This document shows positions 1 to 64,000 of a stretch of DNA of 64,000 nt, piece after piece. The stretch is taken from positions 1-64,000 of the forward strand of contig NZ_BJYT01000008.1 of NCBI RefSeq assembly GCF_007991655.1. The letters are read 5' to 3'. This DNA comes from Segetibacter aerophilus. GTDB lineage: Bacteria; Bacteroidota; Bacteroidia; Chitinophagales; Chitinophagaceae. The notes beneath the pieces were generated by a model that saw only the letters and a program-made list of their open reading frames with translations, had not been told where the DNA came from and did no database searches. Positions within the stretch are counted from its first letter, which is position 1. The number at the start of each line of letters is the position of its first letter. The position numbers and the translations under genes were made by a program.

Positions 1-2
1 TC

Positions 3-1037
3 GGCGGACACTCACTTATGGCAGTAAGAGTAGTGGCTGCAACTAATAAGAGTTTGAATGTTGGAATAACTATTAAGGATCTGTTTTTAAATCCGTCTAT
101 ATACGAACTGCTTTTACGCATTGAAGAAAAAAAGGACACAATTTCGAATACTACAATTGCCTTAAAATCCCTTGTGCAAATTAAAAAGGGAGGCCAGAGA
201 CTTCCGCTTTATATTGTTTCAGGAGGCGGTGGAACAGTATATAAATTTAAGGAGTTTGCCGAAATGTTGCATCCTGAGCAGCCGGTGTATGGGTTACAAC
301 AGCCTACTGATATCAAAGATTTGGAGAAATTTCCCAATACCGTAGAGGGTATTGCGAAGGATTATGTAAATGAAATTTTGACCGAGAATCCCGATGGCCC
401 TTACGCTTTATCAGGACATTGTGTTGGAGGTGTTATTGCTTTTGAGATGGCTAAGCAAATAGAGGCATTAGGAAAGAAAGTAGAGGTACTAGCAATGTTT
501 GATACTATTATTGGCGAGCGTAAAAAGCGTGAAAAGAAATCGTTCAAAAATTTGTACTACATACCTCATGTGTTAAAAAGATCAGTTTCTCAGATATATT
601 GGAAGGCAAGATTTGAAACGCACTTATTTAGCAAGTACACGCGCTATGCACTCGAAAATAAGGTAGAGAAGCTAAAACTGTTTGCCAACAAGTACAACAG
701 AGATGGGGTAAAAGATGTATCTGTCGATCTTTTTAAAACTTTGGAACATAATTTCGTTCACGCTACAAAAAATTATAAAATAACTCCCTATAATCGCGAC
801 ATATTAGTCTTCTACGCTAAAGATCATTACTATTTTCTGGATATTGAAAGAAATGTTAGTTTCAGGAAGTTTGCTTTAAATGACAGTACTAAAAATATAT
901 GGAAGCCTTACGTTAAGTCGGTAACGATGTATGAGATTGAGGGGGAACATTCTACCATTTTCGAATCAACAAATGCAAAAGAGTTTGCTTTCCTGCTCCA
1001 ACAAGAATTAGATAAGCATAATAAGACTGACAAATGA
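3..1037 (+). CDS. NRPS C-terminal fragment: carrier domain and thioesterase (5' end outside window)
   Basis: The frame is open to the left edge, so this is only the end of a larger peptide synthetase. The first codons read GGHSLMAVRVV, the phosphopantetheine-attachment motif of a peptidyl carrier domain (Ser at nt 12-14), followed by the usual DLFLNPSIYELL helix. After a linker comes a type I thioesterase with an alpha/beta-hydrolase fold. Its nucleophile-elbow motif reads GHCVGG, so the expected Ser is Cys (TGT at 420-422). The likely triad partners are Asp in MFDT (501-503) and His in GEHSTIF (948-950). The domain would release the product by hydrolysis, cyclisation or lactonisation; the product cannot be told from this end. 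The ATG at 18 lies inside the carrier domain and is not a true start. An exporter, a type II thioesterase and a phosphopantetheinyl transferase follow on the same strand. Confidence 0.88.
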   Translation, partial: GGHSLMAVRVVAATNKSLNVGITIKDLFLNPSIYELLLRIEEKKDTISNTTIALKSLVQIKKGGQRLPLYIVSGGGGTVYKFKEFAEMLHPEQPVYGLQQPTDIKDLEKFPNTVEGIAKDYVNEILTENPDGPYALSGHCVGGVIAFEMAKQIEALGKKVEVLAMFDTIIGERKKREKKSFKNLYYIPHVLKRSVSQIYWKARFETHLFSKYTRYALENKVEKLKLFANKYNRDGVKDVSVDLFKTLEHNFVHATKNYKITPYNRDILVFYAKDHYYFLDIERNVSFRKFALNDSTKNIWKPYVKSVTMYEIEGEHSTIFESTNAKEFAFLLQQELDKHNKTDK

Positions 1038-1233
1038 GACAAAAAGAATGAACTCAGTTATTTTATTCAATAAAAAGACAACAAAAGCGTTTCCTTCTTA
1101 ATTGGAACAAAAACAGTTTTATAAAACTTTTAGTCTACCAATTGCATTATAAAAACAATTTTTTTTAGAAAAACTAACAATTTTTGCTCCCTTCAAAATA
1201 GTGAGGGGGCGTAAGTTTTAGAGCTAGAGATTT

Positions 1234-3066
1234 ATGAAAGGTGAAAAGACATCAGCAGATGCTATAAGTTTTAGGGATCGTCTAAGAGCATTAAATAATA
1301 TACCTCGCTTACTAAAAATGGTGTGGGAGACTAACCCCTATCTTACAATAGTAACTGTAGTTACTCGTATCATTTTAGCAGCATTGCCAGTTGCAATACT
1401 TTATGTTGGCAAGTTGTTTATTAACGAGGTCGTGATGCTGATACATAATAGTGATAAAACTCTTTCTCACTCTTATTTATGGCAACTGGTTGCTATTGAA
1501 TTTGGGTTAGTTATTACTACAAATGCCTTAAACCGGGTTATTTTATTAGTTGACGTTTTGCTTGGGGATCGATTGTCCAACTATTCTTTTATGAGAATTA
1601 TGACACACGCATCTAAGCTTGATCTTGAACAATTTGAAGACTCAGTTTTTTATGACAAGTTAGAAAGAGCAAGACAGCAGTGTATTGGCAGAACTGTACT
1701 TTTAACAAACGTCTTTGGTCAATTGCAAGACACAGTTACTGTTTGTTTTTTGATTTCAGGATTAGTGCTGTTTAACCCTTGGTTTACTATTATATTATTC
1801 ATTTCGACCCTTCCGTCCTTCCTGGGGGAATATTATTTTAATAATAAAAATTACAGCCTTATTCGTAGCCAGATGGAAAGGCGCCGGGAGATGGAATATA
1901 TAAGTTCTCTTGGTACAAGCGATATAACTGCCAAGGAGGTGAGGGCTTTCGATTTGTCTACTTTTTTTGTAAACAGGTTTCGCAATATATCCAATCGGCT
2001 CTACTTTGACATTAGAGCACTTGAGACAAAGCGGTCAGCCTGGGCTATTATTCTTGCAATTACAGGCTCTGTTGGGTACTATTCTGCTTTTGTATATATA
2101 ATTCAGAAAGTTCTCATGGGTAGTATATCAATCGGTGATCTAACTTTTTTGCTTGGTTCTATCAGGCAAGTAAGTGGGGTTTTGCAAAATTTAATGAAGC
2201 GTTTTAGCACAGTTTCTCAGGGAGCAATTTACCTGCGAGACTTCTTTGAATTCTTTGAAATTATGCCAAAGATTAAGCTTCCCGTTAATCCCAAGCCTTT
2301 TCCTCGTCCGATTAAAGAAGGGTTTACGTTCGAAAATGTGGGTTTCAAATATAATAACTCTACAAAATGGGCAAATAGAAACTTGAATTTTACTCTTCAT
2401 GCAGGTGAGAAACTGGCTTTGGTAGGAGAGAATGGGGCAGGCAAAACAACATTGGTGAAACTTTTGGTTCGGTTATATGACCCTACTGAAGGCAGGATTT
2501 TATTGGATGGGGTTGATTTAAGAGAATATGATCTTGCCGAATTGCGACTTGAAATTGGCATTATTTTCCAGGATTTTCTGAAATACCAGATGACTACTAC
2601 TGAAAATATTGCGGTAGGAAACATCAGTGAGATGAACAACCATACGTTGATTGCAAAATCGGCCAAAAAAAGTTTGGCAAATATTTTTATAGAAAAATTG
2701 CCAAAACAGTATGACCAGATGTTAGGAAGACATTTTCAACAAGGAGTTGAGTTATCAGGCGGGGAATGGCAAAAAATAGCGTTGGCCAGAGCTTACATGA
2801 GAGACGCCCAACTGATGGTTCTTGACGAGCCAACGGCTGCTCTGGATGCTAAATCTGAATACGAGGTATTCCAACGGTTTTCTGAATTGACAAAAAACAA
2901 GTCGGCATTACTTATATCTCACCGTTTTTCTACAGTTAGAATGGCAGACCGTATTCTAGTTTTGGAAAAAGGTGAGTTGCTTGAAGTTGGAAGCCACGAC
3001 GAGTTGCTACACCAGAACGGAAAATATGCCGAGCTATTTGAATTGCAGGCGATGGGTTACAGGTAA
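1234..3066 (+). CDS. ABC transporter, fused membrane and ATP-binding domains
   Basis: This 610-residue half-transporter has an N-terminal six-helix exporter domain (about 1-340) and a C-terminal nucleotide-binding domain. Walker A is GENGAGKTT at 398-406 (Lys404), the signature LSGGEWQ at 507-513, Walker B LMVLDEP at 527-533 and the switch His is H563. It should work as a dimer in the inner membrane. Its place between the synthetase end and the type II thioesterase suggests export of the peptide product (inference). The membrane domain is the B-type exporter class seen next to lipopeptide, lantibiotic and siderophore genes. The 196 bp before the start are AT-rich with no clear terminator, so it may be co-transcribed with the synthetase. 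Confidence 0.9.
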   Translation: MKGEKTSADAISFRDRLRALNNIPRLLKMVWETNPYLTIVTVVTRIILAALPVAILYVGKLFINEVVMLIHNSDKTLSHSYLWQLVAIEFGLVITTNALNRVILLVDVLLGDRLSNYSFMRIMTHASKLDLEQFEDSVFYDKLERARQQCIGRTVLLTNVFGQLQDTVTVCFLISGLVLFNPWFTIILFISTLPSFLGEYYFNNKNYSLIRSQMERRREMEYISSLGTSDITAKEVRAFDLSTFFVNRFRNISNRLYFDIRALETKRSAWAIILAITGSVGYYSAFVYIIQKVLMGSISIGDLTFLLGSIRQVSGVLQNLMKRFSTVSQGAIYLRDFFEFFEIMPKIKLPVNPKPFPRPIKEGFTFENVGFKYNNSTKWANRNLNFTLHAGEKLALVGENGAGKTTLVKLLVRLYDPTEGRILLDGVDLREYDLAELRLEIGIIFQDFLKYQMTTTENIAVGNISEMNNHTLIAKSAKKSLANIFIEKLPKQYDQMLGRHFQQGVELSGGEWQKIALARAYMRDAQLMVLDEPTAALDAKSEYEVFQRFSELTKNKSALLISHRFSTVRMADRILVLEKGELLEVGSHDELLHQNGKYAELFELQAMGYR

Positions 3067-3245
3067 AAAACAGTATCCTATAAAGATTTACGGGATTTTT
3101 CTCCAACCATAAATCTTAATCAGTTTCAAAGAATCAGCGTTGGTATCTTATTTCAATAGAAAATTTGAAATAAAACATTTTTCAGAACAAGAGATTCTAT
3201 TTTTGATATTTCCTGATTTTTGTTTGAATTATATCACTTCTAGTC

Positions 3246-3941
3246 ATGAGTAATATCACAGTCTTTTGTTTACCCTTTGCAGGCGGATCTAAATATTCTT
3301 TAGCCTTTTTAAAAAAGGTTTTACCTAAAAACATATCCTGCCACTTCTTGGAATACCGGGGAAGGGGTACAAGAGCTAAAGAAGATTTTGCAGAAAATAT
3401 AAGTGAAGTAGTTGACGATGTTTTTAAAAGTATAACTCCTCTACTTGACAAGCCTTATGCAATTTATGGTCATAGTATGGGAGCAAAAATTGCATATTTG
3501 TTGACGTTACGAATAAGAGAAGAAGGTAAAAAAATGCCAATTCATTTATTTGTTTCTGGTACCGATGGACCTTCTGTTCCTGCAAGAAAGTCTCCTAAAC
3601 ATTTACTTCCAAAAAATGAATTTGTTACGGCAGTTAAAGAACTAGGCGGTCTGCCGGATGAAATTTTAGGACATGAAGAAATGCTCGAGTACTTTGAACC
3701 TATTTTAAGGGCAGATTTTAAAATCTCTGAAAGTTATCAATACGAGGGCACTGAACCTTTAAAAATTCCATTAACTGTTATGGTCGGTGACAAGGAGGAT
3801 ATGCAGGAGGAGGACATTCTGCAATGGCAAAATGAAACACTAATTCCTATTAAACTTTATAGACTTCCAGGTAACCATTTTTTTATTTACGATCACGAAA
3901 AGCAGATAGGTAAAATTATTGAGGATGCTTTGACGAAATGA
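3246..3941 (+). CDS. Type II thioesterase (GrsT/RifR-like)
   Basis: This 231-residue stand-alone alpha/beta hydrolase has the type II thioesterase opening FCLPFAGGS. It carries the catalytic Ser in GHSMGAK (Ser77), Asp in MVGDKED (Asp182) and His in PGNHFFI (His211). Family members clear wrongly loaded or stalled groups from carrier domains of peptide and polyketide synthetases. Unlike the upstream type I domain, it keeps the canonical Ser nucleophile. It overlaps the next gene by 4 nt (ATGA), so the two are surely translated together. Confidence 0.9.
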   Translation: MSNITVFCLPFAGGSKYSLAFLKKVLPKNISCHFLEYRGRGTRAKEDFAENISEVVDDVFKSITPLLDKPYAIYGHSMGAKIAYLLTLRIREEGKKMPIHLFVSGTDGPSVPARKSPKHLLPKNEFVTAVKELGGLPDEILGHEEMLEYFEPILRADFKISESYQYEGTEPLKIPLTVMVGDKEDMQEEDILQWQNETLIPIKLYRLPGNHFFIYDHEKQIGKIIEDALTK

Positions 3942-4585
3942 TTAAAGCTTTTTACATAGAAAATAAGAAGCAGTTAACGCAAGAAGTTATAGATACAATT
4001 GAAGCGTTGATTGGACCGGCTGAAAAAAGGAAAGCTTCTTTATACAGAAGATGGCAAGACAAGCAAGCATACTTATTAGGGAAGTTATTAATAGCCGAAC
4101 ATCTCGAAAAGAACGGTTACCACACCACGCTCTTACAGCATTTATCGTATACAAAATCTAATAGGCCGTTTATTAAAACCTTGAAGGGGGATTTTAATGT
4201 TAGTCATTCAGGTGACTTTGTGATTTGTGCGTTTTCTGATGCCCAGATGGTGGGTGTAGACATAGAGAGAATTCAGGTTGTTGATTTTAAAGATTTTAGT
4301 AATATCCTGAACAATAATGATGAAATGGCGATAAAGAATGCTGATGATAAATACGCCTCTTTTTTTAAAATCTGGTCAGCTAAAGAAGCGATATTAAAGG
4401 CAGATGGCTGCGGTTTAGTAGATGATATCTATAAATTAGAATTAGATGGAAACGTCGGTACTTTTAATAATAAACGTTACTATTTAAAGGAATTCAATAT
4501 TGCCCCATCTTATTCAAGCTGCCTTGCAAGCCCTTCTCCAATTGAAAGTTTTGTGATTGAAAGAGTACATTTAGAAAGCTTGTAA
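3938..4585 (+). CDS. 4'-phosphopantetheinyl transferase, Sfp type
   Basis: This 215-residue protein has the Sfp-family motifs in order: NVSHSGD at 87-93, GVDIE at 106-110 (Mg-binding Asp108 and Glu110) and WSAKEAILKADG from 146 (Glu150, Lys154). It transfers the phosphopantetheine arm of CoA to the Ser of carrier domains. Position at the end of the peptide-synthetase operon and the 4-nt overlap with the thioesterase show that its job is to activate that synthetase. The holo-ACP synthase for fatty-acid synthesis would be a separate gene elsewhere. Confidence 0.93.
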   Translation: MIKAFYIENKKQLTQEVIDTIEALIGPAEKRKASLYRRWQDKQAYLLGKLLIAEHLEKNGYHTTLLQHLSYTKSNRPFIKTLKGDFNVSHSGDFVICAFSDAQMVGVDIERIQVVDFKDFSNILNNNDEMAIKNADDKYASFFKIWSAKEAILKADGCGLVDDIYKLELDGNVGTFNNKRYYLKEFNIAPSYSSCLASPSPIESFVIERVHLESL

Positions 4586-4654
4586 TTACGTCTACCAAAA
4601 AGCGCCTCTATCAAATTAATTTTCAACCCACATTCCACATAGCATAAATGAAAA

Positions 4655-4676
4655 AAACTTCACAATCGTGAAGTTT
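4655..4676 (-). terminator. Rho-independent terminator of the 68-residue protein gene
   Basis: A perfect 9-bp stem (AAACTTCAC/GTGAAGTTT) with a 4-nt loop is followed on the minus strand by a run of T. It lies in the gap between the convergent transferase gene and the leftward small gene. On the plus strand no T run follows, so it serves mainly the leftward transcript. Confidence 0.75.
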
Positions 4677-4703
4677 CCAGTTATTATAATATAATTCGTT
4701 CTT

Positions 4704-4910
4704 TTAAAATCCTTTTTTTGCAACACCGTCTTCTATCGCTTGTAGGGCCTTTGACTCACTTAGAATTGCTGCCATCTTATTGCCTTTCCCATCATGACCA
4801 CCAGCCATGTAACCACCTCTAGCTGTTTTAGTAATAACAGCTTCATGCATGGGCACATTTTTCTCTTTTGTTTTTAAACAATAAGCTTTAATCATTTTTG
4901 AAGTATCCAT
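4704..4910 (-). CDS. Small conserved-looking protein, function unknown
   Basis: This 68-residue basic, soluble protein opens MDTSKMIKAYCLKTKEKNVP and has a Gly-rich middle (GGYMAGGHDGKGNK) and a short helical end. The first part recalls small proteins annotated as DUF5679-like, but the paired Cys of a zinc ribbon are absent, so I do not assign the family. A second Met at residue 6 is an alternative start. It has its own terminator just downstream and an AT-rich leader, which supports a real, separately expressed gene. There is no signal peptide or membrane segment. Confidence 0.6.
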   Translation of the reverse strand: MDTSKMIKAYCLKTKEKNVPMHEAVITKTARGGYMAGGHDGKGNKMAAILSESKALQAIEDGVAKKGF

Positions 4911-5062
4911 CGTTTTTTGTTTTTTTAATTAGGGAATACAAATTTCTCTAACGGCACACAAGCTACAAATTTTTTAAGAAAAACAAATTTCTCAACTAAA
5001 ACATCAAAAGCTTGCTAAGGCTTTCATCTTTCAATGAAGGTTTCCTTTAAGGAATAAAAAAA

Positions 5063-5084
5063 GCCATCCTATAAATTGGATGGC
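5063..5084 (-). terminator. Terminator of the outer-membrane protein gene
   Basis: The 7-bp stem GCCATCC/GGATGGC with an 8-nt loop is followed on the minus strand by a T-tract, 31 bp after the stop codon of the leftward gene. Confidence 0.7.
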
Positions 5085-5114
5085 CTTCAATCAAGTCCTA
5101 AATTAATTATTTTA

Positions 5115-5576
5115 TTAAAGATGGATTTGGAAACCAGCGCCGAGTCCATAAATGGTTCCACCTCCTGTTAATATTCTTGCAGCAACTTCAAGTGCAACAT
5201 TTTTAGTTAAGAAGGAAGCATATCCAACTCTGCCAGAAAAGCCAGTACTGGTATTACTACCGGAAGAACCAGCGAGTGAAAGTCCAGCTTGGGCAAACAG
5301 TTTACCAGTTGGATTTCCTGCGAAGTAGGCTCTTACGTAGGGACCAAGGCCCCAGTTGGTATAACCTCCACCAGTTATTAAATTAAATTCTGCTCCCGCA
5401 GCCACATTGTCCATAAAGAAGTAGCCTACATTAGGCGAAGCGGAAAAGGTAGTATTGCCAGAACGGCCAAGTAAAAGTAGTTCGCCACCAACCATTACTC
5501 TACCTTTTTCTGTCTGAGCGCTTAGCTGGGTGGTAACAAGGAATACTCCGAAAGCAATAAGTAGTAATTTTTTCAT
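5115..5576 (-). CDS. Small outer-membrane beta-barrel protein
   Basis: The 153-residue precursor has a clear Sec signal peptide (MKKLLLIAFGVFLVTTQLSA, cleavage before Gln). The rest is alternating, Gly/Thr/Ser-rich strands that end in an aromatic/hydrophobic C-terminus (GLGAGFQIHL), as in eight-stranded barrels of the porin-family/OmpW-like group common in Bacteroidota. Transport or structural function cannot be assigned. It is a single gene with its own terminator, leftward, 72 bp past the start-distal neighbour gyrB. Confidence 0.75.
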   Translation of the reverse strand: MKKLLLIAFGVFLVTTQLSAQTEKGRVMVGGELLLLGRSGNTTFSASPNVGYFFMDNVAAGAEFNLITGGGYTNWGLGPYVRAYFAGNPTGKLFAQAGLSLAGSSGSNTSTGFSGRVGYASFLTKNVALEVAARILTGGGTIYGLGAGFQIHL

Positions 5577-5648
5577 CTAAATTAATTTTAAGAATTAAAC
5601 AATTAATAAATGTCAAATTACATATGCAAATTGTATTCCTCCTAAATG

Positions 5649-7802
<2,154 letters not shown>

Positions 7803-7810
7803 TCAACATA

Positions 7811-7830
7811 GTTGCGTCGCATTCTTGTAC
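7811..7830 (+). repeat. Dispersed 20-bp repeat, copy 1 (CG variant)
   Basis: This copy has GTTGCGTCGC and ends in CTTGTAC. It lies in the gap upstream of gyrB (which runs leftward) and downstream of the amidohydrolase. Confidence 0.75.
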
Positions 7831-7907
7831 TATTAATGTTTTTATCAGCGATTTTTTCCCTAGCTAAAATTTTGCGTCTGTAGCGGATCATGTCAGGAGG
7901 GCCTCCA

Positions 7908-9539
7908 CTAAAAAACCTTTTTTCCTCCGATATACGTATTTACAACTTTTGTATTTAAAACATCCTTACCTGCAACTTTCATTAAGTCTTGACTAAGTAT
8001 GATGAAATCTGCTTTTTTGCCTGCTTCGATGCTGCCTACTTCGTTTTCTAAAAAGCAAGATCTTGCTGCCCAGATCGTCATTCCCTTAATAGTTTCTTCT
8101 CTCGTTAAAGCATTTTCAGACTGAAAGCCTCCTTCAGGAAATCCTTTCGAGTCCTTTCTAAACACCGCAGCTAAAAAGGTTTTAAAGGGACTTATGTCTT
8201 CTACAGGAAAATCGGTACCTAAAGGTATCCAACCGTTCTGCCGCAACAATTGCTTAAATGCATATCCGCTTTTTATTCTGCCTGGTCCTAATCTTTCTTC
8301 GGCCCAATACATATCGCTTGTAGCATGTGTCGGCTGAACAGAGGGAATTATACTGGATGTTCCAAACAAGGTAAAATCGGCCGCATTGATAATCTGCGCA
8401 TGTTCTATTCTCCAACGCTTGTCGTTTTTGCCATTTAACGCCCTGTTGTAAATCCTCAGCATTTCGCGGTTAGCACTGTCGCCTATTGCATGTGTACACA
8501 TCTGGTAATTTGTTTTGGCAATTACACCTGCTATGCTGTCAAAATATTTTTTGTCCTTCAGCAGAAATCCTGACCATCCTTTCTTGTCCGAGTAAGGTTC
8601 CAATAAACAAGCACCCCTGCTTCCCAGTGCTCCATCTGCGTACACCTTAATGCCTTTCACAAACATCTTATCCGATTTGTAAGGTTCTTTGTGCAGATAC
8701 CTGTTGTAGTTTGCAGTATCATCGCTTAGCATTACATATAAACGCATGTCGAGCTTACCTTCCTTTTGTAAACCATCAATTGTCTCGACGTCATTGTACA
8801 TGAGACCACAATCAGCCACGGTAGTAAGACCGGCTTCAAAACAGTTCTTTTGAGCTTTTGATAACCATTTTAAATAATCATCTATTGTACTTGGTGGCAC
8901 CTTGCCGGTTACTAGGTCAACCGCATTATCTATTAGGAGGCCGGTGAGCTTGCCTTCTTTTGTCTCAATTTCTCCGCCCGTCAAGGTCTGTCCTGCATGT
9001 ATTTCTGCCAGGTCAAGCGTTTTTTGATTCACGATAGCAGCATGTCCGTCGACCCTTGTCAATATCACCGGCGTTCCCGGAAATGCTTCGTTCAACTTAT
9101 CATTTGTAGGGTACAATTTGCCCGGCCATTTATTTTGATCCCAGCCTCTGCCTTTAATCCATTTTTCTTCCGGATGTTCTTTTGCAAACTTTTTTACTCT
9201 TTCTACCGCTTCTTCCCAGGTTGCGGCACCAAAAAGATCAACCATAAACAGCGATTGCCCATACCCTAAAAAATGCGCATGCGCGTCAATTAATCCAGGA
9301 TAAACAGCTTGTCCCTTTGCGTCGATTGTTTGATTTGCTTCATACTTTTTTAGAATTTCGTTGTTAGTACCTGTTGCAACAATTTTTCCACCCTTTACAG
9401 CAAAAGCCTCTACCGTTTTGAAGTTTTCATCAACCGTGTACACAACCCCGTTATGCACAATTGTGTCAACCGCGTTAGTTGATTTACAAGCAACATTGAG
9501 TAATGAAAATATAATAACAACAACAAGCAGTCGGGGCAT
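7908..9539 (-). CDS. Amidohydrolase family 3 protein (YtcJ-like), probably exported lipoprotein
   Basis: This 543-residue metal-dependent hydrolase of the amidohydrolase superfamily has the N-terminal beta-sandwich (VYTVDENF), the metal-binding DAHAHF motif, a mid-barrel HAIGD and a late GTDFPVE Asp. This arrangement is typical of the YtcJ/imidazolonepropionase-like family 3. The N-terminus (MPRLLVVVIIFSLLNVACKS) is a signal sequence ending in Cys, so the protein is probably a lipoprotein, although Asn at -3 is unusual for a lipobox. The substrate is unknown. It follows hemJ by only 25 bp in the same direction and may share its transcript without a visible role in heme synthesis. Confidence 0.85.
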   Translation of the reverse strand: MPRLLVVVIIFSLLNVACKSTNAVDTIVHNGVVYTVDENFKTVEAFAVKGGKIVATGTNNEILKKYEANQTIDAKGQAVYPGLIDAHAHFLGYGQSLFMVDLFGAATWEEAVERVKKFAKEHPEEKWIKGRGWDQNKWPGKLYPTNDKLNEAFPGTPVILTRVDGHAAIVNQKTLDLAEIHAGQTLTGGEIETKEGKLTGLLIDNAVDLVTGKVPPSTIDDYLKWLSKAQKNCFEAGLTTVADCGLMYNDVETIDGLQKEGKLDMRLYVMLSDDTANYNRYLHKEPYKSDKMFVKGIKVYADGALGSRGACLLEPYSDKKGWSGFLLKDKKYFDSIAGVIAKTNYQMCTHAIGDSANREMLRIYNRALNGKNDKRWRIEHAQIINAADFTLFGTSSIIPSVQPTHATSDMYWAEERLGPGRIKSGYAFKQLLRQNGWIPLGTDFPVEDISPFKTFLAAVFRKDSKGFPEGGFQSENALTREETIKGMTIWAARSCFLENEVGSIEAGKKADFIILSQDLMKVAGKDVLNTKVVNTYIGGKKVF

Positions 9540-9564
9540 GTGAGCGGGGTTAAAAATTAAAAGA

Positions 9565-10116
9565 TCAGGAACGTTTAGTACGAATAGCTTTATAAATCTT
9601 AATGGCAGTCATCAGCAGAATGATAAACAAAAAAAGCCCAATGAGACCCCAGACAAAGCTCATGCTTTGTTTTACAACTGCTAACATTACAATTGCTATT
9701 AAAAAAACAGTAGCTACCTCGTTCCAAATTCTTAGTTGTTGTGAAGTGTGTTTGAAAGTGTTGACCAGCTGTTGTTTAAAAATCCGATGTAGGGTAAAGA
9801 AATACAGGTACAGTAGTACAACAAATCCAAGCTTTACAAGAAGCCACCTGCCTTCAGGCTGAAAAATTGTTTTATGCCAATTTCCATTTATCATGGTAAA
9901 AAGGCCAAAACCCAGCGTAAGGATTGCAGAAGGCCAGGTAATACCGTACCACAATCGTTTCATCATTACATTAAACTGCCTCTGTAGAATTTCTTTAGTT
10001 GGCGCAGGTTGTTCCAGTGCTTCGGTGTTGTAAATAAATAGCCGCGGCATATAAAACATCCCGCTAAACCATGTAACCACAAAAATGATATGTAATGCTT
10101 TTATGTAATTGTACAT
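9565..10116 (-). CDS. hemJ: Protoporphyrinogen IX oxidase, HemJ type
   Basis: HemJ oxidises protoporphyrinogen IX to protoporphyrin IX in the cytoplasmic membrane. This 183-residue protein begins with the hallmark stretch YIKALHIIFVVTWFSGMFY (His9) followed by PRLFIY, and has four to five hydrophobic helices (about 5-25, 55-75, 85-105, 125-145, 150-175), as in the UPF0093/HemJ family. It sits 167 bp downstream of hemH, same strand, and supplies that enzyme's substrate. No hemG or hemY is present in the window, so HemJ is the likely route. Confidence 0.92.
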   Translation of the reverse strand: MYNYIKALHIIFVVTWFSGMFYMPRLFIYNTEALEQPAPTKEILQRQFNVMMKRLWYGITWPSAILTLGFGLFTMINGNWHKTIFQPEGRWLLVKLGFVVLLYLYFFTLHRIFKQQLVNTFKHTSQQLRIWNEVATVFLIAIVMLAVVKQSMSFVWGLIGLFLFIILLMTAIKIYKAIRTKRS

Positions 10117-10166
10117 GCCGCTAAGTTATAGAGGTATTTTTTTCGCTGGGCATTCTTGCGATATTC

Positions 10167-10191
10167 AACATTGTTGTGTCACTCACTGCAA
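10167..10191 (+). repeat. Dispersed repeat, copy 2 (TG variant, 3' end altered)
   Basis: It has CAACATTGTTGTGTCACTCA, but ends in CTGCAAC instead of CTTGTAC. It sits between hemH and hemJ, inside a likely operon, opposite to the direction of transcription. Confidence 0.65.
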
Positions 10192-10283
10192 CAGTTATTC
10201 ATATTTCGACAATTCAAGGCAAAAAGATGAATAGTAATATTGATGCCTTGCCCTTTCAATCCTAGTATGACAGTAATAAGTGT

Positions 10284-11330
10284 TTAGGTAAGTACCATAT
10301 CTCGTTTACCCGCAGCAAAGTCTTGCACCCAAGTTACGAGTGATTGTACCCAAAGCGGATGGACATTTAGGCAAGGGATTACCATAAAACTTTCGCCACC
10401 CGCATGAAGAAAAGTTTCTTTCCCCGCCATTGCAATTTCCTCCAACGTTTCAAGGCAATCACTTACAAAAGCAGGGCAAAGAATCACAAGCTTTTTAACC
10501 CCTTCGCCCGGCAACTCCTTCAATCGTAGGGCTGTATAAGGTTTCAACCATTCCTCGCTTCCAAGCCGTGATTGAAAAGAGAAGCCGACTTTGCTAGAAG
10601 GAATGTTAAGCTCATTAACTAACATCTGAGTTGTAGTCCAACATTGGTGGCGGTAACATGTGGCATGGGCAGGTGAAGACACTTCACAACAATTCTGCAC
10701 CTTCATGCAGTGTTTACCAGTTGGATCTGCTTTTGTCATGTGTCGCTGAGGAAGGCCATGATAACTAAACAGCACCTGGTCATACTCCTGTTGTAAGTAT
10801 GGTTTAATACTTTCCGTTAAAGCAGAAATATAGTGGGGCTCGTTATAAAAAGGTTTTATAAACGATAACGAAAAAGAATATTTTTTCTTTTTATGCACCG
10901 ACTTGGCATGCTCCACAGCAGTTTCATAAGAAGACATCGCATAATGAGGATATAAAGGAATCGCAATTACTTCTTCGAGATCTGGTACTCTTGCAGCTAA
11001 TTTTTCGTAAGCCTCTTCCATCGTTGGGTGGCCGTATCGCATCGCAATCTCCACCGGCTCCTCAACATTTGGCTGGAGGGCTTGCTGCAATTGTTTTGTC
11101 AGAACGATCAAGGGTGAGCCTTCCTGAGTCCACACCGATTTGTACGCTTCCGCAGATTTAGGAGCGCGAAAAGGCGCAATAATACCTCCAACCAGCAATA
11201 ACCTAAATATGTAAGGATAGTCAATTACCCTTTCATCCATCAAAAACTCCATTAAATATTTTCGAACATCTTTAACCTCGGTAGAGTCAGGTGAACCAAG
11301 ATTCATTAAAATAATACCTCTTTTAGCCAT
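10284..11330 (-). CDS. hemH: Ferrochelatase
   Basis: HemH inserts ferrous iron into protoporphyrin IX, the last step of protoheme synthesis. The 348-residue protein shows the family opening GIILMNLGSPDS, the active-site His in SYHGLPQRH (His191) and the late acidic ETLEEIA segment. Cys208, 214, 215, 225 and 230 cluster within 23 residues after the active-site loop. Internal Cys clusters of this kind hold a [2Fe-2S] centre in some bacterial ferrochelatases, so this may be an iron-sulfur enzyme (inference). It is the first gene of a leftward group hemH-hemJ, divergent from hemA across a 1 kb spacer. Confidence 0.95.
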   Translation of the reverse strand: MAKRGIILMNLGSPDSTEVKDVRKYLMEFLMDERVIDYPYIFRLLLVGGIIAPFRAPKSAEAYKSVWTQEGSPLIVLTKQLQQALQPNVEEPVEIAMRYGHPTMEEAYEKLAARVPDLEEVIAIPLYPHYAMSSYETAVEHAKSVHKKKKYSFSLSFIKPFYNEPHYISALTESIKPYLQQEYDQVLFSYHGLPQRHMTKADPTGKHCMKVQNCCEVSSPAHATCYRHQCWTTTQMLVNELNIPSSKVGFSFQSRLGSEEWLKPYTALRLKELPGEGVKKLVILCPAFVSDCLETLEEIAMAGKETFLHAGGESFMVIPCLNVHPLWVQSLVTWVQDFAAGKRDMVLT

Positions 11331-11346
11331 AATGTAAAATAAACAG

Positions 11347-11354
11347 CAAATGTA
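11347..11354 (-). promoter_or_regulatory. Candidate -7 box for hemH
   Basis: The minus strand reads TACATTTG, a full match to the Bacteroidota -7 consensus TAnnTTTG, 16 bp before the hemH start. A TTTG lies upstream but 23 bp away, longer than the usual 19-20, so only the -7 element is convincing. The transcript would have a very short leader. Confidence 0.4.
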
Positions 11355-11439
11355 AACCCCTCACATCAAGAAAAGTTCAAACGTAGTGTTAGGAGTAGAG
11401 ACTGGAAATAGAGAGAAATAACGACAGTTAGTGGGAAAT

Positions 11440-11584
11440 AAAAAAGGCACGGTATTCAACCGTGCCAAAATTTTAATTTGAAGTCCTTCTATGTTTCATA
11501 TTGCAATCGTAGAAGGTTTCATACAGTTAATCAATCGTAGAAGCAAGTATTGTTATCGTTAGAAGCAAATCACTACTGAATTGC
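11440..11584 (-). ncRNA. Candidate small RNA A, about 145 nt
   Basis: This leftward unit runs from a promoter-like element to an intrinsic terminator and has no usable reading frame. The terminator is an 8-bp perfect stem (GGCACGGT/ACCGTGCC, 11446-11466, 5-nt loop) followed on the minus strand by six T. Inside are three near-tandem copies of an approximately 12-nt motif (minus strand CTTCTACGATTG) at 11504-11515, 11532-11543 and, with an extra A, 11553-11565. Transcription is inferred from the layout only. Confidence 0.5.
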
Positions 11585-11589
11585 TGAAG

Positions 11590-11626
11590 CAAAGAAACTC
11601 AACTTTTTTATGCTAACAACCGTTAG
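11590..11626 (-). promoter_or_regulatory. Promoter/operator of candidate small RNA A
   Basis: On the minus strand a -33 TTG (11617-11619) is followed after 19 nt by TTTCTTTG (11590-11597), close to TAnnTTTG. The TTG lies in the loop of a palindrome CTAAC-nnnn-GTTAG (11613-11626). Confidence 0.45.
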
Positions 11627-11683
11627 TAACATTTTTAATTCTTTTTTAATTGCCTGAACAAGCGAGGATGGATGCTTTGAAAA

Positions 11684-11870
11684 TAAAAAAGGAGGCTTCC
11701 CTAATTTATAAGAAAAGCCTCCACAATAATAACTACAGCGTTAACCTAAATGGAAGTAAGACGCAAACTAAAATAAGACTAGAAAAAAAGCAAGAACAAT
11801 CGTAGAGGCCGGTATTATCAATTGGCAAATAAATCTTTAGATTTTCAATGACTGGCTAATCGTTAAAGGC
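11684..11870 (-). ncRNA. Candidate small RNA B, about 185 nt
   Basis: Leftward unit without a usable reading frame. It ends in an 8-bp stem (GGAGGCTT/AAGCCTCC, 11691-11722, 16-nt loop) and a run of T on the minus strand. It contains TAACGATTAG (11856-11865 complement) and CTACGATTG (11797-11805 complement), both related to the motifs of unit A. Confidence 0.5.
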
Positions 11871-11875
11871 GAAAA

Positions 11876-11914
11876 CAAAGAAACATCATTTTTATGTCAC
11901 TAACAAACGTTAGT
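11876..11914 (-). promoter_or_regulatory. Promoter/operator of candidate small RNA B
   Basis: The minus strand has TTG (11904-11906), 20 nt, then TTTCTTTG (11876-11883). The perfect palindrome ACTAAC-AAAC-GTTAGT (11899-11914) covers the -33 element. The spacer resembles that of unit A (CATAAAAA followed by TGA/TTGA). Confidence 0.5.
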
Positions 11915-11969
11915 AATTCTTTTTTAGAGAGTGGAATCTCATCAAAAAGCTTTTGAATTTGGAGTAAGT

Positions 11970-12074
11970 AAAAAAAAGCAGGGCATGATATAAATCACGC
12001 CCTGTTAACCCTTAATTTCTATTAGCAAAAACAGCAATCTAACGGCAAGTAAGCCCAAATGCTTGAACTACTTG
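11970..12074 (-). ncRNA. Candidate small RNA C, about 105 nt
   Basis: Third leftward unit. It ends in the stem CAGGGC/GCCCTG (11979-12004; the stem continues with one mismatch and TGA/TCA) and a run of seven T on the minus strand. It has only a weak version of the CGATTG motif (GTTAGATTG). Confidence 0.45.
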
Positions 12075-12080
12075 CTTTGC

Positions 12081-12119
12081 CAAAGTAATAACAAAAAATC
12101 TAAACTAACAAACGTTAGT
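12081..12119 (-). promoter_or_regulatory. Promoter/operator of candidate small RNA C
   Basis: The minus strand has TTG (12109-12111), 20 nt, then TTACTTTG (12081-12088). The palindrome ACTAAC-AAAC-GTTAGT (12104-12119) again covers -33. Here it is extended to a 15-bp perfect inverted repeat. Confidence 0.45.
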
Positions 12120-12128
12120 TTAGATTTT
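12095..12128. terminator. 15-bp AT-rich hairpin, possible bidirectional terminator
   Basis: The arms AAAATCTAAACTAAC and GTTAGTTTAGATTTT pair perfectly around an AAAC loop, with T runs leaving on both strands. It could end a fourth leftward unit starting near 12240 (that stretch also has TAACGATTAC on the minus strand). It overlaps the operator of unit C, so its function may be as DNA rather than RNA. Confidence 0.4.
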
Positions 12129-12270
12129 ATCTTAACTTTTTTGATAGTTTCTAGCACTTAAGATGATTCGTGCGATTGAAAGAGTAATCGAGATAACGAG
12201 AATAGAATGTTGTAATCGTTAAAACCCGGATAGGAGTCATGTTTTTTTATGACAACTACGTGACAGACAA

Positions 12271-12290
12271 ATTATGTCACTCCTTTACCT
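12271..12290 (+). repeat. Dispersed repeat, copy 3 (degenerate)
   Basis: ATGTCACTCCTTTACC matches the TG variant best in its GTCACTC core and lacks the full 3' CTTGTAC. It lies just upstream of the hemA promoter. Confidence 0.45.
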
Positions 12291-12295
12291 GCAAT

Positions 12296-12303
12296 TACCT
12301 TTG
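12296..12303 (+). promoter_or_regulatory. Candidate -7 box for the hemA operon
   Basis: TACCTTTG matches TAnnTTTG fully, 25 bp before the hemA ATG. No good TTG stands 19-20 nt upstream. The degenerate dispersed repeat occupies that place. Confidence 0.4.
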
Positions 12304-12327
12304 CAATACAGAATTAAGAAACACTAA

Positions 12328-13578
12328 ATGGTAGCAGACAAGCAGCAAAATATTTCTGGATTTTTCATCGTTGGAATAAACTATAAAAAAACAGATGCTT
12401 CAGTTAGGGGACAATTTGCTATCAACAATATTCAATATGCTAATATTCTGTCTATAGCCCCCTCGTTTGGCCTTTCTGAGTTTTTTATTCTTTCTACCTG
12501 CAACCGAACTGAGATTTATGGGTTTGCTGACAACGCTTGTCAACTTGTAGAAGTTCTTTGTAGCCAGACAGAAGGAGACATTGAAATGTTTAAGAAGTTG
12601 TGTTATGTCAAACAAGGGTCTGAAGCTATCCAACATATCTTTGAAGTGGGAGCGGGACTAGAATCGCAAATATTAGGAGACTATGAAATCATAGGCCAAT
12701 TAAAGTTAGCCGTAAAGTTTTCAAAAGAAAGTGGTTTTATTGGCGCGTTCACTGAAAGATTGGTGAACAGTGTAATACAATCAACAAAGGTTATTAAAAA
12801 TAAGACTGCATTAAGCGGGGGAACGGTATCAGTGTCATTTGCAGCGGTCCAATACATTAAAAAGAATGTTTCTAAAATAGCCGATAAAAACATTTTGTTA
12901 TTGGGTATCGGCAAAATAGGAAGAAATACCTGCAAAAACCTCGTAGACTATCTTAATACAAAAAGGATCACTCTTATCAATCGCACCGAGGAAAAGGCTA
13001 GAGAATTGGCGAGTGAATTAGGTTTACAATCGGCCTCAATGGATGATCTTTCTTCATACGTTCAATCTTCAGATATTATACTGGTTGCCACCAACAGCAA
13101 CGAGCCTATTATTTTAAAATCTCATTTAGAAAATTTCGGAGATAAGCTTATCATAGACTTATCCATCCCTTATAATGTAGAGAAGGAAGCACAAGAACTA
13201 TCTAATGTTACACTTATTAACGTAGATCAGTTATCTAAACTTAAAGATGAAACGCTTCAAAAGCGTGTAGCAGAAATTCCTGCTGCTAAAGCAATTATAG
13301 CAGAGCACAAAGAAGAGTTTTTAGAATGGAGTCATATGCGCAAAAATGTACCATTCATAAAAGCAGTTAAGCAAAAGTTGCATGACATGCACAACTGCGA
13401 ATTATATTTATCTTCCTACTCTTCTTATACTTCCAATACCACTTCTCTCAATCCTGTAAATGTGCAGGCTATACAAAAGGTTATAAAAAATATGGCTGTA
13501 AAAATGCGCCAGCAACACCAGCCGGGATGTTCTTACATAGAAGCCATCAATGATTTTATAACTACCCATCGCAATTAG
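12328..13578 (+). CDS. hemA: Glutamyl-tRNA reductase
   Basis: HemA reduces the glutamyl group of Glu-tRNA to glutamate-1-semialdehyde with NADPH, the first committed step of C5-pathway heme synthesis. The 416-residue protein has the catalytic Cys58 in LSTCNRTEIYG, the HIFEVGAGLESQILGD substrate-domain motif, a Rossmann motif LLGIGKIG around residue 192 and a C-terminal dimerisation helix. It starts the rightward heme operon; hemC begins 2 bp after its stop. Confidence 0.96.
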   Translation: MVADKQQNISGFFIVGINYKKTDASVRGQFAINNIQYANILSIAPSFGLSEFFILSTCNRTEIYGFADNACQLVEVLCSQTEGDIEMFKKLCYVKQGSEAIQHIFEVGAGLESQILGDYEIIGQLKLAVKFSKESGFIGAFTERLVNSVIQSTKVIKNKTALSGGTVSVSFAAVQYIKKNVSKIADKNILLLGIGKIGRNTCKNLVDYLNTKRITLINRTEEKARELASELGLQSASMDDLSSYVQSSDIILVATNSNEPIILKSHLENFGDKLIIDLSIPYNVEKEAQELSNVTLINVDQLSKLKDETLQKRVAEIPAAKAIIAEHKEEFLEWSHMRKNVPFIKAVKQKLHDMHNCELYLSSYSSYTSNTTSLNPVNVQAIQKVIKNMAVKMRQQHQPGCSYIEAINDFITTHRN

Positions 13579-13580
13579 TA

Positions 13581-14501
13581 ATGAATAAGGTTATAAAAAT
13601 TGGTACGCGGGAAAGTCAACTCGCGGTGTGGCAGGCTAATAGGGTAAAGGAACTTTTGGCGAAAAGCGGATTTGATGCAGAACTTGTTTTTATCAAAAGT
13701 GAAGGAGATATAGACTTACAAACTCCCTTATATGAAATTGGCGTTCAAGGAATTTTTACCCGTAGTCTTGATATAGCCTTACTTAACAATAGGATTGATA
13801 TTGCTGTACACAGCATGAAAGACGTTCCTACTCAACTTCCAAAAGGTATTGTGCAATGTGCGGTTTTAGAAAGAGCTTCCTATAAAGATCTGTTCGTTTA
13901 CAAGGGCGATGTTTCTTTTTTAGAAACCAGAAACTCAGATGGTTTGATAGCGACTAGTAGTATCCGCCGAAAAGCACAGTGGCTTAATCGATATCCCAAT
14001 CACAAGATTGAGAACCTGAGAGGCAACGTAAATACCAGGCTGCGCAAAGTTGAGGAAAGCGATTGGAACGGGGCCATTTTCGCTGCGGCAGGTTTGGAGA
14101 GAATTAACTTAAGACCAGGAACTTCCATTGAACTTGATTGGATGCTTCCGGCGCCGGCGCAGGGAGCAATTGTAGTTGTTTGCCGAAATGAAGATGTGTT
14201 TTCTTATGAAGCTTGTCAAAACTTTAATCACGAGGAAACCGCATTATGTACCAAAGTAGAAAAGGATTTTTTAAGAACGTTGCTTGGCGGATGCTCCACA
14301 CCCATTAGCGCTCTCGCGGAAGTAAGCGGTGAAACACTTGTTTTTAAAGGGAACATATTTACAGTAGACGGAGGTAAGAGAGTTGACATAGAAAAGTCTG
14401 TAACAATCAGCGAAGCTCCAACATTTGGGGAAATTGCGGCTTTGGAAATCCTGGCAATTGGAGGTCAGGAAATTGCTGACAGTATTCATCATGAAAGATA
14501 A
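13581..14501 (+). CDS. hemC: Hydroxymethylbilane synthase (porphobilinogen deaminase)
   Basis: HemC joins four porphobilinogens into hydroxymethylbilane. Signatures are KIGTRESQLAVWQA, HSMKDVPTQLP with the catalytic Asp region, TSSIRRKAQ, NLRGNVNTRLRK and LLGGCSTPI, where Cys238 carries the dipyrromethane cofactor. Its length (306 residues) is normal. The next gene starts inside its last 11 bp, which implies translational coupling. Confidence 0.96.
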   Translation: MNKVIKIGTRESQLAVWQANRVKELLAKSGFDAELVFIKSEGDIDLQTPLYEIGVQGIFTRSLDIALLNNRIDIAVHSMKDVPTQLPKGIVQCAVLERASYKDLFVYKGDVSFLETRNSDGLIATSSIRRKAQWLNRYPNHKIENLRGNVNTRLRKVEESDWNGAIFAAAGLERINLRPGTSIELDWMLPAPAQGAIVVVCRNEDVFSYEACQNFNHEETALCTKVEKDFLRTLLGGCSTPISALAEVSGETLVFKGNIFTVDGGKRVDIEKSVTISEAPTFGEIAALEILAIGGQEIADSIHHER

Positions 14502-15228
14502 GGAAGTCTGCATATTGAGCACGAGGCCTGTAGATGGAGCACTTATCGAAAAAGCAGCTCATCAAAATATTGTCATTGATACTATTGCCTTTATTGAGGT
14601 AAAAAAGATGATTTCAAATAAAGTTGCAGGGCGCATCAATTCTATAGCGGGTGAAAAGGCGACTGTAGTTTTTACAAGTATGAATGCCGTGGAAATTGTG
14701 GTTGAAACAGTACCCATTACCCCCCTCATGCCCGATTGGAAAATCTATTGTATTGGAGGAGCAACTTTTACCCTGGTAAAAAAATATTGGCCTTATGACA
14801 ACGTGATTTTTACAGCCAAAGATGCAAATGAACTAGCGGATAGAATTATTGAGAATAAGGAAAAAAGTGTTTATTTCTTTTGTGGTAACAAGAGGCGAGA
14901 AGAACTGCCAACACTATTACAGAAGCAGAACATAGAGGTAGAAGAATTGGTAGTGTACGAAACTATTGAGACGCCCCAATCTGCTAACAAAACTTACGAC
15001 GGCCTTTTGTTTTTTAGCCCCAGTGCTGTTCACAGTTTCTTTTCTTATAACAAGCCTGCTGCAGAGACAATTTTTTTTGCCATTGGTAATACAACTGCTA
15101 GTGCTATCAAACAATTCAGTACAAATAGCATTATTGTAAGTGACTTTCCGGCGAAGGATCAATTGATTGATAAAGCAATTGAATACTTTACGGAAAGGCC
15201 AACGAATGTTAGTAGAAAAACTGATTAA
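14491..15228 (+). CDS. hemD: Uroporphyrinogen-III synthase
   Basis: This 245-residue protein closes hydroxymethylbilane to uroporphyrinogen III. The family is very divergent; support comes from the start ILSTRPVD, the VVFTSMNAVE motif, IGGATFTLV, the hinge YFFCGNKRREELP, the second-domain LLFFSPSAVHSFF and a late FAIGNTTASAI, plus its place after hemC. I chose the ATG at 14491 (MKDKEVCIL) rather than earlier codons overlapping hemC, because the domain begins right there. The overlap with hemC is 11 nt. Confidence 0.88.
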   Translation: MKDKEVCILSTRPVDGALIEKAAHQNIVIDTIAFIEVKKMISNKVAGRINSIAGEKATVVFTSMNAVEIVVETVPITPLMPDWKIYCIGGATFTLVKKYWPYDNVIFTAKDANELADRIIENKEKSVYFFCGNKRREELPTLLQKQNIEVEELVVYETIETPQSANKTYDGLLFFSPSAVHSFFSYNKPAAETIFFAIGNTTASAIKQFSTNSIIVSDFPAKDQLIDKAIEYFTERPTNVSRKTD

Positions 15229-15290
15229 TTCTGCTAATGAAAGTGCGATAGTTCAATGTTTTAGTTTCCAAACTTCATTGCTTTTGTCGA

Positions 15291-15314
15291 CATCGTTGTG
15301 TCACTCACTTGTAC
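15291..15314 (+). repeat. Dispersed repeat, copy 4 (TG variant)
   Basis: A complete copy, CATC plus GTTGTGTCACTCACTTGTAC. It lies in the 178-bp gap between hemD and hemE, in the direction of transcription, so it would be part of the operon mRNA. Confidence 0.8.
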
Positions 15315-15406
15315 ACTGGTAGTTTTAGGAGCTTCGGCAAATATTGCTCTAAAAGCTTAAACTCTGGTTACCATTTTTACCCTGAAAATTAATACAAAAA
15401 ATAGGA

Positions 15407-16438
15407 ATGACCGAACTTAAAAACGACTTGGTATTAAGAGCCTTAAAAGGAGAAAAAACGGAACGTGTGCCTGTATGGATGATGCGACAGGCAGGCCGCT
15501 ATCTACCCGATTACTTGAAACTAAAAGCAAAGTACGATTTCTTCACAAGGGTTCAAACGCCGGAGCTCGCCACAGAAATTACTCTTCAGCCAATAGACCA
15601 GGTTGGAGTAGATGCAGCCATTATTTTTTCTGATATCCTGGTTATTCCACAAGCTATGGGTGTTGAAGTGTTGATGGAAGAAGGTAAAGGACCTTCGTTG
15701 CCCAATGTGATGAAGTCTCAAAGCGACATCGATGCATTGCAGACAGACGGAGTGGAAGAAAACCTGAAGTATGTAACGGATGCGCTATCCCTTACAAAAA
15801 GAGAGTTAAACGGCAGAGTTCCACTAATAGGTTTTGCCGGAGCCCCTTGGACGATCTTATGCTATATGGTCGAGGGAAAAGGAAGTAAAACCTGGGACAA
15901 GGCAAAGCAGTTTGCTTATACCCAACCTGAGCTAGCTCACCAACTACTGCAAAAGATTACAAACATTACCATAAATTATTTGAAAGCCCAGGCGAGAGCA
16001 GGTGCAGACTTGGTTCAGGTGTTCGACAGCTGGGCAGGTTCACTTAGTCCGGCTGATTTTAAAACTTATTCGCAGCCCTATTTGGTTAAGATAGCGGACG
16101 CGTTAAAAGACGTTGTCCCGGTAATATTATTTCCAAAGGGTACGTGGTATGCGTTGAAGGATTTAAGCCAAACAAGCGCGGCGGGGCTTGGATTAGATTG
16201 GTGCATCGAACCAAAATTTGCAAGGGAACTTACTAACAACAGTATAACCCTCCAGGGTAACTTTGACCCTTCGAAATTACTTGCACCAATTCCAGAAATC
16301 AGGAAAGCAGTCAAAGAGATGATAGATGGGTTTGGAACACAGCGATACATTGCAAATCTCGGTCATGGCATTATGCCAAATGTTCCGGTTGATCATGCAA
16401 AGGCTTTCGTGGACGCAGTTAAGGAATATGGGGTGTGA
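15407..16438 (+). CDS. hemE: Uroporphyrinogen decarboxylase
   Basis: HemE removes four acetate carboxyls from uroporphyrinogen III to give coproporphyrinogen III. The N-terminal signature [15 protein letters not shown], the [16 protein letters not shown] motif and the late [14 protein letters not shown] are all intact in 343 residues. The stop codon is embedded in a GTGAGTGG-type repeat, and a four-helix-bundle gene separates hemE from hemF. Confidence 0.96.
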
Positions 16439-16462
16439 GTGGTATGTGGTCAGTAGTGAGTG
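16435..16462 (+). repeat. GTGAGTGG-type repeat at the hemE stop codon
   Basis: The stretch begins GTGAGTGGTATGTGG and ends CAGTAGTGAGTG. The hemE TGA lies within it. A related 29-bp stretch lies directly after the stop of the leftward glutamine-synthetase-like gene (34871-34899), in the same orientation relative to its gene. Confidence 0.6.
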
Positions 16463-16510
16463 AGCGAAACCTAATTTTTAAATTTTTATTCTACAATTAA
16501 AATAGAAGAA

Positions 16511-16882
16511 ATGTTCCTACAATTAGCTCATACTAAACTGAATGCTTATCAAGAAACAAGAAAGTTTACGCTGGAATGCTACAAAGTAACGAGGCTTCTT
16601 CCAGCAGATGAAAGGTTTGCAATGGTGCAGCAATTAAGAAGAGCTGCGCTGTCAGCTCATTTAAATTTAGCAGAAGGCGCCTCTCGGAAATCCATAGCTG
16701 AAAGAAAGAGATATTTTGAGATTTCAAGAGGTTCAGTAATAGAAGTAGACACCGCTGTTGGTATTGCGTTTGAACTAAAGTACCTGAAAATGGAAGATTT
16801 AGAAAGTATAGGAGAATTAATAGTAAATACTTTTAAGTTGCTAACTGGATTAATAAACCAAAGTAATAATACTGACAACTAA
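16511..16882 (+). CDS. Four-helix-bundle protein (23S rRNA IVP / S23 family)
   Basis: This 123-residue, fully helical protein has the family hallmarks: QLRRAALSAHLNLAEGASRKS with the conserved Arg-Arg-Ala and Asn-x-Ala-Glu-Gly, then the ERKRYFEISRGSVIEVDTAV helix. The family was first seen encoded in intervening sequences of 23S rRNA genes. In Bacteroidota stand-alone copies sit in intergenic gaps and their role is unknown. This copy is intact and lies between hemE and hemF. Its stop codon falls inside a TGACAACT-type simple repeat. Confidence 0.85.
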   Translation: MFLQLAHTKLNAYQETRKFTLECYKVTRLLPADERFAMVQQLRRAALSAHLNLAEGASRKSIAERKRYFEISRGSVIEVDTAVGIAFELKYLKMEDLESIGELIVNTFKLLTGLINQSNNTDN

Positions 16883-16897
16883 CAACTGACAACTCAC
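16873..16897 (+). repeat. TGACAACTAACAACTGACAA-type simple repeat
   Basis: Three TGACAACT/AACAACT-like units plus CTCAC surround the stop of the four-helix-bundle gene and fill the gap to hemF. A similar string is seen at 34821-34840 on the other strand. Confidence 0.6.
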
Positions 16898-16901
16898 AGG
16901 A

Positions 16902-17840
16902 ATGGGCATTAAAGAGCAATGGATACTATTCATACATCAGCTTCAAAATGACATTTGTGAAGCTCTGGAACAGACAGATGGCAAAGCAAAATTTTTTGAA
17001 GATGCGTGGGAGCGAGCCGAGGGTGGCGGTGGAAAGACAAGGGTAATTGCAAACGGAAATGTATTTGAAAAAGGAGGGGTAAATACGTCAATTGTATTTG
17101 GAGAGGTTACAGATGCAATGCGAACTCAGTTAAAAATAGATGGTGCAAAATGGTTTGCATGCGGACTGAGTCTTGTGATCCATCCAATCAATCCTTTTGT
17201 TCCCACAGTTCATGCTAATTACCGAATGTTTGAGTTGTACAATGAAAATGATGAAGTGATAGACCGTTGGTTTGGCGGTGGAACTGACCTTACGCCTTAC
17301 TACTTATTTGAAGAAGATGCAAAGCATTTTCACAATACTTATAGAAACGCTTGTGACAAGTTCGATAAGTCTTTTTATCAGAAGTTCAAGGCAGAGTGTG
17401 ATAACTATTTCGTCAATTGGCATAGAAATAAAGAGCGACGAGGCATAGGCGGAATTTTTTACGACTACCAGAAACCGACCGAAGAAAGGGATGTGAAGTT
17501 TTGGATGGATTTTGCAAGGGAGTGTGGTTTTGCCTTTATTGATGCATATATTCCAATAGTCAATAAACGAAAAGAAATTGCATTTACAACAGAAAACAAA
17601 CACTGGCAGGAAATAAGACGTGGCCGTTATGTAGAGTTCAATCTTGTGCATGACCGGGGAACTATTTTTGGCCTAAAAACAAATGGTCGCATAGAGAGTA
17701 TTTTAATGAGTTTGCCACCAACAGTAAGGTTTGAATATAATTATCAACCAAACCCGGGAAGCGAAGAAGATAAATTATTGCAAGCTTGTTTGCATCCAAG
17801 AAATTGGGTGGGGGAAGAAATTGGGGATGTAGGGATGTAA
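16902..17840 (+). CDS. hemF: Coproporphyrinogen III oxidase, oxygen-dependent
   Basis: HemF performs the oxygen-dependent double oxidative decarboxylation of coproporphyrinogen III to protoporphyrinogen IX. The 312 residues contain the NGNVFEKGGVNTSIVFG signature, WFGGGTDLTPYYLFEEDAKHFH with its conserved His residues, and RRGIGGIFYDY. Together with HemJ it marks an aerobic route. No hemN-type oxygen-independent enzyme occurs in the window. Confidence 0.96.
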   Translation: MGIKEQWILFIHQLQNDICEALEQTDGKAKFFEDAWERAEGGGGKTRVIANGNVFEKGGVNTSIVFGEVTDAMRTQLKIDGAKWFACGLSLVIHPINPFVPTVHANYRMFELYNENDEVIDRWFGGGTDLTPYYLFEEDAKHFHNTYRNACDKFDKSFYQKFKAECDNYFVNWHRNKERRGIGGIFYDYQKPTEERDVKFWMDFARECGFAFIDAYIPIVNKRKEIAFTTENKHWQEIRRGRYVEFNLVHDRGTIFGLKTNGRIESILMSLPPTVRFEYNYQPNPGSEEDKLLQACLHPRNWVGEEIGDVGM

Positions 17841-17844
17841 AGAA

Positions 17845-18276
17845 TTGGTGATTTTAGGAATTCCTATACATAAAACTGTGACCAAGTTTGAACTGCAAAA
17901 GGGGACAAAGAAATTTCATGTAGACGTCCTTAAGTTATGTACTTATTATCCTAAAAATGCAGCAGGATATGAAACAGCGAAACAACTTATTAGGGCGGCT
18001 GGTTCTGTAGGAGCAAATTACAGAGCTGCTTGCCGAGGAAAATCGAAGGCAGACTTTATATACAAAATTGAAGTTGTGTTAGAGGAGGCAGATAAGTCTT
18101 TGTACTGGCTTGAAATTTCAAAAGAGGCAGAACTATTACCGCTATCAGAATAACTAGATTATTTATTGAAAGAAGCAAACAAAATAGTATGCATTTTTAA
18201 TGCTGCTGATATAACTGCAAAGAGAAAAAGAGATGAACAAAATCAAAACGTCAGTAAATCTCCAAATCAGAAATAA
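17845..18276 (+). pseudogene. Four-helix-bundle protein broken by an in-frame stop
   Basis: The first part (17845-18153) reads a four-helix-bundle protein of the subtype with AAGSVGANYRAACRGKSKADF and EEADKSLYWLE. A TAA at 18151-18153 ends it after LLPLSE. The same frame then goes on for 40 codons (LDYLLKEANKIVCIFNAADI..., to the TAA at 18274-18276), which is the usual last helix of this subtype. One in-frame nonsense codon therefore truncates the protein. No ATG is available at the start; TTG (17845) or GTG (17848) would have to serve, 4-7 bp after hemF. It differs in subtype from the intact copy upstream, so it is not a recent duplicate. Confidence 0.8.
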
Positions 18277-18279
18277 CAA

Positions 18280-19257
18280 ATGTATCTACAAAGAAGAAAT
18301 AGAATATTAAGAGCAACGCCGGCAATTAGAAGTTTGGTAGCGGAGGCAACAGTTTCTCCAAATGATTTTATAGCTCCACTTTTTATAGATGAAGGTGAAA
18401 ATGTGGAGACAGAAATAGCGTCCATGCCAAATTATTATCGCAGGAGTCTTGACCTGACAGTTAGAGAAGTAAAAGAGCTTTGGAGTCTGGGGATCAAAAG
18501 CGTGTTGCTTTTTATAAAATGTAAAGATGAGTGGAAAGACAACACCGGTAAGGAAGCCTGGAACAAAGACGGGTTAATGCAAAGAAGTATCCGGGCAATT
18601 AAAGATGCAGTTCCTGGTATGTATGTGATGACTGATGTTGCGCTGGATCCATATTCCTCTTATGGTCACGATGGAATAGTGGAGAATGGAGAAATTGTAA
18701 ATGATCCAACTGTTGAAGCGCTGGTAAAGATGAGTGTTAGTCATGCTGAGGCGGGCGTTGATATGGTTGCTCCCAGCGATATGATGGACGGACGTATCGG
18801 TGCAATAAGAGAAGGGCTGGAAGAAAACGGGTTTACCAAAGTTGGTATAATGGCTTACAGCGCCAAATACGCATCCTGTTTTTACGGTCCTTTTAGAGAT
18901 GCCTTAGACAGCGCCCCAGGTTTTGGCGATAAGAAGACTTACCAGATGGATTATTCAAACCGTATCGAAGCGATCAAAGAGGCTTTAATGGATATTGAAG
19001 AAGGTGCAGACATCGTGATGGTAAAGCCGGGTCTTCCATATTTAGATATTGTGAGAGAAGTGAAAAATGCAGTTGATGTGCCTGTTAGCGTGTACAACAT
19101 TAGCGGCGAATATGCAATGATAAAAGCAGCTGCGAAAATGGGTTGGATCAACGAAGAAAAAGCCATTTTAGAAACTTTAACCGGATTTAAAAGAGCTGGT
19201 GCAGATTTGATAGCAACCTATTTTGCAAAGGATGCAGCCAGACTTATCAATTTATAG
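18280..19257 (+). CDS. hemB: Delta-aminolevulinic acid dehydratase (porphobilinogen synthase)
   Basis: HemB condenses two 5-aminolevulinates to porphobilinogen. The active-site Lys residues lie in GIMAYSAKYASCFYGPFRDA and IVMVKPGLPYLDIV. The metal-site stretch reads DVALDPYSSYGHDGIV, with Ala/Asp where zinc enzymes have Cys. This places it in the non-zinc, Mg-responsive class (known family split; class assigned by inspection). It has 325 residues and starts 3 bp after the four-helix-bundle remnant. Confidence 0.96.
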   Translation: MYLQRRNRILRATPAIRSLVAEATVSPNDFIAPLFIDEGENVETEIASMPNYYRRSLDLTVREVKELWSLGIKSVLLFIKCKDEWKDNTGKEAWNKDGLMQRSIRAIKDAVPGMYVMTDVALDPYSSYGHDGIVENGEIVNDPTVEALVKMSVSHAEAGVDMVAPSDMMDGRIGAIREGLEENGFTKVGIMAYSAKYASCFYGPFRDALDSAPGFGDKKTYQMDYSNRIEAIKEALMDIEEGADIVMVKPGLPYLDIVREVKNAVDVPVSVYNISGEYAMIKAAAKMGWINEEKAILETLTGFKRAGADLIATYFAKDAARLINL

Positions 19258-19272
19258 CCACTAATACAGACG

Positions 19273-19322
19273 GGCTCAAAGATGCACCAAGACGACTTTC
19301 AGTTACTTTGCGTCTTTGAGCC
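19273..19322. repeat. Inverted repeat GGCTCAAAGAtGCA / TGCgTCTTTGAGCC
   Basis: Two 14-bp arms (19273-19286 and 19309-19322) with one mismatch (a wobble in RNA) surround a 22-nt loop in the 86-bp gap between hemB and hemL. The minus strand translates as TTKAQRRK, the trace of a widespread intergenic repeat in Bacteroidota and other bacteria. Confidence 0.7.
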
Positions 19323-19343
19323 TTTGTAGTAAAATAAGTTAGC

Positions 19344-20627
<1,284 letters not shown>

Positions 20628-20649
20628 GTAGCCGATTTAGAAAAATACA

Positions 20650-20669
20650 GTACAAGAGTGCGACGCAAC
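20650..20669 (-). repeat. Dispersed repeat, copy 5 (CG variant)
   Basis: A complete copy on the minus strand, GTTGCGTCGCACTCTTGTAC. It lies between the convergent hemL and AraC-type genes. Confidence 0.8.
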
Positions 20670-20737
20670 AAAAGTTTCAAAAACGATAAAAGCTGGGTCA
20701 ACAACTGATTTTATTGGATCTGAATAGTAAAATGAGA

Positions 20738-21700
20738 TTACTTCAAAAGAAGTTCACAGGGCTTTAAGCCTGTGTGCTTCTTGAAAGCCGTAGAAAAATG
20801 TGAAATGGAAGAATAACCAAGCAAGGCGGAAACGTCGGTAACACTTAGGCCTTTTTCGTATAAGAGATACTTTGCGTGCTCCATACGTTGCTGTTGGTAA
20901 AAGTCGAATATGGTAGTTCCAAAAATTTCTTTAAAACCCTTCTTTAAGTAGCATTCATTAATAGCAACTTTTCGGCTTAGTTCCTTAATTGTAATCGGAT
21001 CTCCGATATGCTGCAATAAAACTTCACGGGCATTGAGGATCTTCTCACGATCAAGATCGTTCGCTAAAAACTTACACGAAAAACCTTCCTCTTTCTCATC
21101 AACGAGGCACTCAAGACTATACAACAAGAGCTCGTGAATTTTTGCATTGATGAAAATATTCTCAAGGCTACCACTATAACTGTGATTTAGGAGGGAATCC
21201 AAAACAGTTCTTTTACGATTGCAAACGGGAAATAGTTTAGTAAAAGAAGATGGATGTTTAAAAGCCAATACCTCATCCTTCCTGTTACTAAGTTTGATAT
21301 TATGCGTAAACTGGCTTAAGAAAGTGTGCGTGAAATGGAAGGTGTAAACATCAACCGTATGTTGTTTTCCATTGCAATTATTAGTTGGAAGTTGCGTACA
21401 CTTTGAGCAGCTTCTTTCCTCGCAATAGCGGTTACCTATAGTACAAAATCGAAGCTCGAGATAATTTTTTAAGGGTTGATTTGTATGAAAATGATAAACC
21501 ATCATTCCAGTATCTTCAGCCCCTTCCGGGAATTGGTTATAATACCTTTTAATTGAATATTGAATAGAATCTGGAATACTTTGCTCTTTCTGAAAGAGCA
21601 GGTCTAACGAGGAGTCAATAGTATTTTGATTAGAAACCTTTAATATGTCGAGCGGCTTTAACATCAGCGACAAAATTAATGTAGAAACATGTAATGTCAA
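20738..21700 (-). CDS. AraC-family transcriptional regulator
   Basis: The last 100 of 320 residues form two helix-turn-helix units: ITIKELSRKVAINECYLKKGFKEIFG and VTDVSALLGYSSISHFSTAFKKHTGLKP, a standard AraC/XylS DNA-binding domain. The N-terminal 200 residues are a family-specific sensory part with several Cys (RYCEERSCSKC, NNC). It might sense a metal, heme or redox state (inference from Cys only). The start is uncertain: a Met at residue 13 (MLKPLDILKVSN, nt 21664) is equally plausible. Position next to the heme operon suggests control of heme genes, but gltB is the divergent neighbour. Confidence 0.88.
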   Translation of the reverse strand: MTLHVSTLILSLMLKPLDILKVSNQNTIDSSLDLLFQKEQSIPDSIQYSIKRYYNQFPEGAEDTGMMVYHFHTNQPLKNYLELRFCTIGNRYCEERSCSKCTQLPTNNCNGKQHTVDVYTFHFTHTFLSQFTHNIKLSNRKDEVLAFKHPSSFTKLFPVCNRKRTVLDSLLNHSYSGSLENIFINAKIHELLLYSLECLVDEKEEGFSCKFLANDLDREKILNAREVLLQHIGDPITIKELSRKVAINECYLKKGFKEIFGTTIFDFYQQQRMEHAKYLLYEKGLSVTDVSALLGYSSISHFSTAFKKHTGLKPCELLLK

Positions 21701-22242
21701 GATCCTTATGTCTCTTGCTTGTCATTTTCTGGTTTGCCCGAATGTTGGTGACTCCTCTTTTCTTCATTCTCTCTTTGATTGTTTTAATAAGCATTTTTTA
21801 AAAAAAGCAAATTGTGAGAAAGTTGGCGACTGGATTTTACGGGCTAGTTAAAAAGTAGCGGGCTTGATTCGCCGTTGAACTGAAAAGGAGATAGCTTGGG
21901 CATCGTAGAAAAAATGCTTTCAAACGCAATATCAGTAAGGGTTGTGGCTTTTTATTTTAAATCTCACTACTGTAAAAGAATAATAAGAATATTGTTTTTA
22001 GCCTTACTAAGAAAATTAAATTTGGTAGAAAACAAATTGGCATTCTTTGAAGAGGGATATATAAAGGATTAAAGGTTCGTGTAAACGAACATTCATTGAT
22101 TGCCTGGAGATTTATAACGATTAGCTCTATTTCAAACACATAATTTCCATTATCCTGATTGCTTCTCTACGATTGTTTGCCAGTACAAAAGTTTAATACT
22201 TTACTTAAGTATTATTTCCATATTTAAAAACCTCATTTTTTT
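21701..22242. other. Divergent AraC-gltB spacer, 542 bp, with candidate gltB leader
   Basis: No gene is supported here. A -7 box TAAATTTG (22017-22024) with a TTG 22 nt upstream could start a gltB transcript near 22031 with a leader of about 210 nt. The leader contains a small hairpin (GTTCGT-gtaa-ACGAAC, 22075-22090), TAACGATTAG (22115-22124) and CTACGATTG (22167-22175). The latter two also occur, in the same order and sense and at a similar distance, in candidate small RNA B of the heme spacer. Confidence 0.45.
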
Positions 22243-25200
22243 ATGACAGGTACTGGACTATACTCCCCCGAATTCGAACATGACGCGTGTGGTATCGGCT
22301 TTGTTGCTAATATTAAAAACAACAAATCTCACGAGACTGTATCTGATGCATTGACAGTTTTAGAAAACATGGAGCATCGCGGTGCTTGCGGATGCGAAAA
22401 TAATACAGGAGACGGCGCGGGCATTACAATTCAAACTCCACATGAATTCTTCTTTGATGAATGTCTTAAAACAGGGGTTCATTTACCTGCTTATGGCAAA
22501 TATGCTGCAGGAGTAATTTTCTTTCCGCAGGATGTACCGTTAAGAGAAGAATGCAGAAATATCTTTAATCGGTCGGCAGAAAAACTTGGACTAGAGATAC
22601 TACATTATCGCAAAGTGCCTGTAAACCAGGAAGGCATCGGTGCTTCTGCATTGTCTGTTGAGCCTGAGATTGAACAGGTTTTTATAGCTTGCCCGGATAA
22701 CATATCCAATCCTGAGGAGTTTGAAAGAAAGCTTTTTGTTTTGCGTAATTACGCCACGCATACAATTGCTAACTCGGTTAAAAAAGATGCTGTAGGTTTT
22801 TACCTTGCCTCGCTTTCTTATAAAATAGTTATTTATAAAGGACAATTGACGAGTACCCAGCTCCGCAATTATTACCCTGACTTAAACGACAGACGTGTTG
22901 TGTCGGCATTTGCATTGGTTCATTCACGGTTTGCTACAAATACGTTTCCTTCATGGAAGCTTGCTCAACCGTTCCGTTACATTGCCCACAATGGAGAGAT
23001 TAACACACTCCAGGGAAATCTTAACTGGCTAAAGACTAGTGAGAAAGGTTTTACAACGCCTTATTTTAGCCGGGAAGAAATGGACATGCTTTTGCCCGTC
23101 ATCACTGCGGGTCAATCCGATTCTGCATGTTTGGATAATATGATTGAGTTGCTGACCCTTACAGGTCGTTCACTTCCACATGTGATGATGATGCTGATAC
23201 CTGAGGCGTGGGACGGCAACGAATTAATGGACCCGGTGAAAAAGGCTTTCTATGAATACCATGCAAGTTTTATGGCACCTTGGGATGGTCCTGCATCTAT
23301 TTCGTTTACCGATGGAAAAATGATTGGTGCGACCCTTGACCGGAATGGTCTTCGCCCTTCCAGGTATTGTGTTACTACTGATGATAGAGTAATCATGGCT
23401 TCTGAAACAGGTACACTGCCCGTTGATCCGGCGATGATTAAGGAGCTAGGAAGATTGCAACCAGGAAAGATGTTTGTAGTCGATTTGGAAAATGGAAGGA
23501 TTATTAGTGATGATGAGTTAAAGAATACAATTTGTTCTCAAAAGCCTTACGGCGAATGGCTCAACAAGTACAAAATAAAACTGGAAGAACTTCCTGAGCC
23601 TCGTGTTCTATTTACTGAGCTTGAACATGAGCAGATTTTTAAATATCAGAAAAGCTTCGGATATACAGTTGAGGATGTTGAAAACATCATTGCACCTATG
23701 GCTCTAGATGGTAAAGAGCCAATTGGGTCTATGGGAACTGATGTACCTCTTGCTATTTTAAGCGATAGGCCGCAGCACATTAGCAGCTATTTCAAACAGT
23801 TATTTGCGCAGGTGACAAATCCTCCAATAGATCCTATCAGGGAAAAATTAGTGATGTCGCTGGCAACCTTTGCCGGAAGTAATGGAAATTTTCTAATTGA
23901 AGATCCCCTTGCATCTCATAGTGTCGCGCTGGCACAACCAATTCTTACAAACCACGAACTCGAGAAGATCCGCAGTATTGATACAGGGATGTTCCAGGGA
24001 AAAACCTTGCAAAGTTATTTTAGGGCCGATGGAAACCCGGGTTCATTGCAAAAAGGTATTGACAGAATTTGTAAGTATGCGTTGGATGCAGTTGAAGATG
24101 GATTTAAATTAATTATACTTTCTGATAGAGCAATCGACTCAGGCCATGCCCCTATTCCATCTCTGCTAGCTATTTCTGCTGTCCACCATTTCTTAATCCG
24201 CAAAGGATGTCGTGGCCAAGTGGGTATCATTGTAGAAGCAGGTGACATCTGGGAAATCCATCATTATGCCTGCTTAATAGGTTTTGGAGCTACAGCAATT
24301 AATCCATATCTCGCTTTATCTACTATTCACGATTTAAAGGCGACAGAAAAAATTCAAACTGATCTTGACTTAAAATATTTGGTCAAGAATTATATAAAAG
24401 CGGTCAATGATGGTTTATTGAAGGTTTTCTCAAAAATGGGAATATCTACTTTACAATCATACCAAGGTGCTCAAATCTTCGAAATAATTGGTATTAATAA
24501 ACACGTCGTTGATCATTATTTCACGGGAGCACCTTCACGCATAGAAGGTATCGGCCTCGATGAAATAGCACAAGAAACGTTGGCAAAACATTTTGTAGCG
24601 TTTAAAAAGAAGCCAACACCATTCGAAAGACTGGCTGAAGGTGGTGTATACGAATGGAGAAAAAAAGGGGAATTCCATCTTTTCAATCCACAGACAGTTC
24701 ACTTGTTACAGTATTCAACAAAAATGAACGATTATGCTACTTTCAAAAAATACTCGAAACACGTTAATGAGCAGAGTGAGAAGGCTTGTACTTTAAGAAG
24801 CTTATTCCAGTTCAAACCAAATAGACCTTCCATATCATTAGACGAGGTTGAACCGGCGGAAAAGATCTTTAAACGTTTCGCAACAGGAGCCATGAGTTTC
24901 GGTTCTATATCGCACGAAGCTCACTCTACTTTGGCTATTGCTATGAACCGTTTAGGCGGTAAAAGCAACACAGGAGAAGGGGGTGAAGATGAAATAAGAT
25001 ACGAAACGCTACCTAATGGAGATTCTTTAAAATCTGCTATTAAGCAAGTTGCATCTGCAAGATTTGGAGTAACAAGCTATTATCTTACCATGGCAGAAGA
25101 GCTTCAGATTAAAATGGCTCAAGGTGCAAAGCCGGGCGAAGGAGGTCAGTTACCAGGCCACAAAGTTGATGAATGGATTGGTAGAGTTCGTCACGCTACC

Positions 25201-26772
25201 CCAGGCGTTGGTTTGATTTCTCCACCACCGCATCATGATATTTATTCCATTGAAGATCTTGCTCAGTTAATATTCGATCTAAAGAATGCGAACAGGGCAG
25301 CAAGAATAAGTGTAAAACTGGTTTCTAAAGCCGGCGTTGGAACGATTGCAGCAGGGGTCGTGAAAGCAAAAGCTGACGCGGTATTAATCTCAGGGCACGA
25401 CGGTGGAACGGGCGCTTCTCCGGTTACTTCAATCAAACACGCTGGTTTACCTTGGGAACTTGGATTGGCAGAAACTCACCAAACACTGGTAAAAAATAAG
25501 TTGCGTAGCCGCGTTGTTGTTCAAACAGACGGACAATTAAAAACAGGTAGAGATATAGCGATTGCTACATTGTTGGGGGCGGAAGAGTGGGGTGTTGCGA
25601 CAGCAGCTTTAATTGTAGAAGGATGTATTATGATGCGCAAGTGTCATCTGAATACTTGTCCTGTAGGTGTGGCTACGCAGGATCCGGAGTTGAGAAAGCG
25701 CTTTACAGGAGAGGCTGAACATGTCATTAACTTCTTCAAATTCATTACCCAGGAATTGAGAGAGATTATGGCTGAGCTAGGCTTCAGAACTATTGAAGAA
25801 ATGGTTGGCCAGGTAGATTGCCTCGAACAAAGGACGGACGTAAAACACTGGAAGTACGGCAAGCTCGATTTATCAAAAATTTTATACAAGGAGCCGGCGA
25901 GCGAGGAAACCGGTTTATTCAACCAGGACGCGCAAGATCACGGTTTAGAGGGAGTGTTGGATTGGAAACTTTTAGAGGCAGCACAGCCTGCCTTGCAGAA
26001 TGGACAAAAAGTGTTCTCTTCCTTCAAAATAAAAAATACAGATCGTACCGCCGGGACTATTATATCAAACGAAATTTCGAAGCTCTATCAATCAAAAGGG
26101 CTTCCTGAAGATACTATTCATTTCAAGTTTACCGGAACCGCGGGCCAAAGCTTTGGTGCTTTCAACACTAACGGCGTTACTCTAGAACTTGAAGGTGATG
26201 CGAATGACCATTTTGGCAAAGGCTTATCTGGTGCTAAACTGATTGTTTATCCTTCTTCAAGGGCAGCGTTTGTTCCCGAGGATAACATCATCATTGGAAA
26301 CGTTGCTTTTTATGGCGCCACTTCAGGTACTGCATATATTAGAGGTAAGGCCGGTGAGCGGTTTGGAGTTCGTAACTCAGGTGTTACTGCTGTAGTTGAA
26401 GGGGTGGGGGATCACGGTTGCGAGTATATGACAGGAGGCCGAGTAGTGGTGTTGGGTGATACAGGACGAAACTTTGCTGCAGGTATGAGCGGCGGGATAG
26501 CTTATATCTACGATGTAAAGGGCACCTTTTCGACTCTTTGTAATAAAGAAATGGTTGACTTGGACCCGGTCTCGGAGGAAGATTATGCAGAATTAAAAGA
26601 AATGATCTATAATCATTTTAAGTACACCAATAGTAGGGTTGCTAGATTTGTGTTAGACGATTTCGAAAACCAGCTTAGAAACTTTATTAAGGTGTTTCCA
26701 AAAGATTACAAAAAAGCATTGTCCGACGCAAAACACAAGCAGGTTCAAAAAGTTGAAAACAACAACTTTTAA
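22243..26772 (+). CDS. gltB: Glutamate synthase, large subunit
   Basis: GltB hydrolyses glutamine and transfers the ammonia to 2-oxoglutarate, making two glutamates. The 1509 residues hold a class II amidotransferase domain whose nucleophile Cys16 follows a 15-residue propeptide (HDACGIGF). Next come the central and FMN domains ([31 protein letters not shown]), the 3Fe-4S ligands in [15 protein letters not shown] and the C-terminal beta-helix of GxxG repeats. It is transcribed with gltD after 161 bp. Confidence 0.96.
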
Positions 26773-26853
26773 TTAATAGTCATTATCAAACTTGCAACTA
26801 ACGATTGAAAGCTGGCGCTTAGCGACAAGACGCCGGTTGTTAAAACCCCAAAT

Positions 26854-26872
26854 GTCCAAAAGTGCGACGCAA
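26854..26872 (-). repeat. Dispersed repeat, copy 6 (CG variant, diverged)
   Basis: The minus strand reads CTTGCGTCGCACTTTTGGAC, three or more changes from the type copy. It lies between gltB and gltD, against the direction of transcription. Confidence 0.65.
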
Positions 26873-26933
26873 GAAAAGCTCGGGGGAAGTTAAAATGTTT
26901 GTTACCAAAAAATAATATCAGTAAACAATAGAT

Positions 26934-28361
26934 ATGGGAAAGCCTACAGGATTTTTAGAATTTACAAGGGAGCTTCCAAAGAAAAGGCCAGTGGAAGAAA
27001 GGTTGCATGATTACAATGAGTTTGTTCATTTATACGAGGAGGAAAGGTTAAACCACCAAGCAGCGCGTTGTATGGATTGCGGGATACCTTTTTGTAACCA
27101 CGGATGTCCCGTTGGTAATCTCATTCCTGATTTTAATGACGCTATTTATCGCAAAAATTGGAAAGAGGCTTACGAGATACTTTCTGCAACTAACAACTTC
27201 CCTGAATTTACAGGAAGGATTTGCCCCGCCCCATGTGAAAGTTCATGTGTTTTAGGAATAAATCAACCGGCTGTTACTATTGAAGAGATTGAAAAGCACG
27301 TAATTGAAATTGCATTTCAAAAAGGCTATGTGCAGCCATTCAAGGGGATAGTAAGAAGCGGCAAAAAAGTAGCAGTTGTTGGTTCTGGTCCTGCCGGCTT
27401 AGCAGCAGCAGCACAACTTAACTATGCTGGTCATACAGTTACTGTGTACGAAAGAGATGACACCCCGGGCGGTTTGCTTCGCTACGGCATCCCTGATTTT
27501 AAACTTGAAAAGTGGGTTGTGGAAAGAAGGCTTAAAATAATGGAAGAGGAAGGAGTTGTATTTAAATGCAATGCGGAGGTTGGAGTAAATGTAAGCATGA
27601 ATGATCTTTTAAGAAATAATCATGCAATTGTTCTCGCGGGCGGTTCTACCATTCCAAGAGATCTTAAAATTCCTGGCAGAGATCTTAACGGAGTTGCTTT
27701 TGCCATGGACTTTCTAAAACAGCAAAATAAAAGAGTTAGCAATAGGCCTTCTATTAATGAATTGACGGCGACTGGAAAAAATGTAGTGGTTATTGGTGGG
27801 GGAGATACAGGAAGCGATTGTGTAGGTACTTCTAATCGTCATGGCGCTGTCTCGGTTACTCAGTTCGAATTAATGCCAATGCCGCCTGCTTCCAGAACAC
27901 CATTTATGCCGTGGCCAACGTATCCGATGGTATTAAAAACAACTTCATCGCACGAAGAAGGCGCCGCAAGACAATGGGCGGTTTCAACAAAAGAATTTAT
28001 CGGGGATGAAAATGGTAATTTGAAAGCGCTGAAAATAGTTGATCTTGAATGGAAACTAACCCCTGATGGAAGGCCTGCTCAATTTGTAGAAATACAGGGA
28101 AGCGAAAGAGAAATTCCGTGCGAGTTGGCCTTACTTGCAATGGGTTTCTTGCATCCCCAGCATGCAGGTCTACTAAACGAATTAGGCGTTGAGTTAGACG
28201 ACAGAGGCAACGTAAAGGCAAGTGAAAAAATGTATCAGACAAACATTCAAAAAGTTTTTTCTGCGGGAGATATGAGACGTGGCCAATCACTGGTAGTCTG
28301 GGCTATCGCTGAAGGCCGAGAGTGTGCAGCTAAAGTTGATGAATATCTCGCCGGTTTTTAG
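26934..28361 (+). CDS. gltD: Glutamate synthase, small subunit
   Basis: GltD takes electrons from NADPH through FAD to the iron-sulfur centres and on to GltB. The 475 residues show the N-terminal Cys-rich 4Fe-4S region (CMDCGIPFCNHGCPVGN, CPAPCESSC), the FAD motif VVGSGPAGLAAAAQL and the NADPH motif VVIGGGDTGSDCVGT. A strong terminator follows, so the gltBD unit ends here. Confidence 0.96.
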   Translation: MGKPTGFLEFTRELPKKRPVEERLHDYNEFVHLYEEERLNHQAARCMDCGIPFCNHGCPVGNLIPDFNDAIYRKNWKEAYEILSATNNFPEFTGRICPAPCESSCVLGINQPAVTIEEIEKHVIEIAFQKGYVQPFKGIVRSGKKVAVVGSGPAGLAAAAQLNYAGHTVTVYERDDTPGGLLRYGIPDFKLEKWVVERRLKIMEEEGVVFKCNAEVGVNVSMNDLLRNNHAIVLAGGSTIPRDLKIPGRDLNGVAFAMDFLKQQNKRVSNRPSINELTATGKNVVVIGGGDTGSDCVGTSNRHGAVSVTQFELMPMPPASRTPFMPWPTYPMVLKTTSSHEEGAARQWAVSTKEFIGDENGNLKALKIVDLEWKLTPDGRPAQFVEIQGSEREIPCELALLAMGFLHPQHAGLLNELGVELDDRGNVKASEKMYQTNIQKVFSAGDMRRGQSLVVWAIAEGRECAAKVDEYLAGF

Positions 28362-28394
28362 ATTGATTAAACACCTAATAATTGTAATTCATAC

Positions 28395-28417
28395 AAGGAG
28401 CAGTTTTACTGCTCCTT
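28395..28417 (+). terminator. Terminator after gltD
   Basis: A 10-bp stem AAGGAGCAGT/ACTGCTCCTT with a TTT loop and a following T-tract, 33 bp after the gltD stop. Confidence 0.85.
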
Positions 28418-28623
28418 TTTTATTTGGGCGCAATTGCAACTAGTTGACTAAAAGGTCAAAAGTAGAGTCGCTATTAACATTATAAATAAAAATATGTATA
28501 TAAATATTCTCACAACAGTCCAAATTTTTCTTCTTTTCGGGTTACTATTTCATTTTTTTTGCATTAATTTACAAAAAGAAGGATAAGGTTAATATTTATT
28601 CATTAAAATTTGAACCCGTTTTT

Positions 28624-30009
28624 ATGAAATCGAACACATTAAAAAAAGTTACACCCTTTGTTATTTTGTCTCTAGTGGCAATTGGGGCAATCTTTATTCC
28701 ATCGCTCCCTAGTTTTGCGGATGCAGGAAAGTATAACAGTGCAGACATTGCATGGATTATAGTTGCTACCTGCCTTGTTTTCATAATGACCCCAGCCTTA
28801 GCCTTTTTTTATGGAGGGATGGTACACAGGAAAAATGTGTTGTCCACCATGATGAAGAGTATAGCGGCTGCAGGAGTGGTCAGCATCTTATGGGTAGTAG
28901 TAGGCTTCAGCCTTTGTTTTGGAGATACTGTGGGTGGTTTTATCGGTAATCCAACTACCTTCTTCTTTTTCAAAGGGGTAGCATCAGGTGCTCCGTGGTC
29001 ATTAGCTCCAACTATTCCCTTCTTACTATTTTCTTTATTTCAGTTAATGTTTGCGATAATAACCCCTGGGTTGGTTGTAGGTGCTGTTGCTGAAAGAATA
29101 AAATTTACTTCTTACATTTTATTTATAGCTCTGTTTAGTTTGCTGGTCTATGCGCCTATAGCACATTGGACGTGGCACCCTCAAGGATTCCTATTTAAAA
29201 TGGGAGTCCTAGATTTTGCTGGTGGAACTGTTGTACATATTTCTGCTGGTTGCGCTGCTTTGGCTGGAGCTTTGGTTTTAAAGCGTCGCCAGGTTCATCT
29301 TGATCACAAAGAAATCCCACCTGCAAATATTCCTTATGTTTTGATTGGTACCGGTTTGCTTTGGTTTGGATGGTTCGGTTTCAACGCCGGTTCAGCGCTA
29401 GGTGCTAACGCACTTGCTGTTTCTGCATTTGCTACAACAAATACTGCTGCCGCGGCTGCAGGACTTTCATGGATGTTCTTCGATGCACTTAGAGGAAAAA
29501 AACCATCAGTATTAGGTTTCTGTATTGGCGCAGTTGTAGGATTGGTAGCGATTACTCCTGCTGCAGGTTATGTGGCAATTCCACAAAGTATTTTTATCGG
29601 CTTCCTGGCTGCTATCGTATCAAACATTGCAGTTTACTATAAGCAAAAATCCAGGTTAGATGATACTTTAGATGTTTTTCCTTGTCATGGCGTTGGTGGT
29701 ATGGTAGGTATGGTTATGACGGGAATATTTGCTACTACTACTGTTAACAATGCCGGAGCAAATGGCTTGTTATATGGTAACGGCGCATTTCTAATTACCC
29801 AGTTAAAGGCCTTAGCAATTGTGGTAGCCTATAGTTTCATTGTTTCTTACGGCATTTTCAAATTCATCAACTTTATTTTACCGCTTAGAGTTAGTTCAGA
29901 GGAAGAGGAACTAGGTCTCGATGCAAGTCAGCACGATGAAAAATACATGCAGGGTACTTTGCTTGTACATGACAACGGTACGCTAAAGGAAGAGATGGTT
30001 CAGGATTAG
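28624..30009 (+). CDS. amtB: Ammonium transporter
   Basis: This is a 461-residue Amt/Rh-family channel of the cytoplasmic membrane. An N-terminal signal-like segment (VILSLVAIGAIFIPSLPSFA) is followed by 11 predicted helices with AFFYGGMVHRKNVLSTMM, the filter-region AHWTWHPQGFL, the pore-His segment GTVVHISAGCAALAGAL and the second His in FPCHGVGGMVGMV. No PII gene (glnK/glnB), the usual partner, lies next to it. A porin gene follows instead. Confidence 0.95.
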   Translation: MKSNTLKKVTPFVILSLVAIGAIFIPSLPSFADAGKYNSADIAWIIVATCLVFIMTPALAFFYGGMVHRKNVLSTMMKSIAAAGVVSILWVVVGFSLCFGDTVGGFIGNPTTFFFFKGVASGAPWSLAPTIPFLLFSLFQLMFAIITPGLVVGAVAERIKFTSYILFIALFSLLVYAPIAHWTWHPQGFLFKMGVLDFAGGTVVHISAGCAALAGALVLKRRQVHLDHKEIPPANIPYVLIGTGLLWFGWFGFNAGSALGANALAVSAFATTNTAAAAAGLSWMFFDALRGKKPSVLGFCIGAVVGLVAITPAAGYVAIPQSIFIGFLAAIVSNIAVYYKQKSRLDDTLDVFPCHGVGGMVGMVMTGIFATTTVNNAGANGLLYGNGAFLITQLKALAIVVAYSFIVSYGIFKFINFILPLRVSSEEEELGLDASQHDEKYMQGTLLVHDNGTLKEEMVQD

Positions 30010-30078
30010 CACTTCTTCTTAAGTTATTATTAATTGAAATTATTTATAGGCCAAAGACTGGTACAATCTTCTCCATTT

Positions 30079-30098
30079 GTTGCGTCGCACTCTTGTAC
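30079..30098 (+). repeat. Dispersed repeat, copy 7 (CG variant)
   Basis: A complete copy, GTTGCGTCGCACTCTTGTAC, identical to copy 5. It lies between amtB and the porin gene, in the direction of transcription. Confidence 0.8.
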
Positions 30099-30167
30099 GG
30101 CTTTATTCAATTCAACAAAAAGCTATTATTTAACCACTATCTAAGAGTGGAAATATGTAAAAAATAA

Positions 30168-30212
30168 GGTACGGCTTTACTAAAAGCTTCTCCAAAAGCT
30201 TCTAACCGTACC
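30168..30212 (+). other. Hairpin between amtB and the porin gene
   Basis: GGTACGG (30168-30174) pairs with CCGTACC (30206-30212). The long loop contains two AAAAGCTTCT-like copies. It ends 26 bp before the porin start, so it is either a terminator for amtB with a weak T-tract or a leader structure for the porin. Confidence 0.45.
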
Positions 30213-30238
30213 CTTTCTTAATACTAAAAACCAAAACA

Positions 30239-31303
30239 ATGTTACAAAAATTTTTGCTAACGGGCCTATGCATGGCCTCCATTTCGTCGATATACTCGCA
30301 AGACACTCTAAAAGTTTCTTCTTTTAAGTTGTCCGGATCTGTTGACGGCTATTACAGGTATAACTTTAACGAGCCTAAATCCGCTCCCTATAACAATTAT
30401 ACAAGCTTTACTAATAGCCAGAATTCTTTTGAATTGAACATGGCCTCAATTAAAGCCGAACATTCTATTGGAAAAGTTGGCTTTGTTGCAGATCTCGGCT
30501 TTGGTAGAAGAGCTGAAGAATTTTCTTATAATGATAGCAAAACAATGCAGGTTATTAAACAGGCCTATGTCACTTACTCACCTTCGTCGCATGTAAAGTT
30601 TACCATGGGAAAGTGGGCAACTCACGTTGGTTATGAATTAGTTGATGCAGCCGGCAATAGAAACTATAGCATGTCTTACATGTTTACAAATGGTCCTTTC
30701 TTTCACACCGGTCTTAGAACTGATTTTACTTTTGGTAAGTCAGGTTTTATGATAGGAGTTGCCAACCCGACCGATTATACTACCACAACTTCAACTACAA
30801 AAACGCTCATTGCTCAATTCAGCACGGGCACAAAAGACGACAAATTAAAGGCGTACCTAAACTACCAAGGATATTTTGGAGCTAAAAGAATGTCTCCCAA
30901 CGCGTCTCGTCTGAATCAGTTTGACCTTGTGGTATTAGGAACGATCAGCCCAAAATTTAGTGTTGGCTACAACGGCACTATTCAGACGGTGAAAGATGAA
31001 GAAGCAAAACAAAGTAAAAAATGGTGGGGTTCTGCTGTGTATCTTAATTACGACCCGACAAGCGCTTTTGGCTTAACATGGAGAAATGAATACTTCAACG
31101 ACGAAAAATATGGATTAAAGACAATCGGCGGTGGAGCTGATATATTTGCATCGACGCTTTCTGCAAACATTAAAATAGATAACTTTAGAATTATCCCTGA
31201 ATTCAGAATAGACAACGCATCAAAATCTATTTTTACAAAAAGCAACGGAAATTCATCCAAAGGAACGGCCGGCTTTTTATTGGCTGCAGTATATAGTTTC
31301 TAA
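30239..31303 (+). CDS. Outer-membrane porin, BBP2 (OmpL-like) family
   Basis: The 354-residue precursor has a signal peptide (MLQKFLLTGLCMASISSIYS, cleavage before Gln) and a beta-barrel body. It shows the BBP2 pattern: LSGSVDGYYRYNFNEP, GFVADLGFGRR, QAYVTYSP, FTMGKWATHVGYELVDAAGNRNYSMSYMF, and a final aromatic strand FLLAAVYSF. Genes of this type often follow amt in Bacteroidota. It likely lets ammonium or small nitrogen compounds cross the outer membrane (inference from the neighbour). Two terminators lie downstream. Confidence 0.85.
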   Translation: MLQKFLLTGLCMASISSIYSQDTLKVSSFKLSGSVDGYYRYNFNEPKSAPYNNYTSFTNSQNSFELNMASIKAEHSIGKVGFVADLGFGRRAEEFSYNDSKTMQVIKQAYVTYSPSSHVKFTMGKWATHVGYELVDAAGNRNYSMSYMFTNGPFFHTGLRTDFTFGKSGFMIGVANPTDYTTTTSTTKTLIAQFSTGTKDDKLKAYLNYQGYFGAKRMSPNASRLNQFDLVVLGTISPKFSVGYNGTIQTVKDEEAKQSKKWWGSAVYLNYDPTSAFGLTWRNEYFNDEKYGLKTIGGGADIFASTLSANIKIDNFRIIPEFRIDNASKSIFTKSNGNSSKGTAGFLLAAVYSF

Positions 31304-31381
31304 GAGATTTGAATAATTTGAGGGATCTAATCTACACAAAAAAATAATTGATTGGGTTAGTTTGTAAATTCTAGATATCGT

Positions 31382-31413
31382 AAAATCCGGGCAAGTAACA
31401 TTGACCGGATTTT
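31382..31413 (+). terminator. Terminator after the porin gene
   Basis: AAAATCCGG/CCGGATTTT with a 14-nt loop, then T-rich DNA, about 80 bp past the porin stop. Confidence 0.75.
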
Positions 31414-31455
31414 TTATGTCTATATCAAAAAATACAACGAAATAGCTTCAAACTA

Positions 31456-31484
31456 AAAAGAGGTTGCGATAAGCAACCTCTTTT
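31456..31484. terminator. Bidirectional terminator between porin and glnII
   Basis: A perfect 12-bp stem AAAAGAGGTTGC/GCAACCTCTTTT with a 5-nt loop. The A and T flanks make it work on both strands between the convergent genes. Confidence 0.85.
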
Positions 31485-31516
31485 AAATTAGAGATATTTT
31501 CAAATCAACTTAAAAC

Positions 31517-32530
31517 CTAAACAACAGCAGACTTCACAGTCTTGATAATAACAGCCGCAACTTTATAAGGATCTGCAGCAGAGTTAGGACGGCGATCTTC
31601 CAGGTATCCTTTCCAACCTCTTTCTACTGTAGCTAAAGGTATACGGATGGATGCCCCGCGATCAGAAATACCGTAAGAGAAATCATGGATAGATGCGGTT
31701 TCATGCTTACCGGTAAGACGTAAATGATTATCAGCTCCATATACTTCAATGTGCTCTTTCACAACAGGACGGAAAGCTTCACATATTTTATCGTAAGTTT
31801 CTTTGCTACCGCAAGTTCTTAAAACACCATTCGAGAAGTTAGCGTGCATACCCGAACCGTTCCAATCTAAAGCACCCAATGGTTTGCAATGCCAGTTGAT
31901 TGAAACTCCATATTTCTCACCAATTCTTTCAAGTAAATATCGAGCGATCCAAATTTCGTCACCGGCCTGTTTAGCACCTTTTGCAAAAATCTGAAACTCC
32001 CACTGGCCAGCGGCAACTTCAGCATTGATACCCTCAACGTTTAAACCAGCTTCAATACAAGCGTCCAGGTGTTCTTCAACAATGTGTCTTCCAAAAGCAT
32101 TGTTTGCACCAACGCCACAATAGTAAGGTCCTTGAGGAGCTGGGTAACCACCTTCAGGAAAACCTAAGGGTTTGTTGGTTGCAGTATCCCACAAGAAATA
32201 CTCCTGCTCGAAACCGAACCAAAAATCATTGTCATCGTCTTGAATAAGAGCACGTCCATTGCTAGGATGAGGTGTTCCGCCGGCACTCAACACTTCACAC
32301 ATTACCAGGTAAGCGTTTTTTCGTTGCGGGTCTTTCACTACGTATACTGGTTTCAAAACGCAGTCAGAAGATCCTCCTGGCGCTTGTTCGGTAGAAGAAC
32401 CGTCGAAAGACCAGTTAGGCAAATCTTCCACTTTACCACTAAAATCTTTTTCAATTTTAGTTTTGCTACGTAAGCTTTGGGTGGGCTTATAACCGTCGAG
32501 CCAGATGTACTCAAGTTTTACTAACGACAT
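31517..32530 (-). CDS. glnII: Glutamine synthetase type II
   Basis: This enzyme makes glutamine from glutamate, ammonia and ATP. The 337-residue length and the motifs LEYIWLDGY, NWSFDGSSTEQAPGGSSDC, FGFEQEYFLWD, AGQWEFQIFAKG, HANFSNG and DRGASIRIPL are those of the short, eukaryote-like GSII family, also known from rhizobia, actinomycetes and some Bacteroidota. It lacks the adenylylation site of GSI, so that control is not expected. It is convergent with the amtB-porin pair. The window also carries a GSI-like gene and a GSIII. Confidence 0.93.
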   Translation of the reverse strand: MSLVKLEYIWLDGYKPTQSLRSKTKIEKDFSGKVEDLPNWSFDGSSTEQAPGGSSDCVLKPVYVVKDPQRKNAYLVMCEVLSAGGTPHPSNGRALIQDDDNDFWFGFEQEYFLWDTATNKPLGFPEGGYPAPQGPYYCGVGANNAFGRHIVEEHLDACIEAGLNVEGINAEVAAGQWEFQIFAKGAKQAGDEIWIARYLLERIGEKYGVSINWHCKPLGALDWNGSGMHANFSNGVLRTCGSKETYDKICEAFRPVVKEHIEVYGADNHLRLTGKHETASIHDFSYGISDRGASIRIPLATVERGWKGYLEDRRPNSAADPYKVAAVIIKTVKSAVV

Positions 32531-32733
32531 AAAGAGTTTAAGTTAGAAATTATAAATTTTTAAACAATTCTGGTGCGAATTTAATAAAAATAAAAGAAAA
32601 AGAGATTTTTTCTGCAAATACCCTCCTTAATTTTCCTTTAAGCTGAATAAGTAAAACAAATAAAAATAATTTTAATATGTTTGAGGATTGTTGTTGTTCG
32701 GCAAAATCTAAAGCCGAATAAAGAGATGAAAGT

Positions 32734-32758
32734 AACAGTGTGTGACACAACGATGTTG
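32734..32758 (-). repeat. Dispersed repeat, copy 8 (TG variant)
   Basis: The minus strand reads CAACATCGTTGTGTCACACA and then CTGTTAC, so the 3' CTTGTAC is changed. It lies in the 297-bp gap upstream of glnII, which is otherwise featureless. Confidence 0.65.
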
Positions 32759-32827
32759 AGGAAAGTTGAAAAGCGGAATTCAAAAAAAGGTTGTAGTCTT
32801 TTACATTGCCTCAACAAATTGAATGGT

Positions 32828-33676
32828 TTAATCAATAATAGAACGACAAATGAAATCGGGGATAATTCCCGATGCGTTGATTTGCTGCTGGGCATTTTCC
32901 TCGCTTGTGTTGCCAGAAAGTACGAGCGTAGTTTTAATACCAAATTTGTTACCTCCCAAAATATCAGTATTCAGGTTATCGCCCACCATTAGAATTTCTT
33001 TTTTAGTGAATGGACCTAGTCGTTGCTTCAGCCTGTTATAACTATAGGTGAACATTTGCGTATCAGGCTTGCCAAAGTGGATGAACTTCTTGTTCAACAT
33101 GCTCTCAACCAAACGGGCAATACCACCAGTTGCAACTGCTACATCATTTTTAGAAACGGGGTAGAGTTTGTCGGAGTTAGCGACAATGATAGGTATGTTT
33201 TTACGCCTAAGCAGGTTTACAGTTTTATTGATTTCGGTGTTCCAATCGAAGCCTTCATCGTCGAGAAAAACGAATGCTGAAATGTCTTTGACGTTGTTAA
33301 GATCAACGTCTTTAACAGCAATGTGCTCGAGCCCCGATTGAAGAATATAGTGGGCGGAATTTTCAGTGCCGAGATAAGCAATTTTGCCCTCGGTAATTTT
33401 GTGCTGTAAAAAGTGCTTAGCCATCATTCCGGAAGTAATCACTTCATAGGTTTCAAAACCATGAAGGCCCTGCTTCGCAAAACTGGCAATCTGCTGCTCC
33501 TGGCTACGCGACGCATCATTGGTGAGTATGCGTATGGCAATCCCTTTTTCTCGCAACTTGGCAATGGTGTCTTGCACGCCGTCGATCAATCCCTTGTAAT
33601 TTTTTAAAACTCCGTAAGAGTCCAAGAAAACAGCTCTGAATTTTTCTGCCAGCGGTAAAAAAGGTTGTATTTCCAT
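32828..33676 (-). CDS. HAD-superfamily class IIA hydrolase (TIGR01459-like)
   Basis: The 282-residue protein opens the HAD core with FLDSYGVLKNYKGLIDGV and goes on with ILTNDASRS (motif II), a NagD-type C2 cap and GDNLNTDILGGNKFGI (motif IV). The nucleophile Asp19 is present, but the second motif-I Asp, the usual acid/base, is Tyr21. TIGR01459 relatives also lack it, which leaves their activity open. It starts 11 bp after the end of the kinase-like gene, same strand, and is probably co-transcribed with it. The substrate is likely a phosphorylated small metabolite (inference). Confidence 0.82.
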   Translation of the reverse strand: MEIQPFLPLAEKFRAVFLDSYGVLKNYKGLIDGVQDTIAKLREKGIAIRILTNDASRSQEQQIASFAKQGLHGFETYEVITSGMMAKHFLQHKITEGKIAYLGTENSAHYILQSGLEHIAVKDVDLNNVKDISAFVFLDDEGFDWNTEINKTVNLLRRKNIPIIVANSDKLYPVSKNDVAVATGGIARLVESMLNKKFIHFGKPDTQMFTYSYNRLKQRLGPFTKKEILMVGDNLNTDILGGNKFGIKTTLVLSGNTSEENAQQQINASGIIPDFICRSIID

Positions 33677-33687
33677 CGATAGTAAGG

Positions 33688-34731
33688 TTAGAGATTTAAA
33701 GCTTTTAAAATGATGTCTGCATTAAATTCTTTTTCAATTGAAGGCAGGTAAATTTCGTACGCTTCTTTCTGGAGTTTGATTGCAAATAATTCATGGAAAA
33801 AGAAACGGCCGTCTTTGATGACGTAGTTTAAAATAAAGAAGCGATAAGCTTCCTTTAAAAACCTGACTTCTGCTTCTTTCAATGGATATACTTCGTGATA
33901 AGCTTTTATAAAAAATAAGAAGCGTTCTTCCATTAATGGACCGATATAATAACTGAAAGCAGTGCGGTCGCCGACGTCTGAAACAACACGACTTAAAAAA
34001 TAAAAGTCCAGCATGCGGGACCCCATTCTAAACCAGTCGTAATCCCAGCGGGAATATAATCGTAAGGAAGATGTGACTGAGAAGTTTCCGATGTTCCAGT
34101 CAACAAACACAGGTATTTTGTCAAAGTTGGGTGACTTTAGTATTTGAGTGTTTTGGAGAAATATTTCCGAATGCTCTTTTATTTCATCCAGGTGCATGCG
34201 ATGTTCAAAGCGGCCTTCTTCTGTTTCAATAATCTGTAACAAATGGTCAATATCAGTCTTCAGCGTTTTAGAAGACGGCGGAAGTGTATTGCGTGTATTA
34301 TGACAAGCCTTATGAAACAGCGCAAGTTGAACTGCAAGTTTTACGATTTGACTTTCGTCTAAGCGCTTCGGAAGTCTTTTCTTAATTGCAATTGGCCGGT
34401 AAAAGACGACCCAGGCATCTAAGATTTCATCCTTGTAGCGGTAAACAAAAAGGTTTTTTCCTTTTGCAAGTGCGCGGGCCAGGAAGTTTTCAAAAGGGGC
34501 CGGCAGGTTATTAGAAAGCGTATCTATTATGCTGTGATCCTCTACAAAATGTTCAAACCGGCCGAAGTAAGACATTTTAGCAATAATGAAATTGCCATCA
34601 GTAAAAGTTACCCTGTACACATGGTTGGTAGAAACTTTTGCGCTAATGTCAACTATTCGTATGATCTCTCGGGTATCATCATATGCTTTCCACGCTTCTT
34701 CAATAATCGCTGTAAAATCTATAAAAGGCAT
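33688..34731 (-). CDS. APH/choline-kinase-fold phosphotransferase
   Basis: This 347-residue protein has the kinase-like pattern: HVYRVTFTDGNFIIAKMSYFG (phosphate loop and Lys), a helical insert, the catalytic loop FVDWNIGNFSV (Asp and Asn) and the metal Asp in SRWDYDWFRMG. Such proteins phosphorylate small hydroxyl compounds. I place the start at 34731 (MPFIDFTAIIEEAW). The frame stays open to 34827, but that extra N-terminus is encoded by a dispersed intergenic repeat, so it is not genuine. It lies between the glutamine-synthetase-like gene and the HAD hydrolase, all leftward. Confidence 0.8.
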   Translation of the reverse strand: MPFIDFTAIIEEAWKAYDDTREIIRIVDISAKVSTNHVYRVTFTDGNFIIAKMSYFGRFEHFVEDHSIIDTLSNNLPAPFENFLARALAKGKNLFVYRYKDEILDAWVVFYRPIAIKKRLPKRLDESQIVKLAVQLALFHKACHNTRNTLPPSSKTLKTDIDHLLQIIETEEGRFEHRMHLDEIKEHSEIFLQNTQILKSPNFDKIPVFVDWNIGNFSVTSSLRLYSRWDYDWFRMGSRMLDFYFLSRVVSDVGDRTAFSYYIGPLMEERFLFFIKAYHEVYPLKEAEVRFLKEAYRFFILNYVIKDGRFFFHELFAIKLQKEAYEIYLPSIEKEFNADIILKALNL

Positions 34732-34797
34732 ATCAGTAAATGAGACTGATTTTGTGTGATTAATTTTTATGTTACCGGCAGTTGCTCTTTGTAGCGT

Positions 34798-34821
34798 CAT
34801 CGTTGTGTCACTCACTTGTAC
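34798..34821 (+). repeat. Dispersed repeat, copy 9 (TG variant)
   Basis: A complete copy, identical to copy 4 (CATC plus the 20-mer). It lies just upstream of the kinase-like gene. Confidence 0.8.
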
Positions 34822-34870
34822 TGTCAATTGTTAGTTGTGAGATGTGAGTAAAAGAAACCTACTTGTTCCA

Positions 34871-34899
34871 CCACTCACCACTGACTACTCACCACTCAC
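34871..34899 (-). repeat. GTGAGTGG-type repeat at a stop codon
   Basis: On the minus strand it begins GTGAGTGGTGAGTAG directly after the TAG of the glutamine-synthetase-like gene. It matches the stretch at the hemE stop in most positions. Confidence 0.6.
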
Positions 34900-36258
34900 C
34901 TAAACAATTTCAAAGTAACGCTTCAATTCCCAATCAGTAACCTTTTGTGTAAACTGTTTCCATTCCCATTCTCTTGTTTTGATAAAATGGTCGACAAAGC
35001 CTGCTCCAAACAGTTTATCCGGAAGGTCACTGGCTTTCATTGCATCTGTGGCTTCTTTTAATGTTTTAGGAAATTGCTGGTTCAATTCGTTCGCATATTC
35101 ATTTCCCTTTGTGCTGGCAGTATCAAGAGATAGTTTGTTTTCAATTCCATACAAGCCACTTGCAAGACTCGCTGCGAGGGAGAGGTACGGGTTTGCATCT
35201 GCTCCGGGTACTCTCGTTTCAAGACGCATAGAATTACTGTTGTGATTAATCACACGTAAAGCAGTAGTCCTGTTCTCCATCCCCCAACTCACAGATGTCG
35301 ATGCCCAGGCTCCTTCAACATATCTTTTGTAACTGTTTACGGTCGGAGCATACATTGGTAAAATGTGGGGCAAACAATATAATTGGCCTGCTACATAGTG
35401 CTTCAGCAACTCGCTCATTCTGTTCTCATCCGCGTCATCATAAAACAAGTTCGTATTCTTCTCTACGTTCCATAAGCTTTGATGTATATGTCCACTACAA
35501 CCAGGAAAGTCACTACTCCATTTAGCCATAAAACAAGCCATTAAATTGTGACCTGACGCGATTTCTTTTACCGAAGATTTGAACAAAACTGCGCGATCAG
35601 CAGCTTCCAAAATATCTGTATAGTCAATAGCAGCTTCACACACACCATCACCGGTTTCTGTATGCAAACCTTCAAGCGGTATTTTAAATTGTTGAAGGAG
35701 TTTAAAGAGATCGTTATAGAATTCTTTATTCTGCGATAAGCGGAGGATAGAATAACCGAACATGCCAGTTGTAAAAGGCTCGGGGTTAAAATAGTTTTTG
35801 CCTTTAAGAGATTGGGATGTTTCGCTGAAGTTAAACCATTCGAATTCTTTAGCAAACTGCGGATTAAAACCTTGATCCAAACATTGTTGTCTTACCCGCT
35901 TTAAAAGTGTGCGCGGACATGCAGCGCTAACATCTTTTGAGTTACTGAAGTCTGCAAGAAAAAAGGGGGTATTATCATCCCAGGGAATATTGCGAAGGGT
36001 ATCGACGTCAATAGTCGCGATTGCGTCTGGGTAGCCGGTGTGCCAGCCACTCACACTTGTGTTGTCATAAACCACATCATTTATATCCCAACCGAAAATC
36101 ACGTTACAAAATCCCAGGCCTTCCTCTAATCCTTTCAGCAGTTTTGCTTTGCTAATAATCTTTCCCCTAACAACTCCATCAATATCTGTTACTGCAAATT
36201 TTATTTTATCTGTTTCCAGGTTTTCAATTCTTTGTTTCCAATTTATTTCATCTGGCAT
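34900..36258 (-). CDS. Glutamine synthetase family protein (GSI-like ligase)
   Basis: The 452 residues have the GSI beta-grasp N-domain and catalytic domain: FAVTDIDGVVRGK, FAKEFEWFNF, LHTETGDGVCEAAIDY, CSGHIHQSLW and ENRTTALRVI-MRLETRVPGADANPYL. The adenylylation loop and several GSI core motifs are absent. It is therefore more likely a gamma-glutamyl ligase for an amine (PuuA/GlnT/FluG-like) than the housekeeping enzyme. It is followed leftward by a kinase-like and a HAD gene, which suggests a small pathway that glutamylates and phosphorylates or dephosphorylates an unknown compound. Confidence 0.85.
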   Translation of the reverse strand: MPDEINWKQRIENLETDKIKFAVTDIDGVVRGKIISKAKLLKGLEEGLGFCNVIFGWDINDVVYDNTSVSGWHTGYPDAIATIDVDTLRNIPWDDNTPFFLADFSNSKDVSAACPRTLLKRVRQQCLDQGFNPQFAKEFEWFNFSETSQSLKGKNYFNPEPFTTGMFGYSILRLSQNKEFYNDLFKLLQQFKIPLEGLHTETGDGVCEAAIDYTDILEAADRAVLFKSSVKEIASGHNLMACFMAKWSSDFPGCSGHIHQSLWNVEKNTNLFYDDADENRMSELLKHYVAGQLYCLPHILPMYAPTVNSYKRYVEGAWASTSVSWGMENRTTALRVINHNSNSMRLETRVPGADANPYLSLAASLASGLYGIENKLSLDTASTKGNEYANELNQQFPKTLKEATDAMKASDLPDKLFGAGFVDHFIKTREWEWKQFTQKVTDWELKRYFEIV

Positions 36259-36424
36259 GGCACCTCCGGTTTGTTAAATAAATCATTATAGTGAAAGTAA
36301 AGATCAAGGTAATTTTTGATTTCCACTCAAATATGGAAGGTGGTATTTTCAGCAAAGAGATAGGAAAAATGAAAAAAGACGTGTCAACTTGTTCAACTAA
36401 GAGTCTGCAGAAATCCAGAAATCA

Positions 36425-36453
36425 AAAGCACCAGCAGACGCTGCTGGTGCTTT
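36425..36453 (-). terminator. Terminator of the SLOG-SLATT gene
   Basis: A perfect 13-bp stem AAAGCACCAGCAG/CTGCTGGTGCTTT with loop ACG, 49 bp past the stop of the leftward gene. The A/T flanks are short on both sides. Confidence 0.8.
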
Positions 36454-36501
36454 ATTTAGTTTTGATCTATTTAGCATAAAAAACCAAAAAGGAGAAAATT
36501 A

Positions 36502-38625
36502 TTAAATGGGTCCAGCAGGCTGAGGCTTTTCTTTTTGCATTTCAGAATCTGTATTCTCTTCTTCAGGCTCCGCTTCAGCGTCAACAGCCTCTTCCTGTTC
36601 TTTTACAGTTCCATCTGCCGATATAATTGTTTTTCCAATTTCGGTTTCCAGCGGTTGCTGGTTCTCTTCAATTTCTGCCTTTCGAATAACTTCCGGCTGT
36701 CCTGCCTCACCCTCCTTTTTTGATGTCGCTTCTTCCCTCGCGATTATCTCCGCAGGAGGCGAGGCACTTTTACTAAACGGCCCCTCTTGCGTAACTTTTG
36801 TTGCATCTTCCTCTTTTCCTGTTTTTTCATATTTCTTCTGACTGTCTCTCAGTTCTGCGAGAGCGTTTTGCATTTGTTGGATCCATCCATCAAGTTCACT
36901 TTGCAGCACTTGTTCAGTATGCTCAACCAACGAGTCTATGTTTTTTTGATCAGACTGTTCTTCTGACGACAGTGCGTTCCACCAGGCTTTTACATTTGAC
37001 AAGTCGGTCGACGACTGGTTATACTTCATCAACGTACGTTCTGTTTGTTTATAGCCAAGAAATGTGGCGAATGCTCCCACCAACGAAGTTGTTACAGCAA
37101 TCCACACCTCAAAACCTACTGCGGCAAGAAAACTTCCTACGCCGCCTATGATAAATGTTAACCATGACAGTAAATTTAGTTGTCGTTCCAGCCCTATTGT
37201 TTTCTTCCTATAGAACTCTGCCTGGTCATTTAACCTGATGGTAATATACCTGTCGGGAACGAGGTAACTAAATCCATCATCCTTACCATCTCCTTCACCA
37301 GAAAATATGTTTGCCGGCAAGGACTTATCTTTTTCATCCTTGTTGTAAGGTTTTAGCGCGGAAGAATTTACTTCCGTTCTCATAGTTCTTCTTGTGATGT
37401 CTTCTATGCGTTGCGCTAACTGTTGTTCGGGCTTTTCGTTGTAGTACATGGCTCTTGTACGATACCTGAATATTTCACGCTTTATAGACTCGGCTCCCGC
37501 GCGCAAGAGCAGCCACTTGGAGCCTTGCTTAAACCTATTGGCCGCGGTAACTAATACAGTTAGCAGTATTGGAATAAATATCAATACATAATGTAGCAGC
37601 CACCAGGCATACTGTTTCGTCTTCCATAAATTATCTGCTGACAAGAGGCGACTTGGTTCGTTTAGATCGGGCGGAGCAAAAACCTGCTGAGAGATAACTA
37701 ATACTGTACTAAACACGCCAAAAAACAAAATGCTTAACTGCATTCTGTTAAACGTCTTCTGCTGCAGCTTCGCATTGTAATCGTAATACGCAAAAGTGTC
37801 CCACGCTTGCATTAGAACATTGTCAATTCCCAGTTCTCTAATGATTAATCTTTCAATGCCTTTAACAGGTTTCGTCAAATTATGGAAGTGCAGTTCTCCG
37901 TCGGCAATGATTTCTGCAATCACGGGGTCTTCTTTCAATGGATCTTTTCTTTCTGCTGCAGCAACAATTTCGTCCGCCACTCCACCACTTCCCTTTATAA
38001 TAATAAGTGGAAGGTTTTGACGAACAGCCCTTAAGACTTCTTGTTTCGCAATGGGCCCTCCACCAGCTAAAATCGCAATTGCAGGAACTATGTTACTCTT
38101 TGATTTTGGAGCGTCCTGGCTATTGCCTATGCTGTCAGAAGGAGTGGCAAGGGCTTGCGCTAACTTAAACATTAACGATGTTTCACTTCCCCTTTTATCG
38201 CCTTCTACAAAAATAAAATGGGAGTGATTTGGTTCAAGTAATGAAATATCAGGTTGATTAGTTTGATCTTTTATTGCACCAAAAGGCGCAATTCCTATAA
38301 TTGATGTTTTATAGCCTCTTGCTGCCACACCTTCACCCATCATTGATGTTATGCCTTTCCCCGAACCTGAGTCTATAATTACCGCACTTGCTTCAACTGC
38401 TGCCCGGGCAATCCCAAGCCCAAATAATTGGGTGAGCCTGTTTGTATCCGTCGCTTCCAATTCATCTGCTCCACCTAAAACCAATATCACTTTCGTATAA
38501 GGAATGAGATTGTCGAGTTTACCAACAATCGCTGTTACGCTCGTATTACTTTGTACCAGAAGAGCCGTTGCGCTATTATTATTGTCGAACTTGATTATTT
38601 GACTTTCTACGCTATTGTTACTCAT
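36502..38625 (-). CDS. TRPM-like SLOG (LSDAT) sensor fused to a four-helix SLATT/DUF4231-type membrane region
   Basis: The 707-residue protein has three parts. Residues 43-215 form a Rossmannoid SLOG domain of the LSDAT type: VILVLGGADEL, VIIDSGSGKGITSMMGEG, FIFVEGDKRGSETSLMFKLA, AILAGGGPIAKQEVLRAV and LIIIKGSGGVADEI. It is related to the N-terminal nucleotide-sensing domain of TRPM channels. Residues 280-540 hold two pairs of transmembrane helices (about 294-316/341-362 and 487-505/507-524), each followed by an amphipathic helix, as in SLATT/DUF4231 domains. The last 100 residues are a Glu-rich, disordered tail. SLOG-SLATT fusions have been predicted by comparative genomics to be nucleotide-activated, pore-forming defence effectors; that role is inferred here. 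It stands alone, with its own terminator and no recognisable defence neighbours. Confidence 0.78.
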   Translation of the reverse strand: MSNNSVESQIIKFDNNNSATALLVQSNTSVTAIVGKLDNLIPYTKVILVLGGADELEATDTNRLTQLFGLGIARAAVEASAVIIDSGSGKGITSMMGEGVAARGYKTSIIGIAPFGAIKDQTNQPDISLLEPNHSHFIFVEGDKRGSETSLMFKLAQALATPSDSIGNSQDAPKSKSNIVPAIAILAGGGPIAKQEVLRAVRQNLPLIIIKGSGGVADEIVAAAERKDPLKEDPVIAEIIADGELHFHNLTKPVKGIERLIIRELGIDNVLMQAWDTFAYYDYNAKLQQKTFNRMQLSILFFGVFSTVLVISQQVFAPPDLNEPSRLLSADNLWKTKQYAWWLLHYVLIFIPILLTVLVTAANRFKQGSKWLLLRAGAESIKREIFRYRTRAMYYNEKPEQQLAQRIEDITRRTMRTEVNSSALKPYNKDEKDKSLPANIFSGEGDGKDDGFSYLVPDRYITIRLNDQAEFYRKKTIGLERQLNLLSWLTFIIGGVGSFLAAVGFEVWIAVTTSLVGAFATFLGYKQTERTLMKYNQSSTDLSNVKAWWNALSSEEQSDQKNIDSLVEHTEQVLQSELDGWIQQMQNALAELRDSQKKYEKTGKEEDATKVTQEGPFSKSASPPAEIIAREEATSKKEGEAGQPEVIRKAEIEENQQPLETEIGKTIISADGTVKEQEEAVDAEAEPEEENTDSEMQKEKPQPAGPI

Positions 38626-39078
38626 GCTTCATGTGGTTTTATTACTAGTGCTGGAATCGATCCTTTAACTTAAACATTAATCCCCGCTTTTGCAAATATT
38701 GAAACAGTTGGAACTCAGGTCTGTATGTTTTCTTGCCCGACTAATTGTACAAGTATTATTGTTGGAAAGTTGCGGTAAAAGAACTGCAGGTGCAGCAGGG
38801 AGTTATGCAAGTATCCCTGTTGGATATAAGCACAAAAAACATGGGAAATAGAATTTTACTATCTTACGCCCGCTAATAAATTTTCTTGACATTCCTGGAA
38901 ATACATATTATTTCTTTCAAATCACCAGGTATTTTATCATGTCTTATACCTGTTATCACTACTGTTACATCAACCCTTTAGGGGTTGTACTTCATCATAT
39001 TACCAGTGGGCATTTAGTTGCTATAACGAGCTTCAGGTGTTCTCTATTTAAAAATTATTTATTCCAAAAACAAGGTTC
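38626..39078. other. 453-bp spacer upstream of thrA
   Basis: No gene is supported. A short hairpin CAACCC/GGGTTG (38971-38987) lies about 95 bp before thrA. An unstopped frame from an ATG at 38939 runs some 50 codons into the thrA start, but it is not rich in Thr or Ile codons, so a classical attenuator leader is not visible. No dispersed repeat is present. Confidence 0.4.
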
Positions 39079-41520
39079 ATGCAAGTATTAAAATTTGGTG
39101 GTAGTTCCGTAGCCAATGCGGAAAACATCGAAAAAGTTGTAAGCATAATACAGCACAAGTCAACAGAAGAAAAAGTGATCGTGGTTGTTTCGGCATTGGG
39201 TGGAATGACGGATCTGTTGTTGGAATGTGGAATGCTTGCTTCACAGGGTGATGAGTCTTATAAAGATAAATTACACGTTGCTGAAGCAAGGCACATGGAA
39301 ACAGTTAAAGCACTTGTGCCTATTACCCAGCAGAGCAGGATACTAAGTCATGTAAAAACCCAGTGCAATGAGCTCGAGGATATTTGCAACGGTATTTTTT
39401 TATTGAAAGAATTATCAGCAGCAACGAAAGACCGCATTGTGAGCTACGGCGAATTACTATCGTCACAAATTCTGGTTGCAAGGCTTTCTTCAATCGGCCT
39501 AGATGCTGAATGGAAGGATGCGAGGAATCTCATCACAACCAATAATAACCACACAAATGCAACTGTAAACTTTGCGGTATCTAATGAATTGATTGCTGCC
39601 TACTTCAGCAATACCGATCATGGTGTCACCGTCCTGCCGGGCTTTATTGCTTTCGATGAAAATCGTAAAACAACCACATTAGGAAGAGGAGGTTCGGACT
39701 ATACCGCTGCAATTATTGCTGCAGCAGTAGACGCACAAATATTGGAGATTTGGACCGATGTTTCAGGTATGATGACTGCCGATCCAAGGCTTGTGCCAAC
39801 AGCAAAGGCTATCCCCCGTATTTCATACCAGGAGGCCATGGAGCTTTCTCACTTTGGAGCCAAAGTTATCTACCCTCCAACCATACAACCGGTGATGAAA
39901 AAGGAAATACCGGTATGGATAAAAAACACATTTGCTCCTACCGACGAAGGGACTTTAATAGAAAGTAACCGTAGCAGTAATGGCAAGAACATCAGGGGTA
40001 TTTCTAGCGTCAATGATATAGTGTTGCTTAGCCTTGAGGGAAGCGGCATGATAGGCATTCCAGGCTTTTCTAAGAGATTATTTGAGGCGCTTGCACAGGA
40101 AAGAATTAATGTAATCCTCATTACCCAAGGATCTTCTGAACATTCTATTTGTGTTGGTATCGATCATCAAAATGCAGGACCGGCGAAAAGGGCAATTGAT
40201 ACCGCTTTTTCATACGAAATTGAAACCGGCAAAGTTGAGCCATTATCTATAGAAGCAGGATTATCAATCATTGCTTTGGTGGGAGATAATATGAAAAATC
40301 ACACCGGTATTAGCGGTAAAATGTTTGGAGCGTTGGGTCGTAATGGCGTGAATGTTCGTGCTATTGCGCAGGGGTCTTCAGAAAGAAACATTTCGACAGT
40401 TATTTCGAAAAACGACGTAAAAAAAGCGATCAACGTTTTACATGAAGAATTTTTCGAAACGAGCTATAAACAACTCCATTTATTTGTAACAGGCGTTGGT
40501 AATGTTGGAAGCAAATTGCTGGCGCAAATAAAACAACAGCAGACCTATTTGCAGGAGCATCTGCGGTTGCAGATTAAAGTGGTGAGTATAGCAAATAGCA
40601 AAAAAATGTACTTCAACGATGAAGGTGTTGACCTGTCAAACTGGAAAGAGCAGTTGCAACAAGGTGAACAGATGAACACTCAGCAATTCGTTGAAACCAT
40701 TCAATCTAAAAATCTTCGTAATGCTGTTTTTGCAGACGTTACTGCTAATAGTGAAATTGCCCATTCTTACGATTCTCTTCTGCAACGTAGCATCTCAATT
40801 GTCGCTTGCAATAAAATTGCTTGCTCTTCGCCCTACGAATATTATAGAAAGCTGAAGGATTTGGCAAAAGAGTATAATGCCCAGTTTTTCTTTGAAACTA
40901 ACGTAGGTGCGGGTTTGCCGGTAATCGGAACACTAAATGACCTTTTAAGAAGTGGTGATCAAATTAACCGTATCGAAGCAGTGTTGAGTGGTACGCTCAA
41001 CTATGTCTTTAATAATTATGACGGCTCAAAAACATTTGCCCAGGTAGTTCAGGATGCACAGGATGAGGGCTACACGGAGCCAGATCCGCGCCTTGATTTA
41101 AGTGGTACAGATGTAATGCGCAAGATTATGATTTTAGCCAGGGAAGCGGGTGAACAATTAGAAATGGAAGACATCACCAATAAGTCCTTCATGCCGCCGT
41201 CGTGCATGCAGGGAAGTGTGGATGATTTTTATGCAGAAATGGGAAAACACGAAACACACTTTGCCTCCCTTTACAATGAGGCAAAAGTTGCAGGCAACAA
41301 ATTAAAGTTTGTAGCTTCCTATAACAACGGTAAGGCTTCGGTTGGCCTACAGCAAATTCCTCCGCAGCACGATTTGTATCATCTCTATGGAAAAGATAAT
41401 GTTGTGTTGTTTTATACCAACCGCTATGTTGAACAGCCATTAGTTGTTAAAGGTGCCGGAGCTGGTGCAGAAGTAACAGCATCAGGTGTTTTTGCAGACA
41501 TTATAAGAGCCGGAAGATAA
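39079..41520 (+). CDS. thrA: Bifunctional aspartokinase / homoserine dehydrogenase
   Basis: The fusion phosphorylates aspartate and later reduces aspartate semialdehyde to homoserine, the entry to Thr and Met synthesis. Residues 1-290 are the kinase (KFGGSSVANAENI, VVSALGGMTD, TTLGRGGSDYTAA). About 300-455 hold two ACT domains (LLSLEGSGMIGIPG, ALVGDNMKNHTGISGKMFGALG). From 460 comes the dehydrogenase with Rossmann motif GVGNVG at 472-477 and FFETNVGAGLPVIGTLNDLL. Its 813 residues are normal for ThrA. thrB and thrC, usual partners, do not follow here. Confidence 0.96.
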   Translation: MQVLKFGGSSVANAENIEKVVSIIQHKSTEEKVIVVVSALGGMTDLLLECGMLASQGDESYKDKLHVAEARHMETVKALVPITQQSRILSHVKTQCNELEDICNGIFLLKELSAATKDRIVSYGELLSSQILVARLSSIGLDAEWKDARNLITTNNNHTNATVNFAVSNELIAAYFSNTDHGVTVLPGFIAFDENRKTTTLGRGGSDYTAAIIAAAVDAQILEIWTDVSGMMTADPRLVPTAKAIPRISYQEAMELSHFGAKVIYPPTIQPVMKKEIPVWIKNTFAPTDEGTLIESNRSSNGKNIRGISSVNDIVLLSLEGSGMIGIPGFSKRLFEALAQERINVILITQGSSEHSICVGIDHQNAGPAKRAIDTAFSYEIETGKVEPLSIEAGLSIIALVGDNMKNHTGISGKMFGALGRNGVNVRAIAQGSSERNISTVISKNDVKKAINVLHEEFFETSYKQLHLFVTGVGNVGSKLLAQIKQQQTYLQEHLRLQIKVVSIANSKKMYFNDEGVDLSNWKEQLQQGEQMNTQQFVETIQSKNLRNAVFADVTANSEIAHSYDSLLQRSISIVACNKIACSSPYEYYRKLKDLAKEYNAQFFFETNVGAGLPVIGTLNDLLRSGDQINRIEAVLSGTLNYVFNNYDGSKTFAQVVQDAQDEGYTEPDPRLDLSGTDVMRKIMILAREAGEQLEMEDITNKSFMPPSCMQGSVDDFYAEMGKHETHFASLYNEAKVAGNKLKFVASYNNGKASVGLQQIPPQHDLYHLYGKDNVVLFYTNRYVEQPLVVKGAGAGAEVTASGVFADIIRAGR

Positions 41521-41547
41521 GCGATCTTTAATTTTACCTCTCTGGTT

Positions 41548-41574
41548 AATTGCCCTACTATTTGTAGGGCAATT
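41548..41574 (+). terminator. Terminator after thrA
   Basis: An 11-bp stem AATTGCCCTAC/GTAGGGCAATT with a 5-nt loop and a T-rich tail, 28 bp past the stop. Confidence 0.85.
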
Positions 41575-41603
41575 TGTTTTACAGGCAGAGGAACATAGCC
41601 TGG

Positions 41604-41627
41604 CATTCTTGTGTCACTCACTTGTAC
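41604..41627 (+). repeat. Dispersed repeat, copy 10 (TG variant)
   Basis: It has the core from GTGTCACTCA to CTTGTAC, preceded by CATTCTT. The 25 bp after it, ending ATTCAGCTTTT, resemble those after copy 13, so some copies extend further 3'. Confidence 0.75.
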
Positions 41628-41684
41628 TATTGATGTTTTATTCAGCTTTTTACAAGATTGCTTAAACTGCTGTTGTCAACTGTT

Positions 41685-42032
41685 TTATTGAAGCTCTTTC
41701 GCCAGCAACGCCGCATCTATTTTGATACTATAGACTTTCTTGTTATTAGTAAAAAAGCCATACACAACATCTGTGTCTTTGCTTCTTAATTTTCTTACAC
41801 TCCAAAGCTTCACTGGTTGGGCTGCAAAATCAGCGCTTACTTTTTCACCTTTTGCATTTACGTGTTCAATATATCTAAACGAACCATCGTCTCTCGATCC
41901 CAAGCCAATTTTTACCTGTTGACCTTTTGTAAACACTTGTCCCGAAGTTGCTTTGTAAGTGCTGTCATTAATCATTTGAGAAAAGGCATAAGTAGGTAGA
42001 GACAATAATATTATAACCGCTAATTTTTTCAT
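41685..42032 (-). CDS. Small secreted protein, function unknown
   Basis: I place the start at 42032, giving a 115-residue precursor with a clear signal peptide (MKKLAVIILLSLPTYAFS, cleavage before Gln). The frame is open further upstream, but that extension has no family character and would hide the signal. The mature part is mainly beta (ATSGQVFTKGQQVKIGLGSRDDGSFRYI, KLRSKDTDVVYGFFTNNKKVYSIKI), a small periplasmic or surface domain seen in Bacteroidota. I do not recognise the family. It is convergent with thrA. Confidence 0.7.
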   Translation of the reverse strand: MKKLAVIILLSLPTYAFSQMINDSTYKATSGQVFTKGQQVKIGLGSRDDGSFRYIEHVNAKGEKVSADFAAQPVKLWSVRKLRSKDTDVVYGFFTNNKKVYSIKIDAALLAKELQ

Positions 42033-42321
42033 GATGTATGTTTTTATGCTAAAGAATAAAAAATGTATCCTTTTCAAAACTCCTATTCTTTTTGAACAAA
42101 AAACTGAAATTGCCCTGGTGTTAATATTAAAAACAAGCTCCAATTATTTATACACTAAAAGTATTTTCAGCATCTCTCTTATACTTATAGGCTCTGAGGT
42201 ACGACTCTATTTTTCTTGCAAACCGCAGATCAAACGCCAATATTAATGATTGCGATTTGTTGCAATTAGCAAAAACCTTGTTTACTTTTCAATAGCAATA
42301 ACCTCAACCAAATCAAAACGT

Positions 42322-43959
42322 ATGAGAATACTCAAGTCAATGTGCAAAGCGTTTGTTGCCTTTATTTTTTCAAGCGTTTGCTCCGGGTGTTTTCAACATT
42401 ATTTTAAAGTAGTTCCGGTTAAGGATGTTGCAGCGTACCCTACTTCAGTTGAAAGGGGAAAGGAGGAGAACCGGTTTTTTATTTTACATGCTGGCTCAAA
42501 CGCATACAGCATTACCACCATTCACGTAAACAAAGAGAAGCAGCAATTAGAATTGCAGCTTTCGAAGCTTGATACGCCCCACACTGTTTATGTAAATAAG
42601 CCTAAATACAGAGTCTATAAACCTTCGAAAGGTCAATCGCAAGTATTGACTGAAATGCACCTTTATTCAAAAGATGCAACTAGCTATGCTTTAAGCGAAC
42701 CTCTTGTACTTCCTATAGCCGAGGTTAGCAAAATAGAACTGGTGGAAAAAGATGTAGCTGGTACTACGGCCAGTACAGTATTTAGCCTATTAGGTGTAAC
42801 GCTGGGAGCATTTGCACTTCTAATAGTCATAGTAGCTCTTACTAAAAGCTCGTGTCCTTTTGTAAGCGGTTATGATGGGAATGACTTTAAGTTGCAGGGA
42901 GAAATTTATGCCGGCGCTATTTATCCTGCTCTTAAACGTGATGACTACCTGCCTTTGCAGTTGAAGCCTTTGGAAGGTAAGCTACAGGTTAAAATCAGCA
43001 ACGAGTTACAAGAAAGACAATACACTGACCTTGCAGAACTTTGGACTATTGAGCATGAAAAGGATGTTGATATCGTGCCGGATGAACAAGGCAATTTATA
43101 TTCAGTTGCGAAAGGAGAAATTCCTTCGACTGCCACTGTAAATGGTCGTAATGTTTTAACTGAAGTGTCTCAGAAAGATGAGACTTATTTTCCTTTCAAT
43201 AATGAGAAAGAAGGCGGTATTAGTGAGTTGGAGGTAACTTTTTCAAAGCCGCATGAAAGCAAAGAAGGTAAACTGTTACTCCACTTAAAGAACTCCTACT
43301 GGCTTGATTATATCTATGGCGAGCTCATTCAACACATGGGCGGCTATTTTAATAAGTGGAGCAAACTGCAAAAGAATAAATCGGCTGAACAATTAGTTAA
43401 ATGGAAAAACGAGCAAGCCATCCCACTAACGATCGAAATGAAAACTGCGACAGGATGGAAGGAGGTGAAAACTCTTACGACAGTCGGACCTGTCGCCTAT
43501 AGAGAAATGGCAATTCCTTTAAATATAAGCGAGTCTGAAGGAGCACAAATAACACTAAGGCTTTCCTCAGGTTTTATGTTTTGGGAACTTGATCGCGTCG
43601 CTATCGATTATACGCCTGCACGTGCATACACCGTTCGCAAACTTAAGCCTGTTTCTGCTATTGACGAGTTGGGAAAAGACGTCAGCTCTTTACTTCTTGC
43701 AAAAGACAATCAATCTCTGAATCAGCCCATTCCCGGAAATGTAGCTACGATTAGTTTTGATGCCAATACGCCAAAATCAGATAAATCCTTGACGTACATT
43801 TTACACACGAGCGGCTATTACGAACACGTGAGATCATTTAAAGGAATGGCTGATATAAAATTTCTGAAAAAGTTTAAAGAGCCTTTAGCATTATCGAAGT
43901 TTAGCATGGAACGTTATCATCAAATAAATTCTTCGCTTGCCACAAAATCAAAAAAATAA
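42322..43959 (+). CDS. Probable lipoprotein with CPFVxxYDG motif, function unknown
   Basis: From the ATG at 42322 the product has 545 residues. It starts with a signal ending SSVCSGC, a likely lipobox. An N-terminal beta domain is followed by one hydrophobic helix (VFSLLGVTLGAFALLIVIVAL) and the striking motif SCPFVSGYDGNDFKLQGEIYAGAIYPALKRDDYLPL. It continues as a beta-rich region (YTDLAELWTIEHEKDVDIVPDEQG) that looks like the unnamed Bacteroidota proteins with CPxxYxxDG...EPYxGA...DYxxL. The radical-SAM gene starts 3 bp after its stop, so the two form one unit. The internal helix plus lipobox would be odd for a purely periplasmic protein. Confidence 0.7.
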   Translation: MRILKSMCKAFVAFIFSSVCSGCFQHYFKVVPVKDVAAYPTSVERGKEENRFFILHAGSNAYSITTIHVNKEKQQLELQLSKLDTPHTVYVNKPKYRVYKPSKGQSQVLTEMHLYSKDATSYALSEPLVLPIAEVSKIELVEKDVAGTTASTVFSLLGVTLGAFALLIVIVALTKSSCPFVSGYDGNDFKLQGEIYAGAIYPALKRDDYLPLQLKPLEGKLQVKISNELQERQYTDLAELWTIEHEKDVDIVPDEQGNLYSVAKGEIPSTATVNGRNVLTEVSQKDETYFPFNNEKEGGISELEVTFSKPHESKEGKLLLHLKNSYWLDYIYGELIQHMGGYFNKWSKLQKNKSAEQLVKWKNEQAIPLTIEMKTATGWKEVKTLTTVGPVAYREMAIPLNISESEGAQITLRLSSGFMFWELDRVAIDYTPARAYTVRKLKPVSAIDELGKDVSSLLLAKDNQSLNQPIPGNVATISFDANTPKSDKSLTYILHTSGYYEHVRSFKGMADIKFLKKFKEPLALSKFSMERYHQINSSLATKSKK

Positions 43960-43962
43960 CCC

Positions 43963-45207
43963 ATGATAGATTTATCTGCCGGTACAGCTAAAGCAAATAC
44001 TGCGTTTAGCTTTCATGATAAAAGGGAGTTTAGGAGCGAGGAATTGGTCGATGGCAAAAAGCACCGGACTCAAGTAACAGGTCTCCATAATACTTGGGTA
44101 TGGTTTGCAATAAAAAGCAGGATATTTTTCCTGGTAATGTATAATGTCAGGTCCATTAAAAAGGCTATTGAGTACTACAGGCAAATTATCGGTTTAAGGG
44201 AAAATGTTTGGAATGGTAATATGAAAAAGATTTACCAGGTGGGAGGGAAATATTTCTATAATCAATACACACCAGCGTGGCCCTCGAAGCAATACGATCA
44301 AATGATTGTAAGGGAAACGAGGAGAAGAATTTTTAATGAAACAAATCATTCCTGTTCTTTTATTTTTTTTGCAATAACGAGGAAATGCCCTTTAAAATGT
44401 GAGCACTGTTTTGAATGGGATAACCTCAACAAAAAAGAAACGTTCTCTTTGAAAGAGTTGGACTTAATCGTCGACCATTACAAAAAGCAGGGAATGTTTC
44501 AAATGCACTTAAGTGGAGGCGAGCCTATGCTTAGGGTAAAAGAAATGGTTGTGTTACTAAATAACCACGCAAGACAAGTGGACTTCTGGGTACTTACTTC
44601 TGGTTTTAATTGCACACGCGAAAACCTTTCTCAGTTAAAACAAGCTGGTTTAAAAGGCATCGTAGTTAGCATCGACCATCATCTCTCAGAACTACATGAC
44701 TTGTTCAGACGCAAGGCCGGATCTTTTGATGCTGCTTTGAAAGCAATCCATTATGCACAAGAACTTCAGCTTGCAACGGCAATCAGTGTTTGTGTAACAA
44801 AGTCGTTTTTAGACGGAGGGCATCTTTGGCCGTACGCAGAATTTGCAAAAGACCTGGGAGTAGAATTCGTGCAGTTACTTGAGCCGAGGAATATCGGTAA
44901 CTACAAAGACCAGGATGTACTGCTCGATGAAAAGCATATACTCTTGCTGGAAGATTTCTTTAAAAGCATCAATCATAGTAGAGACACTAAAAGTTATCCA
45001 ACTTTTAGTTACCACGGATTTCATCAAAGAAGAATAGGCTGCTTTGCAGGAAGTCGTAGCATGTATATCGACTCAGCAGGCAATGTACATTCATGCCCTT
45101 TTTGTCATACTGCTGCTTATAACATTAAATCCTTTATCGAAAACGATACCTTGGCTAACATACCTCAAAAGCAAAACGAATGTCCAAGGTTTGGTAAAGT
45201 TATATAG
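43963..45207 (+). CDS. Radical SAM protein with C-terminal Cys-rich (SPASM-like) region
   Basis: The 414 residues carry the radical-SAM 4Fe-4S motif KCPLKCEHCFEW (Cys142, 146, 149), the GGEPM-type SAM motif HLSGGEPMLR and a C-terminal CFAGSRSMYIDSAGNVHSCPFCHTAAY, the layout of a SPASM-type auxiliary cluster. Such enzymes modify peptides or proteins, or mature other enzymes. The N-terminal 130 residues are a helical region without a known domain. Coupling to the upstream lipoprotein gene makes that protein or its complex a candidate partner or substrate (inference). No small RiPP precursor is evident nearby. Confidence 0.85.
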   Translation: MIDLSAGTAKANTAFSFHDKREFRSEELVDGKKHRTQVTGLHNTWVWFAIKSRIFFLVMYNVRSIKKAIEYYRQIIGLRENVWNGNMKKIYQVGGKYFYNQYTPAWPSKQYDQMIVRETRRRIFNETNHSCSFIFFAITRKCPLKCEHCFEWDNLNKKETFSLKELDLIVDHYKKQGMFQMHLSGGEPMLRVKEMVVLLNNHARQVDFWVLTSGFNCTRENLSQLKQAGLKGIVVSIDHHLSELHDLFRRKAGSFDAALKAIHYAQELQLATAISVCVTKSFLDGGHLWPYAEFAKDLGVEFVQLLEPRNIGNYKDQDVLLDEKHILLLEDFFKSINHSRDTKSYPTFSYHGFHQRRIGCFAGSRSMYIDSAGNVHSCPFCHTAAYNIKSFIENDTLANIPQKQNECPRFGKVI

Positions 45208-45225
45208 ATAAAATTAGTGAGGTCT

Positions 45226-46008
45226 TCATCTGTCTTCTTTGAAAGCAGCATTACTCCTTATAAAATTAATCGCATTTGCCTGGGCAGTACAAGTTACAAC
45301 CAGGTCATTAATGCAAACATGTGGAGGAAGCGAAACACAATACCACGCAATGTCTGCTATGTCTTCTGCATACAAAGGAGTGAAACCGTCATAAGTTTGT
45401 TTTGCTTTGTCGCTGTCACCTTTGTAACGAACCAAAGAGAATTCTGTGTCGGCTGCACCTGGTTGCAGTGCGGTAACTTTTATTTTATGCGGTAGAAGAT
45501 CGATACGCAAAGATTTTGAGATAGCATCAACTGCAAACTTACTGGCGCAATACACATTACCACTTTCATACACCTCTTTACCTGCAACTGAACCGATATT
45601 GATAATGTGTCCCTTGTTTTTTGCAATCATGTAAGGCACAACGGCTTTCGTTACATACAACAGCCCTTTTACATTTGTGTCTATCATTGTATCCCAATCA
45701 TGAATACTTCCTTTGTCAAAAGTGTCGCGGCCAAGAGCAAGGCCGGCATTGTTTACCAGTACATCTATGTCTTTCCATTCAGTTGGTAGGTTGCCCAGGT
45801 TTTGCTTCACCTCGTCATTGTGACGCACATCAAAAACAAGGCTTAGCACGCGCACAGCAAACTTTTCTCTCAGTTCATCTGCAAAAGTGTGAAGCTTGTC
45901 TGCACGGCGACCAGTAATGATACAGTTCCAATTACCCGATGCAAATTTTTCTGCGATAGCTTTTCCAAATCCCGAAGTTGCCCCTGTTATTAGTACAATT
46001 TTGTGCAT
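45226..46008 (-). CDS. SDR-family NAD(P)-dependent oxidoreductase (YdfG-like)
   Basis: From the ATG at 46008 (MHKIVLITGATSGFGKAIAEKFA) the protein has 260 residues. The classical SDR motifs are TGATSGFG, LVNNAGLALG, the catalytic Ser in INIGSVAG and YCASKFAVD (Tyr and Lys). The NWNCIITGRRADKL stretch and the PGAADTEFSLVRYKGD segment fit the YdfG group, which oxidises L-allo-threonine, serine or 3-hydroxy acids. It is convergent with the radical-SAM gene, with an 18-bp gap. Confidence 0.88.
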   Translation of the reverse strand: MHKIVLITGATSGFGKAIAEKFASGNWNCIITGRRADKLHTFADELREKFAVRVLSLVFDVRHNDEVKQNLGNLPTEWKDIDVLVNNAGLALGRDTFDKGSIHDWDTMIDTNVKGLLYVTKAVVPYMIAKNKGHIINIGSVAGKEVYESGNVYCASKFAVDAISKSLRIDLLPHKIKVTALQPGAADTEFSLVRYKGDSDKAKQTYDGFTPLYAEDIADIAWYCVSLPPHVCINDLVVTCTAQANAINFIRSNAAFKEDR

Positions 46009-46168
46009 GGCGCGAAGGTAATAATGATGAAGCAAATGAAAAATTGAAGGAAATGAGGCTGATAGATGACGCCAAATATCAACTTGTTAGACACCATCTG
46101 TTATAGTCTCATTCAACAAGGTTACAATTACTTAACACCGGTCTAAAGGTAGATTTAATCGAAACGGT

Positions 46169-46195
46169 TACCTTTGCGATGTTTAAACGTTTAAA
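46169..46195 (+). promoter_or_regulatory. Candidate promoter overlapping a LacI-type palindrome
   Basis: A -7 box TACCTTTG (46169-46176) is followed by the perfect 14-bp palindrome TTTAAACGTTTAAA (46182-46195) at the expected transcription start. The central CG and AAACGTTT core are those of LacI/GalR-family operators. It lies 100 bp before the small Rossmann-like gene. Confidence 0.4.
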
Positions 46196-46295
46196 TGAAA
46201 TTTCTAAAAAACGAAAAAAGCTACCATTTGAAATAGAAAAACTTTGTGTTTGCCATATGCGAGAAGTTAGTATCGTTAACTAAAAACAGCAAAGT

Positions 46296-46571
46296 ATGGT
46301 AAAGACAATAAGTGCCGGCATTATAGGTTGTAATATGTCGGAGGAGTTTTTTAGAACAACTGGAGTGAATAAGGTCGAAAGTTTTTTTTGGAAGAAAATC
46401 TATCTGAGCGGAAAATCTGCAAGCATAAAAAGCCATCCACAGGCTGAGATCGTTGAGAGGGCAGAGTCCATCATTAATGACGTTGATATTGAATTAGTAT
46501 TTGTATCAGCAAATCATCTCCACTTCGTAAAGCCGGTAATTGAATCAGGTAAAGCTGTCAGGGTAATCTGA
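46296..46571 (+). CDS. Small Rossmann-like protein resembling the N-terminal half of Gfo/Idh/MocA oxidoreductases
   Basis: The 91 residues start with a beta-strand and turn SAGIIGCNMSE and end VDIELVFVSANHLHFVKPVIESGKAVRVI. This follows the cofactor domain of Gfo/Idh/MocA enzymes (IGIIGCG..., DIDLVVIATPNHLH..., GKxV), but stops exactly where the EKP motif and substrate domain would begin. The stop is followed by unrelated AT-rich DNA, so it is either a decayed oxidoreductase or an independent half-domain family. The clean ends and the promoter upstream favour a functional small protein (inference). Confidence 0.55.
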   Translation: MVKTISAGIIGCNMSEEFFRTTGVNKVESFFWKKIYLSGKSASIKSHPQAEIVERAESIINDVDIELVFVSANHLHFVKPVIESGKAVRVI

Positions 46572-46629
46572 TCTCTCTTACTATCGATGATTATTGGATA
46601 GAATTTATTAATTATTAAAATCAAAAATT

Positions 46630-46764
46630 ATGTACACAACATATCCCGGAAATTATAGTCTTGAATATTATAATTCCCTTACACAATTATCTTTTAGGGT
46701 TAAAGCATTAATAAGACTTTTTAAAATAAAAAGAACAGTAAAAAGCAGATATGCCTTAGGGTAA
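46630..46764 (+). CDS. Small ORF of 44 codons
   Basis: ATG at 46630 follows an A-rich, SD-free leader (TTAAAATCAAAAATT) of the kind seen before Bacteroidota genes. The product MYTTYPGNYSLEYYNSLTQ... is Tyr-rich at first, then strongly basic (RVKALIRLFKIKRTVKSRY), with no signal peptide. A terminator follows at 46816-46843. I do not recognise it, and it could be chance. Confidence 0.4.
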   Translation: MYTTYPGNYSLEYYNSLTQLSFRVKALIRLFKIKRTVKSRYALG

Positions 46765-46815
46765 AACGAATGAATTTATAATGGATTTTGAATTTAACGG
46801 ATAAATAAAAATAAG

Positions 46816-46843
46816 AATGCCTGCCTCAAAAATAGCAGGCATT
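46816..46843 (+). terminator. Terminator upstream of mgsA
   Basis: AATGCCTGC/GCAGGCATT, 9 bp with a 10-nt loop, then a T run. It separates the small genes from mgsA and shows that the ATG at 46817 is not the mgsA start. Confidence 0.75.
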
Positions 46844-46870
46844 TTTATTATCTCTAACCTAATAAATTGT

Positions 46871-47326
46871 ATGAACACTATCAAAAATATAAGCGTGGTA
46901 AAACGGATAGCGCTTGTTGCCCACGACAATAAAAAAGCAGATTTATTGGATTGGGCGAAATATAATAAGAGAGTACTAGCTCAACACCAGCTAACAGCCA
47001 CAGGTACTACAGGTAGATTATTGGAAGAAGCGCTGGATATCCCTGTATTTAAATTATTGAGCGGCCCGTTGGGTGGAGACCAACAACTAGGCGCTATGAT
47101 AGCGGAAGGTAAGTTAGATATGATCATATTCTTTTGGGATCCGATGGAAGCGCAGCCGCATGATAGTGATGTAAAAGCGCTACTACGTGTTGCTGTTGCA
47201 TGGAATATCATTATTGCCTGTAACCGATTAACTGCCGATTTTGTGTTGACTTCCACTCTTATGCATAAAAACATTTCGACAGATATGCCGGATTATTCGG
47301 GGTATTTAAACAGAAAAATTGTCTAA
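46871..47326 (+). CDS. mgsA: Methylglyoxal synthase
   Basis: MgsA converts dihydroxyacetone phosphate to methylglyoxal and phosphate, a glycolytic overflow bypass. From the ATG at 46871 it has 151 residues, the family length. It has IALVAHDNKK (His18), TATGTTGRLL (phosphate binding), the catalytic Asp70 in SGPLGGDQQLGAMI and IIFFWDPMEAQPHDSDVKALLR with its conserved His. The start is preferred over one 54 bp upstream because a terminator hairpin lies between. Confidence 0.94.
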   Translation: MNTIKNISVVKRIALVAHDNKKADLLDWAKYNKRVLAQHQLTATGTTGRLLEEALDIPVFKLLSGPLGGDQQLGAMIAEGKLDMIIFFWDPMEAQPHDSDVKALLRVAVAWNIIIACNRLTADFVLTSTLMHKNISTDMPDYSGYLNRKIV

Positions 47327-47342
47327 AACATTTTAAGATTTA

Positions 47343-48428
47343 CTAACTTTCTGTTATGCTGTTTTTAGCGTTGGTGCATACTTTATGTATAAACTTCAGC
47401 TTGTCTATAACAGCCACGGGAATAACAAAAGGGTATAGATCATGCAGGCCCATACTCCTGTTGACACTATTAAAAGCAAACGTAAGAGGAAGCCATTGGG
47501 TAATGATATTATCAAAACTGGGTTGGTTATAAGGGTCAACTTTGATATCGGTATTTAAGTGTGCAGCCGTTGGAGCAACATGAGGATGTACGCTGAGCCC
47601 GAATGAATAAGCGGTTTCCATAGTATCTACGATGTGCAGATAGTGCGCCCATGTCTCGGCCCAGTCTTCCCACGGATGGGTACTTGCATAAGCACTGATA
47701 AAGTGAGTGTTCCAGCCGATTGGAGGGCCATCTTTGTAATGCACTTTTAAAGCTTCCTGGTAGTCTAGGTTGTCGTCTCCAAAAAGCTCTCGGCACTCAT
47801 CTAGAAAAGGGGTATTGTCTATTAGCCGATCCCAGTAGTAATGTCCCACTTCGTGCCTGAAATGTCCCAGCACTGTCCGGTACACTTCAGCCATTCCCTT
47901 CCTCGTCATTTCTCTTTCTACGTCATCTGCTTCTGAAATGTTTAAAGTAATCACCCCGTTGTCGTGCCCCGTAAGTATTTTATTTTCTCCGCCGGTTTCG
48001 TCATCAGCCATAAAATCAAACAGCAGACCTTCTTCAGCATTAACAGCCTTGCTGGCGAGAGGAAGCTGCATGCGGAGCAATTGATAAACAAGGCGATGCT
48101 TTCCATTTTCAATAACGTTCCATCGTTGCCGGTATTCTTGTTTGCTTAAGTTGGGTATTGTTCTGTTGAGACTGCATGCAGTACAATAATCTATTTGCTT
48201 GTTGTTTGGCACCAGCCAGTTACACACATTGTATTCATGGTTTTTACAATAGCGGTAAAGGGTCTTTTCATCTCTTCCATGTAGCCGATAGGTGTCGTCA
48301 CCTTCTTGTACGATTGGTAGTAATGTTAGCTCTTCAGAGATAAATCCGAGCGACAGACCACATTGTTCGCAGTGGCTGTTTTCGAAATAAAGTAACTGGC
48401 CACAATTAGTGCAACTAAAAAGTCTCAT
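47343..48428 (-). CDS. Putative zinc-binding metallopeptidase (Peptidase_Mx type) with zinc ribbons
   Basis: The 361-residue protein starts with a zinc ribbon (CTNCGQLLYFENSHCEQCG). A second Cys/His group follows (YCKNHEYNVCNWLV...DYCTAC), then the metallopeptidase motif FRHEVGHYYWDRL (HExxH) and a downstream acidic stretch EDWAETWAHYLH that can give the third ligand. This fits the DUF2248/Peptidase_Mx family of uncharacterised intracellular zinc proteins. No signal peptide is present. It is convergent with mgsA, 16 bp apart. Confidence 0.85.
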   Translation of the reverse strand: MRLFSCTNCGQLLYFENSHCEQCGLSLGFISEELTLLPIVQEGDDTYRLHGRDEKTLYRYCKNHEYNVCNWLVPNNKQIDYCTACSLNRTIPNLSKQEYRQRWNVIENGKHRLVYQLLRMQLPLASKAVNAEEGLLFDFMADDETGGENKILTGHDNGVITLNISEADDVEREMTRKGMAEVYRTVLGHFRHEVGHYYWDRLIDNTPFLDECRELFGDDNLDYQEALKVHYKDGPPIGWNTHFISAYASTHPWEDWAETWAHYLHIVDTMETAYSFGLSVHPHVAPTAAHLNTDIKVDPYNQPSFDNIITQWLPLTFAFNSVNRSMGLHDLYPFVIPVAVIDKLKFIHKVCTNAKNSITES

Positions 48429-48558
48429 TTAAATAGAAATTAGAAAACTTCTATTGTTCTTAAAACATCGAGCCATCTCGTGCGTGGTTTCTTAATTAGG
48501 CAGAATTAAGAAATAGTGTCTTATTTGTCCAAACCTTTATATCAACTCCGTTACTTCC

Positions 48559-48578
48559 GTTGCGTCGCACACTTGTAC
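48559..48578 (+). repeat. Dispersed repeat, copy 11 (CG variant)
   Basis: GTTGCGTCGCACACTTGTAC, one base from copies 5 and 7. It lies in the 299-bp gap between the metallopeptidase and a POT transporter gene, a gap with no other feature except copy 12. Confidence 0.8.
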
Positions 48579-48679
48579 TTTTTTTCTCTATTCATCCGGG
48601 TAGAAAAGCGCAGGTTATTTCAAGGCAGTAAAAACATAAGGGCGACTAAAGCCGAATTAAAAAACAAAAAGACGAACGG

Positions 48680-48710
48680 ATTGCGTCGCAACGATGACTC
48701 ATTTTTGTAC
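48680..48710 (+). repeat. Dispersed repeat, copy 12 (composite)
   Basis: ATTGCGTCGCAACGATGACT followed by CATTTTTGTAC: the CG-variant head, an 11-nt insertion-like middle and the TTGTAC end. It lies 102 bp from copy 11. Confidence 0.6.
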
Positions 48711-48727
48711 GTCTGCGGGTATCAACA

Positions 48728-50221
48728 TTACCGCACGTCACTCATCCATTTTCTGATCAGGGGAACAAAACAAATCAGCAGAATGCCGATACCGATAGAA
48801 TACATTCCAATCTTATTTAAAATGGTAGCGTAGTAGGGAAGAGACAGAACAGGATTATATACCACAGCTTCAGGCACACTCATTAGCGACCCGATTTTCC
48901 CCGCAAAAAACTCACCTAGGGCACTGGCAAAAAACCACATCCCCATCATCAGCGCTACCATTCTTTTTGGAGACAATTTCGTAATCATTGAAAGTCCAAT
49001 GGGAGAGATGCACAACTCACCGGAAATAATAAAAAAATAGCCGGCTACGAAAGAAAACAGCGAAATCAAGCCGGTCTCTCGACTTGCTGCACAGGCTGCG
49101 TAAAAAACATAAAAGCCAATGCCCATGAGGATGAACGAAAAAGCAAACTTTAGGGGCGTAGATGGCTCTCTTCTCCTTCTGTTTAATGCGGGCCAAAGCC
49201 AGGCAAAAAAGAAGCTTAGCAAAATAACCCATGCCGGCGGCAAAAAGTTATTTACCGAAAGTGGTGGCAGGTCGCTACCGCCGACGCGCATGTCTACGTT
49301 TCTCATTGCAAACAAATTCAGCGAACCCGAATTTTGCTCGTAAAAAGCCCAAAACAACGTAGAGAAAATAACGAGGATAAGTGCTGAAAACAATTTGTAT
49401 CGCTCTGTTTTCTCTAATCGAAATGCAGTAAACAAAATGTAGATAATTGCTATTGCACCCAGGCCAAACATGATAACGTCCATGACCTGGTACTGATTAA
49501 ACAATATAACTACAACCGGTACGAGGCAAAGGGTGGCGAGATAAATAACAACTTCTGTAGTGATGCCGGCAAACAAAGGTTTCTTCAGAGCATCAGCATC
49601 AGGCGGAAGGCCACGATGGCCTAAAGACTTACCGCCAATGTAAAAAACAACAAGTCCGACAATCATAAAAATGCCGGCAAGCCCAAAACCGTAATGCCAG
49701 TTAATTCTCTGGCCTACATAACCACACAGCAATCCTCCTAAGGCTGCACCTATGTTTATCCCCATATAAAACAACGAAAAGCCGCTGTCTTTCTTTGGAT
49801 CGTTATCCGCGTATAAGGTTCCCACGAGGCTGGAAATATTAGGTTTAAAAAAACCATTGCCACAAATGATAAAAGCCATTCCATAAAAAAAGCTCCAACC
49901 TTGTGGTACTGCTAACACAAGGTGTCCAATGCTCATTAGTATTCCGCCAAACAACACAGCTTTTCGATTGCCTAAAAATCGATCGGCCATCATTCCACCA
50001 AACATTGGCATTGTATATACTAAAGCAGCATACGAACCTAGGATAGCATAGCCTTTCGGCTCATCGAACTTTAGTTGTGTAACCATGTATGCAAGCAGCA
50101 AAGCTTTCATTCCATAAAATGAAAATCGCTCCCACATTTCTGCAAAAAACAGGATGTATAATTGTTTCGGATGTCCACTGCTTCCCTGAACTGCCGGTGT
50201 TTTAGGTTCGGTTAAATCCAT
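48728..50221 (-). CDS. Proton-dependent oligopeptide transporter (POT/PTR2), copy 1
   Basis: The 497-residue MFS protein of the peptide transporter family takes up di- and tripeptides with protons. It shows FFAEMWERFSFYGMKALLL (the ExxER motif that couples protons), GGMMADRFLGNRKAVLFGG (the motif-A loop), GNGFFKPNISSLVGTLY (PTR2 signature) and SGELCISPIGLSMITKLSP. Twelve to fourteen helices are predicted. A second, longer POT gene lies 0.7 kb upstream in the same direction, with a VapBC pair between. Confidence 0.93.
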   Translation of the reverse strand: MDLTEPKTPAVQGSSGHPKQLYILFFAEMWERFSFYGMKALLLAYMVTQLKFDEPKGYAILGSYAALVYTMPMFGGMMADRFLGNRKAVLFGGILMSIGHLVLAVPQGWSFFYGMAFIICGNGFFKPNISSLVGTLYADNDPKKDSGFSLFYMGINIGAALGGLLCGYVGQRINWHYGFGLAGIFMIVGLVVFYIGGKSLGHRGLPPDADALKKPLFAGITTEVVIYLATLCLVPVVVILFNQYQVMDVIMFGLGAIAIIYILFTAFRLEKTERYKLFSALILVIFSTLFWAFYEQNSGSLNLFAMRNVDMRVGGSDLPPLSVNNFLPPAWVILLSFFFAWLWPALNRRRREPSTPLKFAFSFILMGIGFYVFYAACAASRETGLISLFSFVAGYFFIISGELCISPIGLSMITKLSPKRMVALMMGMWFFASALGEFFAGKIGSLMSVPEAVVYNPVLSLPYYATILNKIGMYSIGIGILLICFVPLIRKWMSDVR

Positions 50222-50251
50222 AGTGTTTTTTAATAGAGGCTGAAATGATTA

Positions 50252-50635
50252 TCAGATAACGGAAATGTTGTAAGCGCCGAGTTGCTTGTCTTTTGAAATT
50301 AAAGTCATATGGTCAGAATAGGCAATAGCTGCCAGCATTCTGTCAAAAGAATCTTTGTGAAGAACCGGCAGGAGTGACAATTGGTTAAGATGATAAAGTT
50401 TGACAGGTACTATTTCTATATTGCTTGTAATACAAGCAGCAGCAAGTTCGTTGATGTAGTAGTCGAGCTTTAATTTTCCTGTCTGTAGTTTAATTGTGAT
50501 TTCCCAGAATGAAGCAATGCTTACATATAAGCTGTTTGCTAAATTTTCTATAGTTTTTGTCGCTAACTGAGATAGCTGTTTGTCCCCTTCGTTCCACCAG
50601 ATTAAAGTATGAGTATCTAAAAGATATCTGCTCAT
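50252..50635 (-). CDS. vapC: VapC-type PIN-domain toxin
   Basis: The 127-residue PIN domain has the acidic metal site: Asp7 in YLLDTHTLIWW, Glu45 in SFWEITIK, Asp98 in KDSFDRMLAA and a late SKDKQL Asp. VapC toxins are Mg-dependent ribonucleases that cut tRNA or rRNA and are held inactive by VapB. The gene overlaps its antitoxin by 1 nt (TAATG), normal for such operons. Confidence 0.9.
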   Translation of the reverse strand: MSRYLLDTHTLIWWNEGDKQLSQLATKTIENLANSLYVSIASFWEITIKLQTGKLKLDYYINELAAACITSNIEIVPVKLYHLNQLSLLPVLHKDSFDRMLAAIAYSDHMTLISKDKQLGAYNISVI

Positions 50636-50844
50636 TACATGTAATCTTTGAAATCTTCTAGTGGCTCATCAAAGTCAGGGCTCATCCACATTTTACCTTT
50701 AAATAGACCCGGAATTCTTTTTCCCTGCGATAATGGCTCTTTTCCCAACTTTTTTTCCCACACAAACTCAATAAAGTCTTTCACTTCCTGCTGGTAATCC
50801 GGAGGCATTAATTTCACAGTCTCTAAAAAAGCTAAGTCTGACAT
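50635..50844 (-). CDS. vapB: VapB-like antitoxin (DUF2281 type)
   Basis: This 69-residue protein precedes vapC. KLMPPDYQQEVKDFIEFVWEK is the DUF2281 helix pair, and the tail KRIPGLFKGKMWMSPDFDEPLEDFKDYM has the typical antitoxin ending that wraps around a PIN toxin. No separate DNA-binding domain is obvious beyond the short N-terminus. Confidence 0.85.
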   Translation of the reverse strand: MSDLAFLETVKLMPPDYQQEVKDFIEFVWEKKLGKEPLSQGKRIPGLFKGKMWMSPDFDEPLEDFKDYM

Positions 50845-50889
50845 AAAAAGGTATTGTAACCAAATTTACCACTGTTCATGCAATTAAAA

Positions 50890-50913
50890 AAGCTGCTCAA
50901 TTTTGAACAGCTT
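50890..50913 (-). terminator. Terminator of POT copy 2
   Basis: The minus strand forms a 10-bp stem (AAGCTGTTCA/TGAGCAGCTT, one G-T pair) with a 4-nt loop, then T-rich DNA, 17 bp past the stop. Confidence 0.7.
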
Positions 50914-50929
50914 GTTATTTTTTTGATGC

Positions 50930-52705
50930 TTATCTAACCCCATTCATCATTCGTTTCAATATCGGTGTGATCGCATATAAAACCACTGATGCAACTCCGC
51001 ACAGTATTACGAAAACCATAAAAAACTCAAAAAGGTTATGAATAGTAAACCCGGCAAATGTGGGATAAGTCGTTGGGATCTTTTTGTCTGAAAGAAAGGC
51101 CATTTGTTCTGCTGTAGCCTGCCCGGTCTTATCAAGGATTGCCCGCAGGTCAATTCCTTTTTCTGCAGCCGCTGCATATTTATCGCCAGTTGGTGGTAGC
51201 AATGCACCTAGTGTTCCTGTAAGCGCGTAGCCGGCAGCATTACCTAAAAACCAGACTCCCATCAATAAAGATGCAAACCTTTTTGGGGCTAATTTGGCCA
51301 CAAGCGATAATCCTATGGGCGATAAACAAAGCTCACCCCACGTATGAAGCAGGTACAATAAAATCAACCATATGACCCCTATTTTTCCTTGCGTTCCCAA
51401 ATCTTTTACCTGCAACGCAATGATCAGGTAACCAAGTGCAATCAAGGCGAGACCGATGGCTTGTTTAGCGGTAGAAATGGGCTCCATATTTCTTTTCTGC
51501 AACCACAGCCATAAAGCACTAAAGGGAAGCGCAAAAATGATTACAAAGAAGCCGTTGAAGTTTTGTACCATACTAGGTGGCATTCTCCAGCCAAGTATGC
51601 GTGTATCTGTTTGATTATCGGCAATGAAAGTGAGCGACGAGCCGGCCTGCTCAAAAGCAGCCCAGAAAAAGATAACGAAGAATGCTACAATATAAAGTAC
51701 GTAGATCCTTTGCGTTTCAACTTTCGTTAGCGATTTATCTGTAAGTATAAAAATTGCGAGGCTAACACCTGATGCATATATAAAAGGATACACGTAAGTT
51801 TTTATCGGGGAAGTTAGCAGTGCCGAAAAGTATCCCCCTATCCCTGATCCCGTCATTGGCATCGAAACTGAATCCCATGATAGATATTGAAAAATGAAAT
51901 AGAAGACTATCAATAATCCAACAAGTATTGCAACCGCTTTTGATGTAAACTTCGCTTGTACAGCGTCACCATCCTGGCGCAAGTCGGCTCTTGGTTTTCC
52001 TCCTATTGCTGCGCCTTGAGGTGTAACGACATATTTATTCTTTAGAAAGAAGAAGGTTATAGTGCCGATTAACATGGCAACGCCGGCAGCAAAAAAACCC
52101 CACTTAAAAGCAGTAAGATCACGCACCGTTTTTTCGACTCCGTTTACAACAGTGGTAGTTTCAACATCACCAAGCAAAGGACAAATTGTTTGACCAAGCA
52201 ACGCGCCAACATTAATACCCATGTAGAATATGGTAAACGCTGAATCCAGTTTGCTTTTTTCATTCTCAGGATATAACTGCCCGACCATCGAAGAAATATT
52301 CGGCTTAAAAAAACCATTGCCGAAAATGATCACTAATAAAGCCAGCCACATGATAGTTTTGGCAAGGTCGAGGTTTGAACCAAAAATAGAGGCACTTCCA
52401 AAAAGCAGGAATTGTCCGGCGGCCATAGTTAAACCACCAAGAAGAATACAGTTGCGGTTACCAAGATACTTGTCAGAGATATAACCCCCCAACATTGGAG
52501 TGAGGTAAGACAAACCCAGGAATCCGCCGTAGATGATAGAAGCCTGTTGTTCACCCAGAAGCAACGCCTTAGCAAGGAACAAGGTTAGCAAAGCCCTCAT
52601 CCCGTAAAAATTAAACCGTTCCCACATTTCAGTTGTAAAAAGAACTCCCAATCCTTTTGGGTGACCGCTTTTTACGGGTGCTTCCGCAGTGGCATTACTA
52701 ATCAT
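50930..52705 (-). CDS. Proton-dependent oligopeptide transporter (POT/PTR2), copy 2
   Basis: The 591-residue protein has the same POT framework as its neighbour: TTEMWERFNFYGMRALLTLF, GGYISDKYLGNRNCILLGG, FGNGFFKPNISSMVGQLYPENE and WGELCLSPIGLSLVAKLAPKRF. It is about 95 residues longer, with an extra loop near 205-255 and a longer region before the last helices (residues 500-560). The two copies share motifs but differ widely elsewhere, so the duplication is old or they came from separate lineages. Confidence 0.93.
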   Translation of the reverse strand: MISNATAEAPVKSGHPKGLGVLFTTEMWERFNFYGMRALLTLFLAKALLLGEQQASIIYGGFLGLSYLTPMLGGYISDKYLGNRNCILLGGLTMAAGQFLLFGSASIFGSNLDLAKTIMWLALLVIIFGNGFFKPNISSMVGQLYPENEKSKLDSAFTIFYMGINVGALLGQTICPLLGDVETTTVVNGVEKTVRDLTAFKWGFFAAGVAMLIGTITFFFLKNKYVVTPQGAAIGGKPRADLRQDGDAVQAKFTSKAVAILVGLLIVFYFIFQYLSWDSVSMPMTGSGIGGYFSALLTSPIKTYVYPFIYASGVSLAIFILTDKSLTKVETQRIYVLYIVAFFVIFFWAAFEQAGSSLTFIADNQTDTRILGWRMPPSMVQNFNGFFVIIFALPFSALWLWLQKRNMEPISTAKQAIGLALIALGYLIIALQVKDLGTQGKIGVIWLILLYLLHTWGELCLSPIGLSLVAKLAPKRFASLLMGVWFLGNAAGYALTGTLGALLPPTGDKYAAAAEKGIDLRAILDKTGQATAEQMAFLSDKKIPTTYPTFAGFTIHNLFEFFMVFVILCGVASVVLYAITPILKRMMNGVR

Positions 52706-52806
52706 AGGTACTTTTTTTTGATCGATTTTAGTTTATTCAATTCCGCCTTATATAATTCCGCCTTCTTTTTTTGTTGTCGCCATCTTCCGGTCTGTGGCCA
52801 TCTTTT

Positions 52807-52826
52807 GTTGTGTCACTCCCTTGTAC
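52807..52826 (+). repeat. Dispersed repeat, copy 13 (TG variant)
   Basis: GTTGTGTCACTCCCTTGTAC, one base from the type copy. It lies between the divergent POT copy 2 and purD genes. The following DNA (…ATTCAGCTTTT) resembles that after copy 10. Confidence 0.8.
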
Positions 52827-53040
52827 CTGTAAATACTTCATTCAGCTTTTTTAAAAAAAGGCATCCCAATATTTGTATCCATTCTGCAGCTTGTTGTTCA
52901 ACTTTGAACCTTTTTAATAAAGTTCTCAAAATAGGGATAAATCCAATTACTTACTTAGTAACTATTATACCACGCGCTCTTTGATTATAAAATGTTTCTA
53001 CTTTCGCTGCCTAATTTATCTGCTTATTAACTTATCTGTT

Positions 53041-54327
53041 ATGAATATACTTGTGCTAGGATCAGGTGGACGTGAACATGCACTAGCATGGAAATTAAGG
53101 CAAAGTAAACTATGCAGTCGATTGTTAATTGCTCCCGGAAATGCCGGCACTTCTCAGTACGGCGAGAACATTGATGTCTCAATCACAGATTTTGAAGCAA
53201 TTAAAAAAGTGTGTGTATCAGAGTTTATCGAAATGGTAATCGTTGGACCGGAGGAGCCATTGGTAAAAGGCATTTACGATTTCTTTAAAAATCATGAAGA
53301 GCTCGAAAAAAGAACTGTCATTGGTCCATCTGCCGCTGCCGCACAACTGGAAGGAAGTAAAGCGTTTTCAAAAAAGTTTATGCAGCGCCATAAAATTCCT
53401 ACCGCAGGTTACGCAGAGTTTGATGAAAAAAATTATGAGGCTGGCAAAGAATACATTTCAAATCATGCGTTGCCAATTGTTTTGAAAGCCGATGGCCTCG
53501 CTGCTGGTAAAGGTGTAATTATTTGTGAGACACATAAAGAGGCTCTTGATGCTTTTGAGCAAATGATCATACAAAAACAATTTGGTGAAGCTTCCTCAAA
53601 AGTTGTGATCGAAGAATTTTTGAAGGGGATTGAGTTAAGTGTATTTGTATTAACCAATGGACAGCAACACAAAGTAATTGGTCACGCAAAAGATTATAAA
53701 AGGATAGGAGAGGGCGATACAGGATTGAATACCGGTGGAATGGGTTGTGTAAGCCCGGTGCCCTTTGCTGACGAAACATTTATGCAAAAGGTAGAAGAGA
53801 GAATTATCAAGCCGACAGTTCGAGGATTGAGCGAAGAGAAACTCGAATACAACGGATTCGTTTTTATTGGATTGATGAATGTAAATGGGGAACCTTATGT
53901 GATTGAATACAACTGCCGCTTAGGCGATCCTGAAACTGAGGTAATTATGCCGAGGCTAAAAAATGATTTGCTCGAATTGTTAATTGGGATCAAAATAAAT
54001 CAACTGGACGATCTCAATATTGAATTTGATGAAAGATCTGTAGCAACTGTCATGGCGGTAAGTGGTGGTTATCCGGGAGAATATGAAAAGGGTATTGAAA
54101 TAAAAGGGCTGCCAGATATGCAACCTGCCGATGAAGACGTATTGGTCTTTCATGCAGGAACAAAAAATACAAATGATACCGTAGTTACAAACGGAGGACG
54201 CGTACTAGCTGTTACAGCTTTTGGCGATAATTTAAAAAGTGCTGTAAATCGATCAAAGAAAGAGCTAGGCAATATCAGCTTCGAGGGCATGTACTATAGA
54301 AAGGATATCGGGTTTGAATTTGAGTAA
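53041..54327 (+). CDS. purD: Phosphoribosylamine-glycine ligase
   Basis: PurD joins phosphoribosylamine and glycine with ATP in the second step of purine synthesis. The 428 residues (start at 53041, MNILVLGSGGREHALAWKL) show the N-terminal GxGGREHA motif, the ATP-grasp GLAAGKGVII and the signature YNCRLGDPETEVIMPRL. An in-frame extension 60 bp upstream encodes hydrophobic residues without family support. It stands alone, without other pur genes. Confidence 0.95.
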   Translation: MNILVLGSGGREHALAWKLRQSKLCSRLLIAPGNAGTSQYGENIDVSITDFEAIKKVCVSEFIEMVIVGPEEPLVKGIYDFFKNHEELEKRTVIGPSAAAAQLEGSKAFSKKFMQRHKIPTAGYAEFDEKNYEAGKEYISNHALPIVLKADGLAAGKGVIICETHKEALDAFEQMIIQKQFGEASSKVVIEEFLKGIELSVFVLTNGQQHKVIGHAKDYKRIGEGDTGLNTGGMGCVSPVPFADETFMQKVEERIIKPTVRGLSEEKLEYNGFVFIGLMNVNGEPYVIEYNCRLGDPETEVIMPRLKNDLLELLIGIKINQLDDLNIEFDERSVATVMAVSGGYPGEYEKGIEIKGLPDMQPADEDVLVFHAGTKNTNDTVVTNGGRVLAVTAFGDNLKSAVNRSKKELGNISFEGMYYRKDIGFEFE

Positions 54328-54525
54328 TTGGTGGTCTTCTTTTATATAATATAGCATTACTTTTTCAGCAATTGATATTAACGTAAATCCTTATCTAATA
54401 CCATTTTAAAAGCTATCCAAACGTTGTCCACACTGCATCTGCGGCTATTTTTTCCACTTTGTTAATTCGGATTATTTCATACAACTTTGCACGCATTACT
54501 TAACATACAAGGAACTCAAATATAA

Positions 54526-55551
54526 ATGGGACTGTTTAACTGGTTTACACAAGAGATAGCGATGGATTTGGGTACAGCAAATACCTTGATCATTCACAAC
54601 GAGGAAGTGGTAGTGAATGAACCATCGATTGTGGCATTGGATCGCAATAACCTGAAAACTGTTCTTGCAGTTGGTAAACGTGCTTTAATGATGCACGAAA
54701 AAACTCATGAAAGCATTCGTACCATTCGTCCATTAAAAGATGGCGTAATAGCAGATTTTAACGCGGCTGAATTAATGATAAGGGAAATGATCAAGATGAT
54801 CTATCCTAAAAAACCGCTCTTTCCGCCAAGTTGGAGAATGATGATATGCATTCCGTCAAGCATAACAGAGGTGGAGAAACGTGCGGTAAGAGACAGTGCA
54901 GAACAGGCAGGTGCTAAGGAAGTTTATTTGTTGCATGAGCCAATGGCTGCTGCACTTGGTATAGGTATAGACGTTGAAGAGCCGGTAGGAAATATGATTA
55001 TTGATATTGGTGGGGGTACCACCGGTATTACAGTAATTGCTTTGGCGGGTATCGTCTGCGACCAAAGTATTCGTATCGCGGGTGATGAATTCACTGCTGA
55101 TATTATGGAGGCGCTACGTCGTTACCATAGCTTATTAATTGGTGAACGTACTGCAGAGCAAATCAAGATACAAATAGGTGCGGCAATGAAAGATCTGGAG
55201 ACGCCACCTGATGATATTCCTGTAAACGGACGTGACCTGGTTACCGGTATTCCGAAACAAATTATGGTAAGCTACCAGGAAGTTGCAGAAGCCCTTGATA
55301 AAAGCATCTTTAAGATTGAAGAGGCTATTCTTAAAGCGCTTGAGACAACGCCGCCTGAGTTGGCGGCCGACATCTATAGAAGAGGTTTATATCTTACGGG
55401 CGGCGGAGCCTTGCTTCGCGGACTTGATAAAAGACTTAGCCAGAAAATAAAGCTACCGGTACACGTGGCTGACGATCCGCTAAAAAGTGTAGTTCGGGGC
55501 ACTGGAATAGCTTTAAAGAATTATCAGCGTTTTCCTTTTATCATGAGATAG
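54526..55551 (+). CDS. mreB: Rod shape-determining protein MreB
   Basis: MreB is the actin-like ATPase that organises lateral cell-wall synthesis. The 341 residues show DLGTANTLI (phosphate 1), MICIPSSITEVEKRAV, MIIDIGGGTTGITVIAL (phosphate 2) and LTGGGALLRGLDKRL (adenosine). It heads mreBCD in the usual order. The upstream DNA has CAACTTTG, a partial -7 box, about 35 bp before the ATG. Confidence 0.96.
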   Translation: MGLFNWFTQEIAMDLGTANTLIIHNEEVVVNEPSIVALDRNNLKTVLAVGKRALMMHEKTHESIRTIRPLKDGVIADFNAAELMIREMIKMIYPKKPLFPPSWRMMICIPSSITEVEKRAVRDSAEQAGAKEVYLLHEPMAAALGIGIDVEEPVGNMIIDIGGGTTGITVIALAGIVCDQSIRIAGDEFTADIMEALRRYHSLLIGERTAEQIKIQIGAAMKDLETPPDDIPVNGRDLVTGIPKQIMVSYQEVAEALDKSIFKIEEAILKALETTPPELAADIYRRGLYLTGGGALLRGLDKRLSQKIKLPVHVADDPLKSVVRGTGIALKNYQRFPFIMR

Positions 55552-55670
55552 ACCATTGCAGGTTCTTCTTTGCAAAAGGACTTAAAGCACATTACCCTGA
55601 AATATTCATCCTGCTATAGCAACGTTTCTTTTATTTTCCGCAAATCAGCGGAGAAGCTGGGAGGGCTTTT

Positions 55671-56522
55671 ATGAAGAACATTTTTGTTTTCATCAGAAGG
55701 TACTTCAACTTTCTCTTTTTTGTAGTGCTGCAAATATTGTCAATTGTTTTACTCGTTCAGTATAACCAGACACACCAGGCTGCCTATGCCGGTATTGCGA
55801 ACGAAATAACGGGAAGCATCAACGAGCAGTACAACAAAATTCAAAACTACTTTCACTTAAAAGAAAACAACCGCCTACTACTCGAAGAAAACACGCGTCT
55901 TAAAAATCTTCTTAAGATAAATTTTGAAGATCCTGACAGCGCCCGTCTAGTTGTTATCGATAGCCTGATAAGAGATACCCTTGGCCATCAAAGAAAGTAT
56001 ATGTGGCTGCCCGCAAAAGTTATTAATAACACGGTGGCCGAACAAATGAATTATGTGACTTTACATAGAGGAGCTAACCAGGGAGTTAAAAAGGATATGG
56101 CAGTGGTTAGTACAAAAGGCATCGTCGGGACTGTTATTGATGTTAGTGAAAACTATAGCCGTGTAATGAGCCTGCTTCATAGAAACAGTAAGGTTAGCTC
56201 AATGCTGAAAAACTCCAAGATGATAGGGTCGGTGGAGTGGGACGGCAAAGACCCGCATTACATTACTTTAAGAAACATTCCTAAGAGTACTCCTGTTGCA
56301 AAGGGTGACTCTGTGGTTACAAGTAGTTATTCAGCCAACTTTCCCTCAGATCTTTTAATAGGTACTGTTGATGAAATTGCTAAAGACCCGATAAGCAACT
56401 TTTTTATTATCAGACTTAAAACGGCTACCAACTTCTATAGCCTCGAGTACGTAAACCTCGTGGAAAACGTACAATGGGATGAACAACGCAGGTTGGAGGC
56501 TGCTCCTATAAAAAATCAATGA
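55671..56522 (+). CDS. mreC: Rod shape-determining protein MreC
   Basis: MreC is a bitopic inner-membrane protein that links MreB to the periplasmic wall enzymes. The 283 residues contain a membrane anchor at about 12-30 (FLFFVVLQILSIVLLV), a coiled coil at about 48-80 (IQNYFHLKENNRLLLEENTRLKNLL) and the beta-rich body (AKVINNTVAEQMNYVTLHRGANQGVKKDMAVV, GIVGTVIDVSENYSRVMSL). It overlaps mreD by 4 nt (ATGA). Confidence 0.93.
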   Translation: MKNIFVFIRRYFNFLFFVVLQILSIVLLVQYNQTHQAAYAGIANEITGSINEQYNKIQNYFHLKENNRLLLEENTRLKNLLKINFEDPDSARLVVIDSLIRDTLGHQRKYMWLPAKVINNTVAEQMNYVTLHRGANQGVKKDMAVVSTKGIVGTVIDVSENYSRVMSLLHRNSKVSSMLKNSKMIGSVEWDGKDPHYITLRNIPKSTPVAKGDSVVTSSYSANFPSDLLIGTVDEIAKDPISNFFIIRLKTATNFYSLEYVNLVENVQWDEQRRLEAAPIKNQ

Positions 56523-57052
56523 GCCTGCTAGTAAAAAATATTATCCGCTTTATTCTGTTCATACTGATGCAGGTGTATGTGCTTAGCCAGATACCACCGT
56601 TGCATCAATTCATCACGCCATACCTGTATTTCTTATTTATTCTGTGGCTGCCGTTTACAATCTCGCGTTTTGGCTTACTATTGGTTTCATTTCTGCTCGG
56701 CATTACGCTTGATTATTTTTTATCGACCCCCGGCCTTCATGCTGCGCCCTGTGTGTTGATTGCTTACTTAAGACCTTTTTTGATCAATATTTTGATTTCT
56801 CAAGAAGGGGCAGAATTAAATTATGCGGAGCCTTCCATAAAAAGCATGGGCTTTGCTCCCTACAGCTTGTACGTACTTGTGTTCACGTTTATTCATCACT
56901 TCTACCTTGTTCTAATAGAGTGGCTTCAGTTTGGAAACTTCCTGTATTTCCTTGGAAAAGTGACGGCTACCACCGGAGTTAGTCTATTGCTAATATTCGT
57001 AACAGAAATGCTGTTCTTTAGAAAGCAAAAATTCAGGACAAATACCGCATAG
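56519..57052 (+). CDS. mreD: Rod shape-determining protein MreD
   Basis: The 177-residue integral membrane protein has five hydrophobic helices and the MreD-type GITLDYFLSTPGLHAAPCVLIAYLRP segment. Sequence similarity in this family is weak; order after mreC and the 4-nt overlap decide the call. Downstream, the usual PBP2 and rodA genes are absent. Confidence 0.88.
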   Translation: MSLLVKNIIRFILFILMQVYVLSQIPPLHQFITPYLYFLFILWLPFTISRFGLLLVSFLLGITLDYFLSTPGLHAAPCVLIAYLRPFLINILISQEGAELNYAEPSIKSMGFAPYSLYVLVFTFIHHFYLVLIEWLQFGNFLYFLGKVTATTGVSLLLIFVTEMLFFRKQKFRTNTA

Positions 57053-57191
57053 AAATCTTTGTTTGGTATTCTTTTATTCCGCAACAAAGGTTAAGCTCTA
57101 CTAAAAACTTTCTCGAGCAATAAAAGACTGAACAGCAATATTTTGTTTAGTGTTTCTTTTGCAGCTGGCATAAGTTTTTAATCAAAAGGTT

Positions 57192-57851
57192 ATGCGAAAA
57201 GGGTTCTTTTACAAAAACAGTTTAACGATAGTTTTTTTGTTGCTATTTATAGCATCGCTAGTTGGCCAACTCTTTACGGGATGGAATGAATATAACAACG
57301 ACCTTAAGGACGATCATTACAAGGAGATTTCTTTAACCGAATATCTTACCTCCGGTCATTTTATCTCCTCCACATTTGAAAACTGGGAAAGTGAATTTTT
57401 GCAGATGGCATTATTCGTTATACTCACCAGAACTTTCAGGCAGAAGGGCTCATCTGAATCTAAAAAACTAGAAGGGAAAGAAGAGGTTGATAAAGACCCC
57501 GACCCTGATAAAAAAGATGCTCCTTGGCCTGTACATAAAGGAGGCCTGGTACTTACTCTTTACAAGCATTCGCTTTCTATCGTGTTGTTGCTTTTGTACG
57601 TCTTCTCCTTTTGTATGCATGTTTTTGGCAGTTTTAAAGATTACAATGGCGAGCAGGTAAGAAAGGGACACGCAACTGAAACAGTTTGGCAATATTTATC
57701 GGGCTCGAGGCTTTGGTTTGAGTCTTTTCAAAATTGGCAGAGTGAGTTTTTATCGATCGTCGCGATTGTTCTGTTAAGCATTTATTTGCGTCAACAAGGA
57801 TCACCACAATCTAAACCGGTTGATGCGCCTTTTTCTGAAACGGGTGAGTAA
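57192..57851 (+). CDS. DUF6766-type membrane protein with internal duplication
   Basis: The 219 residues consist of two similar halves. Each has a membrane helix, a LFTGWNEYN / VFGSFKDYN-like stretch, a middle part ending in SGHFISSTFENWESEFLQM and SGSRLWFESFQNWQSEFLSI, and a second helix leading to a cytoplasmic RTFRQKGSSESK / IYLRQQGSPQSK end. This is the DUF6766 pattern, function unknown. The halves are joined by a charged linker (KEEVDKDPDPDKKDAPWPVHKGG). It follows mreD by 139 bp, probably as a separate unit. Confidence 0.82.
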   Translation: MRKGFFYKNSLTIVFLLLFIASLVGQLFTGWNEYNNDLKDDHYKEISLTEYLTSGHFISSTFENWESEFLQMALFVILTRTFRQKGSSESKKLEGKEEVDKDPDPDKKDAPWPVHKGGLVLTLYKHSLSIVLLLLYVFSFCMHVFGSFKDYNGEQVRKGHATETVWQYLSGSRLWFESFQNWQSEFLSIVAIVLLSIYLRQQGSPQSKPVDAPFSETGE

Positions 57852-58005
57852 TTAGTAAGTGGGTAGGCGCGATTTATCAAGGCCAGGATACAAGGTTGTT
57901 ACAGATAGCGATGAAGCAATGATAGAATGTGCAGTATCCAATATTTGTGCCTTGTGTGTAAGCCTTGATTATTAAGGTTTAAAACAGATTGTTTTATCTT
58001 TTCAG

Positions 58006-58033
58006 TTGTATTATTTTAAAAATGGCTATTTTG
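58006..58033 (+). promoter_or_regulatory. Candidate accB promoter
   Basis: TTG (58006-58008), 18 nt, then TATTTTG (58027-58033), close to the Bacteroidota -33/-7 pattern, about 60 bp before the accB start. Confidence 0.45.
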
Positions 58034-58094
58034 CCTCCCGTTTCTTTAGAAAAAATATTGCGTTTACAATCTCAAAAACCATCAAACCGATTGT

Positions 58095-58592
58095 ATGGAC
58101 TTTAAACAAATCCAGGAATTAATTAAGATAGTTAATAGAAGTACTATAGGTGAGTTAAGTATCGAAGAAGGTGATTTCAAAATAACCATAAAGCAGAAGG
58201 AAGAACCTGTACCCGTGTACACGTCAGCACCCACTCAAAATTTCCAGCCTGCACCTCCCCCTGCACAACTATCTGCACCAACACAAACACCATCATCGCC
58301 TGCTGGTAATGGTTCAACAGGAGGACAGGAAGCCGCAACCAAACAAGCAGACAACCTGGTAACCATCAAAAGCCCAATGATCGGAACTTTCTATAGAAGC
58401 GCCGGTCCGGATAAACCTGCTTTTGTGAACATCGGCGATGAGGTAACAGTAGGTAAAACAGTTTGCATAATTGAGGCAATGAAACTCTTCAATGAAATTG
58501 AAAGTGAAATAAAAGGAACCATCGTAAAAGTATTGGTTGAAGATGCAAGTCCTGTAGAGTACGACCAGCCATTGTTCCTGGTAGAACCCTAA
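58095..58592 (+). CDS. accB: Biotin carboxyl carrier protein of acetyl-CoA carboxylase
   Basis: AccB carries the carboxyl group for malonyl-CoA synthesis. The 165 residues have the N-terminal helix (MDFKQIQELIKIVNRSTIGELSIEEGDFKI), a Pro/Ala/Thr/Gln-rich hinge (about 45-85) and the biotinyl domain with the biotin Lys130 in EAMKLFNEIE. The thumb stretch typical of AccB (SPMIGTFYRSAGPDKPAFVNIGD) is present. accC follows after a four-helix-bundle gene inserted between them. Confidence 0.96.
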   Translation: MDFKQIQELIKIVNRSTIGELSIEEGDFKITIKQKEEPVPVYTSAPTQNFQPAPPPAQLSAPTQTPSSPAGNGSTGGQEAATKQADNLVTIKSPMIGTFYRSAGPDKPAFVNIGDEVTVGKTVCIIEAMKLFNEIESEIKGTIVKVLVEDASPVEYDQPLFLVEP

Positions 58593-58705
58593 TTGCAATG
58601 TCAAAATGAGTTGATGGCTCAATGTGAAAATTTGAGGGAGCAAAAAATGAGACTCTGCAAGCAACACTTCATCTACAATCGCCTTTATACGTACTAGCTC
58701 TCAAC

Positions 58706-59200
58706 ATGAAGAAGGAATTATTTGATAATAATCCTATTTTAAAATTGTCATTTGACTTTGCTCTTATGGTCATTGAATATTGTGAAGGCCTCGATAGCGC
58801 AAAAAAATATGTTATTGCACGGCAACTATTAAAATCGGGAACTTCGATGGGTGCAAATGCAATGGAAGCTCAAAATGCAGAAAGCAAAGCTGATTTTGTT
58901 CACAAAATGAAAATTGCTGCTAAAGAAGCGGAGGAATCACAATATTGGTTATGGCTTTGTCAGTATTCCAACGGTTACCCAGACTCTACCTTATTACAAA
59001 ATAAGTTAGAAGATATAAATAAAGTTTTAGGAAAAATATTAGCAACATCTAAGGGAAAAAGTCCTTTTAGCTATTTTCTAAGTTTTTCCATTTTTTTAAA
59101 ATTTGCTTCTTTGATTTACTCAATTCATCCATGGTGCAAATTGAGCCATTTTCAAATTAAGCCATTTTCAAATTTGCCTACATGTTTAAAAAGATTTTGA
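58706..59200 (+). CDS. Four-helix-bundle protein inserted between accB and accC
   Basis: Residues 1-120 are a typical S23/IVP-family four-helix bundle: [46 protein letters not shown]. The family would end near residue 122 ([12 protein letters not shown]). The last 40 residues are hydrophobic, unlike the family, come from low-complexity DNA with a tandem repeat, and run 19 bp into accC in another frame. The natural stop may therefore have been lost. It lies between two genes whose products act in one enzyme complex. Confidence 0.8.
59144..59174 (+). repeat. Tandem 15-bp repeat before accC
   Basis: Two copies of AGCCATTTTCAAATT separated by one base, directly before the accC start. ATTGAGCCAT at the left edge is also found inverted near 58610-58620, downstream of accB, so the four-helix-bundle gene is bracketed by short inverted sequences. 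Confidence 0.6.
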
Positions 59201-60519
59201 TAGCAAATCGCGGAGAAATTGCTCTTCGCGTTATTCGTACCTGCCGTGAAATGGGAATTAAAACAGTAGCCGTTTACTCAACTGCTGATAAAGATAGCCT
59301 GCACGTAAAGTTTGCTAATGAAGCGGTTTGTATAGGAAAGCCACAAAGTGCAGATTCTTATTTAAATATTCCGCACATAATGGCAGCAGCAGAAATTACG
59401 AATGCTGATGCGATACACCCCGGTTATGGTTTTTTAGCCGAAAATGCAAAATTCTCTCAAATATGTGCAGACCACGGAATTAAATTTATTGGCCCTACAC
59501 CTGCTATGATTAATGGCATGGGTGACAAAATAACGGCGAAGGAAACTATGATTAAAGCGGGGGTTCCCGTTGTTCCTGGTGGTGAGAGTTTACTGGAAAG
59601 TGTGGCAGAAGCTAAAAGTCTTGCAAAAGAAATAGGTTACCCGGTAATACTTAAGGCTACTGCAGGTGGTGGCGGTAAGGGTATGCGTGTGGTATTTGAG
59701 GAAAGCGAAATAGAAAAAGCCTATACAAACGCTCGTGCCGAAGCAGGTGCATCTTTTAAAAACGATGGTGTGTATATGGAGAAGTTCGTCGAAGAACCTC
59801 GCCATATCGAAATCCAAATTGCCGGTGATCAATACGGTACTGTGGCTCACTTAAGCGAGCGTGATTGTTCAATACAACGCCGACATCAGAAGCTGGTCGA
59901 GGAAAGCCCTTCTCCGTTTATGGATCCTGAACTTAGGCGCAAGATGGGTGAAGCTGCCATTAAAGCTGCCAGCGCCATTAACTATGAAAGTGTAGGAACA
60001 ATCGAGTTTTTGGTTGATAAGCATAAAAACTTCTACTTCATGGAGATGAATACCCGCATCCAGGTAGAACATTGCGTGACCGAAGAAGTGATCAATTTCG
60101 ATCTTATAAAAGAGCAAATAAAAATAGCTGCAGGTCATCCAATTAGTGGTCGCAACTATGAACCGCAGTTACACGCAATAGAGTGTCGCATTAATGCTGA
60201 AGATCCGTACAACGATTTTCGTCCAAGCCCCGGTAGAATTACAGTTTTACATCAGCCAGGGGGGCACGGAGTAAGGGTCGACAGTCATGCATACGCCGGC
60301 TATGTTATTCCTCCTTATTATGACAGCATGATAGGTAAATTAATCACGATGGCACAGACCCGTGAAGAGGCTATCGATACAATGCACCGTGCGCTCAGTG
60401 AATATATTATCGAAGGCATTAAAACAACCATTCCTTTTCACCTGCAGCTAATGAAGAATGAAGATTTCCGTAAAGGAAACTTCACCACTAAATTTCTTGA
60501 AGGCTTTACAATGGAGTAG
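59182..60519 (+). CDS. accC: Biotin carboxylase subunit of acetyl-CoA carboxylase
   Basis: AccC carboxylates biotin on AccB with ATP and bicarbonate. The 445 residues show [34 protein letters not shown], the ATP-grasp glycine loop [32 protein letters not shown] and [12 protein letters not shown]. The start at 59182 ([14 protein letters not shown]) fits the family exactly. A terminator follows at 60629. Confidence 0.97.
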
Positions 60520-60565
60520 GGGTTGCGAGTGTTATTTGTTATTGAACAAGCATCAGTTGTTAAAT

Positions 60566-60592
60566 CAACATCGTTGTGTCACTCACTTGTAC
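60566..60592 (+). repeat. Dispersed repeat, copy 14 (TG variant)
   Basis: Complete copy, CAACATC plus the 20-mer, downstream of accC and before its terminator, so it is probably part of the accC transcript. Confidence 0.8.
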
Positions 60593-60628
60593 TTTGAAAC
60601 AATTTGCGGCAATTATTGATATTATTAA

Positions 60629-60654
60629 AAAAGGAGACCAAATAGTCTCCTTTT
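60629..60654. terminator. Bidirectional terminator after accC
   Basis: AAAAGGAGAC/GTCTCCTTTT, 10 bp with a 6-nt loop, between accC and the leftward Spy-like gene. Confidence 0.8.
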
Positions 60655-60678
60655 CTAATAATTGTTTATTGTTAACTG

Positions 60679-61061
60679 CTACGCCTGTTTAGCAACCCTC
60701 ATCGTATTTACTTCTCTTGTAACTTCATCGACTTTAATAATTTGTTCATCAGTAAGAATCTTTTTCAGCTTTTGATTTCTCTCTTCTTCAATAGGCTGTA
60801 GTTTTTTTTTTTCTCTTTATCTGTTGTCTGGGTATCAATTTTTACTGACCTACTTTTCAACTGGTAATCCTGTTGAATTACTACAACAGCGTTGGCCTCG
60901 TCGTCTGTTAACTTAAGTTCTGATTTAAGTTTTTCTGCCAATTTCTGTTTATCCACGGGGCTTGTACCACCACGATGCACCCCTCCAATAGTAAATTTTT
61001 GTGCAAATGAAGCACAAGCGCAGAAAGCTACAATTAGCAAAGTCAGAAAAGCTTTTTTCAT
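60679..61061 (-). pseudogene. Spy/CpxP-like periplasmic protein, frame broken at a homopolymer
   Basis: The start (MKKAFLTLLIVAFCACASFA, cleavage before Gln) is a signal peptide. LAEKLKSELKLTDDEANAVVVIQQ is a first LTxxE-type helix. At a run of 11 A (minus strand, 60802-60812) the frame changes and the protein stops at 60765 after 98 residues. With one more A the frame would go on LQPIEEERNQKLKKILTDEQIIKVDEV to a TAG at 60679, giving 127 residues with a second LTDEQ helix, as the family requires. It may be a real mutation, phase variation, polymerase slippage or a sequencing error. Confidence 0.75.
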
Positions 61062-61144
61062 AACGGGTGGGTTTTCTGTAACATCTTAAAAAGTCGTGCC
61101 GTTTTGATTGAATTACTGCCAGTAGGTTTAACGGAAATAAGCAG

Positions 61145-61179
61145 AATAGAAAAAGGCCTTTTTAGGGCCTTTTTCTATT
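61145..61179 (-). terminator. Terminator of glnN
   Basis: A perfect 14-bp stem (61145-61158 with 61166-61179, core AAAAAGGCC/GGCCTTTTT) with a 7-nt loop, about 50 bp past the glnN stop. Confidence 0.85.
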
Positions 61180-61231
61180 TCGATCTAAAGAGCTTTACAA
61201 AGCTTGAAAAAATTAGCTAGGAACGAATCAC

Positions 61232-63424
61232 TTATCTCAGAAATAGCAATTCGCGGTACTTTGGCAGAGTCCATTCTTCGTCCGCGACTAGTAGTTCTAA
61301 TTTATCTACGTGATAGCGGATGACATCGAAATATTTATCTTTCACATCGGCATTATACGCAATTGCTTTTTCTCTTGTGTTTGTCATGTTGTTGCAAACT
61401 TTACGTGCTTCTACCATCGCATCTACATTTTCACGGATCGTTGAAATATGGTCGCAAATCTTCTGAAGCATATCTATCTGCGTTGCGTAGTTTTTTTCAT
61501 CTACTCCGATATCTTTTAGTCCTTTAATGTTTGTAATAAGGGTGTTCTGGTATTTTATGGCGGCTGGCAAAATATGGTTTCCCGCAAGGTCACCTATCAA
61601 ACGGGCTTCAATCTGAACAATCTTTATATATTTCTCCAGTTCAATTTCGTGCCTTGCTTCAAGCTCAGTGTGATTATAAACGCCGTTTTTTTGAAACAGA
61701 CTTTTTGCTCTATCTGTCAGCATCGCATCCAGCGCAAGGGGAGTCGTTTTTACATTTGGCAATCCACGATTTGCTGCTTCTTTTTCCCACTCATCGCTGT
61801 AGCCATCACCTTCAAACAACACCTTTTTACTTTCAACAATATACTTTTGAATAACATGCATTAATGCAACTTCCTTCTTGTCACCTTTTTCAATCAGGCC
61901 GTCGACTTCTTTTCTAAAGTTGCGAAGTGTTTCAGCTATAATTGTATTTAATGTGGTCATTGCATTAGCACAGTTTGCCGAAGAGCCAACTGCACGAAAC
62001 TCAAATTTATTTCCGGTGAAGGCAAAAGGAGACGTTCTGTTTCTATCAGTATTATCTAAAAGTAGTTCGGGAATGCTACGATGAAGGTCAAGCTTAAGGA
62101 TGGCTTCATCCTGCTCGTCAAATTTCTCACCCACACGGCCTTCAATCTCTCCAAGCACGCGGCTCAGGTATTCGCCCGCGAAAACAGAGATGATAGCAGG
62201 AGGGGCCTCATTAGCGCCAAGGCGGAAGTCATTACCCGCACTTGCTATAGAAGCGCGTAATAAGTCAGCATAATCGTGTACCGCCTTAATCGTATTAACA
62301 AAGAAGGTCAGAAACATTAGGTTTGTCTTAGGCGTTTTTCCAGGAGACAAGAGGTTTACTCCTGTGTCGGTTGCAAGACTCCAGTTATTATGCTTGCCAC
62401 TTCCATTGATGCCGGCAAATGGTTTTTCATGCAACAACACTTTTAGTCTGTGACGTTTTGCAACACGCAACATAACATCCATTAAAAGAGTATTGTGATC
62501 AACTGCAAGATTTACTTCTTCGAAGATCGGAGCACATTCAAATTGAGATGGCGCTACCTCATTGTGACGAGTGCGTAAAGGAATGCCTAGTTTATAGCTC
62601 TCTGTTTCGAAGTCTCTCATGAAAGCATACACGCGTTCAGGAATAGATCCGAAATAATGATCTTCCAACTGTTGCCCTTTAGCGGGAGAAGCACCGAAAA
62701 CTGTTCTGTCAGAAAGTATTAAATCGGGACGTGCATTCGCGATAGCTTCATCGATGACGAAGTATTCCTGTTCCCACCCGAGGGTTGGAGTTACTTTAGT
62801 TATGTTCTTATCAAAGTAGTTACACACATCCACCGCAGCCTTGTCGATAGCAGCGAGCGCTTTCAATAATGGTGCTTTGTAATCAAGACTTTCGCCTGTG
62901 TAAGCAACAAAGATGGTAGGAATGCAAAGGGTTTTGCCGTTACCTATCTCCATTACAAATGCCGGGGAAGATGGGTCCCAGGCAGTATAACCACGGGCTT
63001 CAAACGTCGCCCTGATTCCTCCGCTAGGGAAAGATGAAGCATCAGGTTCCTGTTGAATTAAAGCCCCTCCATCAAATTCCTCAATCGCCGTTCCGTCACT
63101 TTTTAACGTGAAGAAACTATCATGCTTTTCAGCTGTCGTTCCAGTTAAAGGCTGAAACCAGTGAGTAAAATGAGTAACACCTTTGCTTTCCGCCCATGCC
63201 CTTATTCCGTTTGCTATCTGGCTGGCAACAGCTCTGTCAATCTTTCTTCCACCCCTAATACTTGTAACAAGGCTTTTATAGGCTTCGTCACTCAGGTACT
63301 CTCTCGCCGTTTTAATTGTAAAAACATTTTCACCAAAAATGGCGGTAACCTTAGTGCTTTGGTTCACCACCACTTCCGGAGCAGTGTTTTGGAGGCTTTT
63401 TATAGCATGAAATCGTAGGGACAT
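61232..63424 (-). CDS. glnN: Glutamine synthetase type III
   Basis: GSIII is the large glutamine synthetase typical of Bacteroidota and cyanobacteria. The 730 residues show GWEQEYFVIDEA, RHNEVAPSQFECAPIFEEVN, the GSIII active-site stretch HEKPFAGINGSGKHNNWSL, GANEAPPAIISVF and the C-terminal LPKYRELLF. It is transcribed alone with a strong terminator. With the GSII gene 30 kb away and the GSI-like ligase, the window holds one member of each GS class. Confidence 0.96.
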   Translation of the reverse strand: MSLRFHAIKSLQNTAPEVVVNQSTKVTAIFGENVFTIKTAREYLSDEAYKSLVTSIRGGRKIDRAVASQIANGIRAWAESKGVTHFTHWFQPLTGTTAEKHDSFFTLKSDGTAIEEFDGGALIQQEPDASSFPSGGIRATFEARGYTAWDPSSPAFVMEIGNGKTLCIPTIFVAYTGESLDYKAPLLKALAAIDKAAVDVCNYFDKNITKVTPTLGWEQEYFVIDEAIANARPDLILSDRTVFGASPAKGQQLEDHYFGSIPERVYAFMRDFETESYKLGIPLRTRHNEVAPSQFECAPIFEEVNLAVDHNTLLMDVMLRVAKRHRLKVLLHEKPFAGINGSGKHNNWSLATDTGVNLLSPGKTPKTNLMFLTFFVNTIKAVHDYADLLRASIASAGNDFRLGANEAPPAIISVFAGEYLSRVLGEIEGRVGEKFDEQDEAILKLDLHRSIPELLLDNTDRNRTSPFAFTGNKFEFRAVGSSANCANAMTTLNTIIAETLRNFRKEVDGLIEKGDKKEVALMHVIQKYIVESKKVLFEGDGYSDEWEKEAANRGLPNVKTTPLALDAMLTDRAKSLFQKNGVYNHTELEARHEIELEKYIKIVQIEARLIGDLAGNHILPAAIKYQNTLITNIKGLKDIGVDEKNYATQIDMLQKICDHISTIRENVDAMVEARKVCNNMTNTREKAIAYNADVKDKYFDVIRYHVDKLELLVADEEWTLPKYRELLFLR

Positions 63425-63552
63425 GTTTAATATTTTTAATGCGCTGACAAAAAAACGCTTAATGCATAGAAAAAAAAATTTTTATTTTAAAGCGTTTCGG
63501 CTCGAAACTTAATTGCAATTATTGATTACAGTGAAAACCTGAGTAACAGGCT

Positions 63553-64000
63553 TTAATCCTTTTTCTTCGAGAAAGAGAAATTCGTGATACATAATAGAGG
63601 TGTTATGAGCAAGGGCAACACAACACTTCGATACCGTACAATGGCACCGGTAAAAGGGATGGTGTAGCCACAAATAAGTAAGACGGAAACGGAAAAAGCA
63701 AATAACCCAATTACAATGGGCGGAACTTTAAACGTTTTTGATAGGGATATAACAGAAACTAAAATTAGTACAGCGAGAAGAATAGTTTCAATGATGGCAG
63801 GTATATAACTGAGATTGGCAAACTCAGTTGGATGCGGTCTTAAAAAGGCCATATCCAAAGCACGAGGCAAGAACGAAATGAAACCCTGGATGGTTGGCTG
63901 TAAAGGATCGGTTGTTATTTGAGAACCAGCAGTCAACTGTAAAAATTCTTGTTGTTTAAGCGCCAGGTAAAGAGGCGGATTGATTGAAGGGAAAATGAGG
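63553..64000 (-). CDS. Integral membrane protein, C-terminal part (5' end outside window)
   Basis: The frame is open to the right edge. The visible 148 residues start with a periplasmic-looking stretch (LIFPSINPPLYLALKQQEFLQ, LARPHPTEF-like loop) and have three hydrophobic helices (about IIETILLAVLILVSVISL, VIGLFAFSVSVLLICGY, VVLPLLITPLLCI) and a basic end (SFSKKKD). The GAIVRYRSVVLPLL motif recalls membrane glycosyltransferases and polysaccharide polymerases of Bacteroidota, but too little is present to decide. Confidence 0.6.
   Translation of the reverse strand, partial: LIFPSINPPLYLALKQQEFLQLTAGSQITTDPLQPTIQGFISFLPRALDMAFLRPHPTEFANLSYIPAIIETILLAVLILVSVISLSKTFKVPPIVIGLFAFSVSVLLICGYTIPFTGAIVRYRSVVLPLLITPLLCITNFSFSKKKD

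Follow-up and report, generated by a model that had tools for sequence, protein, structure and literature searches.

The spacer between hemH and hemA of Segetibacter aerophilus contains three tandem minus-strand units, A, B and C. A and B probably specify small untranslated RNAs, controlled by a TetR operator, that act as multi-site sponges for a second small RNA, here called X; the role of C is uncertain. Positions refer to the 64,000-nucleotide stretch of DNA that was analysed (the window).

Sequence comparison establishes the units and their complementarity to X, the conservation of both, the distribution of X and the common operator. From these we infer a chain that runs from transcription of the RNAs, through binding of the palindromes by a TetR protein, to titration of X. 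The repressor would release the operator, which lies over the -33 region, on meeting an acyl- or aryl-CoA, a ligand suggested by the regulon and by relatives. A and B would then be transcribed, each offering two to three X-complementary sites, mostly bipartite or bulged. By binding X they would take it out of action, and any targets that X may regulate would be freed.

10284..11330, minus strand: hemH, ferrochelatase, a neighbouring gene (TIGR00109 above cut-off)
11436..11584, minus strand: RNA A, taken to start about 6 nt past the -7 box, with three predicted X-binding sites
11446..11466, minus strand: terminator of unit A (terminator scan)
11590..11597, minus strand: -7 box of unit A, TTTCTTTG
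11612..11627, minus strand: operator of unit A, an imperfect palindrome (CTAAC AACC GTTAG core, 5-bp half sites) that overlaps the -33 region and is kept across units
11681..11870, minus strand: RNA B, start assumed, with two strong and one weak predicted X site
11691..11722, minus strand: terminator of unit B (terminator scan)
11876..11883, minus strand: -7 box of unit B, TTTCTTTG
11899..11914, minus strand: operator of unit B, perfect palindrome ACTAACAAACGTTAGT
11969..12075, minus strand: RNA C, start assumed, with a predicted 5' hairpin and no significant X pairing
11979..12004, minus strand: terminator of unit C (terminator scan)
12081..12088, minus strand: -7 box of unit C, TTACTTTG
12104..12119, minus strand: operator of unit C, perfect palindrome ACTAACAAACGTTAGT
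12328..13578, plus strand: hemA, glutamyl-tRNA reductase, a neighbouring gene (TIGR01035 above cut-off)

Each unit has its own palindrome, promoter, body and terminator. The sequence-only reading had described three separate units of this kind, with a perfect palindrome in two and 5-bp half sites in one, and that description holds (B and C are the perfect pair). The general form of the palindrome is ACTAACnnnnGTTAGT, from which A departs. The perfect version occurs four times in the genome of 5.9 Mb, B and C accounting for two of these, compared with one occurrence of the reversed pattern. The distance from the end of the palindrome to the -7 box is 14, 15 and 15 nt in A, B and C, and 13 to 15 nt in all 13 units collected from the genus. 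Searched as an exact pattern in ten genomes, this palindrome and box geometry was found in 13 places (eight units and five elsewhere) versus seven for the reversed pattern; the loose spacing pattern is by itself only weakly specific. The -7 consensus of Bacteroidota is TAnnTTTG, as described in PMC7366714, and the promoters of A, B and C appear to be of the Bacteroidota type.

A scan of 3 kb gave six terminator-like sites, compared with 2.4 (sd 1.9) in shuffled sequence. Stems of 8, 8 and 6+3 pairs had been reported for GC-rich hairpins with T-tract; the terminators were recovered, while the stem lengths were counted here as 8, 12 and 11. All minus-strand frames in the spacer are of 35 aa or fewer, in agreement with the earlier view that the bodies have no sizeable reading frame. 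A small protein encoded in the bodies was considered and rejected: the ATG frame MKPSTIAI of A, the one frame whose conservation was judged, is by eye absent from R277 and R295, and the other frames are short. There are no tRNA genes in the window and no Rfam match at gathering, in agreement with the sequence-only reading, which saw no known RNA family here; at E ≤ 1 the best match in the spacer has E 0.018, below gathering, and nothing credible appears. A putative hemH promoter (11381-11347, minus strand, by eye) lies closer to the hemH start than the units do, so A to C do not look like a hemH leader. From sequence alone, then, the units have the promoter and terminator of stand-alone noncoding genes. 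Inside the bodies are repeated boxes (CTTCTACGATTG...TATGAAA); neither these nor the complementarity of A and B to a multicopy RNA had been remarked on in the sequence-only reading.

Comparative analysis shows that the units are conserved within the genus, where related spacers can be detected by DNA similarity. The gene hemA was found in eight of ten Segetibacter genomes, and six of these eight have one to three units beside it, which bears out the expectation that palindrome and terminator pairs should recur in related hemH-hemA spacers. Three units are present in the window's genome and in RYN_279, and RYN_277 has two plus a third (unit C, L052) that looks decayed by eye. RYN_294, S. koreensis and RYN_295 have a single unit at hemA. 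In RYN_295 a second unit, about 29 kb off, adjoins hemH; the two genes lie that far apart on one contig (L009, L036; G008:C90) with one unit each, as if an insertion or rearrangement had split the spacer. S. koreensis has a further unit adjoining serS, away from heme genes. No unit was found at hemA in two genomes (G001 and G004, hemA 65-69% identical), nor at 14 hemA loci of other Chitinophagaceae (best E 0.79; one of these loci, L048, covers just 147 nt upstream). A degenerate fourth unit of the window's genome, at C22:34321, has the palindrome and no clear -7 box.

Alignment of the 13 units shows 17 invariant columns in the operator-promoter block, and the proposal of an operator common to all three units is supported. 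The bodies and terminator sequences vary. The fixed promoter geometry, together with terminator stems that are maintained despite change, points to selection on the units. A separate motif, GTGAGTGACACAAC, recurs by eye in unrelated Segetibacter intergenic spots (L007, L008, L009, L038, L099, L227).

RNA X was discovered through the boxes. The box variant GCCTTTAACGATTGCTTG, with up to three mismatches, occurs in 18 places in the window's genome, compared with three for the reversed control; searched genome-wide as CAATCGTAGA, the box gave 15 matches versus 16 for the reversed control and was uninformative. Five of the six best places are an element on the opposite strand, X, and the sixth is the degenerate unit at C22:34321. 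X reads AAGATTTTCATATGGCAAGCAATCGTTAGAGGC, slightly altered in some copies, and is followed directly by a terminator hairpin and T tract; the unit boxes are its reverse complement. Its conserved stretch of 33 nt, AAGAUUUUCAUAUGGCAAGCAAUCGUUAGAGGC, abuts the terminator and is present in five copies in the window's genome. None lies in the window itself, where the best of five weak matches (E 0.009) is a plain terminator at 5049-5114.

The core of X is found in all ten Segetibacter genomes, at 64 places with up to three mismatches (a few being chance matches or sponge sites read in reverse) compared with two for the reversed pattern. Thirty rows from a selection of loci, rather than all 64 places, were aligned, including one duplicate (L170 = L100); the C22 locus, a variant copy (L153:315) and a copy truncated where its contig stops (L171) were left out. 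In the consensus fold seven of 14 pairs are changed on both sides, all within the terminator stem, and the core is nearly invariant. With a covariance model at E ≤ 0.001, X was detected in 169 of 244 Chitinophagaceae genomes and in 74 of the 101 sampled genera of this large environmental family, with copy numbers from 1 to 11. Rfam 15 yielded no match at gathering for the ten X- or unit-bearing loci compared with it. X thus appears to be a widespread and apparently unlisted small-RNA family.

The following sites for X were predicted in A and B.

11541..11567, minus strand: A site 1, -21.3 kcal/mol
11510..11545, minus strand: A site 2, bipartite, -26.1 kcal/mol
11493..11517, minus strand: A site 3, mostly within a predicted hairpin loop, -21.2 kcal/mol
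11838..11870, minus strand: B site 1, spanning nearly all of the 33-nt stretch with few mismatches, -36.0 kcal/mol
11813..11842, minus strand: weak B site, -18.1 kcal/mol
11774..11809, minus strand: B site 2, -29.5 kcal/mol

Pairing of X with the 13 bodies, calculated with RNAduplex, was far better than chance in 11 units, among them A and B of the window (z -4.0 to -8.1; none of 300 dinucleotide-shuffled bodies and none of 300 shuffled X sequences did as well). Both C units failed this test, since 47 and 25 of their 300 shuffled bodies paired at least as well, and C was rejected as a sponge for X. Sites of -17 kcal/mol or better number three in A, three in B and one in C, versus 0.3 in 30 shuffles. 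The degenerate unit at C22:34321 also pairs with X (z -6.7). So do L073 and L075, two more loci with sponge-like RNAs or leaders, where 0 of 300 shuffles were as good.

Because X was discovered through the box, pairing was retested with the search motif excluded from X. Ten of 27 sites had P ≤ 0.05 and eight had P above 0.2; the combined P of 1.4e-9, and that of 1.2e-4 for the five sites of the window alone, are too optimistic, since sites from related species cannot count as independent and adjacent stretches overlap.

The X-paired positions are also well conserved. In A, compared across four species, 56 of 60 are invariant versus 21 of 39 in the rest of the body (Fisher 5.8e-6), and no other part of the unit is conserved as well (25 of 42 invariant in the promoter, 30 of 50 in the terminator). 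In B, across three species, 43 of 73 are invariant versus 21 of 67 in the rest of the body (9e-4); here the promoter (35 of 42) is better conserved than the paired positions, and the terminator stands at 12 of 50. In several sites a U of X faces a missing base and the middle of the duplex forms a loop; both features recur between species. Extended complementarity to the conserved part of X, seen in 11 of 13 units, is therefore kept in A over four species and in B over three. A sponge should show just such conserved pairing at more than one place in each RNA, and this argues for A and B as sponges.

The main rival reverses the direction of action. A and B would be the acting antisense RNAs, and their target, X, would be the 3' UTR of small lipoprotein mRNAs, which they would stabilise or destabilise. 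Among 58 X loci with 420 nt of upstream sequence, 26 have an ATG frame of at least 36 aa ending within 140 nt upstream, and in a manual count 22 of these sit 44-96 nt behind small MKK...C lipoprotein-like genes, which suggests that some copies of X may belong to mRNAs. However, 32 of the 58, including three of the five in the window's genome, have no such frame on the same strand, a test that longer upstream genes could escape. Repeated sites within one RNA, as in A and B, are a decoy-like feature. Furthermore, sites of the same kind stand in three of 11 acyl-CoA dehydrogenase leaders (see below), as would be expected of X targets or decoys. Action of A and B on lipoprotein mRNAs is on balance improbable.

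The lipoprotein-like peptides encoded upstream of X (L097-L102, L145-L203) read MKKLLFVFVLGAFAAC... and are rich in S, T and D. In places the genes and X form arrays of units of about 400 bp. The one peptide that was tested had no match in Pfam.

The operator suggests a TetR protein as the regulator of the units. An orthologue of the TetR that is encoded beside a PaaE-like reductase at operator loci outside the genus (see below) occurs in all ten Segetibacter genomes, and five of them carry the palindrome upstream of this gene, 29-63 nt from its start (in one it differs by one base). In three of those five a PaaE-like gene is next to the palindrome-bearing TetR gene. In the window's genome the TetR gene (C27:34334) has no palindrome in front, and the regulator of A to C was therefore assigned by orthology. 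The TetR protein matches PF00440 and PF17932 above cut-off. Among the NCBIfam equivalogs compared, a list that contains no PaaR model, it scored 43.2 bits against the cut-off of 200 for FadR and 27.2 against 300 for PsrA, below both. Its matches among solved structures are TetR repressors, including KstR2 and FadR. Both of these are CoA-responsive.

Among the TetR loci (L224-L233), the promoter palindrome occurs in four genomes in which no unit was found (G001, G003, G004 and G007, hemA itself not being found in G003 and G007). One genome (G009) has both the TetR-promoter palindrome and a unit, and five others have units and no TetR palindrome. Rewiring of the regulon is a possible cause of this distribution.

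Outside the genus the operator was sought with a sequence model of the operator-promoter block (R1) run on 195 genomes of the family; the model was built from the units, so its scores for them are circular. As R1 matches 190 of the 195 genomes at E ≤ 1, mostly as noise, inspection was limited to the 28 top loci outside the genus. Ten lie within 173 nt of the start of an acyl-CoA dehydrogenase gene and one more at 339 nt. Two are at starts of branched-chain aminotransferase genes, one is at that of an acyl-CoA carboxylase subunit and two are at TetR genes followed by a PaaE-like reductase; the remaining 12 have other neighbours. For each enzyme one example was compared with protein models. The aminotransferase scores above its cut-off and the carboxylase has the Pfam domain. 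The acyl-CoA dehydrogenase matches models of that type strongly, none at cut-off, and the PaaE-like reductase, a partial frame, scored 339 bits versus a PaaE cut-off of 421.

Some of these genes may themselves carry X sites. Leaders were compared with X in two sets, nine of the 28 loci (those whose promoters were caught by the search expression) and all 11 dehydrogenase loci (the one at 339 nt included). In three of the 11 dehydrogenase leaders (L070, L074 and L083) pairing with X surpasses all 300 shuffles, and in a fourth (L086) 299 of them. The other seven have no clear X site: L082 surpasses 285 shuffles, and six are at chance (106 to 246 of 300 shuffles as good). Neither TetR leader, in the first set, has a clear X site.

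The sequence-only reading had seen in the three units ordinary small RNAs under a common repressor, with heme, iron or oxygen as a possible trigger; on such a view they might act on the heme genes. It is the position of the units, between hemH and hemA and beside hemA in six of eight genomes, that points this way, and position alone does so. The many other operator sites at catabolic genes and at TetR genes, and the unit of S. koreensis at serS, speak against it, and the bodies of A and B are best explained by complementarity to X. Control by heme, iron or oxygen was set aside, and small RNAs directed at heme genes are very unlikely. The switch of the units resembles that of genes for fatty- and aromatic-acid breakdown and not a heme switch; that they lie among heme genes may be incidental.

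A protein rather than X might be titrated, as by a CsrB-like decoy, if the boxes were sites for an RNA-binding protein and their match to the reverse complement of X a coincidence. The boxes are indeed short and repeated, and one lies in a predicted hairpin loop, but the complementarity extends over up to 33 nt, including part outside the box, and X, an RNA family with a terminator, is conserved in its own right, which leaves little probability to such a coincidence. It is hardly credible that the units are decayed inverted copies of X behind a TetR-regulated promoter, with complementarity a functionless relic: the X-pairing unit at C22:34321, with no clear -7 box, and the decayed-looking unit C of RYN_277 would fit such decay, but the X-paired positions are the best conserved of all of unit A and exceed the rest of the body in B, and promoter geometry is fixed and terminator stems maintained though they change.

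Sponging of X by A and B might form part of a circuit common to the Chitinophagaceae. X, released in part from the 3' UTRs of lipoprotein mRNAs, would be checked by tandem decoys that work as target mimics, the conserved bulge and central loop preventing cutting of the duplex. The decoys would belong to a TetR regulon that senses CoA thioesters, and the same kind of site would act in some acyl-CoA dehydrogenase leaders. We offer this wider scheme tentatively and consider it possible rather than probable.

Sponges of multicopy small RNAs are already known from Vibrio and Caulobacter, and multicopy small RNAs from Bacteroides. QrrX is an RNA sponge of the Qrr1-4 small RNAs of Vibrio cholerae, described as a dedicated noncoding RNA that pairs with the conserved seed of a multicopy family and has its own transcription factor (PMC9732341). 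The proposed sponges of Segetibacter share these features, but differ in phylum and sequence, in having up to three tandem genes with at least two X sites in each of A and B, and in their TetR-type operator. CrfA of Caulobacter crescentus, as reported, inactivates a family of four sibling small RNAs, SisA-D, and is linked to carbon supply (PMC12559287). As described, it resembles A and B in these respects, whereas the units described here are tandem and probably under catabolic TetR control.

FopS small RNAs of Bacteroides are paralogous and, like X, form a multicopy family in Bacteroidota; they are described as mostly intergenic, with one member derived from a 3' UTR (PMC11697453). Their 5' seeds block susC starts and the protein RbpB is their antagonist, and the accessible text of that report does not mention a sponge. 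Unlike these 5' seeds, the conserved stretch of X adjoins the terminator. X shares multiple copies with FopS, judged on DNA sequence only. In a 400-kb sample of 284 genes, X-core pairing showed no enrichment at start codons: at -16 or better it was found at 11 starts versus 14 internal positions.

PaaR (TTHA0973) of Thermus is a TetR repressor of phenylacetate genes (PMC6651687). Its half sites, given as CNAACG / CGTTNG, resemble CTAAC / GTTAG of the present operator, and paa genes lie nearby in both cases. The inner positions differ, however, and the operator of Chitinophagaceae is also found at acyl-CoA dehydrogenase and RNA genes. In the available text of the open-access literature no report of a small-RNA sponge in Bacteroidetes was found, sponges being mentioned there in general terms alone, and none on small RNAs of Chitinophaga (by title) or Chitinophagaceae; nor did work on RNA sponges of multicopy small-RNA families there describe the present system.

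A and B, if they act as proposed, would provide an RNA sponge in Bacteroidota and would connect X with the regulation of acyl-CoA catabolism. The scheme predicts clearly which inducer and which boxes should matter, and X is open to probing in cultured relatives such as Segetibacter koreensis.

Two features of the heme locus lie outside the units. ATGAC-like repeats (GTCATG...TATGAC...GTGACA) occupy 12236-12275 on the plus strand, about 25-65 nt before the likely -7 box of hemA (TACCTTTG). By eye this run of repeats is present in the Segetibacter hemA loci that were read, including both of those without units, and its appearance suggests a site for an activator of hemA. Farther along, two small proteins are encoded on the plus strand among the heme genes (16511-16882 and 17845-18153), which we take to be of the four-helix-bundle / 23S intervening-sequence kind.
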